From: SAR202 cluster bacterium
GTDB taxonomy: Bacteria; Chloroflexota; Dehalococcoidia; UBA6926; VFHL01
DNA: 64,000 bases
Direction of reading: 5' to 3'
NCBI GenBank assembly: GCA_009392005.1
Contig: VFHL01000006.1
Location: 74,671 to 138,670 of the forward strand
In this document: positions 1 through 64,000 of the stretch, piece after piece
Layout of the letters: every line of letters begins with the position of its first letter
How positions within the stretch are numbered: the stretch's first letter is position 1
Translations under genes and position numbers: made by a program
The notes under the pieces: generated by a model
Databases searched by the model: none
Told to the model about the DNA's origin: nothing
The model's input: only the letters and a program-made list of their open reading frames with translations

Positions 1-2
1 TA

Positions 3-764
3 CGCGACGGTGACGACTGGATTTTAAACGGTGAAAATGTTTTCATTTCCGCTCATGGTGATGAAGACTTCTTCCCGGGCCCGATGCATACAGACGAAAA
101 TGCTCCTCGACATAGAAATCTTGGATACTTCGTCGTGCCAAATCCTTCCCCAGGCCTTGAAGTAAGAGAAATGGATCTTTTACCTGGTCGACGGCAAAAG
201 CACATTACGATGACGAACGTGCGCATTCCCGGCGATCACCTTATTGGTGGGGAAACACAAGGATGGCAAGTCCATGGAACTCACTTGGAAGCAGAACATG
301 GCGGTGGTGGCAGTTCACTGGGACGAGATGAACTCATTGACAATCTAACCACCTATGTGCAAGAAAAAAATACCGACGGCGCTGAAAGTGTGGATTCTGT
401 AAAGCAGAACACAACAGTTGATGCGTATTTAGAATCACATGTTGATTCCATGCTCGGTAAACGAGCATACTGGCGATACCAGGCAGGCTTGGGCAACACC
501 TATGAAGGAAACGTCCATAACGTGCATAACCGCGTTGGCGGATTGCGTAACTCTGTTCGGGTTCGTGACGTAATGGGGCCATACGCTCTGCTTAACGCAG
601 ATGATGAGCGAGCACCCCATGGCGGCATGGAGGAAGTGGATCAGCGTTCCTCAGCTGGCCAGCGGCATGCTGGTGGAAGTACCAACATTGCAAAAGTGAT
701 CCTCGCGAGACGTATCGGCATTAGCCGAACTAAAGAAAGGCCGGCTCCAACGCCAAAAGGCTAA
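3..764 (+). CDS. Acyl-CoA dehydrogenase family protein, C-terminal part (cut by left edge)
   Basis: The reading frame is open from the left edge, so the ORF-track ATG at 84 is internal; the codons before it read RDGDDWILNG, the usual beta-domain strand of acyl-CoA dehydrogenases. Next come a beta-domain segment (VRIPGDHLIGGETQGW) and a helical C-terminal domain. The tail (RVRDVMGPYALLNADDERAP) closely matches the tail of the next gene, so the two are paralogues. Expected role: FAD-dependent alpha,beta-oxidation of an acyl-CoA in the cytoplasm. Substrate unknown. The gene ends at a strong hairpin terminator, so it is probably the last gene of an upstream operon. Confidence 0.85.
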   Translation, partial: RDGDDWILNGENVFISAHGDEDFFPGPMHTDENAPRHRNLGYFVVPNPSPGLEVREMDLLPGRRQKHITMTNVRIPGDHLIGGETQGWQVHGTHLEAEHGGGGSSLGRDELIDNLTTYVQEKNTDGAESVDSVKQNTTVDAYLESHVDSMLGKRAYWRYQAGLGNTYEGNVHNVHNRVGGLRNSVRVRDVMGPYALLNADDERAPHGGMEEVDQRSSAGQRHAGGSTNIAKVILARRIGISRTKERPAPTPKG

Positions 765-790
765 GAACCCGACTTTATTGATTGAGAATT

Positions 791-832
791 AGGAGCAGGG
801 ATTCCTTGTTGAAGCCCTGCTCCTTTTGTTTT
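791..832 (+). terminator. Intrinsic terminator after the first acyl-CoA dehydrogenase
   Basis: A 10-bp perfect inverted repeat (AGGAGCAGGG at 791-800 and CCCTGCTCCT at 815-824) with a 14-nt loop is followed at once by TTTTGTTTT. This is the textbook stem plus U-tract layout, 27 bases after the stop codon of the preceding gene. It also shows that the ORF-track start at 782 for the next gene is too far upstream. Confidence 0.9.
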
Positions 833-871
833 GGTCCTGCAACATTACAGAGGATTTGCTATAGAACCATC

Positions 872-2068
872 ATGGATTTTGAATACCAGGAAACAGAAAT
901 AGAAAAGCGCTTTCAAACTGAAGTGCGCAATTGGCTGATCAACCACATACCCCAAAGCATTTCTGAACAAACCACAGTCGACAATTTTGATGCTGAAATA
1001 CCAACGTATACAGAAAATGTGCGAAAAGCATTAGGCGATCAAGGATGGCTATCTCCTGCATTACAAAAAGAGATGGGAGGAGCTAATTTAGGGCCTACCC
1101 AATTACGCATATTGCGATCGGAGCTGGAGAAGTTTGGATTGGAATGGCTTGAGGAAGACTCCGCCCCAGTCATCTCATGGGCGTTAATGAATGCTGGTAC
1201 AAAAGAACAAAAAACGAAATACTTACAAGATATCGCATCAGGATCCATAACTGTTTGGTATAACTCTATACAACCAGGTGCAACTCAAGACCTTGATGCA
1301 ATTGGCATCTCAGCGACAAGAGATGGAGATGATTTCATCCTCAATGGTCTGGCAAGATTTAACGGAAACCAAGGATCACCTGATTATCTCTGGACTTTGG
1401 CCTTAACCAAACCAATCGATTCTTCTAAAGCATCAATCACCTCCTTCTTAGTCCCGTCATATCTTGAAGGGATCGCAATTCAGAATGACTCCAGCCTAGT
1501 CGCAGGCACCAACCGATACGTCAATTTCGAAAAAGTACGTGTACCTGCATTCAATCTCATAGGAAACGAAGGAGATGGATGGCATTTGTTACAAGCAGCA
1601 TTAAAATCAAACACATGGGCATTAGATAATCCTGCTGCTGAACAAGTCAATGAGCTTATTGAATATGCGTACAAAACTATTCGTAATGGCAAGTCTGCGG
1701 CCGATGAACCAGTTCTACAACAAATGCTTGTTGAAGCATTTTTGGACTGCTCAGTTGCCCGCATTCTATCTCTACGCAATCGCTGGATGATTGAAACTGG
1801 ACAACCTATCACATATCAAAACGCGCAATTATCACTCTTAACTAAGCGTGCAAGCCTAAAACTAGCACGTGTGGTACGAGATGTAATGGGAGCATATGCT
1901 CTTCTAGACGACAATGATCCACGCGCGCCTTCTAATGGAACATTTGAACGACAACAACGCCAAAGTATCACAGAACAAAATCCGATGGCGGGGCCAGATC
2001 TCCATTCCGGCATCATCGCAAAGGAGATAGGAATCACTCTAGGTCCGGAATCAGAAAATCGTGAGTGA
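872..2068 (+). CDS. Acyl-CoA dehydrogenase family protein
   Basis: A 398-residue protein with the three-part acyl-CoA dehydrogenase fold: helical N-domain (about 1-125, with QGWLSPALQKEMGG), beta-domain (about 130-240, with RDGDDFILNG and VRVPAFNLIGNEGDGW) and helical C-domain. I chose ATG 872 (MDFEYQETEIEKRF) over the track start at 782, because the extension crosses the terminator and has no family similarity. No good ribosome site is visible at 872. The C-terminal VVRDVMGAYALLDDNDPRAP is shared with the first gene. It lies 215 bases before a third acyl-CoA dehydrogenase; such neighbours sometimes form heteromers with one active subunit. Substrate unknown. Confidence 0.85.
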   Translation: MDFEYQETEIEKRFQTEVRNWLINHIPQSISEQTTVDNFDAEIPTYTENVRKALGDQGWLSPALQKEMGGANLGPTQLRILRSELEKFGLEWLEEDSAPVISWALMNAGTKEQKTKYLQDIASGSITVWYNSIQPGATQDLDAIGISATRDGDDFILNGLARFNGNQGSPDYLWTLALTKPIDSSKASITSFLVPSYLEGIAIQNDSSLVAGTNRYVNFEKVRVPAFNLIGNEGDGWHLLQAALKSNTWALDNPAAEQVNELIEYAYKTIRNGKSAADEPVLQQMLVEAFLDCSVARILSLRNRWMIETGQPITYQNAQLSLLTKRASLKLARVVRDVMGAYALLDDNDPRAPSNGTFERQQRQSITEQNPMAGPDLHSGIIAKEIGITLGPESENRE

Positions 2069-2283
2069 CTTTGTAGGCCGCTGCCCTAGCGTAGCCATTC
2101 TTGATGTTATACAATTTACTTGTAGACATAACATCCCAAGAGCTGATAACAAATAGACGGAGAGCGTTAATCAAAAATTGTTCGTGCATTAAATAATCTT
2201 TCATTCACTATTTGCCCTACTAGCACTTGTTGGGTTTTTATGATCGTTGTATCGCATAGGATTAAACTAGAGGAGGGGACATT

Positions 2284-3435
2284 ATGGATTTAGCACTTGA
2301 TGAATCCCAAGAGCTCTTAAAAAACACCGCCACTGAGTTTATGGAAACAGAGCTCCCGCGCCAACGCGTACGAGAAATTGATGACTCGGACATCGGTTAT
2401 GCTCCAGACATCTGGCAAAAAATGTGCGAATTAGGATGGGGTGGCATCTCTTTACCAGCAGAATATGGTGGAGCTGAGCGTCCATTCACCGATCTCGCAG
2501 TTTTACACGAGGTCATGGGGTATTATGCATGCGCAAGCCCACATCTCGATTCAACTGTGCTAAGCGCACAAATTATCCTTAAGGCCGGTACTGAAGAACA
2601 AAAGAAGTCATTTTTGCCATCAATTGCTTCAGGCCAGCAAATACTTGTAACGGCAATAACTGAGCCTGAATATGGTTGGGGGCCTGATTCAATACAGATG
2701 AGCGCGGACCACCAAGGTGACAAATATGTTCTTAACGGAGACAAGGTTTTTATTCCGTGGGTACAAGTAGCAGACACCCTAATCGTCGCTGCACGAACAT
2801 CTAGCAAAGGGGCACCGAAAGAAGGCATCTCTTTATTCCTGGTTGATAAAAATACTGCTGGCATAAGCACACGCCTTCACAGCGGATGGCTCGCAGACAA
2901 ACCTTGTGAAATCAACTTTGAAAATGTCGAAGTTCCCACTTCGAATCTAATTGGACCAGCGGACACAGCTTGGCCTTCGCTCGAATACTCATTAGACCGA
3001 GCAACTGCAGTCCTTTGTGCTTATATGAGTGGTGGTGCGCGGAAAGCATACGAAATGGCTCGCGATTATAGTACCGAACGTATAGCATTTGGTGTCCCCA
3101 TTGGTACCTTCCAATGGGTTCAAAGCCACGTTATTGATGCATTAACTGAAGCAGACTCACTCCAGTGGACCATGTATGAAGCGCTTTGGCAACTTGATAA
3201 CGAACGAGTGGATGCACCACAAGCAATTTCCGGTGCCAAGGCGATCGCCAGTACCGGATTCTCTAAAGCGTGTGATGCCTCTCATGATGTTCATGCTGGA
3301 GTAGGTGTTGATCTTGATTTTGGCTTGACCCACTACACAAAGCGCTCACGCACTTATCAGCAATATCTGGGTGATGCAATTTATCATAAGAAACGTGTTG
3401 CCGAACTTATGAATCTTTCTGCATCAACAGTTTGA
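2284..3435 (+). CDS. Acyl-CoA dehydrogenase
   Basis: A 383-residue, full-length acyl-CoA dehydrogenase. Visible parts: N-domain (MDLALDESQELLKNTATEF, ELGWGGISLPAEYGG), beta-domain (ITEPEYGWGPDSIQ, KYVLNGDKVFIPW) and C-domain (TERIAFGVPIGTFQWVQSHV, QYLGDAIYHKKRVAELM). ATG 2284 has a strong GAGGAGGGG site 6-7 bases upstream. The RIAFGVPIGTFQ stretch is the standard FAD/dimer region and makes this a more typical family member than the two upstream paralogues. It likely oxidises an acyl-CoA with transfer of electrons to ETF. The 215-base upstream gap probably holds its own promoter. Confidence 0.9.
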   Translation: MDLALDESQELLKNTATEFMETELPRQRVREIDDSDIGYAPDIWQKMCELGWGGISLPAEYGGAERPFTDLAVLHEVMGYYACASPHLDSTVLSAQIILKAGTEEQKKSFLPSIASGQQILVTAITEPEYGWGPDSIQMSADHQGDKYVLNGDKVFIPWVQVADTLIVAARTSSKGAPKEGISLFLVDKNTAGISTRLHSGWLADKPCEINFENVEVPTSNLIGPADTAWPSLEYSLDRATAVLCAYMSGGARKAYEMARDYSTERIAFGVPIGTFQWVQSHVIDALTEADSLQWTMYEALWQLDNERVDAPQAISGAKAIASTGFSKACDASHDVHAGVGVDLDFGLTHYTKRSRTYQQYLGDAIYHKKRVAELMNLSASTV

Positions 3436-3470
3436 TCGAAAAATACAACTCACAAGACAAGGGGACTGCG

Positions 3471-3581
3471 ATGGGGACCCGAATGGAAGAAAAAGCCGCC
3501 ATCGTCAACCATCACGCGAAGTTGTGGTTTCAGAAAAAGGATGAGACGATGGAACAACTCGTTCAATTCGTGCCCCTGTAG
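3471..3581 (+). CDS. Possible 36-residue small ORF running into the tRNA gene
   Basis: The ORF (MGTRMEEKAAIVNHHAKLWF...) has a good ribosome site (AAGGGG, 6 bases before ATG) and fills most of the space between the acyl-CoA dehydrogenase and the tRNA. Its last codons and TAG stop lie inside the tRNA acceptor stem and positions 8-10. The composition is protein-like, but 36 codons can arise by chance. I do not recognise it. It may be a real peptide, a remnant, or noise. Confidence 0.3.
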   Translation: MGTRMEEKAAIVNHHAKLWFQKKDETMEQLVQFVPL

Positions 3582-3647
3582 CTCAGATGGATAGAGCAGC
3601 GGTTTCCTAAACCGCAGGCCTGGGTTCGAGTCCCGGCAGGGGTACCA
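3572..3647 (+). tRNA. tRNA-Arg (anticodon CCT), CCA encoded
   Basis: A full cloverleaf can be drawn by hand. The acceptor stem is GCCCCTG with CAGGGGT (first pair G-T). The D arm has GCTC/GAGC. The anticodon stem is GCGGT/ACCGC with loop TTCCTAA, giving anticodon CCT for AGG codons. The T arm is CCGGG-type with loop TTCGAGT. The discriminator A (3644) is followed by an encoded CCA (3645-3647). It decodes the rare arginine codon AGG and is the only tRNA gene I find in the window. Confidence 0.95.
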
Positions 3648-3680
3648 AATTAGGCCCTACCACTTACTAAGGAGAACCCC

Positions 3681-4463
3681 ATGCCATATTTGGATGCTGA
3701 AGAAACCAAAATATATTACGAAGAGCATGGAAATGGGGAGCCCATCGTGTTCGCGCATGGAGCAGGAGGAAACCATTTAAGTTGGTGGCAACAAATCCCT
3801 CATTTCGCGAAGAATTACCGCTGCATAACATATGATCATCGGTCGTTTGGCAATAGTACCTACGAAAGTGGCGATCAGCGAACGCTATTCCCCCACGATC
3901 TTGAAGCACTTTTAAACCATTTAAACATTGATCGCGCATTTCTGGTTGCACAATCAATGGGCGGATTTTCATGTCTGCCATTCGCTGTAAAGCATCCTGA
4001 ACGCGTCATCAAATTAGTAATGGCCGACACATTCGGTGGAATCGGAGAAAAGAAGCTATTAGATGGGATTCGTGAGTTCCGTAAGAACAATATTGATCCT
4101 CTTACAAAAAAGGAGATCCGTCGTCCGCTCGGATCAAAATTTCTGGAGCAAAATGAAAGTGGCGCTTTTCTCTATCAAGAAATAAGCGCGTTAAACCCAC
4201 CGCGAGACCCTTTATTGGTGCGAATACCAGAAGCGGGAGACGGGATAATGGCGGAAGATTTAGCGAAATTTGGCGTACCCACCTTGTATATCGTAGGTGA
4301 AGAGGATGCATTAGTTCCACCAAACCTTATTGATATCGCACATCAAATGACACCTGGATCGAAACTTGAAATTGTACCTGATGCTGGTCATTCCGTGTAC
4401 TTCGAAAAACCAGAACAGTTCAATTCTATCGTTAGCGGATTTTTCCAACAAAATTACCCGTAG
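3681..4463 (+). CDS. Alpha/beta hydrolase
   Basis: A 260-residue alpha/beta-hydrolase. The oxyanion-hole region is VFAHGAGGNHLSWW, the nucleophile elbow is VAQSMGGFS (Ser), the acid is in VGEEDALVPP (Asp) and the final His is in DAGHSVYFEKPEQFN. The layout matches 3-oxoadipate enol-lactonase or haloperoxidase-like hydrolases, but the substrate cannot be read from the sequence. ATG 3681 has an AAGGAG site 9 bases upstream. It follows the tRNA directly and precedes a CoA-transferase, in line with a role in ester or lactone breakdown. Confidence 0.88.
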   Translation: MPYLDAEETKIYYEEHGNGEPIVFAHGAGGNHLSWWQQIPHFAKNYRCITYDHRSFGNSTYESGDQRTLFPHDLEALLNHLNIDRAFLVAQSMGGFSCLPFAVKHPERVIKLVMADTFGGIGEKKLLDGIREFRKNNIDPLTKKEIRRPLGSKFLEQNESGAFLYQEISALNPPRDPLLVRIPEAGDGIMAEDLAKFGVPTLYIVGEEDALVPPNLIDIAHQMTPGSKLEIVPDAGHSVYFEKPEQFNSIVSGFFQQNYP

Positions 4464-4585
4464 AAGATTTTAAAGAAAACGCCATAACATAAATTGCACA
4501 CTATCAGCAATAAATATGTACTGAATCAGTTGATCTATGATGGTTCTTGGGGAATCTAAAAACTCATTATGGAACCTTTGAGCGC

Positions 4586-4613
4586 TTCTGAGATGGTATT
4601 GGTGTAGTACAAT
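4586..4613 (+). promoter_or_regulatory. Possible sigma-70-type promoter for the fused CoA-transferase
   Basis: TTCTGA (4586-4591) and TACAAT (4608-4613) are spaced by 16 bases and lie about 27 bases before the GTG start at 4641. The -10 is good and the -35 is weak. This is a motif match only. Confidence 0.3.
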
Positions 4614-4640
4614 GAGTCGCATTCGAATAGGAGGGGCGCC

Positions 4641-7034
4641 GTGCTAGGGGCACTCGAGGATCTCAAGGTTATTGAATTACGACAGGGTATCGGAGCTGCA
4701 TACTGCGGAATGCTGTTGGGCGACCTTGGAGCTGAGGTTATCATTGTTGACGATACCAAAACAGCTACCGATCCAGACCCCCCTCCCTATGCACGCCTAT
4801 ATTTAGACCGCAATAAATCATCAATCGTGTTGGATCTTGAGAATGACACAGGGCGAAATCAATTAAATGCATTGATTCATGAAGCCGATGTAGTGTTAGA
4901 CGAACTATTCTCAGAAACCCAGGAACGATGGCAACTAAATCCCATTGAATTGCATGAGTCTTACCCAGCTTTAATCTATGCCACCATCACACCATTCGGA
5001 CGCACTGGACCTGAAGCAAAACGCCCAGGAACTGATATGACTGTTCAAGCGCGGACCGGGTACATGAGTATTACTGGCTTTCCAGATGATTTGTTTACGC
5101 GATCAGGTACATCTCTATCTGAGTACTATACTGGAATTGCAACTGGGGTTGGCGTATTGGCAGCCTTACGATACCGTGATAAAACTGGCGACGGCCAAAT
5201 TGTTGACATGGCACTACATGACACCCTCCTAACAGCAATGGAAGCCGCTCCTGACGACTATTTTCGTATGGGAGAAGAACGTCCCCGAACCGGCAATATG
5301 AACCCAGCAATTCCTGGGTACGGTTTCAGCAAGGCTTCAGATGGTTATGTATCAACTGCTACACCAGGATTCAATATCTGGCCAAAATTTTGTGCAGCAA
5401 TTGGTCGACCGGATTTAACCGAACGACCTCAATTCAAATCACAAGAGGAGCAAGAAGCATGGGGCGCAATCGCCCTCGAAGCAATCAACGATTACTGTAG
5501 TAACAAAACACGAGCTGAGATTGTCAAAGATCTCGTAGCCCATGAAGTCCCAGCCGCATCAGTAAATACGATTGGGGAAGCGGTACAGGATCCCGTTCTA
5601 CGCGACCGCGACATGCTAGTTGATATTGATCATGCTGAAAAAGGGAAGATCACCATTACTGGAAGTCCACTCCATCTGTCGGAGACACCCGGGCAAGTAC
5701 GCAGAGCAGCTCCTGTAATTGGGCAAGACACGGAGACCGTTTTGGGTCGATTGCGTTCGCCTGGTGAATCAAAGGGCCTACGAGGAAACAAAATTGAAAA
5801 GAAGGCAAAACCAAAAGGAATTAACGCTTTAGAAGGAATTCGGGTCCTTGATCTGGGAACTGTCATTGCTGGACCATACAACACAAGTCATCTCGCCGAT
5901 CTTGGGGCCGACGTTATCAAAGTTGAAGAACACATAGCTGCTGAGCGGCGAAATTTACCCGGAGGGGGCATTAGATTCTCTCCTGCTGATACGCCACCCG
6001 TCGGCGTGTATCGAGACCGAAACAAAAAAGCCTTAAGTCTCAATCTTCGAAATCCTGAAAGTGTTGCAATCTTAAAAGAGTTAGTGAAGGGCGCCGATGT
6101 CGTAACAGAGAATTTTTCTCCCGGAACAATGGAACGTTTGGGAATAAGCTATGAAGATCTCAAGGAAATCAATCCGACCATAATTTATGCCTCTGTGAGT
6201 TCCTTCGGCCAAACAGGTGCCTTCAGACATCAACGTGGGTACGATATCTTGGCACAAGCTCGCACAGGATACGCGAGCGTAACCGGCTTTCCCAAAAATC
6301 CTCCCACAAGATCTGGCAACTCAATTACCGACTATTATGCAGGCCTGTTAAGCTCGTTTAGCATCCTCGCGGCTCTAGACTATCGCGATCGAACAGGAAA
6401 TGGACAAACAATAGATATTGCTCTCTTTGAAGCGCTATTCATGAATCTTGAAGGCTATGCAGAACATGCAATGAACGATGATCTCATTCTCACCCGCCAA
6501 GGAAATGAATCACTCACCCATGGTCCAGCATGTGCAGCTTATGAGGCTAATGATCAAAGATTGATCGCGATCGACGTGCATCGCGATGAATGGTGGGTAT
6601 CTTTTTGCAAAGCAATTGATTCTCCTGAGTATGTAACTGATCCACGTACATCAAATTATGCAAATCGCAAACAAAATTCTGAGTTTGTACGAACTATTAT
6701 TTCCAATTGGATCGCTGCAAACTCTTCTGAAGATGCTGAGAGGGAATTAACCAAGTATGGGATTCCTGTATCATTAGTTTTAACAGTCTCAGAAATGGTG
6801 GATCTCCCACAAGTACAAGCACGTGGTGTTTATGCCACCGTAGACCACCCACTAGCGGGGCCCGTTTTGATCACAGGCACAGCGTTCGGTGGGCTATCAC
6901 GCACCCCGGGCAGGGTTTTCGCTCATCCGCCAATGGCAAATGAGCACGGACCTGAAGTCCTTAGAACATTTCTGGGCTACAGCGATGAAAAAATTAAAGA
7001 ACTAGAAGAAAGTGGTGTCTTCACCTCCGAGTAA
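4641..7034 (+). CDS. Tandem-fused CaiB/BaiF family III CoA-transferase
   Basis: A 797-residue protein made of two complete family III CoA-transferase units: about 1-375 (LEDLKVIELRQGIGAAYCGM...) and about 395-790 (LEGIRVLDLGTVIAGPYNTS...), joined by a lysine-rich linker. The usual family length is about 400. In formyl-CoA transferase the catalytic Asp lies in a GDSNTG context. The second half keeps it (SITDYYAG, D564); the first half has Glu (SLSEYYTG, E161). Family III enzymes move CoA between acids through acyl-enzyme anhydrides. The GTG start has a GGAGGGG site. Known dimers interlock, so the fusion may be an internal pseudo-dimer with unequal sites. It likely activates an acid for the nearby dehydrogenases. 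Confidence 0.92.
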   Translation: MLGALEDLKVIELRQGIGAAYCGMLLGDLGAEVIIVDDTKTATDPDPPPYARLYLDRNKSSIVLDLENDTGRNQLNALIHEADVVLDELFSETQERWQLNPIELHESYPALIYATITPFGRTGPEAKRPGTDMTVQARTGYMSITGFPDDLFTRSGTSLSEYYTGIATGVGVLAALRYRDKTGDGQIVDMALHDTLLTAMEAAPDDYFRMGEERPRTGNMNPAIPGYGFSKASDGYVSTATPGFNIWPKFCAAIGRPDLTERPQFKSQEEQEAWGAIALEAINDYCSNKTRAEIVKDLVAHEVPAASVNTIGEAVQDPVLRDRDMLVDIDHAEKGKITITGSPLHLSETPGQVRRAAPVIGQDTETVLGRLRSPGESKGLRGNKIEKKAKPKGINALEGIRVLDLGTVIAGPYNTSHLADLGADVIKVEEHIAAERRNLPGGGIRFSPADTPPVGVYRDRNKKALSLNLRNPESVAILKELVKGADVVTENFSPGTMERLGISYEDLKEINPTIIYASVSSFGQTGAFRHQRGYDILAQARTGYASVTGFPKNPPTRSGNSITDYYAGLLSSFSILAALDYRDRTGNGQTIDIALFEALFMNLEGYAEHAMNDDLILTRQGNESLTHGPACAAYEANDQRLIAIDVHRDEWWVSFCKAIDSPEYVTDPRTSNYANRKQNSEFVRTIISNWIAANSSEDAERELTKYGIPVSLVLTVSEMVDLPQVQARGVYATVDHPLAGPVLITGTAFGGLSRTPGRVFAHPPMANEHGPEVLRTFLGYSDEKIKELEESGVFTSE

Positions 7035-7130
7035 GGCTCCAATCCGAATATCGATTTGGGCAATATAGAAATACTCAGAGAGAAAATTATTCAGGATGAT
7101 CACCATTGTATTCAAAGATAGGAGCAAAAT

Positions 7131-7991
7131 ATGGCTACGGGACTGGTTGTTGTTAAACAATATGAACGGATGATCAAATTTCGTCTTGGAAAATTCGTCG
7201 GACCGATCAAAGACGGTGGATTGCATTTTCTCATACCCGTTCTTGAATCAGGAATCGTTATAGATACACGGGAGATCCCCGAACGAGTCCCAACCCAACA
7301 ATACATCACCGTAGACAATGTGGTCGTTAATATGGATTTCGTCTTGTATTATCGAGTCATACCAGAACTCGCTGATCGCGCAGTTTTGGAGGTCGTTGAA
7401 CCTGGTGCGGCAGTACGAAATCTCGCAATGGCAGAGCTTAGGTCAATCATTGGGAACGTAAGCCTAGCAGAAGCATTATCGGAACGCGAACGTATTCAAG
7501 GTCAACTGCAGGCAGCATTAGATGAAAATACTGAGCGTTGGGGAATCAAAGTCCAAGGCGTTGCAATCAACGAAATTGACCCTCCTGAAGGGGTTAAAGC
7601 TGCGATGGAGCGTGAGAAGTCAGCCGCAGCAATAAAAACAGCTGAAATCACTGAATCAGAAGGACAAAGGCAAGCCCAAATCAACCGAGCCGAGGGTGAA
7701 AAACAGGCTGCTATTTTGTCCGCAGAAGGCGAGCGACAGTCTGCTATTTTAACCGCTGAGGGAACGCGAGAAGCCGCTATCTTAAATGCAGCTGGTTACG
7801 CAAACGCATTAGACCAAGTAAACACTATCGCACAGGATGCGGACGCGCGAACAATGAGCCTACAATATTTCGACACTTTAAAGGAATTAGGCGAAGGATC
7901 AGCGACTAAATTCATCTTCCCCTTGGAATTTACTAGTATGATTCAATCATTCCTTAACGGGTCGAATAATAGTGAGAACAACGATATATAG
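7131..7991 (+). CDS. SPFH/stomatin-like protein without N-terminal membrane segment
   Basis: A 286-residue SPFH (stomatin/prohibitin/flotillin) protein. It opens directly with the domain (VVKQYERMIKFRLGKFVGP), followed by the conserved REIPERVPTQQYITVDNVVV region and a long helical tail. The tail (about 165-225) holds repeats of the type ILxAEGxRxxA, typical of stomatin coiled coils. Stomatins normally start with a hydrophobic hairpin; here an in-frame TAG lies just upstream, so no membrane segment is encoded. The start has an AGGAG site. It may attach to membranes through partners or oligomerise in the cytoplasm. An MFS gene starts 9 bases downstream, so they are co-transcribed. Confidence 0.85.
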   Translation: MATGLVVVKQYERMIKFRLGKFVGPIKDGGLHFLIPVLESGIVIDTREIPERVPTQQYITVDNVVVNMDFVLYYRVIPELADRAVLEVVEPGAAVRNLAMAELRSIIGNVSLAEALSERERIQGQLQAALDENTERWGIKVQGVAINEIDPPEGVKAAMEREKSAAAIKTAEITESEGQRQAQINRAEGEKQAAILSAEGERQSAILTAEGTREAAILNAAGYANALDQVNTIAQDADARTMSLQYFDTLKELGEGSATKFIFPLEFTSMIQSFLNGSNNSENNDI

Positions 7992-8000
7992 AATTCATTC

Positions 8001-9239
8001 ATGAACAACCCAGTGGAGGAACCTCTACCGAATGCCGGCGTGTCACGCACATTCCAAGCATTAATTCATCCAACTTACAGGCGATTGTGGGTTGCCGGAT
8101 GGCTTTGGTACAGCAACCTTTGGATTGAATTCATTGTTCTACCATGGTTGATGCTTGACCTAACAAATTCCCCAATGCAAGTTGCCCTTGTTGGCGTTAC
8201 TCGCATGGCACCAATGTTTTTCTTTGGAGTATTGGGGGGCAGCCTATCCGACCGATTCCCCAAACACCATGTTTTATTCACCCTCCAATGTTTCAACATA
8301 TTGGTCACCCTAACGATGACGTTAATCCTTATATCGGGGATCATCCGCCCATGGCATATTTTTCTAGTCGCATTCTTAATGGGAACTTCTTGGACTATTG
8401 ATTTTTCTGCACGACGTTCATATTTTGCCGAGATGTTACCACCGAATCGACTTACGAATGCAATCTCACTAGATGCTGCAGCCATGACAGGAAGCGGTAT
8501 TTTGGGATCAATCCTTGGTGGAACATTGATCACTCTAACTGGTTATCACGGCGCGTATATTTTCATGCTCATACTATTCCTCATTGGATTCACCCTGCTA
8601 TTCCCAGTCCCGAGTCGACAAACCAGTGCACCCAGACCAGCTCTCGCCAATCCTCTTACGCAAATTGCAGAAGCTTTCCAATTAATCAGGACAAATCGAG
8701 CAGTATGGGCGGCATTCAGTGTTACAGTTGCTATGAATTTCTTCGGATTTCCCTATTTCCAAATGGTTCCTGTAATCGCACGAGATGTCCTTGATGTCAA
8801 CGCGTTTTTATTTAGTATTTTAAGTGCGGCCGCAGGGACCGGATCATTCATTGGCTCAATGGTGATTGCAACACGGGGGTCACGCAGACAAGGATCACTA
8901 TATTCTGTCGGTTCGATCATCATGCTCGTCTCTGTTTTTGCTTTTGCATTTTCAAATTTATATGGCTTATCAGTACTCCTGCTTTTTATCGCAGGTCTCG
9001 GGATGGCTGGATTTGCTACGATGCAACCAGTCCTCATGCTTCAAGCAACTCCACCAGAGCTGAGTGGTCGTGCCATGGGCATTATTGCGATCGGAATCGG
9101 AGCAAGCCCATTGGGCATGTTCGTGGTCGGACTTCTGGCAGAATTTTTCGGGGCACCAACAGCCATCGCAATCAGTACTGGCGTCGGAATTATTGTATTG
9201 TTTGGATTAAGAATACAGCTGGAACAGTTGCGCGACTAA
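8001..9239 (+). CDS. MFS transporter
   Basis: A 412-residue, strongly hydrophobic protein with about 12 membrane segments. The loop-2 signature reads GGSLSDRFPKHH and the first segment follows HPTYRRLWVAGWLWYSNLW, which resembles the EntS/MFS_3 type of exporter. It is an inner-membrane secondary transporter, probably an exporter; the substrate is unknown. It starts 9 bases after the SPFH gene without its own ribosome site, which suggests translational coupling. Confidence 0.85.
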   Translation: MNNPVEEPLPNAGVSRTFQALIHPTYRRLWVAGWLWYSNLWIEFIVLPWLMLDLTNSPMQVALVGVTRMAPMFFFGVLGGSLSDRFPKHHVLFTLQCFNILVTLTMTLILISGIIRPWHIFLVAFLMGTSWTIDFSARRSYFAEMLPPNRLTNAISLDAAAMTGSGILGSILGGTLITLTGYHGAYIFMLILFLIGFTLLFPVPSRQTSAPRPALANPLTQIAEAFQLIRTNRAVWAAFSVTVAMNFFGFPYFQMVPVIARDVLDVNAFLFSILSAAAGTGSFIGSMVIATRGSRRQGSLYSVGSIIMLVSVFAFAFSNLYGLSVLLLFIAGLGMAGFATMQPVLMLQATPPELSGRAMGIIAIGIGASPLGMFVVGLLAEFFGAPTAIAISTGVGIIVLFGLRIQLEQLRD

Positions 9240-9369
9240 GAAATCTATTACTCGCACTCAATGTATATGCTTTTAAGATTCCTATAGATTTTAACTAACC
9301 AAACCCGTGTGTAATAATTGTTATGCGAAATGATGTTGTTAGTTGACCAAAAAATATAAGGAGGATACG

Positions 9370-9711
9370 ATGGCAACATACGTTGGATATTTTCGACCAA
9401 ACCCGAACTACTCAGCATACAGAGATGAAATGTTCATCACAGGTGAATGGGAACCTGCTGCTGGCTCTCAACCCGACAGTAAAATGGCAGACAAAGTTCG
9501 GGGATTCCCCGACTTCCTTGAATCAATTGGAGTGAAATTCCTTGGTTCCTATGTACCAGTAGGACTGCCTCCTAACAATCCAGAAAACCCGCCCGGATTT
9601 TCCATTATAGAAACCGATGACGACTCGAAGTTAATACAAATTATTACCTATTATGCACCATTTCTGGACTACTCGTTCTATCGATACAACGCACCCAATC
9701 GACCCCAATAG
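9370..9711 (+). CDS. Hypothetical protein, 113 residues
   Basis: I do not recognise this protein. ATG 9370 is chosen over the track start at 9343 because of the AAGGAGG site 6 bases upstream. The sequence (MATYVGYFRPNPNYSAY..., later GFPDFLESIGVKFLGSYVPVG) has no signal peptide or membrane segment, and is rich in Tyr, Pro and Phe. Its size and the pattern of a short strand, helix and GFSIIETDD strand would suit a dimeric ferredoxin-like alpha/beta barrel, but that is a guess. It has intergenic space on both sides, so it is likely a single-gene unit. Confidence 0.75.
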   Translation: MATYVGYFRPNPNYSAYRDEMFITGEWEPAAGSQPDSKMADKVRGFPDFLESIGVKFLGSYVPVGLPPNNPENPPGFSIIETDDDSKLIQIITYYAPFLDYSFYRYNAPNRPQ

Positions 9712-9739
9712 CGGACATATAGTATTCGGATAAGAATCT

Positions 9740-9834
9740 GGGCAAGAGGCCAGGCTTTAGGAATTGGTTTCTTGCCCTTCTTGATACCATAAATCCTCTT
9801 TTTTGAAAGAATAGCAAAATCAAAAAGAGGCTTT
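9740..9834 (+). terminator. Two hairpins after the 113-residue protein, possible terminators
   Basis: The first inverted repeat is GGGCAAGA (9740-9747) with TCTTGCCC (9770-9777), followed by TTCTTG. The second is CCTCTTTTT (9795-9803) with AAAAAGAGG (9822-9830), followed by CTTTT. Neither has a perfect U-tract, but two stems in a row in a short intergenic gap are best explained as transcription ends. Confidence 0.5.
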
Positions 9835-9894
9835 TGAGAGCGAAACCCAAGACAACTCCAGACAGAAATCCCTTATCTCTAATATCAAAACCAA

Positions 9895-10893
9895 ATGTAT
9901 AACTCTACTGAACGACAAGGATATAGTTCTGCTACATTTCAGGCATATGAAAAGGCACGAGAAACAACCCGTCCAGTAACCGAGCAAATTGTACGCCAAA
10001 TTCTGAAATCAACTTTTGAAAAAAGTGAATGGGTGCTAGAAATCGGTAGTGGTATTGGAGAATTAGTAGGATTACTATCTGAACGAGACAGAATCCGGAC
10101 CATGCAGTCTGATATTTTGCCAGAACTGGTCGCAAAAATACCCTTCAAAACACCTAAACTAATTGCAAGTACACACTCTCTTCCCTTCAGAAACAACTCG
10201 GTGCCTGCGATAGCAAGTTATTCTGTGTTAAATGCAATCATAAACATCGAAGAAGCGATAAACGAGATTGGACGGGTTTTGAAACCTGCAGGCTTTTTCA
10301 CTAGTTTTCTTGATCTCCAAACGATCCCTGAATTTGTCATGACGAGATTCCCAGATGATATTTTGATCCCGGCAACAATGTTAATACCAAAAACCAACAT
10401 CACGGTCACTGATCGTTTATATATGCAGGTCAATAGGGACACACTAAAAATGGAATTGGATCTACATGAGGAGGAACTCGAACCCGACATATTTAAGTTC
10501 CTCAATGATTACATAGCAAACCCTATACCTGAGTGGCACGCATACCAAGGAAATTCCGACGAAGCAGCACGATTAGCCCATTCCCAACGCATTGCCCAAG
10601 CAATTTCCTCCTTGGGTATTGAGGCCGTTTTTATCGATGCATTAGAGTACTTCACCACACATCTCGAAAAATATGTCCGCAACCATGGATTCAATATCAA
10701 ACAATCCGAAATGATTAGTGGATCTGGTGTAATTGACCGAACCGAGATAAAAAACCCAGATAAGCAAAATTCTTACCACACTGCGATGGGTGCCCACTGG
10801 AAAACAACTGATCAAAACCTGGGACCGGATAAGATTCGATTGGAATCAACATTATTTGTTTTCGTTGCTCAAAAATCTTCATCCACTCAATAA
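9895..10893 (+). CDS. Class I SAM-dependent methyltransferase
   Basis: A 332-residue protein with a clear motif I (WVLEIGSGIGELVGLL, about residues 47-60), an acidic motif II strand (RTMQSDILPEL), HSLPFRNNSVPAIASYSVLNAI as the motif IV/post-I region, and RVLKPAGFF as motif VI. This is the UbiE/Methyltransf_11 layout. The C-terminal half (about 150-332) is longer than usual and unfamiliar; it may fix the substrate. The acceptor is unknown. No strong ribosome site is visible before ATG 9895. Confidence 0.8.
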   Translation: MYNSTERQGYSSATFQAYEKARETTRPVTEQIVRQILKSTFEKSEWVLEIGSGIGELVGLLSERDRIRTMQSDILPELVAKIPFKTPKLIASTHSLPFRNNSVPAIASYSVLNAIINIEEAINEIGRVLKPAGFFTSFLDLQTIPEFVMTRFPDDILIPATMLIPKTNITVTDRLYMQVNRDTLKMELDLHEEELEPDIFKFLNDYIANPIPEWHAYQGNSDEAARLAHSQRIAQAISSLGIEAVFIDALEYFTTHLEKYVRNHGFNIKQSEMISGSGVIDRTEIKNPDKQNSYHTAMGAHWKTTDQNLGPDKIRLESTLFVFVAQKSSSTQ

Positions 10894-10991
10894 GATATTA
10901 AGCCAACGGCTATCAGAACTTAACCCTTACTTGGTACAATTGCGCAGAGAACGATACTCTCAATCAAAACGTTTTAATATGGAGGTCAACG

Positions 10992-13373
10992 GTGCCTGAG
11001 CTGCAACCAGAATCCCTGCGCAACATCTGTGACGAAGCGATTTTCTCTTTCAACACGACAGCAGAACTGCAATTGCTGCCCACAATTATTGGGCAAGAAC
11101 GAGCGGTTCAAGCGCTGGAGTTTGGTGTTGATATGCAGCAGAAAGGATTCAATATCTATGTTGCCGGGCCATCAGGTACCGGGAAGGTCACTGCTTTAAC
11201 CAGTTTTCTTGAGGACTATGCGCAGCTACAAAAGCAAGCATCGGATTGGTGTTATGTACAAAACTTCAACAACAGTTCTGAACCTCAAGCTTTGGAGTTT
11301 CCGGCGGGAATGGGTCATGATTTCCAAGTTAGCATGAAGTCTCTCGTTGCGGAGGTTTCGCGTGACGTCTCTCGAGCATTTGCAACACCAGAATACAGCG
11401 AACATCGTGACGAACTAAATCAAGTTTTCCAACAACAAAGAGAGCAACTATTCAGCAATTTAGCACAGAATGCCCACAACCAAGGCTTCTTACTCCAATC
11501 AACGCCCGAAGGTCTTGCCCTCGTGCGACACAAAGATGGCATACCCGCGACGGAGGAAGAAACATCTGCCTTGTCAGCGGATGAGCGCAATCAGCTTGGA
11601 GCAATACAAAAAAACCTACAAATAGAATTGCAGGGAGCCATCGACCGGGTTCGGCAAGCAGAGCGCTTACTGCAAGAACGTCTGCAAAAAATGGATCAAG
11701 AAATCACCCAATCATCGCTGAATTTTCTGGTCACTGAACTAAAGCAAAAATACACTGACTTACCAGACATCATTGCCTACTTAGACCATGTTGCGATTGA
11801 CATGGTACAAAACATACATCTATTCCAACCTTCTGCTCAAAATGCCCAACAAGAACCTCCTACGCGTGCGAATACACTTGGCAGATACGATGTGAATGTC
11901 ATTGTAGATAACCTTGAGACGTCAGGTGCTCCAGTAATTTTTGCCATTAACCCAACTCATGGGAATTTGCTTGGTCGTGTTGAAAAACAAGCACAACTAG
12001 GCACAATGCAAACAGATTTCACAATGATTCGCCCTGGCGATCTTCATCGCGCTAACGGTGGATTCTTAATCATCCGAATTGAAGAGTTACTTAGGGATAG
12101 TGCCGCATGGGAAGGATTAAAAACATCTCTCCTTGAACAAAAGATTATTATTGAAGAACTCACTGAACGGATGGGATACCCAAACATGAAAGGATTAACC
12201 CCTGAACCGATCGCGCTAAACACCAAAATAATCCTTGTCGGTGATAGTTCGCTATACCACGCCTTATATTTGAATGATCCCGATTTCCTAGAACTTTTTA
12301 AAGTAAAAGCAGAATTTGATAGCACCATGGACCGCAATGAAAAAAATGTCCATGAGTATGCTTCCTTCATCGCTACATTATGTGCAAAAGAAGATTTGCT
12401 CCATATGGCAAAAAGCGGGGTCAGCAAATTAATTGAACATAGCTCTCGTATCATTGAAGACCAGAACAAACTCTCTACGAGGTTTGCCGAGATAAGCGAC
12501 ATCATTCGTGAAGCCAATCATTGGGCCAAGCAAAAAACCGCGAAGGAAATCTCGGAGGAACATGTCTCCCACGCAATTGAACAAAAAGAATACCGTTCCG
12601 GCCTGATGAAAGAAAAGATATTGGAATTGATCGAACGCAATATTATTAACATCGACACCCGAGGAGAAGAAGTTGGCCAAGTCAACGGTCTCGCGGTCAT
12701 TGGCAGTGGTGATTCTAGCTTTGGGCGACCAAGCCGTATCACAGCATCAGTCAGTATTGGGCGGGAAGGCTTGATTGACATTGAACGGGAAGCGCAACTG
12801 GGTGGTAGCTTACACACAAAAGGGGTAATGATTCTCGGAGGATATTTAGCCGACAAGTTGGGTGGCAATGTACCCTTATCTCTAAATGCACGCCTCACCC
12901 TCGAGCAAAGCTACCAAGGGGTCGAAGGAGACAGTGCATCAAGCACAGAATTGTATGCCCTTCTATCACGGCTCGCAGAACTACCCATCAAGCAAGGGAT
13001 AGCAGTGACTGGCTCAGTGAACCAAAAAGGAGAAGTCCAAACAATTGGAGGGGCGAACCACAAAATTGAAGGTTATTTCTATGTTTGCCAAGCACAGGGG
13101 CTCACTGGTGAACAAGGCGTATTGATTCCCTCCGACAATGTGCAACATCTCATGTTATCTGAAGAAGTCGTGAATGCGGTACGCGAAGGAAAATTCCATA
13201 TCTATTCTGTTGATTCAATTGACGAAGGGATTGGAATTCTGACAGGAACCGCCGCAGGAGACATTCAAGAAAACGGTTCGTTTGAAAATGGATCTGTTAA
13301 TCAACGCGTACAGCAAAGACTACAAGACATGGCGGAAACCATGCGCGATTTCATGAATCCAAGCAATCAGTAA
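10992..13373 (+). CDS. Lon-like ATP-dependent protease (AAA_32/COG1067 type)
   Basis: A 793-residue Lon-family protease. The AAA module has IIGQERAVQALEFG and a P-loop GPSGTGKVTAL (about 59-69), where the usual Thr/Ser after Lys is Val. A long helical insert (about 130-260) and an HTH-like lid region follow. The Lon peptidase domain sits at the C-terminus: GDSASS with Ser648 and HKIEG with Lys691, 43 residues apart as in E. coli Lon Ser679/Lys722. It degrades misfolded or regulatory proteins in the cytoplasm. The GTG start has a GGAGGT site. Confidence 0.92.
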   Translation: MPELQPESLRNICDEAIFSFNTTAELQLLPTIIGQERAVQALEFGVDMQQKGFNIYVAGPSGTGKVTALTSFLEDYAQLQKQASDWCYVQNFNNSSEPQALEFPAGMGHDFQVSMKSLVAEVSRDVSRAFATPEYSEHRDELNQVFQQQREQLFSNLAQNAHNQGFLLQSTPEGLALVRHKDGIPATEEETSALSADERNQLGAIQKNLQIELQGAIDRVRQAERLLQERLQKMDQEITQSSLNFLVTELKQKYTDLPDIIAYLDHVAIDMVQNIHLFQPSAQNAQQEPPTRANTLGRYDVNVIVDNLETSGAPVIFAINPTHGNLLGRVEKQAQLGTMQTDFTMIRPGDLHRANGGFLIIRIEELLRDSAAWEGLKTSLLEQKIIIEELTERMGYPNMKGLTPEPIALNTKIILVGDSSLYHALYLNDPDFLELFKVKAEFDSTMDRNEKNVHEYASFIATLCAKEDLLHMAKSGVSKLIEHSSRIIEDQNKLSTRFAEISDIIREANHWAKQKTAKEISEEHVSHAIEQKEYRSGLMKEKILELIERNIINIDTRGEEVGQVNGLAVIGSGDSSFGRPSRITASVSIGREGLIDIEREAQLGGSLHTKGVMILGGYLADKLGGNVPLSLNARLTLEQSYQGVEGDSASSTELYALLSRLAELPIKQGIAVTGSVNQKGEVQTIGGANHKIEGYFYVCQAQGLTGEQGVLIPSDNVQHLMLSEEVVNAVREGKFHIYSVDSIDEGIGILTGTAAGDIQENGSFENGSVNQRVQQRLQDMAETMRDFMNPSNQ

Positions 13374-13428
13374 ACAATTCCAATTTGTCCTCATTTTCCG
13401 GACCACTGAACCATCGCGCCTCCCTATT

Positions 13429-14274
13429 TCACTCTCGCGATTCCACCTGTGCAAGAAAATCTCTGAAAACAGGTGCCACAAGAGCAGCCTGTTTTTCCCT
13501 ACTTAATTCAGGGGCATCAGCACCCCAACTATCTGTGTCTTCGCGAGTCCATAAAGCGGGATGTTGCTCACAATCCGGAAGATTCCGGGCAACTGAATTA
13601 TTCGCTGTGCCTGTATGGGTAAGGTCATCCACATATATAAGGCTGGTCGGCGCCGATATAGTGCGCAATTCGGATTCAGAAATGCCAATCACGCTCTGCT
13701 CTGCAGTGAAGTCCGAACGCCAGTAACGCATTACGGCAATGAAATCATCAACTGCCATATTCAGAAGTCTTTGCTTATTTGATGGGTTTTCTGCAATCCG
13801 TTCTGACCAAAATTCTGATTCCACAACTCCAGCCATTCCATCCTTCTCTGCCACACGAACGAATTCATCGTAATAGCTATCGCCCAAGTTTTGCGCGGCA
13901 TATTCCCCTCCCGACACTGAATACAACAATAAGCCTTTAACAGCATCGGGATGTCGTAACGCCACCAATAAAGCAGCACGAGCACCTGCGGAAGTTCCAC
14001 CAACGTACGCTGGAAATGCATCAATAGCATGCAATAATTGCACCAAATCATCGGCCCAAATTTGATGCTCCATTCGATCTCCAGAAATAACAACATCCGA
14101 CGCGCCACAATTCCGACGATCCCACAGAATGACCCGATAATCTTGGGAAAGGTCAGTGGCAAGCGCAAGCAAACTGTTACCCGGCTGACGGCCACCTGGA
14201 GTTAAAATCACAGGAACCCCTGATCCTATTTCTTCATAATGAATCGTCGCTCCATCAATCAATGTCGTTGGCAT
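13429..14274 (-). CDS. Alpha/beta hydrolase
   Basis: A 281-residue alpha/beta-hydrolase beginning MPTTLIDGATIHYEEIGSG. I use the ATG at 14274, which follows a GGGGAGGT site, rather than the track start seven codons earlier. Visible elements: oxyanion region LTPGGRQPGN, nucleophile GGTSAGARAA (Ser), probable acid in LIYVDDLTHTG (Asp) and final His in EQHPALW. The order fits a cytoplasmic esterase, lactonase or C-C hydrolase; the substrate cannot be assigned. It is convergent with the Lon-like gene. Confidence 0.87.
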   Translation of the reverse strand: MPTTLIDGATIHYEEIGSGVPVILTPGGRQPGNSLLALATDLSQDYRVILWDRRNCGASDVVISGDRMEHQIWADDLVQLLHAIDAFPAYVGGTSAGARAALLVALRHPDAVKGLLLYSVSGGEYAAQNLGDSYYDEFVRVAEKDGMAGVVESEFWSERIAENPSNKQRLLNMAVDDFIAVMRYWRSDFTAEQSVIGISESELRTISAPTSLIYVDDLTHTGTANNSVARNLPDCEQHPALWTREDTDSWGADAPELSREKQAALVAPVFRDFLAQVESRE

Positions 14275-14348
14275 CACATACCTCCCCAAATACATGTTCT
14301 GTGGCTCCAGTATAATGGTTCGGAGAGAAACGAATCAAAAGGATAGAC

Positions 14349-14543
14349 ATGAAAGACACGGCAGTCTGGGCCATAGGGATCGGCGTCATATTAATAATCG
14401 CATGGGGATTGCTCACTTCATTTCGTTTTATCGCAATTGTGCCAGGCATACCAATCTTGGTTAGAGGCGCTATGTTCGCTCTATTCATCGGATTGACTCT
14501 CTGCATAATATTGGTTGTTTGGGAACGCATACGCGAGCAATAA
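14349..14543 (+). CDS. Small two-helix membrane protein, 64 residues
   Basis: I do not recognise this protein. It has two hydrophobic stretches (about 6-24, AVWAIGIGVILIIAWGLL; about 38-57, RGAMFALFIGLTLCIILVV) and a charged end (WERIREQ). ATG 14349 has an AAAGGAT site. It lies divergent from the hydrolase and 33 bases before an MFS gene on the same strand, so it may be expressed with that carrier. Confidence 0.6.
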   Translation: MKDTAVWAIGIGVILIIAWGLLTSFRFIAIVPGIPILVRGAMFALFIGLTLCIILVVWERIREQ

Positions 14544-14576
14544 ACCACATGAAACTACCTAAGGAATAATCGGCGT

Positions 14577-15854
14577 ATGCGAACAACTAAAAATTTTAGT
14601 TCGTCCAGCATTTTCTTTGGTTGGTGGATCGTCATTGCATCAACATTCGGGTTTGCACTTAATGCAGGATTATATTTTTACGGTTTTGGTTCTTTTTTTA
14701 TTCCTCTGCAAGAAACCTTCAACGTTGGGCGAGCTAGTCTATCAGGGGCGTTTGCTCTAGCCCGATTAGAAACTGGTCTATTAGGGCCAATCGAAGGCTA
14801 TGTTGTAGATCGTTTTGGGCCAAGAAAAATCATGCTTCTCGGGGTGTTCATGCAAGGTTTGGGTTTCATAATCCTATCTCGAGTTAACACCATCACAGAA
14901 TTTTATATAGTTTTTGTATTTTTATTAGCACTTGGCAGTGCTCTCGGTTTTAGCCAACCACTGCTCGCGGTTCTTGCCAACTGGTTCATAAATAAAAGAG
15001 GCCTAGTCATGGGAATCGCAACATCAGGTATTGGCATCGGAGGGCTGTTTGTCCCCATCCTTGCCTGGATCATTGTCACATCTGGCTGGCGCCCCGCAAT
15101 GATTTTTGCTGGCGTCGTCACGTGGGTCGCCGGCATACCACTCGCACTAGTTATGCGGCATCGACCAGAACAATATGGATATCTACCTGACGGAGCGAGC
15201 GTCCATAATGCAACTATTGATGTCGCGAATGATCACGATTCCAGCGATGACCAAGAACCTGAACTTGAGTTCACAGCGCGTCAGGCACTCCGCACAAAAG
15301 CATTTTGGCTATTAGGCATCGCCTTTTCACTCCGAGTTATGGTGTCGGGATCAATGGTGATCCACTTGATTCCCTACCTTGAAGACAGTGGAATGTCAAA
15401 AGAATTAGCCGCGTTGGCACTAGGGTCTTTGGCTATGACTAGTGTCATTGGACGTTTAGGTTTTGGTTGGCTAGGAGACCGATTTGATCGGAAGAACATG
15501 GTACTTGTTGCCCTGGCGGTCATGGGGTTCAGCATGTTAATTCTAGCGTTCGCTACTAGAACGTGGCATATAGTTGCATTTTTTATTCTCTATGCGCCCT
15601 CATATGGTGGGCTCGCAGCAATGATGCATGCCATTCGTGGGGACTACTTTGGGCGAACAGCTTTTGCAACTATATCGGGTTTCATGGCAACACTTATGGC
15701 TGTGGGAACCATTATCGGGCCTGTTTTCGCCGGATATGTTTTCGATGTCACAGGCAGTTACCGTATCGCATTTATTACATTCGGGATTGCAACATTTGCC
15801 GCTTTAGCCCTAATTGTTGCAACTAAAAAACCTACAGAAAAAGATCTCGTGTGA
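14577..15854 (+). CDS. MFS transporter, OFA/monocarboxylate type
   Basis: A 425-residue carrier with about 12 membrane segments. It opens FFGWWIVIASTFGFALNAGL, has EGYVVDRFGPRKIMLLG in loop 2-3, and a hydrophilic centre containing HRPEQYGYLPDG. These are marks of the oxalate:formate antiporter / monocarboxylate porter branch. A close paralogue lies at 29963-31255 (HRPEDMGLLPDG at the same place). It probably moves an organic acid, which would suit a cell rich in acyl-CoA genes; this is inference. Confidence 0.88.
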   Translation: MRTTKNFSSSSIFFGWWIVIASTFGFALNAGLYFYGFGSFFIPLQETFNVGRASLSGAFALARLETGLLGPIEGYVVDRFGPRKIMLLGVFMQGLGFIILSRVNTITEFYIVFVFLLALGSALGFSQPLLAVLANWFINKRGLVMGIATSGIGIGGLFVPILAWIIVTSGWRPAMIFAGVVTWVAGIPLALVMRHRPEQYGYLPDGASVHNATIDVANDHDSSDDQEPELEFTARQALRTKAFWLLGIAFSLRVMVSGSMVIHLIPYLEDSGMSKELAALALGSLAMTSVIGRLGFGWLGDRFDRKNMVLVALAVMGFSMLILAFATRTWHIVAFFILYAPSYGGLAAMMHAIRGDYFGRTAFATISGFMATLMAVGTIIGPVFAGYVFDVTGSYRIAFITFGIATFAALALIVATKKPTEKDLV

Positions 15855-15945
15855 TCACTTACGGTTTAATTAAATATCGTAGAAATAACAAATCCTACGT
15901 AATGTATCCCAATACCAACATCTCGTGTACAAACATCTTCCGATA

Positions 15946-16725
15946 TTAGTACCAAAGGTAACTAGTAAACGTAGTCCCGAAACCAATATCAGCCCCTAAA
16001 GCCAGACCAAGTGCAATACTTAGTAATCCTGCGACTGAAATCACAATGTTCCCAGCTGTATTAGATTGTGAAGACAATTTGAATGGGATTGCCAACAAAA
16101 CTGTCATAAATGCCATGGCCAACATCGTCCCAATCGAAAAAAGAATCAGGAAAAGAATGCCGGAAAAAAAACTCGGGGTCGTTGGCAAAATTGCTAACAT
16201 AACAGCAGCGCTACCGGCAAGGCCATGAACAACACCAATCACATATGACTTCAACCGGAAAAATGGCACTAATTCAGGGAAGGGACCGTGTTTATTTTCA
16301 TCGTGAGGGCTTGCAATATTATCCTGATGACCATGAGAACCATGTAAATGATTGTGGTCATTATCATCGTGTCTGTGCTCATGAACATGGAAGTCTCCTC
16401 GATACATTTTCCAAAAGACTTGTACACCCAAGAATACGAGCATTAAAGCGACACCCAATTCGAAATAGATCGCAACAGACTCGTAAAAATCCATCACTGC
16501 CTGTTTCAGCAAAAGAATCACTACCCCTAATATGAGAAGTGGTGTGGAATGCCCTAGTCCCCACGAAACTCCAATCCACAATCCTTTGAAGATACTTTGA
16601 TAATCACGAGCCATTGTCGAAACGGCCACTACATGATCACCATCAGTAGAATGGCGTAAACCAATGATCAGACCAATAAAAATTGCCGATAACAATCCTG
16701 TAAACTGAATTGCTTCATGTTCCAT
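15946..16725 (-). CDS. NicO/HoxN-like divalent metal transporter with His-rich loop
   Basis: A 259-residue membrane protein. I use ATG 16725 (MEHEAIQFTG) behind a GGAGGA site, not the upstream track start. The helix-1/2 motif GLRHSTDGDHVVAVST is a variant of the RHAxDADH signature of nickel/cobalt permeases. A cytoplasmic or periplasmic loop is packed with histidines (HVHEHRHDDNDHNHLHGSHG), a likely metal collector. The gene overlaps the 3' end of the Fur-family gene by 11 bases, so the two are one operon. Nickel or cobalt uptake is most likely; efflux cannot be excluded. Confidence 0.85.
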   Translation of the reverse strand: MEHEAIQFTGLLSAIFIGLIIGLRHSTDGDHVVAVSTMARDYQSIFKGLWIGVSWGLGHSTPLLILGVVILLLKQAVMDFYESVAIYFELGVALMLVFLGVQVFWKMYRGDFHVHEHRHDDNDHNHLHGSHGHQDNIASPHDENKHGPFPELVPFFRLKSYVIGVVHGLAGSAAVMLAILPTTPSFFSGILFLILFSIGTMLAMAFMTVLLAIPFKLSSQSNTAGNIVISVAGLLSIALGLALGADIGFGTTFTSYLWY

Positions 16726-17200
16726 GAGTCCTCCGAGAAAGTAGCCTTTGATTTCCATATTGTTCAAGCGATACATTCGTTTGACACTGTTCGCAAACAC
16801 CACTCAACGTGGAATGTTCAAGGTGCAATTCAAATCGAAGGTCTTGAACCAGCATGGTGCGCAATCCCTCCAAATACTGAGAGGAATAGTCAAAAGTCGT
16901 GCCACACTCTTCGCAAACAATATGATTATGTTTGTCACCAACAGGAACAATCTGATATGAAATACCAGTTGCTCCTTTTATTTCATTAACAATGTGCAAC
17001 TTCGTGAATAGCTCTAATGTCCGGTAAACAGTTGCGGTATCCACATTCTGATCTCTTGATCTTACATTTTCTGTAATTTGACGAGCACTGAGATGTTCCC
17101 CTTTATGGTCAGTTAAAGTCTGAAGTAAAGCCGTGCGTTGAGAAGTCAATCTATACCCGTTTTGTCGGAATAAGACCAAATAGTCCTTAAATTCAACCAA
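16715..17200 (-). CDS. Fur-family metal-responsive repressor, possibly Nur-like
   Basis: A 161-residue Fur-family regulator. The winged-helix part has GYRLTSQRTALLQTL and the recognition region DTATVYRTLELF. The metal-binding part has KHNHIVCEECG, and structural-zinc CxxC pairs at Cys96/Cys99 and Cys136/Cys139. The only usable start is TTG 17200 behind GGAGGG (11 bases). It overlaps the metal transporter downstream and has a palindrome 35 bases upstream, so it probably represses its own operon when metal is plentiful. Gene partner and operator favour nickel; zinc or iron are the alternatives. Confidence 0.88.
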   Translation of the reverse strand: MVEFKDYLVLFRQNGYRLTSQRTALLQTLTDHKGEHLSARQITENVRSRDQNVDTATVYRTLELFTKLHIVNEIKGATGISYQIVPVGDKHNHIVCEECGTTFDYSSQYLEGLRTMLVQDLRFELHLEHSTLSGVCEQCQTNVSLEQYGNQRLLSRRTHGT

Positions 17201-17234
17201 TCGAGATCAAGCCCTCCTGCATTAGATGGACAGC

Positions 17235-17254
17235 TATTGCAAATAGTCGCAATA
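17235..17254 (-). promoter_or_regulatory. Probable operator of the Fur-family/transporter operon
   Basis: A perfect 6-bp inverted repeat, TATTGC-N8-GCAATA, lies 35 bases upstream of the Fur-family start. The Streptomyces nickel regulator Nur binds tTGCaa-N5-ttGCAA; the present site shares the TGC...GCA core with spacing shorter by one. It does not resemble the AT-rich iron Fur box. Assignment as the autoregulatory site is inference from position and symmetry. Confidence 0.5.
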
Positions 17255-17436
17255 ACAGAAAAAAGCGTAACACACCCTCTAGATAACAACAATGAATTCA
17301 ACATGACATTGAAATCCACAGACTAAAACTGACTACTATTATTTTCCTTTTACTCTAAATGAATCCCTAAACACCGAATGTTAAACTACAACTATTGTTT
17401 AGCAACGAGTATGTTCACAGTGGAGGGGTTAACATC

Positions 17437-17859
17437 ATGATGAGGTTTAAACACTACACGATTGCAGTGAATGATTTAGATTCAGCCGTACACAATTACA
17501 AACAACTTTTTGGTATGAGTGCCCTTAGTGATCGCCAACACAATAATGTTGGGAATTTTGACGCCATCTCAATGGGTTACGATGACACCACAATCCTGCA
17601 ACTGATTGAACCATCCAACGAGGATACCCCGGTGGCACGTCTTATGCAGGAACGTAAAAATGAATTCAACCCGTATGGCGAAGGAGTCTATCTCCTTGCA
17701 TTTGAAGCCGATGATTCAGAACAAATGGCACAGTTGATTGAATCTAACGGTGGCAGAATTACACGCATACCAGGAAGTGCTAATTTTTTCGTCCACCCAA
17801 CTTCTTCAAATTTTGGATTCATGGAAATCTTCCCAAAAACAAATGATGCGAATAGCTAG
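17437..17859 (+). CDS. VOC (glyoxalase/dioxygenase fold) family protein
   Basis: A 140-residue single-unit VOC protein. The start MMRFKHYTIAVNDLDSAVHNY matches the metal-binding first strand (H) of the fold; the C-terminal strand ends NFGFMEIFPK with Glu in the usual ligand place. A GGAGGGG site precedes ATG 17437, so the track start at 17395 is rejected. Similar proteins act as methylmalonyl-CoA epimerases, glyoxalases or resistance proteins; the exact reaction is not clear. Confidence 0.8.
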   Translation: MMRFKHYTIAVNDLDSAVHNYKQLFGMSALSDRQHNNVGNFDAISMGYDDTTILQLIEPSNEDTPVARLMQERKNEFNPYGEGVYLLAFEADDSEQMAQLIESNGGRITRIPGSANFFVHPTSSNFGFMEIFPKTNDANS

Positions 17860-17895
17860 GAAAGAACGTCCCCACTAGCGAGAAGGATTGAATCC

Positions 17896-18693
17896 TCAAC
17901 TCGAAAACAGCTCCTCTTCACTACTTGACTCACCAGGCTGTAAGAATTCGTTAATTGTAGTTTTAACTACATCATCAAAATCTTGCCCAATAATCCAGTC
18001 AAGATAATCTGGATCGCGATTCACAACATCTGCGAGAAGTGTCCCTTCATGTTTCCCAAATCCCAATACCGGCCCCTCGTTTGAACGAAGCAAGCGACCG
18101 GTGCTATCAATCCAATCAGGGTTCACTGGGTTGCAAAATAAATGTAAATCATCAACTGTTGTGGCTAAATCAGGATAATATGCGATTTGTGATACAAGAA
18201 TGTCTCTTGCAGCTTCTGCGTCAGACATCGATGCATGCGCCCCCTCAAGATCCTTACCGCAATATTTCCGGTAAGCTGCGCTTAGGTCACGAGGTTCTTT
18301 TTCATGAAATATCACCATTGGATCGACAACATTGCGGTCACCAGCATCTAATTCCAAACCTACTCTTTTAAATTCCTCCTGCAGCAAAGGCAAATCAAAA
18401 CGGATAACATTAAATCCTGCAAGATCGCAATCCTCTAAGAATGACAAGAAACTTTTAGCGTATTGGGCGAATCCGGGTTCATTCACAACATCATCGTCCG
18501 TTATTCCATGAACGTTTTTTGCTGCTTCAGGAATCGGAATTCCAGGATTTACACGAACACTTTTTGTCTCTTGCATACCATCTGGATGGCATTTGATAAC
18601 AGATATTTCCACGATACGATCCTGCCGGGGATTTACTCCCGTCGTTTCCAAATCAAAGAAAACAATAGGTCGTATCAATGTTATTCCTTCCAA
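17896..18693 (-). CDS. DnaQ-like 3'-5' exonuclease with ExoX-type C-terminal domain
   Basis: A 265-residue DEDDh exonuclease. Exo I is FFDLETTGV (Asp, Glu), Exo II region is NVHGITDDDV and AGFNVIRFDLPLL (Asp), Exo III is HASMSDAEAA (His, Asp). After about residue 200 comes a small domain, VLGFGKHEGTLLADVVNRDP...YLDWI, as found after the nuclease in exodeoxyribonuclease X-like proteins. It likely trims single-stranded DNA ends in repair. The start is TTG 18693 behind a GGAGGAGG site. The acidic tail (SSSEEELF) is probably disordered. Confidence 0.88.
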   Translation of the reverse strand: MEGITLIRPIVFFDLETTGVNPRQDRIVEISVIKCHPDGMQETKSVRVNPGIPIPEAAKNVHGITDDDVVNEPGFAQYAKSFLSFLEDCDLAGFNVIRFDLPLLQEEFKRVGLELDAGDRNVVDPMVIFHEKEPRDLSAAYRKYCGKDLEGAHASMSDAEAARDILVSQIAYYPDLATTVDDLHLFCNPVNPDWIDSTGRLLRSNEGPVLGFGKHEGTLLADVVNRDPDYLDWIIGQDFDDVVKTTINEFLQPGESSSEEELFSS

Positions 18694-18970
18694 TTGAACC
18701 CTCCTCCAAGTAATTCTACATACGACAAGCGAATCCTATACTGAACTTTATCCACATCAACATCATACAAAACATGGACGGGCAAAAGATATAAAAACAT
18801 GTCATATTGAAGAATTAATTGGTTTATTCGAATAGAGCGCAAATGTGTTTAACAGGGTCTTATTTTCAAGTTGCGATTCTTGGACATCTAAAGGTATACT
18901 CCGCTCGCTTGTAACATGAAAGAAGGAACCTGACGTGACCGTGGGCAATTGAATAATAGGAGGGATTTTG

Positions 18971-19924
18971 ATGAAATTTGTCTTGTTCAATGACGGCACA
19001 CCCGGCTTATTACGGGATGATGGAATTATAGATATCAGCGAAGCGATCCAATCAGTCACAACTGAACGGGGTCAAGAAGCGATGAAGGCAATCATCACGC
19101 ATCTGGCCGAGATAAAACCTCAACTAGACCAAATAAACCAAACTGGTAAAGCACTCTCCCTTAGTGAGGCAAATTTGCTTGCACCACTACCCCAACCCGG
19201 AAAAATCTTATGTATGGGGGGGAACTTTACAGAATTTGGACACCGAGAAGCTGGTCCTATGTGGGGATTTCTGAAGGCATCGAATGCGGTTATTGGTCCT
19301 GGTGGAACCGTAGTTTTGCCACCCGACGACGTCAATATTTTTCATCATGAAGCGGAACTTGTATTAGTGTTCGGCCGCGCCGGAAAAGATATCAAAGAGG
19401 AAGATGCCTTTGACTATGTCTTTGGCTACACATGTGGAGTGGACGTTTCGGCACGAATGCCGGCGACACCTGGTAGCGGGCCACCAGAATTCCAAGCATG
19501 GCGAGGAATTTCAAACCACAAATCATATCCAACCTTTGCTCCACTAGGTCCAGCAATCATCACAAAAGATGAAGTTAAAGACCCGCAAGACGTTGGAGTA
19601 CAGCTTTCTGTCGATGGGCAATTAAGGGGTGATTTCAACACCTCTGACATGGCACATTCAATCGCGAAATCCATTGCCTTTGTGAGCCAACACGAAGGAT
19701 TCGATGTAGGAGATGTTCTATACACTGGAACCAATCATCAGGGTCTTGGAGCAATGCAAGATGGCGAAAAAATCACGATCGAGATCGAGCAGGTCGGCGG
19801 TTTCTCGTTCCACGTAAGCGACCCACTAAAAAGGAAATGGCCCACAGGAGTAGATGAGGAAACAGCTCAAGATGTACGGGAAGGTACAGGAGGCCCTGGA
19901 AGGCGAAAACGACCTCTAAGCTAA
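18971..19924 (+). CDS. Fumarylacetoacetate hydrolase (FAH) family protein
   Basis: A 317-residue FAH-family protein. The metal site is visible in IFHHEAELVLVFGR (His and Glu ligands) and the downstream Asp of the GYTCGVDVSAR region. The family covers acylpyruvate hydrolases, 2-hydroxyhepta-diene-dioate isomerases and oxaloacetate decarboxylases that cut C-C bonds in aromatic breakdown. A strong AGGAGGG site lies 6 bases before ATG 18971, so the TTG at 18968 is not needed. It ends with a Pro/Arg-rich tail (GGPGRRKRPLS). Confidence 0.88.
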   Translation: MKFVLFNDGTPGLLRDDGIIDISEAIQSVTTERGQEAMKAIITHLAEIKPQLDQINQTGKALSLSEANLLAPLPQPGKILCMGGNFTEFGHREAGPMWGFLKASNAVIGPGGTVVLPPDDVNIFHHEAELVLVFGRAGKDIKEEDAFDYVFGYTCGVDVSARMPATPGSGPPEFQAWRGISNHKSYPTFAPLGPAIITKDEVKDPQDVGVQLSVDGQLRGDFNTSDMAHSIAKSIAFVSQHEGFDVGDVLYTGTNHQGLGAMQDGEKITIEIEQVGGFSFHVSDPLKRKWPTGVDEETAQDVREGTGGPGRRKRPLS

Positions 19925-19974
19925 CAAGAGAACCTTAGCGTAAAACCCAGGTTAAAAATATTCTCAGTATTAAA

Positions 19975-20007
19975 GGTGGGTGGCAGCAACAAAAACTGCC
20001 ACTCACC
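19975..20007 (-). terminator. Hairpin between convergent FAH and VOC genes
   Basis: A 12-bp stem (GGTGGGTGGCAG with CTGCCACTCACC, one G-T pair) and a 9-base loop lie between two convergent genes. On the minus strand it is followed by TTTAAT, so it mainly fits the end of the VOC gene; on the plus strand there is no U-tract. It may serve both directions. Confidence 0.65.
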
Positions 20008-20025
20008 AATATTCAAAATCAATGC

Positions 20026-20973
20026 CTACGGACCCGGATGTGCTCCGTGGGTATGTTCAACGTGATCATGTCCAGGTGGACGATTCCATGGCTCTAAAAG
20101 CATTCCCATACAGGTTCGCGGGTGAAACCACCCAGTCGCACGCTCAGAAACCTCTTTAGGCGGAATCGAACCGATCTGCTGCATACCAGCAGCATTTGCC
20201 TGATCTACAAATCGGTGTACATCGGGAGTGAAGGGAGCTGTATGATGAAACACATTTCCCAAAGTTGCCCGTTCGGCAACTAATCGAGCCGTCCCACTCT
20301 CGGTTGTCGTAGGATGACTAATTTCGATCACTGTTCCTCCCACGGGAAACTCCAAAATGTGCACAGGATCCGAAGCCGCTCGGCTCAGATCGCGATCAGC
20401 CGCCGGACCATCTTTGCCACGTTCAGACGAGAAATCCTCACGTAAACCAAACACATTTGTCCAAAACTCACGTGATTCATTACCGTCACGACCGGCTAAA
20501 CCAACATGCGCCATACCTGTGCAGGTACCATTCCCGCGATAGTATGGGTGTACATAATAGGTATCATCACTTGTAACCTGTAATCGAATACCAAGCGTCG
20601 TAGTCGGATCGAGAAAAACTGGTCCTTCACCATCCCATTCTCCCTCAATCTTTATTCCCTTAGCCTGGAATTCTTTCAAGTCCCCCGCCAGATCATCAGA
20701 GGCGAAGGACACGTAATACATCCCTCCACGGCCGTTCGATGACTCTAGGAATTGCCCCGGAGCGCTATCTGCACTTCCAGGCTTTGCGATCTCGTAATAC
20801 ATCTCGCCGATCGGAAATTCTAAGATCTTCGTGCCATCATAACCTTGCGCTCCATCAGGCCAGGGAGTCCGATGCTCATTCAAGGAAAGACCAAATCCCT
20901 CTACAAGGACATGCCTTGCATTCTCTAAATCTTCCGTAACCAAACCAACATGGTGAACTCTGGTGATTGCCAT
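20026..20973 (-). CDS. Two-domain VOC family protein with His-rich tail
   Basis: A 315-residue protein with two VOC units: about 1-125 (ITRVHHVGLVTEDLENARHV, ending in a GIRLQV strand) and about 145-300 (GMAHVGLAGRDGNESREFW, ending MLLEPWN). The size suits an extradiol-dioxygenase-like or hydroxyphenylpyruvate-dioxygenase-like fold. The end GHDHVEHTHGAHPGP is rich in His and may bind metal. ATG 20973 has a GGAGGG site. It is convergent with the FAH gene, so the two may share a ring-cleavage type pathway; this is inference. Confidence 0.82.
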   Translation of the reverse strand: MAITRVHHVGLVTEDLENARHVLVEGFGLSLNEHRTPWPDGAQGYDGTKILEFPIGEMYYEIAKPGSADSAPGQFLESSNGRGGMYYVSFASDDLAGDLKEFQAKGIKIEGEWDGEGPVFLDPTTTLGIRLQVTSDDTYYVHPYYRGNGTCTGMAHVGLAGRDGNESREFWTNVFGLREDFSSERGKDGPAADRDLSRAASDPVHILEFPVGGTVIEISHPTTTESGTARLVAERATLGNVFHHTAPFTPDVHRFVDQANAAGMQQIGSIPPKEVSERATGWFHPRTCMGMLLEPWNRPPGHDHVEHTHGAHPGP

Positions 20974-21103
20974 TGTTCCCTCCATTCACATAAAATCACC
21001 TTTTCACGCATAGGATCTCATCAAACTCAAAAGCAATCAACTGCTAGAATGCGATTCAACGCACATTAATTTAACGTATGTTCATACTGAGAGGTATAGG
21101 TCT

Positions 21104-21586
21104 TTGAGGAAGTTCCGTAGAATAATCGGATTGGCCATCATCTTTATGCTGATTGCAACAGGAGCTATCTTACTCATCCAATCAAACTATTTCTCAACAA
21201 ACACGAATCTGCAGACCTCAGAACAGATACAAATTTTGATTGATGATGCCAAAACCATTGCTGACACCGAATATTTCCAAAAGGTCCCTTCTGCAATCAA
21301 CTTGTTCATCGAATCATTAGACACATGTGTTACACAAAATCAAAACCAATGTCTTACCGATGCCCTGAATGATTTACGTACGAATCTAGGAGACAAAGTT
21401 CCATCAAATGCCGAGTGGATCCAAGAGGCACATGTAAAGATCATTACCGCTTTGGATGAACTGACTGAAATCAACGATCGGATCCAACAGGGTGAAAACA
21501 CCGACCAACTTGTCCAAGAGACAAGCGACGCAATCTCTAATTTAACAACCGCTTTAACAAATTGGGTAAATCAGGCAACCAACTAA
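21104..21586 (+). CDS. Hypothetical membrane-anchored protein, 160 residues
   Basis: I do not recognise this protein. It has a basic N-terminus and one hydrophobic segment (RRIIGLAIIFMLIATGAILL, about 5-25) followed by an extracytoplasmic part with long amphipathic helices (NAEWIQEAHVKIITALDELT, DAISNLTTALTNWVNQ). Two Cys (CVTQNQNQC) could form a disulfide. There is no lipobox. The TTG start has a GAGAGGT site upstream. It stands alone, divergent from the two-domain VOC gene. Confidence 0.65.
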   Translation: MRKFRRIIGLAIIFMLIATGAILLIQSNYFSTNTNLQTSEQIQILIDDAKTIADTEYFQKVPSAINLFIESLDTCVTQNQNQCLTDALNDLRTNLGDKVPSNAEWIQEAHVKIITALDELTEINDRIQQGENTDQLVQETSDAISNLTTALTNWVNQATN

Positions 21587-21733
21587 CTCTCAATTCAGCT
21601 ATCTTGCAATACAATATCACTGCAATTTATTTGTCATAATGCTTATCCAAAGAGTAGTATATGACACTAGTTAAAGGCATTGACTAAAAAAGAGATTGTC
21701 AAAATTATCGGCACAACTAATAGAGGAGGGGCT

Positions 21734-22888
21734 ATGAGTGCAGGCACGATAAACCGGGGAGAATTTGCGATTGTTGGCGTCGGGGAACCGGACACACAAA
21801 ATCGCGTCCCAGAAAAAACCGAATTATCAATGGGAACAGAGGCGTTACTCAAAGCAGCAGATGACGCAGGTATCGCCATCAAAGATATCGACGGCTGGTT
21901 CGTCCCTGGGGGGCCAAGCCCAAACCAGGCTGGAGAATACGTCGGTGTTTTCCCATCATATGCTGATGGGGGCAACGTTGGAGCAGTGAGTCCGATCGCA
22001 ATGGTCGGCCACGCTATGGCAGCCATCAATGCAGGTTATTGTTCCGTCGCAGCAGTACTGCATACCCAATTAAGCCGTAGTGGCCCGCGTGGAGGCGGAG
22101 GTGGGGATACATCGTCAACCATTGGCGGACAATTCATAGCGCCATACGGAATCGAAGGAGAATACAGCCGGCATGGGATGGTAGCTAATCGATACAACCA
22201 AACATACGGAACGGAAATGTCAGGATTTGCTGAACTCGCTGTATCAAATCGAAAGTGGGCCCAGCTCCATCCACGAGCGGCTTACACAGATCCAATGACT
22301 GTAGAAGATGTTTTGAATGCTCGGATCTTGTCATGGCCAATTACACTCCCTATGGTTTGCCCTGTCTTAGATAACGCATCCGCAATCATTATTACATCGG
22401 CCGATCGCGCCAAAGATATGAACAAAAAACCTGTTTCAATTCTCGGGTTCACTCAGGAATTTGAAATGAGCATTGATTTCAAAGAAGATTTGCTCGATTG
22501 GGAAATGATCCGCAAGTCTGGCGAGAAGCTTTTCCCGATGGCCGGCGTATCCCACAATGACATTGACCTAGTACAAACTCACGATTGCTTTATACCAGTA
22601 CCAATTCTTGAAGTCGAAGGGTTGGGATTTTGCGAGAAGGGAGAAGGTCTGGCATTCGTCGCAGATGGAAGAACAGCGCCCGGGGGTGATTTCCCAATGA
22701 ACACAAATGGAGGCGGATTATCCTATTCTCATAGTGGTAGTTTTGGCCTTGCCAGTATTTGTGACACCGTTGAACAACTTCGAGGAGAATCAGGGCCGAG
22801 GCAAATTACGGATGCCAACATTGGTTTAGTTACAGGATCAGGTGGAGGATTTACAACAAACACATCCATCATTCTGACCAACCAATAG
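21734..22888 (+). CDS. SCP2-thiolase superfamily protein lacking the nucleophilic Cys
   Basis: A 384-residue thiolase-like protein starting at ATG 21734 (GAGGAGGGG site), not at 21680. Thiolases carry a reactive Cys about 17 residues before the AIxxG turn; here the matching stretch NVGAVSPIAMVGHAMAAINAG has none. It keeps His in THDCFIPVPILEVEGLGF and has LSYSHSG where thiolases have GHPxG. Such Cys-less proteins paired with DUF35 partners include Ltp2-type retro-aldolases of steroid side-chain breakdown. A DUF35 gene follows 58 bases downstream and a paralogue lies on the other strand. Confidence 0.85.
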   Translation: MSAGTINRGEFAIVGVGEPDTQNRVPEKTELSMGTEALLKAADDAGIAIKDIDGWFVPGGPSPNQAGEYVGVFPSYADGGNVGAVSPIAMVGHAMAAINAGYCSVAAVLHTQLSRSGPRGGGGGDTSSTIGGQFIAPYGIEGEYSRHGMVANRYNQTYGTEMSGFAELAVSNRKWAQLHPRAAYTDPMTVEDVLNARILSWPITLPMVCPVLDNASAIIITSADRAKDMNKKPVSILGFTQEFEMSIDFKEDLLDWEMIRKSGEKLFPMAGVSHNDIDLVQTHDCFIPVPILEVEGLGFCEKGEGLAFVADGRTAPGGDFPMNTNGGGLSYSHSGSFGLASICDTVEQLRGESGPRQITDANIGLVTGSGGGFTTNTSIILTNQ

Positions 22889-22946
22889 GGCTACTTACCC
22901 CCTAAAAAGTGCATAACCAAATACGGTCTATAGAAGGAGCACCTAA

Positions 22947-23366
22947 ATGACAAGCGAATATACAAATCCCGTCCCTACTCCAACACCAGACACGCAAAAT
23001 TTTTGGGATGGTTTAAAAGAACAAACGATACAATTAAAACGTTGTTTAGAAAACGAATGTGGACGTTTCCACCACTTCCCGCGTTCAATTTGCCCATATT
23101 GTCATTCAACGAATCTCGAATGGACACCGGTTAGCGGAAACGGAACGCTCTACGCATTTTCCGTAAACCATCGACCGCCACGTGGATGGACCGAAAATGA
23201 AGCCCCTGTGATCGCGATTGTTGAATTGGAAGAAGGGATCAAGCTTTACACAAACTTAGTGAACCCACCAGAAGACCCAACCACAATTAAAATTGGTGTC
23301 CCTGTGGAGCCTGTGTTTGATAAAGTGACCAATGAGGTCACTTTGTTGCGATACCGCTTGAAGTAA
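22947..23366 (+). CDS. DUF35 (Zn-ribbon plus OB-fold) protein, partner of the thiolase-like protein
   Basis: A 139-residue DUF35 protein: N-terminal helix NFWDGLKEQTIQLKRC, a rubredoxin-like zinc ribbon with CLENECG and CPYC, and an OB-fold (GNGTLYAFSVNHRPPRGW...). In known cases DUF35 proteins bind acyl-CoA and hold SCP2-thiolase-like partners in a complex. Its place directly behind the thiolase-like gene, with an AGAAGGAG site, supports such a complex. It ends 20 bases before the end of the convergent paralogue. Confidence 0.9.
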   Translation: MTSEYTNPVPTPTPDTQNFWDGLKEQTIQLKRCLENECGRFHHFPRSICPYCHSTNLEWTPVSGNGTLYAFSVNHRPPRGWTENEAPVIAIVELEEGIKLYTNLVNPPEDPTTIKIGVPVEPVFDKVTNEVTLLRYRLK

Positions 23367-23385
23367 ATAACACAAGGGTAAGCAA

Positions 23386-24558
23386 TTAGACGCTCTCAAG
23401 ATCACTTAGGATTAATGTCCCGAAGGCCGACATAGCTCCGCCACCCATCCCATTTATCATCGCATGATGAACGTTTGGAACTTGCCTCTCCCCAGTTTCA
23501 CCTCGGGTTTGGCGTACCCCTTCTATCAAAGGAAATATGCCATAGGGGCCTGGGTGACCATAAGAGAGACCGCCACCATGTGTATTCAATGGAAAATGGC
23601 CTCCAGGTGCTGTTCCACCGTTTGCAACAAAATCCCCACTGCCACCCAATTCAGTGAATCCTAATGCCTCAATCGCAAACATTGGATTGAAGACAAATGC
23701 ATCATAGAATTCTGCAACGTCGATATCTTTCTGGCTAACCCCCGCCATCGGGAAAGCTCGCTCACCATTTTGAGCTACACCTTCCCATACACTGAAATCA
23801 CGTGCCTCACTGACACCATTATGAGCTGTTCCCTCACCTGATCCAGCGACATAAACGGGAGGCTTTTTCAAATCTTTGGCTCGTTCAGCAGAGGTAAGAA
23901 TTACAGCTGCACCCATATCCATAACCAAACAACACATAGCCATTGTAAATGGCCACGAGACCATAGGCGCTGAAAGAACGTCCTCACGAGTCTGGGGTTC
24001 CCTCATAATCGCTCGTGGATTAAGTTGTGCCCATTTCCGTGTAGATACGGCAACATCCGCCATCTGTTCTCGGGTCGTTCCATAAGTATGCATATGTCGC
24101 GTCGCGAACATACCTGTTTGACTTGCAGCGGCACCAAGACCAAAAGGAGCCTCAAATTGGCCTGGATACGTATTTGCTGATTGACCAGCGCCCGGCATAC
24201 CAACACGGCTACCTGCACCTTCTCCATGAAAAATCAATGCAACATCACAAAAACCAGCCATAATTGCTGCCACAGCATGCTCGACATGCATGATATAAGA
24301 TGTCCCGCCAACTGATGTAGCATCAATATATTTGGGAATAACACCCAAATAATCAGTGATTTGCGCAAACGTGTTGCCACCAGGACCACCAGAAAAAATC
24401 CCATCTACGTCTGATAACTCTAAACCAGCATCATCCAAAGCTAACAACATCGCCTCAGTCGCTAATTCAAAAACATTTCGGTTCGGAATGCGCCCGATTT
24501 GTGATTCTCCCACGCCAACAATTGCTACTTTACGTGATACATCTCGAAAGTCTGCCAT
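23386..24558 (-). CDS. SCP2-thiolase superfamily protein, Ltp2-like
   Basis: A 390-residue paralogue of the 21734 protein. The nucleophilic Cys of thiolases is again missing (SVGGTSYIMHVEHAVAAIMAG). Where the first paralogue has HDCF this one has FYDAF, and it has LSYGHPGPYG near the end. In the steroid aldolase Ltp2 two tyrosines about 50 apart (Tyr294, Tyr344) do the chemistry; the Tyr of FYDAF and the Tyr of LSYGHPG, 48 apart, are candidates. It may cut or form a C-C bond in a beta-hydroxyacyl-CoA. A GGAGGT site precedes ATG 24558. Confidence 0.85.
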   Translation of the reverse strand: MADFRDVSRKVAIVGVGESQIGRIPNRNVFELATEAMLLALDDAGLELSDVDGIFSGGPGGNTFAQITDYLGVIPKYIDATSVGGTSYIMHVEHAVAAIMAGFCDVALIFHGEGAGSRVGMPGAGQSANTYPGQFEAPFGLGAAASQTGMFATRHMHTYGTTREQMADVAVSTRKWAQLNPRAIMREPQTREDVLSAPMVSWPFTMAMCCLVMDMGAAVILTSAERAKDLKKPPVYVAGSGEGTAHNGVSEARDFSVWEGVAQNGERAFPMAGVSQKDIDVAEFYDAFVFNPMFAIEALGFTELGGSGDFVANGGTAPGGHFPLNTHGGGLSYGHPGPYGIFPLIEGVRQTRGETGERQVPNVHHAMINGMGGGAMSAFGTLILSDLESV

Positions 24559-24743
24559 ATCTGACCTCCTAGCACGATCTAAATTCTTCTATTAATCAAT
24601 TATACGCCGGACACATCGTACCGAAAAGCAATTAATCTTATATTGAATATATGAGCAAATGAAATAGACAATTGTCTTCGCCGATTCATGCACTACATTA
24701 TCTGTGTTGAACAATTCTCAGATATACTGAATTAGCAATTAGT

Positions 24744-27131
24744 ATGAAGAAGCTACCTAAGACGAGATATGCATTGTTATTTTTAGCCGCCGTGATATCG
24801 ATCACAGCGTGTACTCAATCTAATATTTCGATTGGAACCATTACTCCTTCGCCTGAAAGCCGTATCAAACCACAAGGCGAAGATCTTCGAGATGTGCAAG
24901 CGAAGATTAAAGCTACAGCACAAGCTTTAGAAGACGCTGCATTGAGAATTATTCCACAACCTACCGTTCAGCCTTCACCGACTAGCACACCGATTAGCAC
25001 ACCCACTGTCATTCCTAGCGAACAAACAATTCCTACAGCGACTTCAACTCCTCAAACATCGATCTCAGAACTTGTCGAAATGCTACAACCCTCCATTGTC
25101 CAAATAAAAACCTCAATTGGTATCGGGGCCGGTTTCATTATTGATGAGAACGGTTTGATCCTGACGAATGCCCAAATATTAGGGGGGCAAATAAATGCCG
25201 AAGTGACAATGAATAACGGATTGAAACTGTCCGGCAAGGTAATTGGCAGCGATAAAACAGCTGGCATTGGATTATTAGTGGTAAATGGCTACCAGTTACC
25301 TGCTTTGGATATAGAAACATCTGGCGAACCAAAGATTGGTGATTCGATCTTTGCTCTTGGTTACAACACAACTACAACGAATCAGCCAACCGAAAAAGAA
25401 GGATTTTTGCAGGCAAAACAAGTAGAAGCATTCGGATCAAACACAGGTTTAGAATCCAACCTGATACTTTCTGAAACATATAGTGGTGGCCCTTTATTTA
25501 ATCGTTCTGGTCAAGTAATTGGTGTCAACATCATTGGCATTGTTTCAAAAACAGGAAGCAGCTTCGCGAGTCCAATCAACACTGTGTCTTCCTTCGTCAC
25601 GTCTTTGCAAAAAGGACAGATGGCACAGCCATTCGAGAGCAAGAAGTATCCATTGATACTAGATTTGCCGGTGGAATGGCGACTCCATGAATTAGGTGCA
25701 AATTATCTGTTTTTACGTGACACTAATTCGACAGCGACGATGACAATAAAAATGATTAGTGTCGCTCCCAACATATCAACCGAACAGTTTGCCTTAGCAC
25801 AAACAAACTATACGCAGGCAATATCATCTTCAAACGCGAATAAGCTTCTATCAACTGATTCCTTATCTCGCAGTACAACAACAATTTCAGAAATCCAAAC
25901 TTGGAGCAGCAAAAAAACATGGAACAATCCAATTTTGGATTTCTCAGAGGCTGGTACAGATTATTTCTTCGTGTTAGAAGGAACTGGATATACCATAAGT
26001 ACGCGCAGCGAATTATCTGAATCAAACGTAGCGATGTCAGATTTTAATAAAATCATCAACGATGCAACCATCAAGAAAGCAATCTCAGCAACGCCCACGA
26101 TCACGGTACCACCAACGGCACCAAAGGTAAATTATGGCCCTAAAATGGGTTTGATCAGACATGAACAGAATAACAACGCCCATGATTTGTTTCTGAGTCA
26201 AACTGACATTAGGAACACCGTAATTGAAGCAAACTTGACACCGCCTCACGCTCTATTTGACCCCGCTATCGGTTGGAGTACAGGCATCACATTCCGATAT
26301 TCTGGAATTAAAGAAAACCATACACTCGTGATAGGGAATATTCCTAACCAAGGCCCAATGTGGTACCACTATGCATGGGATGAAAAAACACAAACACAAA
26401 AACTTATACGATCGAAAACATCCGAACACATCCAAACGAGCTATGGCAGCTCGAACCATATTCTTCTAATCAGCCTTAACAAAACTGGCTGGTTATTTAT
26501 TAATAAGCGCTTCATTGACACATTAGATCTCAGCGGGCTACAAAACTCAGGAGATACTGGGATAATCGGCGCATTTTTTGACGGGCACAAATATATTGAT
26601 GCATCCACAGAGTTCAACGACTTCACCGTCCGGTCATTACAAAGCAAATATGAGCAACAAGAAGGAACAATCCCACACACACAAGATGGCAAGATCGATA
26701 GTTTCGTACCAAACATCGTACTCACAAACGCCCTTGTCCAAGCTGATTTTTCCTCTCCATTTGACCCACGCGAGGGTCGATGGAGCCCCGGTTTTTTGGT
26801 ACGAAATACCGATTTAGAGCATTACCACAGCTTTGGAATAAGAAGTAACGGATACTGGTTCCATGAATACAAAATAGGAAGTGACGAAACACAAGTACGA
26901 TCTTACGGTTACTCACCATGGATCAAAAAAAACAACCATGTACTAGGCATCTTTCTAGAGGAAAAAGCATGGCTGTTCGTTAACGGAGAATATGTTACAC
27001 GCCTAAATTTAGTAGGGTCATTGGATGCTGGGCAAATTACACTCTTTGTCAATTATTTTAAAGGACACGGAAAACCTAACCATACAACCTACTACGAAGA
27101 CTTCGAAATCTGGTCTATCGGAAACGAATAA
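24744..27131 (+). CDS. Lipoprotein with degenerate HtrA-like protease domain and two LamG-like repeats
   Basis: A 795-residue exported protein. The signal peptide ends in a lipobox (SITAC, Cys23). A Pro/Thr/Ser linker (about 70-105) leads to an S1C/HtrA-like fold (about 108-290). Its triad is broken: LTNAQIL has Gln144 for His, TAGIGLL has Gly174 for Asp, and only ETYSGGPLFN keeps Ser247. No PDZ domain follows. A middle domain (about 300-445) precedes two related beta-sandwich repeats (about 474-631 and 645-792, both with a WLFxN strand), similar to concanavalin/LamG-like folds. It probably binds peptide or sugar at the cell surface rather than cutting. TATACT lies 15 bases before ATG. Confidence 0.8.
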   Translation: MKKLPKTRYALLFLAAVISITACTQSNISIGTITPSPESRIKPQGEDLRDVQAKIKATAQALEDAALRIIPQPTVQPSPTSTPISTPTVIPSEQTIPTATSTPQTSISELVEMLQPSIVQIKTSIGIGAGFIIDENGLILTNAQILGGQINAEVTMNNGLKLSGKVIGSDKTAGIGLLVVNGYQLPALDIETSGEPKIGDSIFALGYNTTTTNQPTEKEGFLQAKQVEAFGSNTGLESNLILSETYSGGPLFNRSGQVIGVNIIGIVSKTGSSFASPINTVSSFVTSLQKGQMAQPFESKKYPLILDLPVEWRLHELGANYLFLRDTNSTATMTIKMISVAPNISTEQFALAQTNYTQAISSSNANKLLSTDSLSRSTTTISEIQTWSSKKTWNNPILDFSEAGTDYFFVLEGTGYTISTRSELSESNVAMSDFNKIINDATIKKAISATPTITVPPTAPKVNYGPKMGLIRHEQNNNAHDLFLSQTDIRNTVIEANLTPPHALFDPAIGWSTGITFRYSGIKENHTLVIGNIPNQGPMWYHYAWDEKTQTQKLIRSKTSEHIQTSYGSSNHILLISLNKTGWLFINKRFIDTLDLSGLQNSGDTGIIGAFFDGHKYIDASTEFNDFTVRSLQSKYEQQEGTIPHTQDGKIDSFVPNIVLTNALVQADFSSPFDPREGRWSPGFLVRNTDLEHYHSFGIRSNGYWFHEYKIGSDETQVRSYGYSPWIKKNNHVLGIFLEEKAWLFVNGEYVTRLNLVGSLDAGQITLFVNYFKGHGKPNHTTYYEDFEIWSIGNE

Positions 27132-27174
27132 CGACTGTCAAATTTTAAGTCGACCGAACAAACGCCAGATTTGT

Positions 27175-27543
27175 CTAATCGGATATGAATTTAAGCGATA
27201 TCGAATTGACACAATGCCGAGTATTCTTTGCTGTAAATCCTTCACCATCAAAAACGTGACCTAAATGACCACCACAGTTTACACATTCGATTTCTATACG
27301 CATCCCATCTGGATCAGGTTGACGCCGAACGGCGCCCGGCACTTCCTGGTCAAACGCGGGCCATCCACAATGTGCATCAAATTTATCAGATGACTGATAC
27401 AGCTCAGCATCACAACGACGACAAAGGTATTTACCTGCTTCATAAAAATCATCGTACTCTCCGGAGAATGGAGGCTCCGTGCCTTTGTCTTCAATAATAT
27501 ATTTCTCTATATCCGATAACGAATTATATTGTGTATCTTCCAT
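27175..27543 (-). CDS. msrB: Peptide methionine-R-sulfoxide reductase MsrB
   Basis: A 122-residue MsrB. The zinc CxxC pairs are CRRC and CVNC, the substrate region is HCGWPAF, and the catalytic Cys is in RHCVNSISL. The residue is plain Cys, not selenocysteine. It reduces methionine-R-sulfoxide in proteins using thioredoxin. I prefer the second ATG (27543) because the first overlaps the GGAGG site. MsrA is separate, at 58646-59197. Confidence 0.95.
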
Positions 27544-27617
27544 CACCATCCTCCAATCAGATCGAAACAGGTCACTTACAAAAAATGAAACAGGGATTTA
27601 TTCTAACGTAACTAGAA

Positions 27618-28868
27618 TTACAATTCCGCATTATTTTCTTCAGGTGGATGTATATTACGAAACATAAAATAGAGGGATAGATCGTACCCTATTTTTAAAA
27701 CACCACAAACAATAAAAGGAAGACTAACTGCCCCCATGCTCCATAAAATGGTCGCAAGTGACGGGCTAATGGTTCCAGTTACGCTGCGCGTCGTGGTATT
27801 GAGGCCAGCCATAGCAACCCGTTCTTCAGGTTCAACAATCGCCATTGTGTAGGATTCTCTTGTTGGAACATCCATGCGAGAGCAAAAACCCCGGGCCAAC
27901 CAAAAAATCGCCGCAAGCCATGCTGTAGGAAGAAACGGTATCGCGATCAAAAGCAAACTTGCAGGAATATGCGTAAAAACCATCGTATTAATCAAACCAA
28001 TACGATTGGCCAATTTGGCTGCTATAAACAGTGAAATCGCCCCCAAGATATTGGAGCCTAAGAAGATTATGCCAATCGATTGTAATTCAACGCCAAATTT
28101 AGAGTAAAACCATAGCGAAACAAGGCTCTCTACCACTAAACCACCAGCGAAGTGATCCAAACTAAACAACCCTGACAAAGTAAATATTATGCGGCGAGAA
28201 GGTAACCGAAGAGGATTACTCCATTGCCCTTTCGCAACCTCAACTTCAACATCCGATGAAACCAATGCGTAACAAAACCCCGCAAGGACAAACAACACAG
28301 CAGATGTAACGAAAACAACTCGCAGTGACACTATTTCCTGCATTACAAACATATGTTGATAGAAAACAGGCAATCCCGCCGAAAGAGCACCAATCGCAAT
28401 CCCACTAGTACGTACAACCCCATAAAGAGCATATAAGTCCGTGCGGCGCTCTGACACTACACGACTTGCTAGGCTCGCTTGTTCCAACGGCTGCGCTGGA
28501 CCTGAAGCGGAACCACCACCAGCAACACTAAAACATCCGATAAATGCCAATAAACTGAGAATCGAAAAACTCGTGGTCAGAGTAAGGATCAACGCCGTCA
28601 ACGCTGGCAAAAGTGTAAACCCGATAAGCAACCGTCGGCGCCCTAATCGATCACCGAAAAATACTATTGCTAAAGAATATGCGGCCGCTCCACCAATACC
28701 CGCACTAAGGAAGAGTCCTATTTGCATCGTTGAAAAACCTACTAAATAGAGATAGATGGCCATAATCACCGACAAGGATCCTTGTGCCAGGGAACGAAGT
28801 CCACGAGCAGATACAATCAACCACGCATCACGTGTCATCCAATCAAAACGAGAGCGAATCTTATTCAT
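27618..28868 (-). CDS. MFS transporter
   Basis: A 416-residue, 12-segment carrier. The N-terminal part reads RGLRSLAQGSLSVIMAIYL, with FFGDRLGRRRLLIGF as the loop 2-3 signature; the central loop has SSDVEVEVAKGQW. It resembles uncharacterised drug/solute MFS proteins of Chloroflexota and archaea; no substrate can be named. It is downstream of a 288-base gap and ends 74 bases upstream of msrB on the same strand. Confidence 0.82.
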   Translation of the reverse strand: MNKIRSRFDWMTRDAWLIVSARGLRSLAQGSLSVIMAIYLYLVGFSTMQIGLFLSAGIGGAAAYSLAIVFFGDRLGRRRLLIGFTLLPALTALILTLTTSFSILSLLAFIGCFSVAGGGSASGPAQPLEQASLASRVVSERRTDLYALYGVVRTSGIAIGALSAGLPVFYQHMFVMQEIVSLRVVFVTSAVLFVLAGFCYALVSSDVEVEVAKGQWSNPLRLPSRRIIFTLSGLFSLDHFAGGLVVESLVSLWFYSKFGVELQSIGIIFLGSNILGAISLFIAAKLANRIGLINTMVFTHIPASLLLIAIPFLPTAWLAAIFWLARGFCSRMDVPTRESYTMAIVEPEERVAMAGLNTTTRSVTGTISPSLATILWSMGAVSLPFIVCGVLKIGYDLSLYFMFRNIHPPEENNAEL

Positions 28869-29156
28869 CTTGGTTTCTCATAAACAAATCTCGCATAGAG
28901 TAAATTTCCCCAATGTCCATTTAAAATAGGTCGTGGTAACTCTAGACACAACCACTCTTTAAACAGAAAAAGCATAACCTAAATGTTGAAGAACCATTCA
29001 TTATTTACTTCACCAGCTATCAGGCTAAACAGAGCATCTGTAATTTTGTCACAATCATCGCATTTATGAGAGAATCAGAACTAAAGAATCTTGGCACTAC
29101 TAGATTAGCGAATCGCCCTGAAAGATAGAAAAGTTTAGACTAAAGGTAGGGATTAT

Positions 29157-29642
29157 ATGCCATCGTTTGACGTGGTATCAAAAATTGATCTGGCAGAGGT
29201 AGATAACGCGATTAACAACGTAATGCGTGAAGTCAATCAACGCTACGATTTCAAGGGCTCTATCTGCACAGTCGAGCGAACCGATAGTGATTTAACCGTT
29301 GTAGCAGAAGATGACATGAAATTGCGGCAACTTCACGATTTGATTTTTACACACTGGGCACGTAGAAAAATCGACAGTAAGTCTCTCGATTTTAGCGAAC
29401 CAGAAGCTGCTTCCCAAGGGAGCCTGCGGCAGCAAATTAATATCCGTCAAGGTATTGATACTTCACTGGGACGAACCATTATTAAATCTGTGAAAAGCTC
29501 AAAACTCAAGGTCCAAGTCGCGATTCAAGGAGATGAATTAAGAGTTACTGGCAAAAAACGAGATGATTTGCAAAAAGTAATTGCTCTAATGAAAGAAATG
29601 GAAATTGAGCAACCACTACAGTACATAAACTTCCGTGATTGA
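29157..29642 (+). CDS. yajQ: YajQ family nucleotide-binding protein
   Basis: A 161-residue YajQ (DUF520) protein, full length. The signature MPSFDVVSKIDLAEVDNAINN, the QRYDFKGS motif and the IKSVKSSKLKVQVAIQGD strand are all present. Some YajQ proteins bind cyclic di-GMP and act with transcription factors; others bind nucleotides or RNA. The downstream tusA-like frame overlaps it by 8 bases, so they form a coupled pair. Confidence 0.95.
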   Translation: MPSFDVVSKIDLAEVDNAINNVMREVNQRYDFKGSICTVERTDSDLTVVAEDDMKLRQLHDLIFTHWARRKIDSKSLDFSEPEAASQGSLRQQINIRQGIDTSLGRTIIKSVKSSKLKVQVAIQGDELRVTGKKRDDLQKVIALMKEMEIEQPLQYINFRD

Positions 29643-29907
29643 TACCTGTGATAGGGAGGACAGCATACCAGAATCATCTGATCTTGTTACCGTCGATATG
29701 CGAGGAGAGATCTGCCCGGGGCCACTCATTGCAACGCAGGCGGCCATTAACGAGGCTCAACCAGGACAAAAAATCGAAGTACTAACAGACTTTCAACCAG
29801 CAGTCATGATGGTCACAACAACTGCAGTGAAAGAAGGATGGGATATCCAGGTTCTGAGGGTAAAGATAGGTGAGTGGCGATTGGTACTAAATGAAAGTCC
29901 GATATAG
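29635..29907 (+). CDS. TusA/SirA-like sulfur carrier protein
   Basis: A 90-residue TusA-family protein with the CPxP-type motif VDMRGEICPGPLIATQAAI, followed by the alpha-beta repeat ending WRLVL. The Cys would carry persulfide sulfur for tRNA thiolation, cofactor synthesis or sulfur oxidation. The start is GTG 29635, inside the end of yajQ; a GGGAGG further down has no usable start behind it. Which sulfur pathway it serves is not shown by the neighbours. Confidence 0.85.
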   Translation: MIDTCDREDSIPESSDLVTVDMRGEICPGPLIATQAAINEAQPGQKIEVLTDFQPAVMMVTTTAVKEGWDIQVLRVKIGEWRLVLNESPI

Positions 29908-29962
29908 TCCTAGTCGCGCTCCGACGATCTCCACTAACTTTGACTCAACATATCACCAACCA

Positions 29963-31255
29963 CTACCCAGCGCGACCACGCGTTGTGTGTTGACTCGTGA
30001 TCTTAGGAGCCCGAGCGAAAATTAAAGCAAATGCCCCAAGGAGGGTCATCGCTGCAATAATAAAAAATCCTGGGCGATAACTCCCCACCGAGTCAAAAAC
30101 CCATCCGACAAAAAATGGAGCGAGTGCCGTCCCGGGGAGATCCACGAATTGCAATAATCCGCTAATGGTTCCAAAGTTTTTGCGACCATAGAAATTAGCA
30201 ACAATCACGGTACGGAGCGGAATGCTCCCACCATAAGACAAAGAGAATACCACCAAATAAAGTGGCGCCCATGAAATACTAGGCAAGATCGCCAGCAAAC
30301 TCAATCCAACTGCCTGACCCAAAAACAAAACTGGCAATATGTACCGAACGTTCACTTTATCAGCAGTAATACCAAAACCAACTCTACCGATAATGCTAAG
30401 AAATGGAAAAAACGACGCGACTCCAGCCGCAGTCGTCAGCGAAACACCAACCTCTTCCTGCAAAAATGGTATCTGATAAACGGTAACGACGGTCACAACG
30501 CTCGCCCATGCAGCATAAGCGAGTGCAAGCATCCAAAAAGCCAATGTACTCATCGCCTGCCGTGGTGTCATCTCAACTTCATTTATAACGCTAGTAGATG
30601 ACTCAGAGACAGTTCCGCTTTCAATCATTCCATCGTTCGCCGATTCATCAATTGTATCCCCGTCCGGCAGAAGACCCATATCTTCTGGTCGGTGACGCAT
30701 CATAAATGCCACCGGATATCCTATGACAATGAATAGAACCCCACCAATCATGGCAGATGTTTGCCAACCGAACTGATCAATACACCAAGCTAAAGCAAAA
30801 CTAAAACTACCACCTAATCCAAATCCCGCGTACAAAAGCCCAGTTGCTAATCCTCTTCTACGAATGAACCAGTTTGCGACAGCAACTGTCACTGGCCTGC
30901 TACTACCCAAACTAGCACCCAAAGACATAACCAAAAAAATCGCGTACAGTTGCCATAAAGCATTAATTTGTGAAAAAACAAAAAATCCGAGGCCCATAAC
31001 ACCGAGACCGAAAAACATGAGACGCCTTGGTCCATATTGGTCAATTAACCAACCCGCAACGGGTGCAATGAGACCACCCTCTAATCGCGACAGGCCAATC
31101 ACACCACCTAACGCCGCTCGGCTCGACCCAAGGGATTGAACTAATGGAACGTAAAATACGCTAAAGCCATAAACATAGAAAGCACCTTGAAGCAAGGCAA
31201 CAATCATACCCCCAATTACAATGTACCAACCGTAAAAAACACGACCCGTTCTCAT
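29963..31255 (-). CDS. MFS transporter, OFA/monocarboxylate type
   Basis: A 430-residue, 12-segment carrier, a clear paralogue of the one at 14577-15854: FYGWYIVIGGMIVALLQGAF at the start, AGWLIDQYGPRRLMFFG in loop 2-3, HRPEDMGLLPDG in the central loop. I take ATG 31255 (MRTGRVFYGWYI) with GGAG six bases before it; the GTG at 31279 is an alternative. Organic-acid exchange or uptake is likely. It is convergent with tusA. Confidence 0.85.
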   Translation of the reverse strand: MRTGRVFYGWYIVIGGMIVALLQGAFYVYGFSVFYVPLVQSLGSSRAALGGVIGLSRLEGGLIAPVAGWLIDQYGPRRLMFFGLGVMGLGFFVFSQINALWQLYAIFLVMSLGASLGSSRPVTVAVANWFIRRRGLATGLLYAGFGLGGSFSFALAWCIDQFGWQTSAMIGGVLFIVIGYPVAFMMRHRPEDMGLLPDGDTIDESANDGMIESGTVSESSTSVINEVEMTPRQAMSTLAFWMLALAYAAWASVVTVVTVYQIPFLQEEVGVSLTTAAGVASFFPFLSIIGRVGFGITADKVNVRYILPVLFLGQAVGLSLLAILPSISWAPLYLVVFSLSYGGSIPLRTVIVANFYGRKNFGTISGLLQFVDLPGTALAPFFVGWVFDSVGSYRPGFFIIAAMTLLGAFALIFARAPKITSQHTTRGRAG

Positions 31256-31431
31256 TAACGACTCCATTAGCAAGCCCACGCTTTAGTCGACTAAAAGAAT
31301 CTTTCTAGGAAAATAGAGGACCCCGCTAGTAACTAAGTATATCAATTATGGAAACTGAAAAGATTTATACTTTACCCTTACCGCAAATATAAAAGAGGCC
31401 CAAATCAAACTGCAAACTCTAGCCGACAACC

Positions 31432-32655
31432 TCAAACACGTTGAGGCAATCGCATCAGCAAAATCACACCGATGACGGTAAAAAACATTAGCACCAAAAC
31501 TGCCGCCGGTTGACCAAAACCAAGAGTTACTGCTATGAATGGCCACAAAAAAGAGCCCGTGAAGAAAGAGGCCCTACTTGTGGCACTATAGATCCCAAAC
31601 ATTTCCCCAAGATATTTGGGCGACAGCGCTATCAAAAATGGACGGTCAGCAGCCCAAATACCGCCGTAACAAATGCCAATTACCACGCTAATTAACCACC
31701 AAAGATCTTTCGTCAACCCTAACCACGGAATGCTAACTGCGCCGATTAAGCTGATTAACCAACCAAAAAGAACCCATCCGAGTGTCATTTTTGCGCCAAT
31801 ACGATCGACGATATATCCCCACATGACAGCCCCGGGAATAGCCACAATGATTCCAACAAGCAACACTAGCTGAATCTTGGTTGGTGTAAATCCCACAGTC
31901 TCAGTCCCGTAAAGCACTGCAAAGGTTGAAAGTGACATTGCGGTCACCATATAAAAATACCGTGCTACAAAAAATTTACGGATGAAAGGATATTCTTGAA
32001 AGTAAGAAAATGTTTGCTGCAATTGTATTCGCGTAGCTTGGAAGATCGAAACCTTTTCTGATCGTGAATCATCTGGTCGTGAGTCACGCAAAAAAAGAGT
32101 GATTGGCAAAGCCATCACTAAAACAATAACGGCAGCGATCTTAAACCCAAAGGCATAGGTGATTCCAGCGTATTCAATGTAGAGGCCAAAACCAACGATC
32201 AAAATTGCTCCGAGATATCCGAATCCAATTCCAATCCCACCAATCTTACCGCGTGTCTTTTCAGTTGAGACTTCAACAAGCAACGAATTGTAAATCAATT
32301 CAGCTAAATTCAACGCAATAAATGCAACACAGAAAAACAAAAGTCCAACGCTCAACGAATCAAAGACACCAATCATGAATGTCGCAATAACGACCGTAAC
32401 ATTCAATCCAAATAACAAACCCTTACGATTATGTACATGATCATTTAACGCTCCCAAAAACGGGCTCAGAAGAAACACAATTAACATTGCGAGCGCTACT
32501 GGAAACCCTAAATCACCATCATTTCCACCTTTTTCACCTGTGATCCAGAGTGGCATAAACAAGCCAACAACACCGGCATTAAACACAGTATTGGCCACAT
32601 CATAAATAATCCATGATGAAATTGATTTGTTTCTTACAATCTCAGAAATCAACAC
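31432..32655 (-). CDS. MFS transporter, UMF1 (Atg22-like) family
   Basis: A 407-residue, 12-segment carrier. The opening SISSWIIYDVANTVFNAGVV matches the SWxxYDxANS mark of the UMF1 family, related to yeast vacuolar Atg22 amino-acid exporters. Loop 2-3 reads LGALNDHVHNRKG. GTG 32655 has an AGGGG site seven bases before it. The substrate is unknown, perhaps amino acids. It is divergent from the next transporter, sharing an 84-base promoter region. Confidence 0.85.
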   Translation of the reverse strand: MLISEIVRNKSISSWIIYDVANTVFNAGVVGLFMPLWITGEKGGNDGDLGFPVALAMLIVFLLSPFLGALNDHVHNRKGLLFGLNVTVVIATFMIGVFDSLSVGLLFFCVAFIALNLAELIYNSLLVEVSTEKTRGKIGGIGIGFGYLGAILIVGFGLYIEYAGITYAFGFKIAAVIVLVMALPITLFLRDSRPDDSRSEKVSIFQATRIQLQQTFSYFQEYPFIRKFFVARYFYMVTAMSLSTFAVLYGTETVGFTPTKIQLVLLVGIIVAIPGAVMWGYIVDRIGAKMTLGWVLFGWLISLIGAVSIPWLGLTKDLWWLISVVIGICYGGIWAADRPFLIALSPKYLGEMFGIYSATSRASFFTGSFLWPFIAVTLGFGQPAAVLVLMFFTVIGVILLMRLPQRV

Positions 32656-32739
32656 TACAATACCCCTGTTGGTATATCTAATTCGAACTTATCGTATACT
32701 ATCTGAGAAGGTTTGAGAAACTCGAATAATGAGGTTTTA

Positions 32740-33426
32740 ATGCATAGGTCAACATGGTTTTTCGGAATCGCAACAATTTTTATCACGACATTGCTTACCG
32801 CCAATATCACCGCAGTGAAGCTAGCCGACTTTGGAACTTTTCCTCTCATCGGTGAGACCGTTTTACCCGCAGCCATCATCATATTCCCCCTTAGTTATAT
32901 TGTTGGAGACATTCTCACTGAAGTGTATGGTTTTGCTGCTACGAGGCGGGTGATATGGATGGGTTTCTTTGCAAATCTAATCCTCGTCATCTTCATCTAT
33001 TTATGCCAGCTTTTACCTCCTGCTGTTTTTTGGAATGGGCAAGAGGCTTACGAAAACATTCTCGGTTTTACTAGCCGTCTCCTCATTGCTTCTTTCACTG
33101 CCTACCTAGTTGGAGAATTCGCAAATTCAATGATCCTTGCTCGCTTAAAGGTCATCACTGAAGGACGCTGGCTATTTATTCGGACAATCAGCTCAACCGT
33201 TGTTGGCCAAGGCATTGATTCGGCCCTCTTCATAACAATTGCATTTCTAAACGTTTTAGATGGTAGTGACCTCATTCGCATGATAGCCCTTCAGTGGTCA
33301 TTCAAAGTACTTTACGAAGTAATCGCCACACCCTTGACTTACGCCATCGTCGGATTCTTGAAACAAAAAGAAAATATTGATATTTATGACGAGGAAACAA
33401 GTTTTAATCCGCTACAACTACGCTAA
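32740..33426 (+). CDS. Queuosine-precursor/VUT family transporter (YhhQ-like)
   Basis: A 228-residue, six-segment membrane protein. The family marks are LLTANITAVKLADFG, PLSYIVGDILTEVYGFAATRR and the late IGEF-like YLVGEFANSMILARLK. YhhQ (QueT-like VUT family) imports 7-cyano/aminomethyl-deazaguanine for queuosine in tRNA. I choose ATG 32740 (GAGG site) over TTG 32713. No preQ1 riboswitch is visible upstream, and no other queuosine genes are in the window. Confidence 0.85.
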   Translation: MHRSTWFFGIATIFITTLLTANITAVKLADFGTFPLIGETVLPAAIIIFPLSYIVGDILTEVYGFAATRRVIWMGFFANLILVIFIYLCQLLPPAVFWNGQEAYENILGFTSRLLIASFTAYLVGEFANSMILARLKVITEGRWLFIRTISSTVVGQGIDSALFITIAFLNVLDGSDLIRMIALQWSFKVLYEVIATPLTYAIVGFLKQKENIDIYDEETSFNPLQLR

Positions 33427-33507
33427 GAATATTGTTGTAACGTAACCGAATCATCCACGCAACATGCTCATTAATATGCAAGATCGTCGTTCTCAAAAGG
33501 AGTAGAC

Positions 33508-34587
33508 ATGATAAACACAGAAAGACTTGTAAAAACATTTTGTGACCTCGCGCAAATAGATAGTCCCTCAGGTGAGGAGGATGCTATTGCAGAAGACTTG
33601 TTGCAACGATTAGGAAGCCTTGGAATAGACGCAAAAAGGGATACACACGGTAACGTTGTAGCTCATGAAGATGGCCCAACCCCCCTCTTACTATCAGCCC
33701 ATATGGACACCGTCGAGCCAGGACGAGGGGTAAAGCCCAGAGAAGAAGCGGGCCAAATAGTTTCAGATGGCACCACAATCTTGGGTGGGGACTGCAAAGC
33801 AGGTTTAACCGCTATCTTAGAAGCCCTCACATCCATACAGGAAGAAAATACCAGCCGAAAACCAATTGAAATTGCATTTACGCGTGGCGAAGAATTGGGT
33901 TTAGTTGGTGCACGCAACCTTGAATTTTCTACATTTAAATCAAAAGAGTGCATTGTCTTTGATGGAGAAGGCCCGCCTAATCGCATAACGTCAGGGACAC
34001 CAACATATATTGGGTTTGACATTCGTATTCAGGGGAAAGCCGCACACGCCGGTGTCGAACCCGAAAATGGAATTTCTTCAATCCAAGCAGCTGCTGATAT
34101 CATTGCGGCATTGCCACAAGGCCGGCTAGATGATGACACAACATTTAACACCGCTATAATCGAAGGCGGTTCCGTACGAAATGCAGTGCCGGAAAATACA
34201 ATCGTGAAAGGTGAATTCCGAAGCAGAAATGCCGAATCACTGGCACTCGCGAGGAAACAATTCGAAGCAGCCATCGAAAAAACGAAAGCCTCTTTCCCGG
34301 AAGCAACGATTAGCCATTCACTAAACACCGAATTTGAGATGTACAACATTAGCGATAACGAACCCGTACTACAACAAATACAGAAGGGCTTAAAAGCAAT
34401 TGGATTAGAACCGGAATTGGAACCGACTGGTGGTGGTCAAGATGCCAATATCCTACGTGAAAATGGTATCAATGCCATCGCTGTCGGAATGTCATCTCAT
34501 AATGCTCATACTGTCCGCGAGTATGTAGAAATATCAGAATTAGTCAATGCAGCGAAACTTTGCGAGCAGATGCTGCTCTCCAATTGA
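33508..34587 (+). CDS. M20 family metallopeptidase (PepT-like)
   Basis: A 359-residue two-zinc peptidase. Zinc ligands and catalytic residues are visible: SAHMDTVEPG (His, Asp), GGDCKAGL (Asp), TRGEELGLVGA (Glu pair), FDGEGPP (Asp) and a final SSHNAHT (His). The lid domain (about 175-285) has GKAAHAGVEPENG. This is the tripeptidase T / di-tripeptidase arrangement and would release amino acids from small peptides in the cytoplasm. AGGAG lies before ATG 33508. Confidence 0.9.
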   Translation: MINTERLVKTFCDLAQIDSPSGEEDAIAEDLLQRLGSLGIDAKRDTHGNVVAHEDGPTPLLLSAHMDTVEPGRGVKPREEAGQIVSDGTTILGGDCKAGLTAILEALTSIQEENTSRKPIEIAFTRGEELGLVGARNLEFSTFKSKECIVFDGEGPPNRITSGTPTYIGFDIRIQGKAAHAGVEPENGISSIQAAADIIAALPQGRLDDDTTFNTAIIEGGSVRNAVPENTIVKGEFRSRNAESLALARKQFEAAIEKTKASFPEATISHSLNTEFEMYNISDNEPVLQQIQKGLKAIGLEPELEPTGGGQDANILRENGINAIAVGMSSHNAHTVREYVEISELVNAAKLCEQMLLSN

Positions 34588-34641
34588 CAAAACGATTAAT
34601 CATCCAAAAATTAGTAACCAGTACTGGATTGGAGACAAAAT

Positions 34642-35439
34642 TTGCTTTTTTATAACAAACTTCAAGAAACGATTAGTAAACAAAACAGCCTACTCTGTGT
34701 AGGCCTTGATCCAGACCCCGCACATTTAGAAGGCAAAGACGTCGCTTCATTCCTCAAATCAATTATCAGTGCAACGCATGACCTCGTATGTGCTTACAAA
34801 CCGAACCTCGCATTTTTTGAAGCAATGGGACCAGAAGGCCTTAAAATTTTAAAAGACGTCCGTGATGTAATCCCTGGAAATATTCCTGTGATTGGTGATG
34901 CAAAACGTGGAGACATCGGAAATACTGCCGCGAAATATGCAGATTCCTTATTTAATATCTACGGATTTGACGCAATAACAGCGAATCCATACCTCGGAAA
35001 AGACGCATTAGACCCGTTCTTAGAATACAAAGATAAAGGTGTTTTTGTACTATGCAGAACAACCAATCCTGGTGCAAGTGATATACAAGAGCTCTCGGTC
35101 GATGGAACACCCTTGTACCAGATAGTTGCACAAAAAGCACAAAATGATTGGAACACCAATGCCAATATTGGACTCGTTGCTGGCGCAACACACCCCGATG
35201 ATATAGCGCGCTTGAGGGGCATTTGTCCAGATATGCCCTTTCTCGTCCCTGGAATTGGGGCACAAGAAGGTGACCTAGAAAAAGCGACAAAAGCCAGTTT
35301 GAATATTGAGAAAAGTATGGCTGTCATAAACGTATCACGTGGCGTTTTATATGCCGATAAAAGCTCTAGTTTTGCGGATGCCGCTCGTACTGCTTCTGAA
35401 AAATATCGTGAACAGATCAACATCGCAAGAGGAATGTAA
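34642..35439 (+). CDS. pyrF: Orotidine 5'-phosphate decarboxylase (type 2)
   Basis: A 265-residue PyrF, last step of UMP synthesis. The first strand has LCVGLDPDP, a substrate Lys is in CAYKPNLAFFEA, and the active site is in IGDAKRGDIGNTAAKYA. The long form with DAITANPYLG is the type-2 enzyme. The start is TTG 34642 with GGAG upstream. It follows the M20 peptidase by 54 bases, so co-transcription is possible. No other pyr genes are nearby. Confidence 0.95.
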   Translation: MLFYNKLQETISKQNSLLCVGLDPDPAHLEGKDVASFLKSIISATHDLVCAYKPNLAFFEAMGPEGLKILKDVRDVIPGNIPVIGDAKRGDIGNTAAKYADSLFNIYGFDAITANPYLGKDALDPFLEYKDKGVFVLCRTTNPGASDIQELSVDGTPLYQIVAQKAQNDWNTNANIGLVAGATHPDDIARLRGICPDMPFLVPGIGAQEGDLEKATKASLNIEKSMAVINVSRGVLYADKSSSFADAARTASEKYREQINIARGM

Positions 35440-35491
35440 TGTCCTGCCTTCGCAAGGCAATTACAAACCGATGTTGTAAGGGATCTGGGCA

Positions 35492-35983
35492 ATGCAAATA
35501 AGCGACAAGCGAGTATGGCGATGTAGAGTCTGTAAGCAAGACCTAACGCCTCGCTGTCCAACATGTCAGGTCGTTATTGGCCAATCCGAAGCTGAGATAG
35601 GTACGTGCAACACGTGCCGCAGGACATTACCAGAGAACTTAGCCAATTGCCCTCATTGCTCCACTGAAAAATCCTTAATCTTTTCGCCCGCTAACGGTTA
35701 TCCAAAAGGGTTACGAGGAATACTGTTGTCTGCAACAAAAAGCGGGCAGGTATTAATTGGTCTAGTTCAAGTAATTGGGCTATGCCTCATAATCCAAAGC
35801 TTCGGGAACATATACATTCTCCCTGGTGATTTAGAAACCGTAGATCCTTTTCCCATACGAGCGATTGGTATCGTTCTTTTATTTGGATTAGTACTAGTTC
35901 AATTCCTGTTGATATACACCATATTCCGCTTAAAGCGTGTACCCGTTCGAATTGGTATTACATCATCCCAAACAAAAACTTGA
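35492..35983 (+). CDS. Double zinc-ribbon membrane protein, uncharacterised
   Basis: A 163-residue protein with four CxxC knuckles in the first 60 residues (CRVC, CPTC, CNTC, CPHC), making two zinc ribbons, then two membrane segments (about 85-105 and 125-148). It ends in a short basic tail. The ribbons should face the cytoplasm. I do not recognise a named family; double-ribbon membrane proteins are often regulatory or scaffold proteins. It lies 52 bases after pyrF. Confidence 0.75.
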   Translation: MQISDKRVWRCRVCKQDLTPRCPTCQVVIGQSEAEIGTCNTCRRTLPENLANCPHCSTEKSLIFSPANGYPKGLRGILLSATKSGQVLIGLVQVIGLCLIIQSFGNIYILPGDLETVDPFPIRAIGIVLLFGLVLVQFLLIYTIFRLKRVPVRIGITSSQTKT

Positions 35984-36123
35984 ACTACGTGACCGCTAAA
36001 AAAGGAGAGGGATTTTATGAAATCATAATACAGCCAAGCAGCGTCACACGAAACTACCCATCAATTCTGAAAAAGTGGGGGCCTGTCCGAAAATTAAAAT
36101 TGGACCTTGTAGCACTAAATATC

Positions 36124-36384
36124 TTAATCAGTCGCATTCAGGCGCTTCATAAGTCGGGACTTTTTCCGAGCGACATTATTCCGGTGTAACAGGTTCTTAG
36201 ACCTTGCTTTATCTAGTTGCGTAATAGCACCCTTAACGTCAGCATCAGCTGTTTCGCCATTATCAGCGGCAGCATCACGAGCCTGTCGAACAACTGTCCT
36301 GAGTTCACTACGTGTTGCTCGATTCCTATTACGGCGCGTTTCTGATTGCCGCGCTCTTTTTTTTACTGAATCTCCTTTAGCCAA
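36124..36384 (-). CDS. rpsT: 30S ribosomal protein S20
   Basis: An 86-residue S20 with the typical basic start MAKGDSVKKRARQSETRR and end KNLLHRNNVARKKSRLMKRL. It binds 16S rRNA early in 30S assembly. The start codon is TTG 36384 with GGAG seven bases before it. It follows rel by 28 bases on the same strand, so it probably shares its transcript. Confidence 0.95.
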   Translation of the reverse strand: MAKGDSVKKRARQSETRRNRNRATRSELRTVVRQARDAAADNGETADADVKGAITQLDKARSKNLLHRNNVARKKSRLMKRLNATD

Positions 36385-36412
36385 ACCATTTCTCCTTCGG
36401 TTTCAAATCACT

Positions 36413-38575
36413 TTAACTCGAGGTTGTCCCCGATCCAATCCGTGCTGCGCTTCGCACTCCCCTAACCTCTTCTAACCTTGAAAACATCAAGCTCAGCTGA
36501 TTGAGGTTCGCGACATGCAACGTGAGCGATATAGTAACGGAACCATCGGGTCGATGTCTATCACTCACCGTAGATATGTTAACTTTCTCAGCTGAAACAA
36601 CCGTGGTTAAATCGCGTAATAAACCCAATCGATCCCAAGCTTCAACGGAGATCTCTACAGGTAACATTTGTGGCGTGTCAGACCAATCAGCTGGAACCAA
36701 TCGTTCTGGCTCATCTTCATTCACAACTCCGGCACACTCTGTTCGATGAATAGTAACCCCACGCCCACGAGTAATATATCCAATAATATTTTCCCCAAAA
36801 ATCGGATTGCAACATCCAGCCAAACGGGTTTCCATGTTGTCGAGCCCAAGTATACGGACTTCTGCATTCGTTTCTTTAACTTTTTCAGTAACCACCGGGG
36901 GGCTAGGCTCCGTCTCGGGTAAGAGGGTTTTCGCTATTTGGTGAATTCCTAATGCACCTGTACCTATATCTGAATATAAATCATCTATCGATTTGTATTC
37001 GAAAATCTTTGAAATCCCATCAGCATCCAACTCTATGCCTAACCGTTTTGATTCACGCTCAAAAATGCGGCGCCCCGTTTGCAAATTCTCTTCGCGCGCT
37101 TGCTTCCGAAACCAGCTGCGAATCTTGGATCTCCCGTTCGCTGTACGAACGTAGCCTAAATTAGGATTCAACCAGTCAAGACTTGGTCCTTTAACTTTAC
37201 GACTGGTTAATATTTCAACAGTATCCCCATTCTGTAATATTGTTGAAAATGTAACGAGTTTCCCGTTCACTTTGGCGCCACTACATTGATATCCAAGCTC
37301 AGTATGAACAGCGAACGCAAAGTCCAATGGTGTCGAATCTGCTGGCATCTCCTTAATGTCACCCTTGGGGGTATAGACGAAGACCTGATCCGGCAACACA
37401 TCTGACCGAACTGATTCCATAAATTCTTCAGCTCCCGTAACGTCACGCTGCCAATCCAACAATTGCCTTAACCAAGTAATTCGCTGTTCGAACTCATCAT
37501 CCAATGCCTCACCCTCTTTATATTGCCAATGTGCTGCCACACCGTATTCGGCAAACTGATGCATCTCAGGTGTGCGAACTTGAATCTCAACAGGCTTATT
37601 ACCTACTGCCTGTACGGTCGTATGAAGTGAGCGATACCCATTCTCACGGGGACTCGCAATATAATCATCAAACTGACCGGGCAAAGGCCGCCACAACGAA
37701 TGTGCAACGCCAAGAGCGTGATAACATTCTTGAACATCCTCAACGATAACTCTAAGAGCAAAAAGATCGTATATATCGGCGAAGCGTCGTCCTTCTTGTT
37801 CGTAGCGCACAATCTTGCCATGAATACTATAGAGATGCTTGGGACGTCCAGAAACATCCGCAGAAATACCTGCTTTTAGGAATGCCTGACGTAAATCATG
37901 CGTGACCTGAGTTATATACCGCTCACGCTCCTGCCTTTTCGTGTCAACCAGATCACTAACACGCTTATATTCTCTAGGCTGAATATATCGGAATGCGAGG
38001 TCTTCAAGCTGCCATTTGAGCTGCCACATCCCCAAACGATGAGCAAGGGGAGCATATATATCCAAAGTCTCTTGAGCGATTCTTTTTCGATCCTCAAAGT
38101 CAAGAAAGTCCAAGGTACGCATGTTGTGTAACCGGTCAGACAACTTTATCAATACAACACGTATATCACGTGCCATCGCAACAAACATTTTTCGCAAGCT
38201 TTCAACATGTAGCTGTTCATCATTCCGGGATACTGAGGCCTGCGAGGCAGAATCAGGCTGTACACGTTCAAGCTTCGTCACACCATCTACAAGACCCGCG
38301 ACCTCTTCGCCGAACTCCAGCTCTAATACCTCAATGGACGTATCACTATCTTCAACAACATCATGCAGAAGAGCTGCAATGAGAGTAGGTCCATCTGCCT
38401 GAAGCGACGCCAATTCATTTGCCGTCTGATAGGGATGCTCAAAGAATTCTTCACCAGAAACACGTCGCTGACCCTCATGGGCCGATTTCGCGAAAGAATA
38501 GGCACGCCGAAGATCTGATATCTGATCGGTTTGCAGATACGATTCTACCTTTGCAGCAAGCTTTCCGAATTCCAT
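36413..38575 (-). CDS. rel: Bifunctional (p)ppGpp synthetase/hydrolase, Rel/SpoT type
   Basis: A 720-residue RSH protein. The hydrolase HD domain is intact (HEGQRRVSGEEFFEHP, LLHDVVEDSD). The synthetase has GRPKHLYSIHGKI and NGYRSLHTTV. A TGS domain (VFVYTPKGDIKEMP), a Zn-finger-like stretch (LAGCCNPIFGENIIGY...HRTEC) and a C-terminal ACT domain follow. It should make and degrade the stringent-response alarmone. I use ATG 38575 (MEFGKLAAKVESYL) rather than the earlier TTG. It lies between rpmB and rpsT on the same strand. Confidence 0.95.
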   Translation of the reverse strand: MEFGKLAAKVESYLQTDQISDLRRAYSFAKSAHEGQRRVSGEEFFEHPYQTANELASLQADGPTLIAALLHDVVEDSDTSIEVLELEFGEEVAGLVDGVTKLERVQPDSASQASVSRNDEQLHVESLRKMFVAMARDIRVVLIKLSDRLHNMRTLDFLDFEDRKRIAQETLDIYAPLAHRLGMWQLKWQLEDLAFRYIQPREYKRVSDLVDTKRQERERYITQVTHDLRQAFLKAGISADVSGRPKHLYSIHGKIVRYEQEGRRFADIYDLFALRVIVEDVQECYHALGVAHSLWRPLPGQFDDYIASPRENGYRSLHTTVQAVGNKPVEIQVRTPEMHQFAEYGVAAHWQYKEGEALDDEFEQRITWLRQLLDWQRDVTGAEEFMESVRSDVLPDQVFVYTPKGDIKEMPADSTPLDFAFAVHTELGYQCSGAKVNGKLVTFSTILQNGDTVEILTSRKVKGPSLDWLNPNLGYVRTANGRSKIRSWFRKQAREENLQTGRRIFERESKRLGIELDADGISKIFEYKSIDDLYSDIGTGALGIHQIAKTLLPETEPSPPVVTEKVKETNAEVRILGLDNMETRLAGCCNPIFGENIIGYITRGRGVTIHRTECAGVVNEDEPERLVPADWSDTPQMLPVEISVEAWDRLGLLRDLTTVVSAEKVNISTVSDRHRPDGSVTISLTLHVANLNQLSLMFSRLEEVRGVRSAARIGSGTTSS

Positions 38576-38723
38576 GAAACACTCATTCAAACCCTGTTTC
38601 AACCAGTATAGCTTTCGCTATTTCAATTCGCAAAACTAAAGGGATCTTGAGGATCTATTTTGCATGAATTACTATGAAAACAATTGAAGCAAAGCACACG
38701 AAACTACACTGTAGGTGTTAAGG

Positions 38724-38909
38724 TCAGGACCGAGTCTTTGACGTCGTACGCAAGCAACGCGTACAAAGACGCAACCGCTGTTTTTTTCCATTATTAACGA
38801 CGGTAGCTCGCTGAACGTTAACATTCCACCGACGATTCGTTTTTCTATTAGAGTGGCTCACGTTATGCCCAAATTGGGGACCACGGCCACATACTTGGCA
38901 TTTTGCCAT
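38724..38909 (-). CDS. rpmB: 50S ribosomal protein L28 (zinc-binding form)
   Basis: A 61-residue L28 starting [20 protein letters not shown]. Two CxxC pairs (CQVC and CTRC) mark the zinc-binding form. Some bacteria also have a zinc-free form, induced under zinc starvation; none is seen here. It is divergent from fakA, an arrangement found in many Gram-positive and Chloroflexota genomes. The ATG at 38909 is preferred over TTG 38918. Confidence 0.95.
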
Positions 38910-38983
38910 GACAATCAACCTTTTTGACGCAAATCTGGGGTTCCAGTAAAATCAGAAATCCATACTAACAAATGAGGGCACCA

Positions 38984-40627
38984 GTGACAAGAAAACCGAA
39001 CAAACAATCGGAAACCTGTTCCCCACCTCAAATGTTAGCCGCGTTACATGCTGGAAATACGTGGCTTGAGGCAAACGTTGAGTTCATCAACGCTCTGAAT
39101 GTCTTCCCAGTCCCCGACGGGGATACTGGAACTAACATGCTGCTGACTTTTCGTTCAAGCCTCCAAAGTACTGATACACTACCAAAAACCGATTTCGAGA
39201 TCCTGACAAAAACCATGTCAAAGGCTGCGCTACTCGGTGCCCGTGGCAATAGTGGTGTCATACTGTCACAAATAATAGATGGCTTTGCGAAGGGACTATC
39301 TGAGAAGAAAACGATCGATGGAGAATCGCTCACATTTGCATTTCAAGAAGCTTCAAAAGCTGCTTCGAACGCAATGGTCGATCCGGTTGAAGGCACCATG
39401 TTGACCGTGATCAGAGACGCAGCCACTGGAGCGAAAGAATTCATCAGAACCACTCCTGATTCGAGTCCCTCCGGAGTATTGCAAGCGGCCCTTACGGCTG
39501 CAAGAAAATCTTTGGAAAATACTCCCAACCTGCTTCCTGTTCTTAAGCAAGCAGGGGTCGTTGATTCAGGCGGTCAAGGATTGGTCATTTTGTTAGAAGG
39601 AATCTGCAATCACATTGATGGAAAACCCTTGCCGATTCCATATATCCATTCGGGAAACATCGATACTGACTGGATCAAAAGCCAAAATACAAGTGAAGAT
39701 TATGGTTTTTGCACTGAGTTCGTCATCCAAGACATGAATACTCCCTTTGAGGAAGTGCAATCGGTTTTACGAAAACTCGGTGACTCAGAAGGATTGATAG
39801 GAGATATTTCGCTTGCTAGAGTCCATATCCACACGGATGATCCCGACGCTATTTTAAAATATGGAGAAGGCGTCGGACAATTGGAGCAAGTATCAATCCG
39901 TGATATGGAGCAACAACATGACCAATTTCTATCCTTTCATGACAATACTGATTTGGCGATAGCGTCCGGCGTAGTTACAGTTGCATCTGGTGCAGGCTTT
40001 GCTAACATCATGCGCAGCCTAGGGTCAAGCGCAGTCGTTTGGGGCGGGCAAACGATGAATCCAAGCGTTGAAGACCTTCTTACCGCAATTGAATCCGTTC
40101 CTTCAAATGACATCATTCTGTTACCAAATAACAAAAATATAATCCAAACAGCAAAACAAACCCATTCAGTTACGGGCAAGAATATCCATGTTATAGCGAC
40201 AACAAGCATGGTGGAAGGAATCGCTGCATTGATAGCTTTCCTACAAGACGTACCAGCAGCTCAAAATGTTGTTGATATGACTCAAGCATCATCGATCGAG
40301 TGGGGAGAAATAACCCATGCAGTAAGAACCGTCCAGATGAACGGGGTCACTGTCAATGCGGGAAGCCCAATAGGTATTTCTGATGATACGATTATATCAA
40401 CCGGTAACACCTCCGAAGAATCTCTTTTGAACCTCTGCAAGAAACTTCAAGTAAAGACGGATACAATACTCAGTGTGTATTATGGTAGCGAAGTAGAAGA
40501 CTCAACGGTGGAGGAGACAACGATGATGCTACGTAGCGCCTTTCCGGAAACTGAGATTGAGCTGCTGTACGGTGGGCAACCCCACTATGCATATATAGTG
40601 GCAGTGGATAATGAAAATGACAGTTAG
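38984..40627 (+). CDS. fakA: Fatty acid kinase FakA-like (DAK2 domain) protein
   Basis: A protein of about 547 residues. The DAK2 kinase domain has the metal-binding motif NVFPVPDGDTGTNML and LGARGNSGVILSQI, as in FakA/YloV. The rest (about 230-547) matches the FakB-interacting C-terminal region. FakA phosphorylates fatty acids held by a FakB/DegV protein. GTG 38984 has GAGGG six bases upstream; ATG 38972 is the alternative. A degV gene overlaps its end by 17 bases, giving a full FakA-FakB unit. Confidence 0.92.
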   Translation: MTRKPNKQSETCSPPQMLAALHAGNTWLEANVEFINALNVFPVPDGDTGTNMLLTFRSSLQSTDTLPKTDFEILTKTMSKAALLGARGNSGVILSQIIDGFAKGLSEKKTIDGESLTFAFQEASKAASNAMVDPVEGTMLTVIRDAATGAKEFIRTTPDSSPSGVLQAALTAARKSLENTPNLLPVLKQAGVVDSGGQGLVILLEGICNHIDGKPLPIPYIHSGNIDTDWIKSQNTSEDYGFCTEFVIQDMNTPFEEVQSVLRKLGDSEGLIGDISLARVHIHTDDPDAILKYGEGVGQLEQVSIRDMEQQHDQFLSFHDNTDLAIASGVVTVASGAGFANIMRSLGSSAVVWGGQTMNPSVEDLLTAIESVPSNDIILLPNNKNIIQTAKQTHSVTGKNIHVIATTSMVEGIAALIAFLQDVPAAQNVVDMTQASSIEWGEITHAVRTVQMNGVTVNAGSPIGISDDTIISTGNTSEESLLNLCKKLQVKTDTILSVYYGSEVEDSTVEETTMMLRSAFPETEIELLYGGQPHYAYIVAVDNENDS

Positions 40628-41489
40628 TATCGTAACTGATAGCGTATCTGATATCCCTAAGGATATCGCAGAGAAATTGGGTATAACAGTCGTCCCCCTA
40701 AATCTTCATTTTGGTACGACAACCTATCTTGACAACATCGATTTAACTGCGGACGAGTTTTATGAACGGCTTCCAGATGCGAATCCTCTCCCTACTACCT
40801 CCCAACCATCCGCTGGCGCATTTGCAGATACATATCGTTCAGTTCTCGAAAACACCTCTGAAATCCTTTCTCTTCACGCTTCCTCAAAATTAAGTGGAAC
40901 TTATAACTCTGCTGTCCTCGGAAGAGAAGAATTACTACAAGAATTGGAAAATAATGGCAACAACAACCCGCTCCACACTATTGAGGTTATTGACACACAA
41001 TGGGTGTCGATGGCGCAGGGGCTCCTAGTGATTGCAGCCGCGGAAGCCGCTCAAGACGGTATGAACTTAAACGACCTGAAATCCCTAGTAAATGACCTCT
41101 CAAGCCGCACACATATTACAGCGGTTGTGGATACGTTAGAGTACTTAGCGCGAGGGGGCAGGCTCGGTAAAGCAGGTGCGTTTTTGGGATCAATTTTAAG
41201 TTTGAAACCAATCCTAAAAATTGAAGATGGTGAAGTTCAACCTGCCGGACGTGTTCGTTCAACAGCAAAGGCTCGACAACAACTACGAGAGAACGTAATA
41301 AACGCTGCTCCCGTCGAACGACTCGCTTTAGCGTATAGTACAACTCGAGACGTCGCTAATGAAATGGCTGCAGAATTGCAGCAACATGTAGTGTCAGGAG
41401 AGGTGATCCTTTATCAAATTGGTCCCGTAGTTGGAACACATGCAGGACCTGGGCTAATCGCAACTGCCTGGATTGACACAAAAGGCTAA
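40611..41489 (+). CDS. DegV family fatty-acid-binding protein (FakB-like)
   Basis: A 292-residue DegV protein. The first motif is IVTDSVSDIPKDIAEKLGI, and the fatty-acid carboxylate site is the SSKLSGTYNSA stretch. FakB proteins present fatty acids to FakA for acyl-phosphate formation. The frame starts 17 bases inside fakA, so translation is coupled. Which fatty acid it binds cannot be read here. Confidence 0.93.
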   Translation: MKMTVSIVTDSVSDIPKDIAEKLGITVVPLNLHFGTTTYLDNIDLTADEFYERLPDANPLPTTSQPSAGAFADTYRSVLENTSEILSLHASSKLSGTYNSAVLGREELLQELENNGNNNPLHTIEVIDTQWVSMAQGLLVIAAAEAAQDGMNLNDLKSLVNDLSSRTHITAVVDTLEYLARGGRLGKAGAFLGSILSLKPILKIEDGEVQPAGRVRSTAKARQQLRENVINAAPVERLALAYSTTRDVANEMAAELQQHVVSGEVILYQIGPVVGTHAGPGLIATAWIDTKG

Positions 41490-41583
41490 CAATCCGAAAA
41501 ATTCTACACAAACCAAGAAAAAACGATACAACCTTTCTTTGCGGGAGAATATTTCGTATTGGCAACAGACTGCAGTACTTTAA

Positions 41584-44085
41584 ATGAATCAACGTATCGA
41601 ACAAAAGATCGAAGCTCTTCGCAAGATTCTTTTACATGAGAAAGAACGCGGCTATAGCGATGATGCCGTATTCGGCGGATTAGACAAGTTTTTCATCCAA
41701 TGGCTGGAAGATCCTGATATTGATCTTTATTTCACACAAACCGGCATGGTGATTCCATCGTATGCGAGTCTTAGCGGAACAGATCGACAAGATTGGGTCA
41801 CACAAGCAATTTCATTATTGGAACCACACAATCTGAAAACACCCGGACCAATCCCCTTGCATCATGCATCTAGTTCGATAGCACCCAAAAAAACCAATCA
41901 GGGTAAGAAAAAAACCACTCGCAAATCGACTGCCGATAAAGAAAATCTTCCAATCGCACTTGAGACGCCCTTGCCAACACTTCCAGGTATTAAAAAAGAA
42001 ACTCTTAATAAACTGGAGAAGATAGGGATCGCATCATATCGCGACGCGATCACCCACTATCCATATCGCCACAACGATTTTTCACATACTGTAACAATAT
42101 CTAGCCTTGTTGCTGGAATTGATCAAACAATTCATGTAATGGTGACTCACGCTGCGCAAAAGCAAATGGGCCGTAAGATGAGGGCGGCTGAAATTACTGC
42201 AACTGATAACACGGGAGAAATTCAAGTTATCTGGTTCAATCAACCCTATCTTGCACAAACATTCAAACCAGGAACACGCCTCGCGCTGAGCGGCAAGATC
42301 ACGCGCTTTCGTAATCGCCCGGTTTTAGAGAACCCCGAATATGACATCCTATCGAGCACCACCGGCACAATACACACTGGGCAGCTCGTACCAGTGTACC
42401 CACTTACAGAAGGGTTGACTCAAAGAACGACGCGACGAATTATTCGGCATGCATTGGAGAACTGTATTCCCAAGATCAAAGATTTTGTACCTCCCAAAAT
42501 AATCAATCGCCTTAATCTAAAAAACAGAAGTCAAGCCATTCAGCAATATCATTACCCGGACAATGAGATCACGAAGGAGCAGGCAAGGATACGACTCGCG
42601 TTCGATGAATTGCTTCTTTTACAATTAGGCGTTCTTGCGCGACGCCGAGATTGGCATGACCAAGAAGTCCGTCCCGCAATACCCACAAATCAACAATTGC
42701 TGCAAGATTTCCAAAAACTGCTTCCCTTCAATTTAACTAGTGACCAAGAAAAAACTCTCGATGAAATCCTTGAGGATATGGCTGACCAGAGGCCAATGAG
42801 CCGTCTCCTCCAAGGCGAAGTAGGTAGCGGGAAAACTGTTGTTGCTACGGCCGCGTCAATCATGGCCGCGGCAAATGGATATCAAGTCGCTCTTATGGCG
42901 CCTACCGAAGTACTCGCCGAACAGCACTTCCAAACGATTGCCAATATACTCAAACCTGCCTCTGATGGTAATGCCACAGATGATCCTTACCGCGGTTTTA
43001 GTAACTTGCTTGACCGACCATTACGTATTGCTTTACTTGTTGGAAGTCAAACAAAGAAGCAAAAGAAAACTCTCCAAACTTTAATCAAACGTGGGGACGT
43101 CGACATCGTAATTGGCACCCATACACTGATCCAAGATGAGGTTGGATTTGCGAACTTGGGATTGGCAATTGTAGATGAACAACAAAGATTTGGGGTCAAT
43201 CAACGTGCAGCGTTACGGAAAAAGGGTCAGGACATCCCACACCTTTTGGTAATGACGGCCACACCAATCCCGCGCACCCTTGCATTGACAATGTATGGCG
43301 ACCTCGACATCTCAACAATCAGTGAACTGCCGTCGGATCGGCAGGAAATTAAAACCCGTGCACTTAAGGGTAACCAACGAAAAGCAGCATATGATTTTAT
43401 ACGTAATCAAGTTCAAGAGGGGCGACAAGGATTTATAATCTGTCCCCTCGTTGAAGAATCAGAAGTGATCGAAGCACGTGCAGCGGTTGCAGAACACGAA
43501 CGTCTTTCACAAGAAATTTTCCCTGAATTCCATTTAGGCCTACTTCATGGGCGAATGAAACCTCAGGAAAAAGATGCTGTTTTAAAACAATTTCGTGACG
43601 GCGAAATCAACGTATTGGTTTCCACTGCCGTCGTTGAAGTTGGAATCGATGTTCCGAATGCCACTGTCATGTTAGTCGACGGAGCAGATCGATTCGGATT
43701 ATCTCAACTTCATCAATACCGTGGTCGTGTGGGCCGCGGACAACACCAAAGTTACTGTATGTTTCTCTCCGAATCATCGTCTTCAGATGTAGCGCAAAGA
43801 CTTGAGACCATCGAACACACATTAGACGGATTTCAATTAGCGGAAGCCGATCTTCAGCTCCGAGGCCCCGGTGAATTTTTTGGTACTAGGCAAAGTGGTT
43901 CCATAGACCTGAAATTAGCGAAACCATCAGACACAGAACTCCTCACCAATGCACGTGAAGAAGCGCACCTCATGTACCAAGATGACCCCGACCTCGAAAA
44001 ACCAGAACATGCTTCCCTTAAAGAGGAAGTAACGCTCTTTTGGCAAGGAACTGACGAGGCGCCAATTGACACAAATGGATCATGA
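41584..44085 (+). CDS. recG: ATP-dependent DNA helicase RecG
   Basis: An 833-residue RecG that remodels stalled forks and Holliday junctions. It has an N-terminal extension of about 130 residues with a Lys-rich linker (TNQGKKKTTRKST), a wedge/OB domain, helicase motif I (GEVGSGKT), motif Ia (APTEVLAEQHF), motif III (MTATPIPRTLAL) and motif VI (HQYRGRVGRG). Motif II reads VDEQQRFG, where most RecG proteins have DEQHRFG. It follows fakA-degV by 94 bases, a conserved order in many Firmicutes and Chloroflexota. Confidence 0.95.
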   Translation: MNQRIEQKIEALRKILLHEKERGYSDDAVFGGLDKFFIQWLEDPDIDLYFTQTGMVIPSYASLSGTDRQDWVTQAISLLEPHNLKTPGPIPLHHASSSIAPKKTNQGKKKTTRKSTADKENLPIALETPLPTLPGIKKETLNKLEKIGIASYRDAITHYPYRHNDFSHTVTISSLVAGIDQTIHVMVTHAAQKQMGRKMRAAEITATDNTGEIQVIWFNQPYLAQTFKPGTRLALSGKITRFRNRPVLENPEYDILSSTTGTIHTGQLVPVYPLTEGLTQRTTRRIIRHALENCIPKIKDFVPPKIINRLNLKNRSQAIQQYHYPDNEITKEQARIRLAFDELLLLQLGVLARRRDWHDQEVRPAIPTNQQLLQDFQKLLPFNLTSDQEKTLDEILEDMADQRPMSRLLQGEVGSGKTVVATAASIMAAANGYQVALMAPTEVLAEQHFQTIANILKPASDGNATDDPYRGFSNLLDRPLRIALLVGSQTKKQKKTLQTLIKRGDVDIVIGTHTLIQDEVGFANLGLAIVDEQQRFGVNQRAALRKKGQDIPHLLVMTATPIPRTLALTMYGDLDISTISELPSDRQEIKTRALKGNQRKAAYDFIRNQVQEGRQGFIICPLVEESEVIEARAAVAEHERLSQEIFPEFHLGLLHGRMKPQEKDAVLKQFRDGEINVLVSTAVVEVGIDVPNATVMLVDGADRFGLSQLHQYRGRVGRGQHQSYCMFLSESSSSDVAQRLETIEHTLDGFQLAEADLQLRGPGEFFGTRQSGSIDLKLAKPSDTELLTNAREEAHLMYQDDPDLEKPEHASLKEEVTLFWQGTDEAPIDTNGS

Positions 44086-44105
44086 ACGTTCACTAAGCAA
44101 TGTTA

Positions 44106-44918
44106 TCAACGCCCGGTAAACTTAGGGTCTCTTTTCTCCATGAATGCACTAGCTGCTTCTTTACTGTCTTGCGACCCAAAAGTTATTTGTTCTGCCAAAA
44201 GACCGAATTCTAACGAGGTATTGAGAGATGTCCACAGATGACGGTTAATGGTCATCTTCGTTAAGCGAATCGCAAGCGTAGGCCCGTTCGCTAATTCATG
44301 CGCAAACTCCATCGCCTCATGCAATAATTGATCGGCCGGCACAACACGATTCACGAGACCAATTTTACTCGCTTCATCTGCATTGAGTAACCGCCCAGAC
44401 ATTAACAACTCCTTTGCACGATGTGGCCCAATGAGATACGGCCATATCACCGCACCTCCATCACCCGCTACCAAACCTGCTCGAACATGAGTATCACCGA
44501 TACGTGCTCTGTCAGATGCAAAAATCACATCAGACATCAAAGCTAGGGTGGCTCCTAAACCTGCAGCCACACCATTCACGGCTGCTATGATTGGAACCTC
44601 GCAATTTAGGAATTTCTGGATAAGATGCTTCGGACTCCGCAGTAAATCCATTGGAGACCGCGGTTCCGGTGTTGTTCCTTCGGCGAAGTTCGCAATTGAT
44701 TTCACATCGCCTCCGGATGAGAAGCCGCGCCCCGCTCCCGTAAGCACCACCGCATTGATTTCTTCGCTGACACCAACCTCAGTCAAAAAATCTTCCATTG
44801 CCTCATGCAAACCATCCCCAATTGCATTAAGAGTTTCAGGGCGATTTAGCGTCGCCAAAGCTACTTTATCTTCTACTTCAATCGACAAGTGACGATCCTC
44901 ATATTTACTGTAATCCAT
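44106..44918 (-). CDS. Crotonase-fold protein (enoyl-CoA hydratase/isomerase family)
   Basis: A 270-residue crotonase-family protein with oxyanion-hole motifs GRGFSSGGDV and VNGVAAGLGATLALMSD. The two catalytic Glu of rat enoyl-CoA hydratase (in GGGCELA and FGQPEI) align to Thr (GLGATLA) and His (GDTHVR), so a plain hydratase reaction is unlikely. The HVRAGLVAGDGGAVIWP stretch is common in a widespread uncharacterised subgroup. It may be an isomerase, hydrolase or decarboxylase. ATG 44918 has a GAGGAG site. It is convergent with recG. Confidence 0.85.
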   Translation of the reverse strand: MDYSKYEDRHLSIEVEDKVALATLNRPETLNAIGDGLHEAMEDFLTEVGVSEEINAVVLTGAGRGFSSGGDVKSIANFAEGTTPEPRSPMDLLRSPKHLIQKFLNCEVPIIAAVNGVAAGLGATLALMSDVIFASDRARIGDTHVRAGLVAGDGGAVIWPYLIGPHRAKELLMSGRLLNADEASKIGLVNRVVPADQLLHEAMEFAHELANGPTLAIRLTKMTINRHLWTSLNTSLEFGLLAEQITFGSQDSKEAASAFMEKRDPKFTGR

Positions 44919-45062
44919 TACCACTCCTCGCTAAACCCAAACAATACCTGGTTGACACTAAAAATCTACAGCTTCAGTAGATATCTGCTGCACTATGCCT
45001 AATGAAACGCCCCGTAATTATAAACTTCCTACGGTCTGTGCGCGAAACCGCAAAGATACCTA

Positions 45063-45068
45063 TATAAT
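45063..45068 (+). promoter_or_regulatory. Probable -10 box of a near-leaderless argS promoter
   Basis: A perfect TATAAT ends nine bases before the argS ATG, and no Shine-Dalgarno sequence is present. With the usual spacing, transcription would begin at or just before the start codon. No convincing -35 is seen. Confidence 0.45.
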
Positions 45069-45077
45069 GGTCGGATC

Positions 45078-46736
45078 ATGTTAGCAGAAGATATACGGAT
45101 TTTAGTCCAAAACGCCCTCCTAGAATCTCAAAAAGCAGGGAAATTACCTACCGTTACGATTGATGATTACGGAATCGAGCGACCCCAGGATCCTCAGCAC
45201 GGAGATTACGCTACCGGTCTGCCTATGAAAATGGCACGAACTGCACGCATGAATCCCATGGAAATAGCTAAGATTCTCGTGGGTTTCATCCCAGATCAAG
45301 ATGAAATATCAAACGTAAACGTAGCCCCCCCGGGATTCATCAATTTCACGCTCTCCGCTGAATGGCTACGAGATCAAATACAGAACATTCTGGTGCAAGG
45401 GATGGATTTTGGAAACTCAACTATCGGGCAAGGTCAGAAAGTACAAATCGAATACGTCAGCGTTAACCCAACGGGACCAATACACGTGGGGCATGGACGA
45501 GTCGCTGTCATCGGAAGCGCTTTGGCGATGGCTCTCGATGCAGCAGGCTTTAACGTCCAACGAGAATATTATGTGAATGATGGTGGAAACCAGATGGAAC
45601 TATTCAACTCATCACTTTGGGCCCGATACCAGCAAGAATTAGATGTACCAGCTGAAATGCCAGAAAATGGCTATATCGGTGAATACGTATCTGAACTAGC
45701 GAGAGATCTCATTGAGGCGCACGGCCAAAAGTTCCTTGACCTACCAGGAGATCAAGCATCTAAAGAATTAGGCAAAATTGGGATGGACAAAGCTCTCGAT
45801 CAAATCAAACGGGACCTCGAACGCTTAAATGTGACATTCGACGAATGGTTCAGTGAACTCAGCCTTTTTTCTGATAACACATACGATACTTCAATGAACA
45901 CTCTTAGAGAACAAGGGTATGTAATGGAAAAGGAAGGGGCACTCTGGTTTGAATCAACTGCCCTCGGAGATGATCGAGACAATGTACTAGTCCGTAGTAG
46001 TGGAGTTCCGACGTATTTTGCAGCTGACATGGCATATCACTACAACAAATTCGGTATTCGCAAATTCGACCGAGTCATTGATGTCTGGGGCGCCGACCAC
46101 CAAGGGCATGTCCCTCGCATGAAAGCTGCAGTGGAAGCATTGGGATATGACCCAGAAAAACTAGACGTAATAACCGTCCAGTTAGTGACGCTGAAACGAA
46201 GTGAGGAATTACTACGTTTATCTAAACGGCGTGGCGAAATCATCACTCTTTCAGAATTATTAGATGATGTTGGACCGGATGCCTGCCGTTATTTTTTCCT
46301 GATACGCTCAGCTAATACACAGATGGAATTTGATCTTGATCTGGCTAAAAAAGAAGCCCCTGATAACCCCGTATTCTATATCCAATATGCACATGCACGC
46401 ATCGCAAGCATTCAAAGAACTGCTGACGAGGGAAACCTATCATCCGAGGGAGCAAAACTATCTTTACTAGTTGAGCCGATCGAATTAAGCCTGATCCGGA
46501 AAATGCTCCAACTACCTGAAGTTATAAACACGGTTGCCGTGACACTTTCACCGCATAGTTTAGCCCATTACGCTCAAGAACTGGCAACGCTATTCCATGA
46601 TTTTTATACCCAATGTCGAGTAATCACTGATGACCGTGAATTGACTGCATCACGATTGTTACTCGTAGAAGCAACTCGCCTTGTATTAGCGAAAACGCTT
46701 TCATTAATGGGGATGACCATCCCTGATCGAATGTAA
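45078..46736 (+). CDS. argS: Arginyl-tRNA synthetase
   Basis: A 552-residue class I synthetase. The HIGH motif is NPTGPIHVGHGR and the KMSKS-like loop is LLRLSKRRGE. The N-terminal tRNA-binding domain (about 1-105) and C-terminal anticodon-binding DALR domain (from about 440, IQYAHARIASI) are complete. It charges tRNA-Arg, including the tRNA-Arg(CCT) found at 3572. There is no ribosome site; see the -10 box at 45063. Confidence 0.97.
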   Translation: MLAEDIRILVQNALLESQKAGKLPTVTIDDYGIERPQDPQHGDYATGLPMKMARTARMNPMEIAKILVGFIPDQDEISNVNVAPPGFINFTLSAEWLRDQIQNILVQGMDFGNSTIGQGQKVQIEYVSVNPTGPIHVGHGRVAVIGSALAMALDAAGFNVQREYYVNDGGNQMELFNSSLWARYQQELDVPAEMPENGYIGEYVSELARDLIEAHGQKFLDLPGDQASKELGKIGMDKALDQIKRDLERLNVTFDEWFSELSLFSDNTYDTSMNTLREQGYVMEKEGALWFESTALGDDRDNVLVRSSGVPTYFAADMAYHYNKFGIRKFDRVIDVWGADHQGHVPRMKAAVEALGYDPEKLDVITVQLVTLKRSEELLRLSKRRGEIITLSELLDDVGPDACRYFFLIRSANTQMEFDLDLAKKEAPDNPVFYIQYAHARIASIQRTADEGNLSSEGAKLSLLVEPIELSLIRKMLQLPEVINTVAVTLSPHSLAHYAQELATLFHDFYTQCRVITDDRELTASRLLLVEATRLVLAKTLSLMGMTIPDRM

Positions 46737-46759
46737 ATAGAAAAACCCCTGTAGACGTC

Positions 46760-47902
46760 CTAACCCCGTTCCGATAATGGGACGTATTCCAAGTCCATTG
46801 GCCCGGTATATTCCATTAGTGGCCGTATCAACATATTCCTCGAATATTGTTCAACGACATTTAATGTCCACCCAGGAATACGGCCTAATGCAAAAATAGA
46901 TATAAAGGTATCATCGGGAATATCAAGAAGATAATAAATTGACCCTGCAAAAAAATCGACGTTTACATGTATCCCTTTAGCTTGATATGGCTTCATCGCC
47001 TCCTGCAAATGAGACAGAATTTCAAACCATTGGGGCTGCCCCTTAGCGTCACCCAATTTTTGTGACCTATCTCTCAAATGACCAGCTCGGGGATCTTCTG
47101 CCTTGTAAACACGATGTCCAAATCCCATCACACGCCCACCATTGTCCAACAAATTCCGAGCGTATTCATCTGCATTTTCTGGGGAACCAATCTCCTCAGA
47201 CATCGTCATAACTTCTTCGGCCGCCCCACCATGAGCCGGACCTTTCAAAGCTCCGACACCAGCTACTACGGCCGAGTGAAGATCACTATTTGTTGATGCA
47301 ACAACTCGAGCAGTAAATGCAGATGCATTCGCACCGTGCTCAGCATGCAAAATGAAATCAACATCCATTAATTTCGTTTCTTCTTCTGTCGGTTCCTTGC
47401 CAAACAGCATGTAGAGGAAATTCCCTGCATGTGTCAAATTCGGATTCGGTTCAACAGGTTCCAGACCTTTGCGTATACGGTCATGAGCAGCAACAATCGT
47501 AGGAGCTTTCGCTGTTAGCCGGAGCCCTTTACGAATAGTTGCCTCAATAGAATTGTCACGCACATCGGGATCAAACGCCGCCAGTGCCGAGATTGCTGTC
47601 CGCAAAACATCCATCGGATGCGCATCTTTCACCTGCGAGATAATCTCTAAAACAGGCGCCGGAATAGTTCTATCATGGCGTAATTCTCGGTCAAACGTGT
47701 TCAGTTCGTCTGAATTGGGTAATGTTTCCTTCAGTAATAAATGAACGACTTCCTCAAATGAAGATTTTTCTGCCAAATCATGAATGTTATACCCACGATA
47801 GAGGAGCTTCCCTACTTCTCCATCAATGAAACATGATTCCGTACGATCCAGATAAACTCCGGATAGCCCTCTTTTTAACTCGATGCCACTCGCATCTGGC
47901 AT
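46760..47902 (-). CDS. Citrate synthase family protein (citrate or 2-methylcitrate synthase)
   Basis: A 380-residue type II citrate synthase fold. Catalytic His are in ILHAEHGANASAF and GFGHRVYKAEDPRA, and the Asp is in HVNVDFFAGSIYYLL. The short N-terminus and size fit the hexameric/dimeric Gram-positive type. It condenses acetyl-CoA (or propionyl-CoA) with oxaloacetate. No prp genes are near, so citrate synthase of the TCA cycle is the simpler reading. AGGAGG precedes ATG 47902. Confidence 0.92.
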   Translation of the reverse strand: MPDASGIELKRGLSGVYLDRTESCFIDGEVGKLLYRGYNIHDLAEKSSFEEVVHLLLKETLPNSDELNTFDRELRHDRTIPAPVLEIISQVKDAHPMDVLRTAISALAAFDPDVRDNSIEATIRKGLRLTAKAPTIVAAHDRIRKGLEPVEPNPNLTHAGNFLYMLFGKEPTEEETKLMDVDFILHAEHGANASAFTARVVASTNSDLHSAVVAGVGALKGPAHGGAAEEVMTMSEEIGSPENADEYARNLLDNGGRVMGFGHRVYKAEDPRAGHLRDRSQKLGDAKGQPQWFEILSHLQEAMKPYQAKGIHVNVDFFAGSIYYLLDIPDDTFISIFALGRIPGWTLNVVEQYSRNMLIRPLMEYTGPMDLEYVPLSERG

Positions 47903-48361
47903 ATTAACCTCCTAGGATTCCTTTAATCATATGAAAAGATCCTTCATTAATGAATCTCGGCTACGATTCTACCATTGAGCATGAAACTGAACAATATATT
48001 TTATAATTACAATTCAGAGATAACCGTGTTTTTCGGAAGATTTTATCCTTTTATCGTCAAGCTGTTGTTAACAAAAACTCCCTAATTTCCTTTTGTTATT
48101 CAATACATATTCTTCTGAATTAAGTATAAATTTAAGAAGTCCATTTTAGATATTCGCAGGTCTTTTGACTTTACTTATTTTTGAATCAAAATATCTTCTT
48201 ATTTTTCAATGATATTCAGCAATTGTAGATTCTGTGAACATCTTTTCAAAAAGCTGAAGAACGTTCAAACCCACCAAAACAATCCCTATCATTGATGCAA
48301 ACATGAGCAAGATATAACTGAACCAGTATCGCTGGTTTATTGACTGAGGTAACATTAGAAC
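47903..48361. other. AT-rich intergenic region of 459 bases
   Basis: This gap between divergent citrate synthase and proS genes is noticeably more AT-rich than its surroundings, with several poly-T and poly-A runs. I find no tRNA, riboswitch or T-box-like structure that I can defend. It must contain promoters for both flanking genes. One possible 49-codon ORF on the minus strand is listed separately. Confidence 0.6.
48206..48355 (-). CDS. Possible 49-residue single-span membrane peptide
   Basis: A frame too short for the ORF track reads MLPQSINQRYWFSYILLMFA and continues with a hydrophobic stretch and a polar end (FTESTIAEYH). The layout of one membrane helix with polar ends is protein-like. 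Against it: no ribosome site, and its ATG is only 6 bases from the divergent proS start, leaving no room for a normal promoter. Confidence 0.22.
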   Translation of the reverse strand: MLPQSINQRYWFSYILLMFASMIGIVLVGLNVLQLFEKMFTESTIAEYH

Positions 48362-50071
48362 ATGAAAATCTCTAATCTATTCGGGAAAACCTTGCGTGAC
48401 GATCCCTCTGAAGCTGAAACAGCAGGCCACAAGCTACTGTTGAAGGCTGGCTTTGTCCAACCTTTAGCATCTGGGATCTACAGTTACATGCCAATTGCAT
48501 TACGAAGCTTACAAAAAATCGAAGCAATCATACGTGAAGAAATGAATGCAGCCAACGGTCAGGAAGTATTGTTACCAGTGTTACAACCTACAGAATACTG
48601 GGAGAGGAGTGGACGTGAAGAGGTCATGGGTTCGGTTCTATTCCACCTCCGAGACCGGCGAGATCGACCACTTGTACTCGGGCCAACACATGAAGAAGTT
48701 ATCACCGATCTGGTACAAAGGATAGTGAGTAGCTATCGTGATTTACCGGTCACTCTGTACCAGATACAAACAAAATTCCGTGACGAAGCGCGACCACGGG
48801 CAGGATTGATCAGGGTACGTGAATTCGCGATGAAAGATGCATACAGTTTTCACGCTACTCAAGAGAGCCTAGACGAAGGATACAAAAGAATCGTTGATGC
48901 CTACAAAAATATATTTTCCCGATGTGGCCTTGATATCGCTTTAGTAGAAGCTGACAGCGGAGCAATTGGGGGCAAAGATTCACAAGAGTTCATGGTGCTC
49001 ACGGCTACAGGAGAAGATGAACTGATTTTCTGTAATCAATGTAATTACGCTGCCAATCAAGAAAAAGCGGCCAGCATAAAACCCCCAGTAACCTCTAGTG
49101 AAAATCTGCCAATTGAAGAAGTTAGTACACCGAATATCGTGAGCATTACTGATCTAACCAAGTTCCTTGAAATCACAGCGGATCAAACAATTAAAGCTAT
49201 GATGTATGCCGCAGACAATGAGTTTGTCTTTGTTTCGATTCGCGGCGATCTTGAAGTTAATGAAGTTAAACTGAAGAACTTCTTGAAAGCAACCGACCTC
49301 CGTATCGCGACGGAACAAGAAGTTGCCACGTCTGGTGCTGTAGCGGGATTCGCTTCGGCAGTCGGTCTGTCAAAAATTCGCCATATCGCAGATGACTCAA
49401 TAAAAATCGGTGGAAATTTTGTGGCTGGCGCAAATAAGAAGGACACTCATTTAAAAAATGTGAACTACCCAAGAGATTTTGATGCAGACGAAATAATTGA
49501 TATTGCCACAGCAGAAGAGGGACATCAATGCACCAATTGCGATGGTAAATTAACAGTCAGAAGAGGCATTGAGGCGGGTCATGTATTCAAAGTTGGTCAA
49601 GGATATAGCGAAACATTTAATAGCACATTCTTAGATAAGGACGGAGTAGAAAAACCAACGATTATGGGTTGTTATGGTATAGGAGTCGGCCGTATTTTGG
49701 GTGCCGCCATTGAACAACACCATGATGAGCGAGGGATCGTTTTCCCTCCATCCATCGCTCCATACCAAATACACTTAGTTGGTTTGAACATGGAAAATGA
49801 AAGCGTATCTTCCACTGCAAATAAAATTTACACCGATTTACAATCATCTGGATATGAAGTTATTTACGATGACCGTGAAGACAGTGCTGGAGTGAAATTT
49901 AATGACGCCGACCTTTTAGGTTTGCCCCTACGAGTAACGGTCAGCCCACGGACATTGAAGCAGAATGCCGTCGAAATCAAAGAAAGAACAGAAGAGCCCA
50001 AAGACGCAAAAACAGTACAGATTGACAAAATGATGCCTATAATTGAACAGATAATCAGTGAATGGCGTTAA
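48362..50071 (+). CDS. proS: Prolyl-tRNA synthetase (bacterial type)
   Basis: A 569-residue class II synthetase. Motif 1 is in the LLLKAGFVQPLASGIYSYMP start, motif 2 is TKFRDEARPRAGLIR, and motif 3 is GCYGIGVGRILGA. The editing (INS) domain lies at about 240-385 (TADQTIKAMMY...IRGDLEVNEVKL), so it can clear mischarged Ala-tRNA. Start MKISNLFGKTLRDDPSEAE fits the family. GAGGT lies 11 bases upstream, rather far. Confidence 0.97.
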   Translation: MKISNLFGKTLRDDPSEAETAGHKLLLKAGFVQPLASGIYSYMPIALRSLQKIEAIIREEMNAANGQEVLLPVLQPTEYWERSGREEVMGSVLFHLRDRRDRPLVLGPTHEEVITDLVQRIVSSYRDLPVTLYQIQTKFRDEARPRAGLIRVREFAMKDAYSFHATQESLDEGYKRIVDAYKNIFSRCGLDIALVEADSGAIGGKDSQEFMVLTATGEDELIFCNQCNYAANQEKAASIKPPVTSSENLPIEEVSTPNIVSITDLTKFLEITADQTIKAMMYAADNEFVFVSIRGDLEVNEVKLKNFLKATDLRIATEQEVATSGAVAGFASAVGLSKIRHIADDSIKIGGNFVAGANKKDTHLKNVNYPRDFDADEIIDIATAEEGHQCTNCDGKLTVRRGIEAGHVFKVGQGYSETFNSTFLDKDGVEKPTIMGCYGIGVGRILGAAIEQHHDERGIVFPPSIAPYQIHLVGLNMENESVSSTANKIYTDLQSSGYEVIYDDREDSAGVKFNDADLLGLPLRVTVSPRTLKQNAVEIKERTEEPKDAKTVQIDKMMPIIEQIISEWR

Positions 50072-50249
50072 AGAATCCAGCCCCGTTACCTGAAAAAGAT
50101 TGATGATAGAAAAGCGTGGCTTCTCAATTCGAGTTAGGACCGGATTTTCTGCAAGAATTTCCTCACTTTAGACAAAACAATTCCGGATGTTCATACACAA
50201 ATCAAATTATCAAAATGCTCTGTAAAATAGCAGTGCAGAAAGAAGTCCG

Positions 50250-50984
50250 ATGTCAAATAATGTCGCAGCAATAACCGGCGGTGGCAAAGGAATTGGCAAA
50301 GCGATCGCGTTAGCGCTCGCAGAAAGAAATTGGACCATCGCAATATGCTACCGAACGAGTGAAGATGACGCGCTGGAAACGGTAAAAGATATAGAAAAAA
50401 AGGGATCGACCGGTATCGCTATCCGAAGCGACGTTTCCGATCCTAATTTGGCAACGCAATTTGTTGATGACGTTGAAAAAACATTCGGGCGCATTGATGC
50501 ACTGATTAACTGTGCTGGTCCTTACCATCGAGTCAATCTTTTTGATGAAACTAGCGACGGCTGGAATGCTATGTTCGATAACAACCTCCATCCTATCTTC
50601 TATTTGACTAAAGCCGTTGCCCCAGGAATGCGCGAACGACAATGGGGACGCATAATCAACTTCGGCGTCGTGAACGCCGACCGGATGATTGCGCAGCCAT
50701 ATATAACAGCTTATTCCATCGCTAAAGTTGGAGTGATTGGTTTAACGAAAACGCTCGCAAGAATGCTCGCTCCCGATGGGATCACCGTAAATTGCATCTC
50801 TCCAGGTTTTATTGATTCAGGGAGCGCGATATCCGACTCCTTGATTCAGATGAAAAACGAAATACCAGCCGGATACGTAGGATCAACTGATGACGTGGTG
50901 CATACCGCTCTCTACCTTTTGTCAGAAGAAGCAAAGTATGTAAATGGATCGAACATTCAAATAAGCGGTGCCTGGGGGATATAA
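50250..50984 (+). CDS. Short-chain dehydrogenase/reductase (FabG-like)
   Basis: A 244-residue classical SDR. The cofactor motif is TGGGKGIGKAIA, the NAG-type motif is LINCAGPYH, and the catalytic Tyr/Lys are in YSIAK. The Ser usually 13-14 residues before Tyr appears to be Asn or Val (INFGVVNADR), though an alignment gap could move it. The C-terminus (YVNGSNIQISGAWGI) is standard. It reduces or oxidises an alcohol/ketone with NAD(P)H; 3-oxoacyl substrates are possible. It stands alone between proS and DUF971. Confidence 0.85.
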   Translation: MSNNVAAITGGGKGIGKAIALALAERNWTIAICYRTSEDDALETVKDIEKKGSTGIAIRSDVSDPNLATQFVDDVEKTFGRIDALINCAGPYHRVNLFDETSDGWNAMFDNNLHPIFYLTKAVAPGMRERQWGRIINFGVVNADRMIAQPYITAYSIAKVGVIGLTKTLARMLAPDGITVNCISPGFIDSGSAISDSLIQMKNEIPAGYVGSTDDVVHTALYLLSEEAKYVNGSNIQISGAWGI

Positions 50985-51086
50985 CGATCTTTAACTACTT
51001 ATTCTGTTAGAGTATCTTACTTCGTGTTATAAGTGTATTGGTCCAGTTAAATTATTTTTCCACCTTACGTGCAACAATGAGAATCA

Positions 51087-51115
51087 TGTCAACAAACTAA
51101 TAGAAAGCGTACAAT
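51087..51115 (+). promoter_or_regulatory. Probable leaderless promoter of the DUF971 gene
   Basis: TGTCAA (51087-51092) and TACAAT (51110-51115) are spaced by exactly 17 bases. The -10 box ends six bases before ATG 51122 and there is no ribosome site, so the transcript should start at the start codon. Confidence 0.5.
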
Positions 51116-51121
51116 GGATCT

Positions 51122-51484
51122 ATGACTACCAAAACACCGGATGACACAAGACAGCTTCCACCAGAAAATGTACGTTTGGAAGAAGATGGTGTGCATATCG
51201 AATGGCCGGATGAACATGAAGGATTTCATCCATACAGGTACTTACGTTCGGAATGCCCATGCGCACACTGCGTCGAAGAAATGACAGGACGCCGTATGGT
51301 CTTTCTAAATGATATCGAACCAGATGTTTTCGCCCTCGATTGGATTCAAATCGGAAATTATGCGATTTCATTTCTCTTCAGCGATGCACACGACACTGGG
51401 ATTTACACTTTTCAGCGCCTCAAAGAAATGTGCCAATGTGACATTCACGACAAAAACAGCGCCGGAACTGAACCATCTAATTAG
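51122..51484 (+). CDS. DUF971 domain protein
   Basis: A 120-residue DUF971 protein. The marks are YLRSECPCAHCVEEMTGRR (Cys-rich loop) and IGNYAISFLFSDAHDTGIYTF. The same domain is the N-terminal part of gamma-butyrobetaine hydroxylase, and stand-alone copies are often linked to Fe-S protein assembly (ApbC/Mrp). Here no such gene is adjacent. The three Cys may bind metal. It is read from a probable leaderless promoter. Confidence 0.9.
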   Translation: MTTKTPDDTRQLPPENVRLEEDGVHIEWPDEHEGFHPYRYLRSECPCAHCVEEMTGRRMVFLNDIEPDVFALDWIQIGNYAISFLFSDAHDTGIYTFQRLKEMCQCDIHDKNSAGTEPSN

Positions 51485-51558
51485 TTGGGATATTGGGTAA
51501 CACGGCACCATGGAAGATCAGAAATCAAGACCTGATAGCAAAGTAATTGAGGATGAAT

Positions 51559-51765
51559 ATGGCAACTTACCTAGTACATCCACCCGATCCATCAATACGG
51601 ATGGCTTTTATGGATGCAGTCCAAAATGCAGGAATCTATATAGACCGCACCCCAGAAGGCTTTGAAATAACAACTAAAGATTCACAGGAAGAAACCTGGA
51701 GTCGCATTAAAGAACAATTTGATCTCAATGTCGGGAGAGATGAACCTCCGATAATGATCATTTGA
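51559..51765 (+). CDS. Hypothetical protein, 68 residues
   Basis: I do not recognise this small soluble protein (MATYLVHPPDPSIRMAFMDA...). It has a predicted strand-helix-strand-helix pattern with IYIDRTPEGFEITTKD. I chose ATG 51559 because GAGG lies about seven bases before it. It sits between DUF971 and the serine-synthesis genes. Confidence 0.6.
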   Translation: MATYLVHPPDPSIRMAFMDAVQNAGIYIDRTPEGFEITTKDSQEETWSRIKEQFDLNVGRDEPPIMII

Positions 51766-51834
51766 AAAATTGTGGCTCAAATTTTATATAAGGAATCCCA
51801 CGAGGCGGAAACCACCAAAATCACTAAAATGTCG

Positions 51835-51863
51835 TTTCCGAGGCGCTTTCGGCGTGCTACACT
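51835..51863 (+). promoter_or_regulatory. Possible promoter of the aminotransferase-serA-DUF1015 operon
   Basis: TTTCCG (51835-51840) and TACACT (51858-51863), 17 bases apart, lie about 30 bases before ATG 51894. TTTCCG is also the right arm of a 7-bp inverted repeat CGGAAAC/GTTTCCG (51806-51840), which could be a regulator site. This is motif matching only. Confidence 0.4.
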
Positions 51864-51893
51864 AAATTCATATTTAATTCCTAGGTGATTTCC

Positions 51894-52985
51894 ATGTCTA
51901 ATTTACGAATACCTGGACCGACACCGGTCCCCCCAGAGATTCAGGAAGCAATGGCGACCCAAATGTTCAACCATCGTGGCCCTGCATTCTCGAAACATAT
52001 AGGAGAAGCCACAGAAAAACTACAAGATTTCTTCCAGACGACCAACGACTTGCTGTTGCTTACAGCATCGGGTACAGGCGGCCTAGAAGCATCAATTGTT
52101 AATTTCTTTTCCCCAGGCGACCACATCCTTGCTGTGAGCATCGGATACTTCGGCGATCGAATTGCAACGATTGCAGAGGGATATGGGGCAAATGTTCAAC
52201 GCTTATCGTTTGAATGGGGATCAGCCGCCGACCCTAAAGTGATAAAAGAGGCCCTCGCTAACAACCCCGAAATTAAAGGAGTACTCGTCACCCATAACGA
52301 AACCTCTACTGGTATCACAAACAACCTAGAAGCAATAGCGAAGGAAGTAACGAAAGCAAACAAGCTATTGGTCGTGGACGGAGTAAGCAGCGCGGGTTCA
52401 ATCCCCCTGCTGACCGATGATTGGGGATGCGATGTAGTCGTTAGCGGATCGCAAAAAGGGTGGATGATACCACCCGGTCTTGCCATGATTAGCGTCTCTG
52501 AAAAAGCGTGGGAAGCGAATAAATCAGCAAGTATGCCTCGATTTTACTTTGATCTTACACAAGCCAAAAGTTATCTTGAGCGTGGGCAAACTCCTTGGAC
52601 CCCAGCAATCTCAATCGTCGTTGCGCTGAATGTCGCACTTGATATGCTTATGAAAGAAGGCCGGGAAGCCGTTTTTGAACGGCACCATCGAATTGCGAAT
52701 CGGGTCAGAGATGGTGTAGAAAAACTAGGACTAACTTTGTATGCGGATCCCAACCACCGTTCAGACACAGTAACGGCGGTATCAGCACCGAATGGCATTG
52801 AACTGACTGAGATGCTACGAATTCTGCGAGAAGAACAAGATGTAATACTCGCGACTGGACAAGGTCCGCTAGCCGGAAAAATTTTCCGTGTTGGGCATTT
52901 AGGGTGGGTTCCTGACCAAGCAATTAATGAATTACTCGAAAAATTGGAAGAGACCTTGTCAACTGCGAGTATCACACAACAATGA
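51894..52985 (+). CDS. Class V aminotransferase (serine/alanine-glyoxylate type)
   Basis: A 363-residue PLP enzyme, fold type I. It opens NLRIPGPTPVPPEIQEAMA, has the PLP Asp in VVDGVSSAGS and the Schiff-base Lys in SGSQKGWM. This matches alanine/serine-glyoxylate aminotransferases. Its stop overlaps the serA start (ATGA), so it most likely works with SerA as the transaminase of serine synthesis, in place of SerC; this is inference from position. Confidence 0.9.
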   Translation: MSNLRIPGPTPVPPEIQEAMATQMFNHRGPAFSKHIGEATEKLQDFFQTTNDLLLLTASGTGGLEASIVNFFSPGDHILAVSIGYFGDRIATIAEGYGANVQRLSFEWGSAADPKVIKEALANNPEIKGVLVTHNETSTGITNNLEAIAKEVTKANKLLVVDGVSSAGSIPLLTDDWGCDVVVSGSQKGWMIPPGLAMISVSEKAWEANKSASMPRFYFDLTQAKSYLERGQTPWTPAISIVVALNVALDMLMKEGREAVFERHHRIANRVRDGVEKLGLTLYADPNHRSDTVTAVSAPNGIELTEMLRILREEQDVILATGQGPLAGKIFRVGHLGWVPDQAINELLEKLEETLSTASITQQ

Positions 52986-54574
52986 GCTCAAAGGGGACGT
53001 TAAAGGTACTTGTTACAGATCCGATCGCGCAAGAAGGACTAGAACTCCTTCAAAAAGCCCATCAAATAAATGTTGAGTTGGATAACACACAAGACGAATT
53101 GATTGCAAAGATATCCGAATACGATGCGTTAATTGTCCGAAGCGAAACCCAGGTAACCCGTCAGGTGATTGAAGCCGGGAAAAATCTTCAAGTGATCGGC
53201 CGGGCAGGCGTCGGCGTTGACAACATTGATGTAGACTGTGCGACGGCTCAAGGTATTGTTGTCGTTAATGCACCAACATCTAACACTTTTTCAGCGGCAG
53301 AACACACACTCGCTCTAATGCTTGCGATGGCACGCCAAATTCCACAAGCACATTCCTCACTTAAAGACGGAAATTGGCATCGCTCAAAATTTGTCGGTAC
53401 TGAGTTAAGGGGAAAAACACTAGGCATAATTGGTTTAGGGCGTGTAGGCACAGAAGTAGCACAAAGAGCGCGCGGCTTCGAAATGCGAATCCTAGGATCC
53501 GACCCCTATGTCTCCCCTGAACACGCGAAAGCACTCGGAATAGAAGTTGCTTCATTGGAAACTGTTTATAAGGAAGCCGATTTTATAACAGTGCATACCG
53601 CTTTAACTGACTCAACACGCGGCCTTATTGCAAGAGATGAGCTTAACCAAATGAAGAAGGGCGTACGCCTTCTAAATGTAGCACGAGGTGGCATTATCAA
53701 TGAAAAAGACCTGGAGGATGCACTTAAAGCTGACCATGTAGCCGCTGCAGCGATTGATGTATTCTCTGTAGAACCAGTAACAGATCACCCATTATTTGAG
53801 TTTCAAAACATGATAGCAACTCCACATTTAGGTGCATCCACGATTGAAGCTCAAACCAATGTTTCTATAGATGTTGCTCAACAAGTTATCGATGTGTTTG
53901 CAGGGCAACCCCCAAGATATGCGGTCAACGTTCCACTCGTACCAACTGAAACCCTTGCGGTCTTACAACCATACGTTGATGTTGCTCGATACGTTGGCAA
54001 CTTGGCTGGTCAAATCTTAGATGGACTGCCATCTAAGATAACAATACGATACGCAGGAGATCTAGCACAACATGAAGCTAGTGTGCTAAAAGCATCTCTT
54101 CTAGGAGGATTTCTCGCCAATGTAAGCGAGGAAAGAGTAACCATTGTAAACGCTGATTTAATCGCTTTAAATCGGGGCCTCCAAATCACGGAGTCCAAAG
54201 AACCCGCAGATGACACCTTTAACAATCTGGTGACTGCTGAAATAACAACCAATGAGGGTATAACCATAGTATCAGGCACAATGATCCGCGGACAAACCCA
54301 TATCGTCAGAATTAACGACTACTGGTTAGAAATGGTTCCAAATGGCGCGTATTGGTTGATAATGGAACATACTGATCGCCCTGGTATGATTGGCAACATT
54401 GGCACAATAACCGGGGAAAATGACATTAACATTAGTACACTACAACTCAGCCGTTTAGAACCCAGAGGACCGGCGATGACCGTTCTCGGCATTGATCAAC
54501 CGATTTCAGACGAACAAATGGAACTTCTCCAAGAAATCCAAAATGTAAGTGTTGTTAGACGAGTGGAACTCTAA
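52982..54574 (+). CDS. serA: D-3-phosphoglycerate dehydrogenase
   Basis: A 530-residue long-form SerA. The NAD motif is GIIGLGRVGTEVAQRA, the catalytic Arg is in LLNVARGGIIN, the Glu in VFSVEPVTDHP and the His in TPHLGASTIEA. After about 315 come the ASB domain and a C-terminal ACT domain (LIMEHTDRPGMIGNIGTI), which usually gives feedback control by serine. It starts within the aminotransferase stop (ATGA) and is followed by DUF1015 after two bases. Confidence 0.96.
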   Translation: MSSKGTLKVLVTDPIAQEGLELLQKAHQINVELDNTQDELIAKISEYDALIVRSETQVTRQVIEAGKNLQVIGRAGVGVDNIDVDCATAQGIVVVNAPTSNTFSAAEHTLALMLAMARQIPQAHSSLKDGNWHRSKFVGTELRGKTLGIIGLGRVGTEVAQRARGFEMRILGSDPYVSPEHAKALGIEVASLETVYKEADFITVHTALTDSTRGLIARDELNQMKKGVRLLNVARGGIINEKDLEDALKADHVAAAAIDVFSVEPVTDHPLFEFQNMIATPHLGASTIEAQTNVSIDVAQQVIDVFAGQPPRYAVNVPLVPTETLAVLQPYVDVARYVGNLAGQILDGLPSKITIRYAGDLAQHEASVLKASLLGGFLANVSEERVTIVNADLIALNRGLQITESKEPADDTFNNLVTAEITTNEGITIVSGTMIRGQTHIVRINDYWLEMVPNGAYWLIMEHTDRPGMIGNIGTITGENDINISTLQLSRLEPRGPAMTVLGIDQPISDEQMELLQEIQNVSVVRRVEL

Positions 54575-54576
54575 CG

Positions 54577-55908
54577 ATGGCAGATGTTCGCCCATTCAGA
54601 GGATTACGATACAACTCGAAAAAGCATGTCGACCTGGAAAACCTAATCGCACCACCCTATGATGTCGTGGATCCTGAATTACAAAAACAACTTTACGAAA
54701 AAAGTAACTACAACATAATCCAATTAGAATTAGGTACCGAAAAAGATACTGATACGCCCGATAATAACCGCTACACTCGAGCAGCGACTCTTCTCACAGG
54801 ATGGTTGAATCAACAGGTCCTCACAAGTGATACGGAGCCTTCCTTTTACTTGACTAGCCATGCATTCCAATATAAAGGAAAGCGCCTAGAACGTAAGGAA
54901 TTAACAGTAGCATTAAGACTAGAAGAGTGGTCACAAGGGATGATCCGACCACACGAAGGAACGGCGGCTGGCCCTAAAGAGGATCGCCTTGCTCTGATGC
55001 AATCGACAAAAACAAATCTTAGCCCCATCATGATACTGAGTGACGATCCAACTGGTCTAATACAAGAAAATATCACCACAATCGAAAAAGAACCGCCATT
55101 AGCCGTGGCAGAAGTTGACAACGATACAACCTTCAAGGTTTGGAAACAAGTAGAAGGTGAACTAACATCTTCAATCCAACAATCTTTCAAAGATCTACCA
55201 CTATATATTGCTGATGGACATCATCGCTATGAAACAGCACTAGAATATTGCAGGAGAAACCAAGTGCCCTTGGTTGGAGACACAAATGAGTCAGCGGCAT
55301 TTGTCCTTGCTTCAATCATTGATATCTCTGACTCCGGTTTATTGAGCCTGCCCTATCATCGTTTAATACGAAACCTAACTTCTAATGCGCGTCGAAATTT
55401 AACTTCTGTAGTCTCAAAACCATTCACGATCGAATCCTACCAAGTAGAGAACAAAACAAGTAGCGAGATTGCCGATCTTTTTGATCAAATCAGACGTAAC
55501 GCTAACGCACCAGTGTTTGGCATCTATGGCCTCCAAACTAACGTGTTGTCTATTCTCTTGGTTAGCGATATTGACGCGATACAAGAAGTGATGCCAGCCG
55601 GACGATCACGGGCATGGTGCACTTTAACCCCAACAATATTCAGTGAGTATATAGCACCTAATTTCTTAGATATGACGCAGCCGGAAGCCGAATCTATCGG
55701 GATTCTTGATTACACTGGAGATGCCCACGCCGCTATTGAATCCGTTAAGAACGGTGCTTCGGACGCAGCATTTCTTTCGTCAAGTGTCCCATTTGATGCG
55801 CTGAAGCAGGTAGCAGATGCTGGTGAACGCCTACCAAGGAAATCAACGTATTTTTACCCCAAACTCACAACAGGAATTGTTATGAAGAGCTTAATGGGGA
55901 CTCTATGA
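54577..55908 (+). CDS. DUF1015 family protein
   Basis: A 443-residue DUF1015 protein. The marks are VRPFRGLRYNSKK, LIAPPYDVVDPELQ, IRPHEGTAAGPKEDRLALM and YIADGHHRYETAL. The family is widespread but its reaction is not settled; it is often found next to serA and class V aminotransferases, as here. Coupled to serA by a two-base gap. A link to serine or phosphoserine metabolism is suggested, not proven. Confidence 0.92.
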   Translation: MADVRPFRGLRYNSKKHVDLENLIAPPYDVVDPELQKQLYEKSNYNIIQLELGTEKDTDTPDNNRYTRAATLLTGWLNQQVLTSDTEPSFYLTSHAFQYKGKRLERKELTVALRLEEWSQGMIRPHEGTAAGPKEDRLALMQSTKTNLSPIMILSDDPTGLIQENITTIEKEPPLAVAEVDNDTTFKVWKQVEGELTSSIQQSFKDLPLYIADGHHRYETALEYCRRNQVPLVGDTNESAAFVLASIIDISDSGLLSLPYHRLIRNLTSNARRNLTSVVSKPFTIESYQVENKTSSEIADLFDQIRRNANAPVFGIYGLQTNVLSILLVSDIDAIQEVMPAGRSRAWCTLTPTIFSEYIAPNFLDMTQPEAESIGILDYTGDAHAAIESVKNGASDAAFLSSSVPFDALKQVADAGERLPRKSTYFYPKLTTGIVMKSLMGTL

Positions 55909-56042
55909 GCCCCATCATAGTTATGAACACTTTCGCCACTAGTTGTTGAGATTTCTACCCCTACATCGCGCTGGCTTCACATTTATCAATTTGGTCAAGT
56001 TAGTCATTAATGAGCACCGCTCAAGTCAAGTCCTATTGATGA

Positions 56043-56048
56043 TACAAT
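56043..56048 (+). promoter_or_regulatory. Possible -10 box of a near-leaderless promoter for the acetyltransferase
   Basis: TACAAT ends eight bases before ATG 56057 and no ribosome site is present. The -35 is poor. It supports 56057 as the start of the next gene. Confidence 0.35.
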
Positions 56049-56056
56049 TCGGCAGA

Positions 56057-56755
56057 ATGGGGGTGTTCGTTTTGGAGAGAACAGCATACACAGATACTGA
56101 ATCAATGCGATATGCAATCCGTCCAATGACACCCGCGGACCTGCAACAAGTCACCAACATTGAGCAAGATGCGTTTCCAGAGATATGGCCCTCTACAAAA
56201 TTTGACAAGGAACTACGCAACCATCTTTCTCGTTACCTCGTTGCAGTAGACACAAAAACCAAAGTCAACAACCCAAATAGCGTGCAAGAAATTATACCTA
56301 ATAAACCGTGGACGAAAAAGATACCTATAATCCGTCACCTCGTCCCCGATATTGCCCCAGTAATTCAAACAACAGATTCTCTCGTAGGCTACGTTGGCCT
56401 ATGGTTCATGATAGACGAGGCCCATATCACCAGTATTGCAGTCAGAAGTACCCACCGGGGGTATGGAATTGGTGAGCTGTTGCTAATTGCCAGTCTTGAA
56501 CTAGGCGCCATACAGGATACTAAAATGCTGACATTAGAAACCCGAATCTCAAACGTAACTGCTCAGAATCTCTACAAAAAATACGGCCTATCAATAGTCG
56601 GTAAGCGGAAAAACTATTATAGTGACAACAATGAAGACGCTTTTATCATGAGTACCGGTGATACTAAGACAAAGGAATACAAAGATTTCTTTGACAACTT
56701 ACGACAAGAACATTCAAAAAGATGGGGCGTTAGTTCGAGATACATCACAGAATAA
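56057..56755 (+). CDS. RimI-like GNAT acetyltransferase
   Basis: A 232-residue N-acetyltransferase. The start region IRPMTPADLQQVTNIEQDAF and the acetyl-CoA motif SIAVRSTHRGYGIGELLL, followed by LETRISNVTAQNLYKKYGL, match RimI. Between the second and third strands there is an insert of about 45 residues (from TKTKVNNPNS to APVIQTTDSL) absent from E. coli RimI. The track start at 55943 is too early; 56057 follows a TACAAT box. It should acetylate protein N-termini, perhaps ribosomal S18. Start confidence is moderate (56105 possible). Confidence 0.85.
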   Translation: MGVFVLERTAYTDTESMRYAIRPMTPADLQQVTNIEQDAFPEIWPSTKFDKELRNHLSRYLVAVDTKTKVNNPNSVQEIIPNKPWTKKIPIIRHLVPDIAPVIQTTDSLVGYVGLWFMIDEAHITSIAVRSTHRGYGIGELLLIASLELGAIQDTKMLTLETRISNVTAQNLYKKYGLSIVGKRKNYYSDNNEDAFIMSTGDTKTKEYKDFFDNLRQEHSKRWGVSSRYITE

Positions 56756-56775
56756 AAACAACTAGGTGGAAAATA

Positions 56776-57015
56776 ATGCTAATTCATCGGACCGAGAAAG
56801 ATGGGACTCCTGTCAGTGTAACGCTAGAGCAGGAGTCAACAGAATTGCGCCCTCAATGGGCACAAGCAGCCGGCAAATATATTGAGGAACATTTTCATGA
56901 TTTGACATTTGGACAGCTTTTGCAATGTTCCGTGAATACTGCTGGATCGCGCGCCGCAACGCTAACAATAGATCTTAAAACAATACAAGATCCCGGATTT
57001 GATATTAATGCCTAG
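56776..57015 (+). CDS. Hypothetical protein, 79 residues, overlapping the selenoprotein gene
   Basis: I do not recognise this small soluble protein (MLIHRTEKDGTPVSVTLEQE...). It has one Cys (LLQCSVNTAG) and ends in a strand-like LTIDLKTIQDPGF. It starts 20 bases after the acetyltransferase with an AGGTGG site, and its last codons overlap the selenoprotein start (ATGCCTAG), so the two are co-translated. Confidence 0.6.
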   Translation: MLIHRTEKDGTPVSVTLEQESTELRPQWAQAAGKYIEEHFHDLTFGQLLQCSVNTAGSRAATLTIDLKTIQDPGFDINA

Positions 57016-57544
57016 GTTATCAATTGTTACCACGACATATTTGCGCAACGCAACGGCCCTATTAATACTCCTTGCGCTCGTTGCCACCACAGCCTGCTCC
57101 TCCAAAGAATTAGCGCCAGATTTCACGCTACCTGATGCATCAGGAAAACAAATCAACCTAACATCCGAACTGCAAAACCATCGAGGTGTAGTTATTGTTT
57201 TCTACCGTGGATTTTTCTGAGGTATATGCAGAAACCAACTTGTACAGTTGCAAGAAGTTTATCAAAAGATTCAGGAAAAAGATTATGAACTGATAACAAT
57301 AAGTATGGACACCAATATCGATGCCAAGAATATGGTGGATGTCGGACAGATTAAATACCCCGTCTTATCTAACCCTTCGGGCTCCGTTGTGGACGAATAC
57401 AAAGTATATAATCGCCTTGGTGACGGAGTCTCCGCACCCGCAACATTTGTGATTGGACAAAATCGGGAAATCGTTTGGAAATATATTGGGACCTCATCAG
57501 GCGATAGACCCGGAATCGAAGAACTCATATCAAAACTAAACTAA
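57008..57544 (+). CDS. Predicted selenoprotein: lipoprotein redoxin (AhpC/TSA-like) with Sec-Gly-Ile-Cys
   Basis: The ORF track splits this gene at TGA 57218-57220, but both pieces (56999-57220 and 57248-57544) are in one frame with nothing lost. Read through, the product has 178 residues: signal peptide with lipobox (LVATTAC), LAPDFTLPDASGKQINL, then VVIVFYRGFF-Sec71-GICRNQL, and a thioredoxin-fold rest with cis-Pro SAPATFVI. AhpC/TSA-like redoxins have Cys at the position of Sec71 (typically YRGxWCPxCR); Cys74 is kept, so the motif is UxxC. A SECIS-like hairpin follows the TGA. It likely acts as a membrane-anchored peroxidase or thiol oxidoreductase. A nonsense mutation is the alternative. 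ATG 57008 overlaps the previous stop. Confidence 0.85.
57221..57260 (+). promoter_or_regulatory. Putative bacterial SECIS element
   Basis: After the TGA, CAACT (57236-57240) pairs with AGTTG (57246-57250) around the loop TGTAC; below it AAAC (57232-57235) pairs with GTTT (57257-57260) with a 6-base bulge on the 3' side. The loop begins 20 bases after the TGA and has G among its first two bases, within the published bacterial SECIS consensus (loop 16-37 bases from UGA, upper stem of at least 4 bp). SelB would bind here. Confidence 0.6.
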
Positions 57545-57579
57545 AAACGATGAAACACCTTTAATCACATCGTCGTTTA

Positions 57580-58413
57580 TCAGTTCTGTATGTTATTGTG
57601 AGCCTGCTTCTCTTTCCATTCAATCTCTCGTTGGAGCTCTAGTGGCACTCCAATGCCCCCACGCTCAATATCCAACATCATATTCGCTATTTCCAAACCC
57701 TGCCCTTCTGCACCTATCAAATTTTCTAGCGGAGAAGTTACATCTGTCATATAAATCGTTTGCTCCGCTCCTGGGGTGAGTAGATTAGATGGCCGAATCA
57801 AAACGTCGGACCCAGTTGTATCAACGGCAACTATGCTAAATCGTTCATCGGTCGAAATATCTTGATCCGTGATTGCAAGACATAAGGCAAGATCAGGAGT
57901 CAATTGGCTGGTAATGTAATCTTTCTGACCATTCAAAACATAACCGCGATCACTCTTAAGTGCCACCGTCCCAATTGAACGGATATCCGTACCTCGATCC
58001 GCTTCAGTAAACATATGAACCAGCGTCTTTTCTCCTCGCAGAACAGAAGATAAAAGGGTCATCTTTTGCGATTCTGTCCCGTAAACACGGAGAGCCATCA
58101 TCGCCATAGTGGAGCCATGAAGCGGCGGTAACCGCCGCCGTCCCAATTCTTCCTGAATGATTGATGCATGATGTACGGATAAGCCTCCACCTCCATATTG
58201 TGCAGGCCAATTAGGTGCCAACCATCCTTTTTCACCAAGGTTCTTACGAAACTGAACGGTCCATTCTTGTAGAGGCTCAGGTAACGGATTTCCCCTGCGT
58301 GGCAAAGGAATGTCAGGTGGAATTTTGGCATTCTCATCAAGCCATTGCGAAACCACTTTCCTAAAGGAATCAATTGCTCGCCGTTCATCAGATGAATAAA
58401 ATGTACCTGCCAT
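57580..58413 (-). CDS. Shortened acyl-CoA dehydrogenase family protein lacking the C-terminal domain
   Basis: A 277-residue protein with the N-domain (about 1-120, KGWLAPNWPAQYGGGG) and beta-domain (about 125-235, MFTEADRGTDIRSIG, YVLNGQKDYITS, ENLIGAEGQGLEIA) of acyl-CoA dehydrogenases. It stops after the first helix (DIERGGIGVPLELQREIE) of the C-domain, which normally adds about 130 residues and part of the FAD/dimer site. The next bases are intergenic and then the convergent selenoprotein, so no lost frame lies downstream. A GGAGGA site precedes ATG. It may be a decaying gene or a partner subunit. Confidence 0.85.
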   Translation of the reverse strand: MAGTFYSSDERRAIDSFRKVVSQWLDENAKIPPDIPLPRRGNPLPEPLQEWTVQFRKNLGEKGWLAPNWPAQYGGGGLSVHHASIIQEELGRRRLPPLHGSTMAMMALRVYGTESQKMTLLSSVLRGEKTLVHMFTEADRGTDIRSIGTVALKSDRGYVLNGQKDYITSQLTPDLALCLAITDQDISTDERFSIVAVDTTGSDVLIRPSNLLTPGAEQTIYMTDVTSPLENLIGAEGQGLEIANMMLDIERGGIGVPLELQREIEWKEKQAHNNIQN

Positions 58414-58480
58414 AAATATCCTCCAGAAGCTCTATTCCAAATAACGATTAGTATATTCAGACCATAGGCCATAAACAATC

Positions 58481-58496
58481 TATACTAGGTATACTA
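58481..58496. promoter_or_regulatory. Short symmetric element between divergent genes
   Basis: TATACTAGGTATACTA contains both an inverted repeat (TATAC-TAG-GTATA) and a direct repeat (TATACTA-GG-TATACTA). It lies between the shortened dehydrogenase and the msrA side. It could hold -10 boxes on either strand or bind a dimeric regulator. Confidence 0.3.
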
Positions 58497-58565
58497 AAAA
58501 GAAAACAACATACCGACATACTGAAATGGTGAGATATACTTGAATTCATTAAACGAAACGCAACA

Positions 58566-58643
58566 ATGATGGTTCTCACTTTGGTGCTTTTAGTTGTTGG
58601 TTGCGGCCTCACTTTTGGAAAGAAATTGTTTTTTGGAGGTTAA
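58566..58643 (+). CDS. Possible 25-residue hydrophobic peptide coupled to msrA
   Basis: The frame reads MMVLTLVLLVVGCGLTFGKK and ends FGG-stop two bases before the msrA start. It is a single hydrophobic helix with a lipobox-like VVGC, too short for the ORF track. The msrA ribosome site GGAGGT lies in its last codons, so its translation could control msrA. No clear ribosome site of its own is seen. Confidence 0.35.
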   Translation: MMVLTLVLLVVGCGLTFGKKLFFGG

Positions 58644-58645
58644 AC

Positions 58646-59197
58646 GTGAGCACAAAACAATTTGAAAAAGCGACCCTAGCGGGCGGATGTTTTTGGTGTA
58701 CTGAGGCAATCTATGAAAAGGTGAAAGGGATCAATCTGGTTGAATCAGGCTACATTGGAGGCGACGTCGTAAATCCAAGCTATGAACTTGTTTGTTCAGG
58801 AACAACCGGACACGCTGAAGCTGTTCAAATCACATATGATCCTTCAATCATTTCTTATGATGAAATACTCAAGATCTTCTTCGCAACACATGACCCCACC
58901 ACTTTAAATCGGCAAGGAGCTGATATTGGAACGCAGTATCGATCAGCTATTTTCTGGCATACCAAAGAACAGGAAAAAAGCGCAACCGACATAGTGTTAG
59001 AGCTCGTCAAATCAAACATCTGGACAGATCCTATCGTCACAGAAATAGTTCCACTTAGCCCTTTTTTTAAAGCTGAGGACTACCATCAAGGGTATTATCG
59101 GGAAAACTCAGCACAAATGTATTGTCAGGTTGTAATAACACCGAAGATGGAAAAATTCTCGATCGAGTATAAAGATTATTTAAAAGAAGATATGTAA
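58646..59197 (+). CDS. msrA: Peptide methionine-S-sulfoxide reductase MsrA
   Basis: A 183-residue MsrA starting at GTG 58646 behind GGAGGT; the track start at 58601 is rejected. The active site is ATLAGGCFWCTEAIYEKVKG with a plain Cys, and SGYIGG, GHAEAVQITYDP and GADIGTQYRSAIF are all present. It reduces methionine-S-sulfoxide in proteins and free Met. It pairs functionally with MsrB at 27175 and lies near the predicted selenoprotein redoxin. Confidence 0.95.
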   Translation: MSTKQFEKATLAGGCFWCTEAIYEKVKGINLVESGYIGGDVVNPSYELVCSGTTGHAEAVQITYDPSIISYDEILKIFFATHDPTTLNRQGADIGTQYRSAIFWHTKEQEKSATDIVLELVKSNIWTDPIVTEIVPLSPFFKAEDYHQGYYRENSAQMYCQVVITPKMEKFSIEYKDYLKEDM

Positions 59198-59232
59198 TTA
59201 AAGTAGCCCAATCTCCCTAAATGCCAAGACAT

Positions 59233-61977
59233 CTATTCTAAACCACCCCATGACGAGCCGGTCTTCATTTCAACTTTTAGTGGCACGTTAAGAGACATCG
59301 CTTCAGGCATAATCTCTTGAACCCAATTCATGACCTGAGCCACTTCTACTTTCGGAACTTCAAATATAAGTTCGTCATGAATCTGCAAAATCATTTTTGC
59401 TTCAGTCGACTGCCTCTGAATTTGATCGTCTAAACGCACCATAGCAACCTTTAATATATCAGCGGCCGTTCCTTGGACAGGCATATTGACTGCCATTCGT
59501 TCAGCAGCCTCACGCACTTGTCGATTCGATGCCTTGATATCGGGAATGTAACGTCGACGTCCCATAGCTGTTTCTACATACCCATATGTTCGCGCGTGGT
59601 CCTTTGTGGACTCAATATAGTCACGAACACCTGCATATCGGTCAAAATAAGTGTCAACAAAACTTCCCGCTTCCTCTCGAGTGATTTCGAGGCGTTGCGC
59701 CAAGCCAAATTTGGTCAACCCGTAAGCCAAACCGAAATTCACCATTTTTGCAATCCTTCGCATATCTGAAGTGACCTCTGAGATAGGGACATTCAACACT
59801 TCTGACGCAGTTGCTGCATGAATATCTTCATCGTTTTCAAATGCTCGAGTTAATCCTGGATCTTCAGAAAGATGAGCCAAAACCCTGAGTTCGATTTGCG
59901 AATAATCGGCAGCAAGCAGAATATTATTTGCATCTGTAGTCGTGAAAGCATTTCGGATTTTACGCCCTGTTTCCGTACGTACAGGAATATTCTGTAAATT
60001 GGGGTCGTTAGAGGACACTCTACCTGTAGCCGAACCTGTCTGGTTAAAGCTTGTATGCACCCGACCTGTATTTGGATTAACCTGACCCGGTAGCGCATCA
60101 ATATATGTAGATACAAGTTTTGAAAGTTCTCGATATGAGATTAGCAAATCAATAATCGGATGTTGATCTTTAAGAGAATCAAGGACGGAAGCATCTGTGG
60201 AATAACCTCGACTTGTACGCTTAGATCCCGGTAAACCTAATTTTTCGAAGAGTACTACTGACAGCTGTTGAGGTGAATTGATATTAAAACGATCACCAGC
60301 CTCAAAAAAGATACGTTCCTCCAATTCTTGTAATTGACTCTTAATACCAAAACTCATTTCTCCAAGGATACTCAAATCGATAGAAACACCTGTTCGTTCC
60401 ATTCTCACAAGGACGGGAACGAGAGACATCTCAACAGAGTGGTAAACCTCCTCCATTTGCCTTTCCTTCAATAGGTCTTGGAGCGTCTGCCAGAGGCGAA
60501 AAGTCATTGCAGCATCTGCTGCGGCATACGGACCTACGCGATCTATAGGGATCCGATCCATCGTTAGCTGTTTACCTCCCTTACCGATTAGGTCTGTTAT
60601 CGGAAGCATTTCAACATTGAAATGCGCCAAAGCTAAGGGTTTCAAACCTATCTTGCTTTCACCCATAAGATGCGCCGCTAGCATCGTATCAAAAGAAATC
60701 TCATCCACATTCGCACCATCATTTGCGAGAACAGAGACATCATATTGCCCATTATGAGCAACCTTCAGAACATCACTGCTTGTAAGCACTGGACTTAACG
60801 CATCTAAAACAACTTCCTTAGGCAATTGTTTGCCGTCAACGTGACCTACAGGTATGTAGTAACCATTGTCACCATCTACCGCTACAGAAATGCCCACAAG
60901 AGCCGCAAGTAGCGGTCTTAACGACGTTGTTTCCGTGTCAAAAGCAAATGATTTCGTGTCTTGAATCATGCGCACAAGATCATGTAATTTTTCAATGGTA
61001 TCCACGATGTGAGACTGAATAACGTCATCAGCAAATGCAACGTCGGGCAAAACTTCCTGGGGTGAGGAACCTACAGTTAACTCCGCTGGTAATTCACGTG
61101 GAGGGTCAAGACGACGAACAAGACTCGTAAACTCAAGCTCTGCAAAAAATGGAACTAATTTAGCCCGGTCAAATCCTTCCCACACAACATCCGCTTGATT
61201 CAGTGTGATGGGTATATCAGTGACAATAGTTGCAAGTTCTTTGCCCAGGCGGGCACCGGCCTGTCCTTCTCGCAACAATCTTTGAATCCGGGGAGAAACA
61301 ATACGATCCAGGTTCTCATATACTTGTTCCACTGTGCTGTACTTTTGCAATAATGTAGTCGCAGATTTTACTCCGATACCCGGGACTCCTGGAATATTGT
61401 CAGACGGATCACCCTGCAGTGCTTTCAGATCAATTAGTTGGATTGGGTCAAGGCTGTATCTAGCCTTAACCTGAGCCTCATCGTAGAGCGTATCTCCTTG
61501 CCTACTTTGATAAACCAGGACATGAGTCGAAGGATTCACCAACTGAAAAAGGTCGCTATCAAGACTCAAAATCGTCGTGTGCATGCCTTGAGAATCAGCT
61601 TGCCGTGCCAAGGTACCAAGAACATCATCAGCCTCATAGCCCGCGCTCTCGTAAATACTAATTCCAAAATTCTCAACAACCTGCCTAATACGAGATAATT
61701 GCTGACGCAACTCATCAGGCATTGGTGGACGATGCGCTTTATAGTCAGGATAAATCTCGCTTCGTATAGTTGGTCCTGGCAAATCAAAAGCAACCGCAAT
61801 GTGAGATGGTTGAATATCTGTGATTGATTTGAGCAGAGTAGTTGTAAAGCCAAAAACAGCCGAGACGGGCTCACCTGTTTTTGACACCGTCAACGCATTA
61901 TTCATCGCGTGAAAGGCGCGATAAATCAGAGCATGGCCATCAATCAAGAGTAGTCGGGCACTCTGAGCAGCTGCCAA
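59233..61977 (-). CDS. polA: DNA polymerase I
   Basis: A 914-residue PolA with all three parts. The 5'-3' exonuclease (about 1-300) starts LLLIDGHALIYRAFHAM and has ALQGDPSDNIPGVPGIG. The 3'-5' exonuclease (about 335-520) looks active: FAFDTETTSL, VAHNGQYDVSVL, AAADAAMTF. The polymerase (about 545-914) has ATGRVSSNDPNLQNIP, ADYSQIELRVLAH and QIHDELIFEVP. It fills gaps and removes RNA primers. The start is TTG 61977 with GGAGG. The upstream DUF1998 helicase gene ends 56 bases before, so both repair genes may share a transcript. Confidence 0.97.
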   Translation of the reverse strand: MAAAQSARLLLIDGHALIYRAFHAMNNALTVSKTGEPVSAVFGFTTTLLKSITDIQPSHIAVAFDLPGPTIRSEIYPDYKAHRPPMPDELRQQLSRIRQVVENFGISIYESAGYEADDVLGTLARQADSQGMHTTILSLDSDLFQLVNPSTHVLVYQSRQGDTLYDEAQVKARYSLDPIQLIDLKALQGDPSDNIPGVPGIGVKSATTLLQKYSTVEQVYENLDRIVSPRIQRLLREGQAGARLGKELATIVTDIPITLNQADVVWEGFDRAKLVPFFAELEFTSLVRRLDPPRELPAELTVGSSPQEVLPDVAFADDVIQSHIVDTIEKLHDLVRMIQDTKSFAFDTETTSLRPLLAALVGISVAVDGDNGYYIPVGHVDGKQLPKEVVLDALSPVLTSSDVLKVAHNGQYDVSVLANDGANVDEISFDTMLAAHLMGESKIGLKPLALAHFNVEMLPITDLIGKGGKQLTMDRIPIDRVGPYAAADAAMTFRLWQTLQDLLKERQMEEVYHSVEMSLVPVLVRMERTGVSIDLSILGEMSFGIKSQLQELEERIFFEAGDRFNINSPQQLSVVLFEKLGLPGSKRTSRGYSTDASVLDSLKDQHPIIDLLISYRELSKLVSTYIDALPGQVNPNTGRVHTSFNQTGSATGRVSSNDPNLQNIPVRTETGRKIRNAFTTTDANNILLAADYSQIELRVLAHLSEDPGLTRAFENDEDIHAATASEVLNVPISEVTSDMRRIAKMVNFGLAYGLTKFGLAQRLEITREEAGSFVDTYFDRYAGVRDYIESTKDHARTYGYVETAMGRRRYIPDIKASNRQVREAAERMAVNMPVQGTAADILKVAMVRLDDQIQRQSTEAKMILQIHDELIFEVPKVEVAQVMNWVQEIMPEAMSLNVPLKVEMKTGSSWGGLE

Positions 61978-62033
61978 AGGATCCTCCTACATTTCCTTCA
62001 TCTGATCTCGTTCATTTACCAATTAACATTTTC

Positions 62034-64000
62034 TTAGCTAAAGACCAACTTTTCAAGAAGTAGTTTCGCAGATTTCTTGTCAAGAATCTCATTGTTATTT
62101 CCGCATTTTGGAGATTGAACACATGATGGACAACCTTCCTCACATGGGCAAGAGCGAATTGTCTCTAGAGCGGCATTCCACAGTTCCGCTACGATACTGT
62201 ACCCATGCTCTGCTATTCCAACACCACCTACATGGGCATCATGAACGAAAATAGTCGCCTGCCCAGTATCAACATGAAATTGTGTTGATACCCCCCCAAT
62301 ATCTTGACGGTCACACATTGCAAAAAGAGGCAACAATCCAATCACCGTGTGCTCTACCGCATGCAAAGCTCCAGGCAGTTCTGCATCGCTAAGTGTCATC
62401 TCTCCAACCATTTGTTGGGATATTTCCCATGAAAAGGCAACTGTATCAATCGTAGCTGACGGCATATTCAAGGCACAATGTTCCAATATCTCTTCAGTCA
62501 TGTGCCGTTTCTTTTTGTACCCCACAACTTGCGATGTCACCTCAACTTCAGAAAGCGAAACACGTACATTACCAACCATCTTTGTATCAAGAACCCGTTT
62601 TACACGTAGATCACTAAGATCAATTGCCTGAGTGTAATAGGAATGGTGGCTTCGTTGGACATACGCCCTTCGACTAAAAACATCTAGTTCGTCTATTAAA
62701 TATTCGTCACCCCTGTGAAGATAAATTGCACCAGGGTGCAGTTCAAAATGTGCCATTGAATCATCAACTTCTTCCAAAATTTGGCCCGTCTTCAAATCCA
62801 CTAATTTATACGGATCGGCGCTCGATGATCGAATGTTTACAGATTCAACAGGATACGGATGCTGTGGAGACGAATACCATTGACCTCTGCGACGAGACAA
62901 CAATCCTTGTGCCTCCAACATATCAAGATCCAAACGTAAATCGGTAAAAAAATACTTCTTATCATCTAAGCTCAATGGGATTTCATAGGCGGCACATTGT
63001 AGATGCGCTGAGAGAACATGCCTGTTTTCGGGATTTATTAGTACATGCTCGGGTGAATGTCCAAACAAGGTTTGTGGATTTCGCAAAATATATTGGTCAA
63101 GTGGGTTATCTAGGCCAACCAAAATGCTTAACGAGCGCTGGCCGCGACGACCACTTCTACCTGCTTGTTGTAATGCGCTAGAAATGCTTCCTGGAAAGCC
63201 CATCAGAAGTGTGGCATCCAAATCACCTATGTCAATTCCTAACTCCAAAGCATTTGTAGCAAATACACCGAGTAATTGCCCCGATAACAGATCTGCTTCA
63301 ATCGCACGACGCTCTTCCGGTTGATACCCCGCACGATACGCGCTGATCCGTTTACCAAGAGCGTAATCCACCTTACGAAGACTATCTCGAGCATAATTGT
63401 ATGCTAGCTCTGCTGTTCGCCGTGTTCTCGTAAATGCAAGTGTTCGGACTCCACGAGTAACTAGTTCGGAAAACAGTGCGACTGACTCTGTAGCCGTACT
63501 ACTACGAAGATTTTTTTTGTTATCTATGAGAGGCGGATTCCAAAAAAGAAAATCTTTACCGCCATTCGGAGCGCCATCATCATCAATTAACGTAAATGGT
63601 TTTCCTACGAGCAATTCCGCATGCTCCTTAGGATTTCCAAGCGTCGCTGAAGCTAAAACAAATTGAGGAGAACTTCCATAGTGATGGCATATCCTACGTA
63701 AGCGACGCAATACATTCGCTACATGGGAACCAAAAACACCCCGATAAACATGTGCTTCATCGACAACAATAAAATCAAGATTACGTAAGAATCGCTGCCA
63801 AACCGCATGATTCGGTAAAACAGCGACATGCAACATGTCCGGGTTTGTTAACACAACATTGCTTTTGCTACGAATATCTGCCCGCTCATACATAGGGACG
63901 TCACCATCATATGGATCTATCAAAATTGAATCCCCAATCCCCTCAACCAACTCAGCGAAATGACTGATCTGGTCGCGAGCCAAGGCCTTCGTTGGGGCAA
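62034..64000 (-). CDS. DEAD/H-box helicase with DUF1998-type Cys cluster (MrfA/YprA-like), cut by right edge
   Basis: The frame runs past the right edge; bases beyond the track start read PTKALARDQ, helicase motif Ia, so motif I lies outside. Visible: VLTNPDMLH, DEAH box (VVDEAHVYRG), SAT motif (ASATLGNP), motif V (ATNALELGIDIG), motif VI (QQAGRSGRRGQ), and a C-terminal DUF1998 Cys cluster CPCEEGCPSCVQSPKCG. The closest described relatives are MrfA (YprA) of Bacillus, in repair of mitomycin damage, and mycobacterial SftH. MrfA works with the exonuclease MrfB; no such gene is adjacent here. It precedes polA. Confidence 0.92.
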   Translation of the reverse strand, partial: APTKALARDQISHFAELVEGIGDSILIDPYDGDVPMYERADIRSKSNVVLTNPDMLHVAVLPNHAVWQRFLRNLDFIVVDEAHVYRGVFGSHVANVLRRLRRICHHYGSSPQFVLASATLGNPKEHAELLVGKPFTLIDDDGAPNGGKDFLFWNPPLIDNKKNLRSSTATESVALFSELVTRGVRTLAFTRTRRTAELAYNYARDSLRKVDYALGKRISAYRAGYQPEERRAIEADLLSGQLLGVFATNALELGIDIGDLDATLLMGFPGSISSALQQAGRSGRRGQRSLSILVGLDNPLDQYILRNPQTLFGHSPEHVLINPENRHVLSAHLQCAAYEIPLSLDDKKYFFTDLRLDLDMLEAQGLLSRRRGQWYSSPQHPYPVESVNIRSSSADPYKLVDLKTGQILEEVDDSMAHFELHPGAIYLHRGDEYLIDELDVFSRRAYVQRSHHSYYTQAIDLSDLRVKRVLDTKMVGNVRVSLSEVEVTSQVVGYKKKRHMTEEILEHCALNMPSATIDTVAFSWEISQQMVGEMTLSDAELPGALHAVEHTVIGLLPLFAMCDRQDIGGVSTQFHVDTGQATIFVHDAHVGGVGIAEHGYSIVAELWNAALETIRSCPCEEGCPSCVQSPKCGNNNEILDKKSAKLLLEKLVFS

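Follow-up and report, generated by a model that had tools for sequence, protein, structure and literature searches.

What reaction do two thiolase-fold proteins carry out in the absence of the thiolase nucleophile, and does the single DUF35 protein encoded between them serve both? This is the question raised by one locus in the 64 kb stretch of SAR202 DNA that was analysed here (the window). Its first gene, P1 (21734-22888, plus strand), encodes 384 residues and has a GAGGAGG ribosome-binding site 5' of its ATG; 58 bp 3' of it, on the same strand, lies the gene of a 139-residue DUF35 protein (22947-23366), in which a zinc ribbon with an unusual C-x4-C first knuckle is combined with an OB fold. 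The third gene, P3 (23386-24558, minus strand), encodes 390 residues and is convergent with this pair, and is therefore not co-transcribed with it. All three open reading frames are present as originally predicted, are preceded by good ribosome-binding sites (three of three) and have a GC3 within or near the range of sampled neighbour genes. According to Pfam, P1 and P3 contain the thiolase C-terminal domain, and the DUF35 protein combines a zinc ribbon of the ChsH2 type with an OB fold; the AlphaFold models are confident (pLDDT 90.4 for P1 and 89.5 for P3; pTM 0.92), and the picture of two full-length thiolase-fold proteins flanking one zinc-ribbon/OB DUF35 protein is thus accurate. Upstream of P1 the window holds a FAH-family hydrolase (plus strand) and a two-domain VOC/glyoxalase protein (minus strand) at 18968-20985, both of types found in aromatic or CoA-ester catabolism, and there is no hydratase gene next to P1, P3 or the DUF35 gene.

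In our alignment the column of the thiolase nucleophile holds Gly85 in P3 and Ala84 in P1, and glycine likewise in the bile-acid aldolase Sal, in the steroid aldolase Ltp2 and in the structure 4u4e, so that the absence of the nucleophilic Cys from both proteins is borne out; a check for a reactive Cys likewise found none at the thiolase position of P1 or P3. One residue further on, P3 has Thr and P1 has Val, and about 47 of 113 distinct family sequences (relatives in L057-L136) have a Cys there as part of a GGCSF motif. The motifs from which the original prediction started, FYDAF and LSYGHPG in P3 and HDCF in P1, were all found, and Tyr285 and Tyr333 of P3 do lie 48 residues apart. The proposed correspondence of these two residues to Tyr294 and Tyr344, the catalytic residues of Ltp2 according to the literature, does however not hold, since Tyr344 aligns with P3 His335 (Tyr285+50) and not with Tyr333 (+48). 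The spacing of the first and second catalytic residue is indeed 50 in P1, P3, Ltp2 (294-344) and Sal (302-352) alike. Tyr285/Tyr333 was rejected as a catalytic pair because it is out of register, Tyr333 coming two residues early, and because Tyr333 is not invariant, its column having Tyr in 103 of the 113 distinct family sequences, with Ser (9) or Asn (1) in the remainder. On sequence grounds the dyad of P3 should read Tyr/His rather than Tyr/Tyr. The first motif, YDAF in P3 and HDCF in P1, reads YDSF in 4u4e, YDCY in Sal and YDHF in Ltp2, and the GHP His, present as His335 in P3 and as His333 in P1, is replaced by Gln352 in Sal and by Tyr344 in Ltp2; where thiolases combine HDCF with the GHP His, P1 shows HDCF/His333 and P3 YDAF/His335. 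The 113 sequences were picked by a YD..H motif and their Tyr and His counts are therefore true by choice, whereas the spacing, Gly84, Gly85, Cys209 and Cys210 were not selection criteria; Tyr and His are 50 residues apart in 112 of the 113, and the four other residues are invariant. P1 breaks 7 of 56 near-invariant columns, as compared to 0-4 in the 11 other proteins checked.

As to the family to which the two proteins belong, Foldseek searches with the models of P1 and P3 return 4u4e first, then Sal (9myr) and Ltp2 (6ok1), the two known aldolases that depend on a DUF35, and all true thiolases lower, and 4u4e is the nearest solved structure by sequence too for both. In the main tree, calculated by IQ-TREE under a site-heterogeneous model, six true thiolases form a separate group (100/100) without P1 or P3; of the remaining sequences, Ltp2 together with the Ltp2-like protein of this genome branches off first and Sal second, ahead of a 57-row clade (100/99) that includes P1, P3 and their relatives. 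Within this clade P1 is sister to P3 and its genomic paralogues C1a-c with a support of 93/93, which rises to 100/95 in a second IQ-TREE run that masks the active-site columns and leaves out long outgroups, and the end branch of P1 is long (1.42 vs 0.25 for P3). FastTree instead puts P1 basal to the clade, a placement that is not rejected by the AU test (p 0.13) and that we take as a long-branch error. The idea that P1 is a kept ancestral thiolase was considered as well and is disfavoured by the two IQ-TREE runs, the unrejected FastTree placement notwithstanding. Clustering with true thiolases had been named as an outcome that would speak against the original prediction, and the grouping of P1 with them is rejected by the AU test (p 0.029, and p 0.021 in the masked run); the designation of P1 and P3 as SCP2-thiolase paralogues is broadly right, since P1 groups with P3 and the genomic paralogues on the better trees. 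Both proteins lack the Cys of N-x-x-C-x-[ST]-G that marks canonical and SCP2-type thiolases, and both fall outside the thiolase group. The Ltp2 signature of YDHF and Tyr344 is missing (YDAF/His335 in P3, HDCF/His333 in P1), and so is the Sal signature of YDC[YF] and Gln352, P3 having Ala287 and His335, and P1 having the Cys but His in place of Tyr. P3 does have the Gly-Gly, the YD[AS]F, the His at +50 and the position within the 57-row clade that define a YD[AS]F/His clade, and P1, which has kept the His and the spacing but lost the Tyr and the second Gly, is a likely member. NCBIfam PRK06158 is the top model for both, with 404.7 bits for P3 and 310.9 bits for P1, below its 421-bit threshold. 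As in the case of Ltp2 there is a candidate DUF35 partner, encoded by the adjacent gene.

The Gly-Gly / YD[AS]F / His signature of this clade differs from those of Ltp2 (YDHF/Tyr) and Sal (YDCY/Gln), and YD[AS][FY] with the His occurs in 131 of about 140 aligned rows in a census that includes duplicates. The hosts are Dehalococcoidia/SAR202, Thermomicrobia, Binatota, Myxococcota-like MAGs, Bacillota, Caulobacteraceae and others, and PF22691 proteins are found in 345 of 393 genomes of the class, often in at least 9 copies. In the relatives, one thiolase-fold gene nearly always adjoins one DUF35 gene on the same strand. SDRs, Zn-alcohol dehydrogenases, acyl-CoA dehydrogenases, CoA ligases and luciferase-type monooxygenases recur only loosely in a census of their neighbour genes, and no substrate can therefore be inferred, the steroids and hopanoids put forward originally being mere candidates. 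At locus L062 a true thiolase, in which both the Cys and HDCF are present (8454-9566), lies beside its own DUF35-like ORF (9635-10171); the same genome has a YDAF/DUF35 pair lacking the Cys a few kb away. In the open-access literature we found no assay, activity or biochemical study of the YD[AS]F/His clade; a search for literature on thiolases in SAR202/Chloroflexi or aldolases in Chloroflexota likewise found none, and the main text of three SAR202 genome papers (PMC6946804, PMC5395668, PMC10444878) makes no mention of thiolase.

The genome (1.60 Mb) encodes 12 PF22691 proteins and 7 DUF35 proteins, as well as 3 MaoC hydratases, 13 acyl-CoA dehydrogenase matches and a single canonical thiolase, in which every catalytic residue is present. 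C1a-c form a tandem YDAF triplet on contig C1 (L021:8872-12716), are 65-71% identical to P3 and have no adjacent DUF35 gene; a MaoC hydratase is encoded on the other strand, some 2.3 kb upstream of the triplet. The Ltp2-like protein C2a and its own DUF35 protein are encoded on contig C2 (L022:2-1045 and 1114-1593), where the C2a gene is cut by the contig end, and C2a has YDHF and a SEAY tyrosine and groups with Ltp2 at 100/100. Judged from the sequence comparisons, P1 arose by duplication within the P3 lineage and has diverged strongly, and if its placement as sister to P3 and C1a-c is right, HDCF is a secondary change from YDAF, so that the thiolase-like motif of P1 is probably secondary. P1 is known from one genome, as no ortholog above 47% identity was found among 84,980 genomes and the 393 genomes of the class. 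The window DUF35 protein and one encoded on contig C5 (L025:7932-8342) are sisters in the DUF35 tree (99/99), among DUF35 proteins that partner YDAF proteins, with branches of 0.76 and 0.30, respectively, which marks the window protein as a diverged duplicate and the C5 protein as its conserved sister. The C5 gene is an orphan without a thiolase-fold gene nearby, and the C-x4-C knuckle of the window protein is absent from every other parsed DUF35 of the set.

Our best guess is that proteins of the P1/P3 type are CoA-thioester C-C lyases. More specifically, we hold with moderate confidence that P3 is a DUF35-dependent C-C lyase acting on beta-hydroxyacyl-CoA and that P1 and the window DUF35 protein represent a duplicated, fast-evolving copy, which most likely forms its own complex, with P3 and C1a-c relying on the C5 DUF35, the window DUF35 or both. 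A C-C lyase with a DUF35 partner is what had originally been proposed, and for P3 this notion is well supported by Sal and Ltp2 being the closest structures of known function, by the tree, by the Gly in place of Cys and by the base Tyr, whereas the Tyr/Tyr dyad has to be given up. P3 would act as a retro-aldolase, or as an aldolase in reverse: Tyr285 of YDAF would be the base that deprotonates the beta-hydroxyl, the backbone of Gly84-Gly85 would hold this oxygen at the site of the thiolase Cys, cleavage of the alpha-beta bond would give an aldehyde or ketone and the CoA enolate, and His335, the retained GHP His of thiolases at the site of Ltp2 Tyr344, would protonate or stabilise the enolate. 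P3 combines the base Tyr with the Gly pair but lacks both the Sal-type and the Ltp2-type acid, and it is in this sense that we infer a Tyr/His retro-aldolase. In Sal, Tyr302 is the base and Cys304 the acid, Gly occupies the Cys position, and Gln352 is the equivalent of Ltp2 Tyr344 (PMC12329534). Since Cys304 is essential, C304A and C304S being inactive (PMC12329534), and since Ala or Ser is found at that position here, C-C lyase chemistry in these proteins must differ from that of Sal. P1 has kept His333, gained Cys285 and lost the Tyr base, and its complex with the window DUF35 protein would thus have a changed active site of His283, Cys285 and His333.

The choice of DUF35 partner we infer solely from gene position and evolutionary rates. 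Two complexes, one of P1 with the window DUF35 and one of P3 and its paralogues with either DUF35, are favoured over one obligate heteromer because the window DUF35 is a diverged duplicate with a conserved sister elsewhere in the genome, and a separate P1 complex is furthermore favoured because the window DUF35 adjoins P1 on the same strand and has diverged alongside it. The original proposal that one DUF35 serves both proteins, or that all form a heteromer, is disfavoured by this divergence, by the opposite strand of P3, by C1a-c being without a DUF35 and by the second, slowly evolving DUF35. A joint action of P1 and P3, in a mixed dimer of which P1 is the altered subunit, or in the form of two dimers linked by one DUF35 in the manner of PhlA/PhlC/PhlB, is accordingly rather unlikely in our view, although the three genes are clustered and acyl transfer in PhlABC uses PhlC residues only; it retains some credit because bridging of two thiolase-fold dimers by DUF35 is known from Phl(A2C2)2B4, as well as from an archaeal thiolase/HMG-CoA synthase complex (PMC6392133). 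The paralogues C1a-c stand alone, however, the genome has a second DUF35 of the same lineage, relatives pair one-to-one, and the window DUF35 is much nearer to the DUF35 of single-partner Shy (E-value 2.8e-27; that of ChsH2 comes next with 7.7e-15) than to the archaeal one (1.6e-13) or PhlB (6e-4 to 6e-5).

Separate complexes being the preferred reading, it may still be asked whether P1 is a lyase at all. Ketosynthases lacking their nucleophile decarboxylate, and P1, in which HDCF and the GHP-type His amount to the acid/base set of thiolases, might be an acyltransferase or a decarboxylase of malonyl- or beta-keto-CoA. T. brucei SLP is cited as slowly decarboxylating malonyl-CoA (in PMC12329534), but such activity is absent in Sal (PMC12329534), P1 is inside the aldolase-like clade on the better trees with the true-thiolase grouping rejected, and the aldolase-type Tyr is kept in P3, which together make this function quite improbable. 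Hardly more probable is that P1 is decaying after its duplication or serves as a non-catalytic scaffold: its long branch, three substitutions of near-invariant residues in or close to the active site (G85A, C209V and Y285H in P3 numbering) and the lack of any ortholog found would fit with such a fate, but the 384-residue frame is intact, with a strong ribosome-binding site, ordinary GC3 and a confidently predicted fold (pLDDT 90.4), and 49 of the 56 near-invariant columns are retained, His333 among them.

If the C-C lyase reading applies to the clade as a whole, many of the pathways predicted for Chloroflexota and other uncultured bacteria have been misinterpreted, since proteins of the clade are currently annotated as acetyl-CoA acetyltransferases or lipid-transfer proteins, and the present genome would have 12 aldolase-like proteins versus one true thiolase. 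The duplicated pair, a conserved Tyr/His protein beside a diverged His/Cys/His protein in one genome, each with a DUF35 of its own lineage, would moreover offer a direct test of a chemistry switch within the thiolase fold. A bolder and, taken as a whole, rather doubtful extension has two parts: P1 would be a C-C lyase with a re-evolved thiolase His/Cys/His set minus the nucleophile, representing a new reaction or a third type of aldolase chemistry, with a DUF35 that has diverged in step; and the YD[AS]F/His clade would be an aldolase family that is widespread, has gone unrecognised and is employed heavily by Dehalococcoidia-like bacteria.

Among known systems, 4u4e, a putative thiolase of Sphaerobacter thermophilus from the YDSF/His clade for which we found no reported function in the open-access literature, resembles P1 and P3 in its fold and in the His at the GHP position, and P3 also in Gly-Gly at the Cys site and YD[AS]F, but is 42% (P1) and 46% (P3) identical and has YDSF rather than YDAF or HDCF. 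Sal-Shy shares the thiolase fold, the DUF35 partner, the Gly at the Cys site, the YDxx Tyr base and the spacing of 50; it differs by YDCY, the essential Cys304 and Gln352, where P3 has Ala287 and His335, and by the fusion of its DUF35 to a MaoC hydratase, the window DUF35 being free-standing. Ltp2-ChsH2 has the architecture, the base Tyr and a DUF35 partner in common but has YDHF and Tyr344 and about 30% identity, and the true Ltp2-like gene of this genome is C2a. By description, P1 and P3 may also be likened to Atf1/ChsH4 of Mycolicibacterium neoaurum, an aldolase and a free-standing 138-residue DUF35 protein in one operon, of which Atf1 shares 56% identity with Sal1 and has sterols as its substrates (PMC10398937). 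PhlABC and the archaeal thiolase/HMG-CoA synthase/DUF35 complex likewise combine two thiolase-fold proteins with one DUF35, but both of their enzymes have a Cys nucleophile and come from different families, and they are not recent duplicates.
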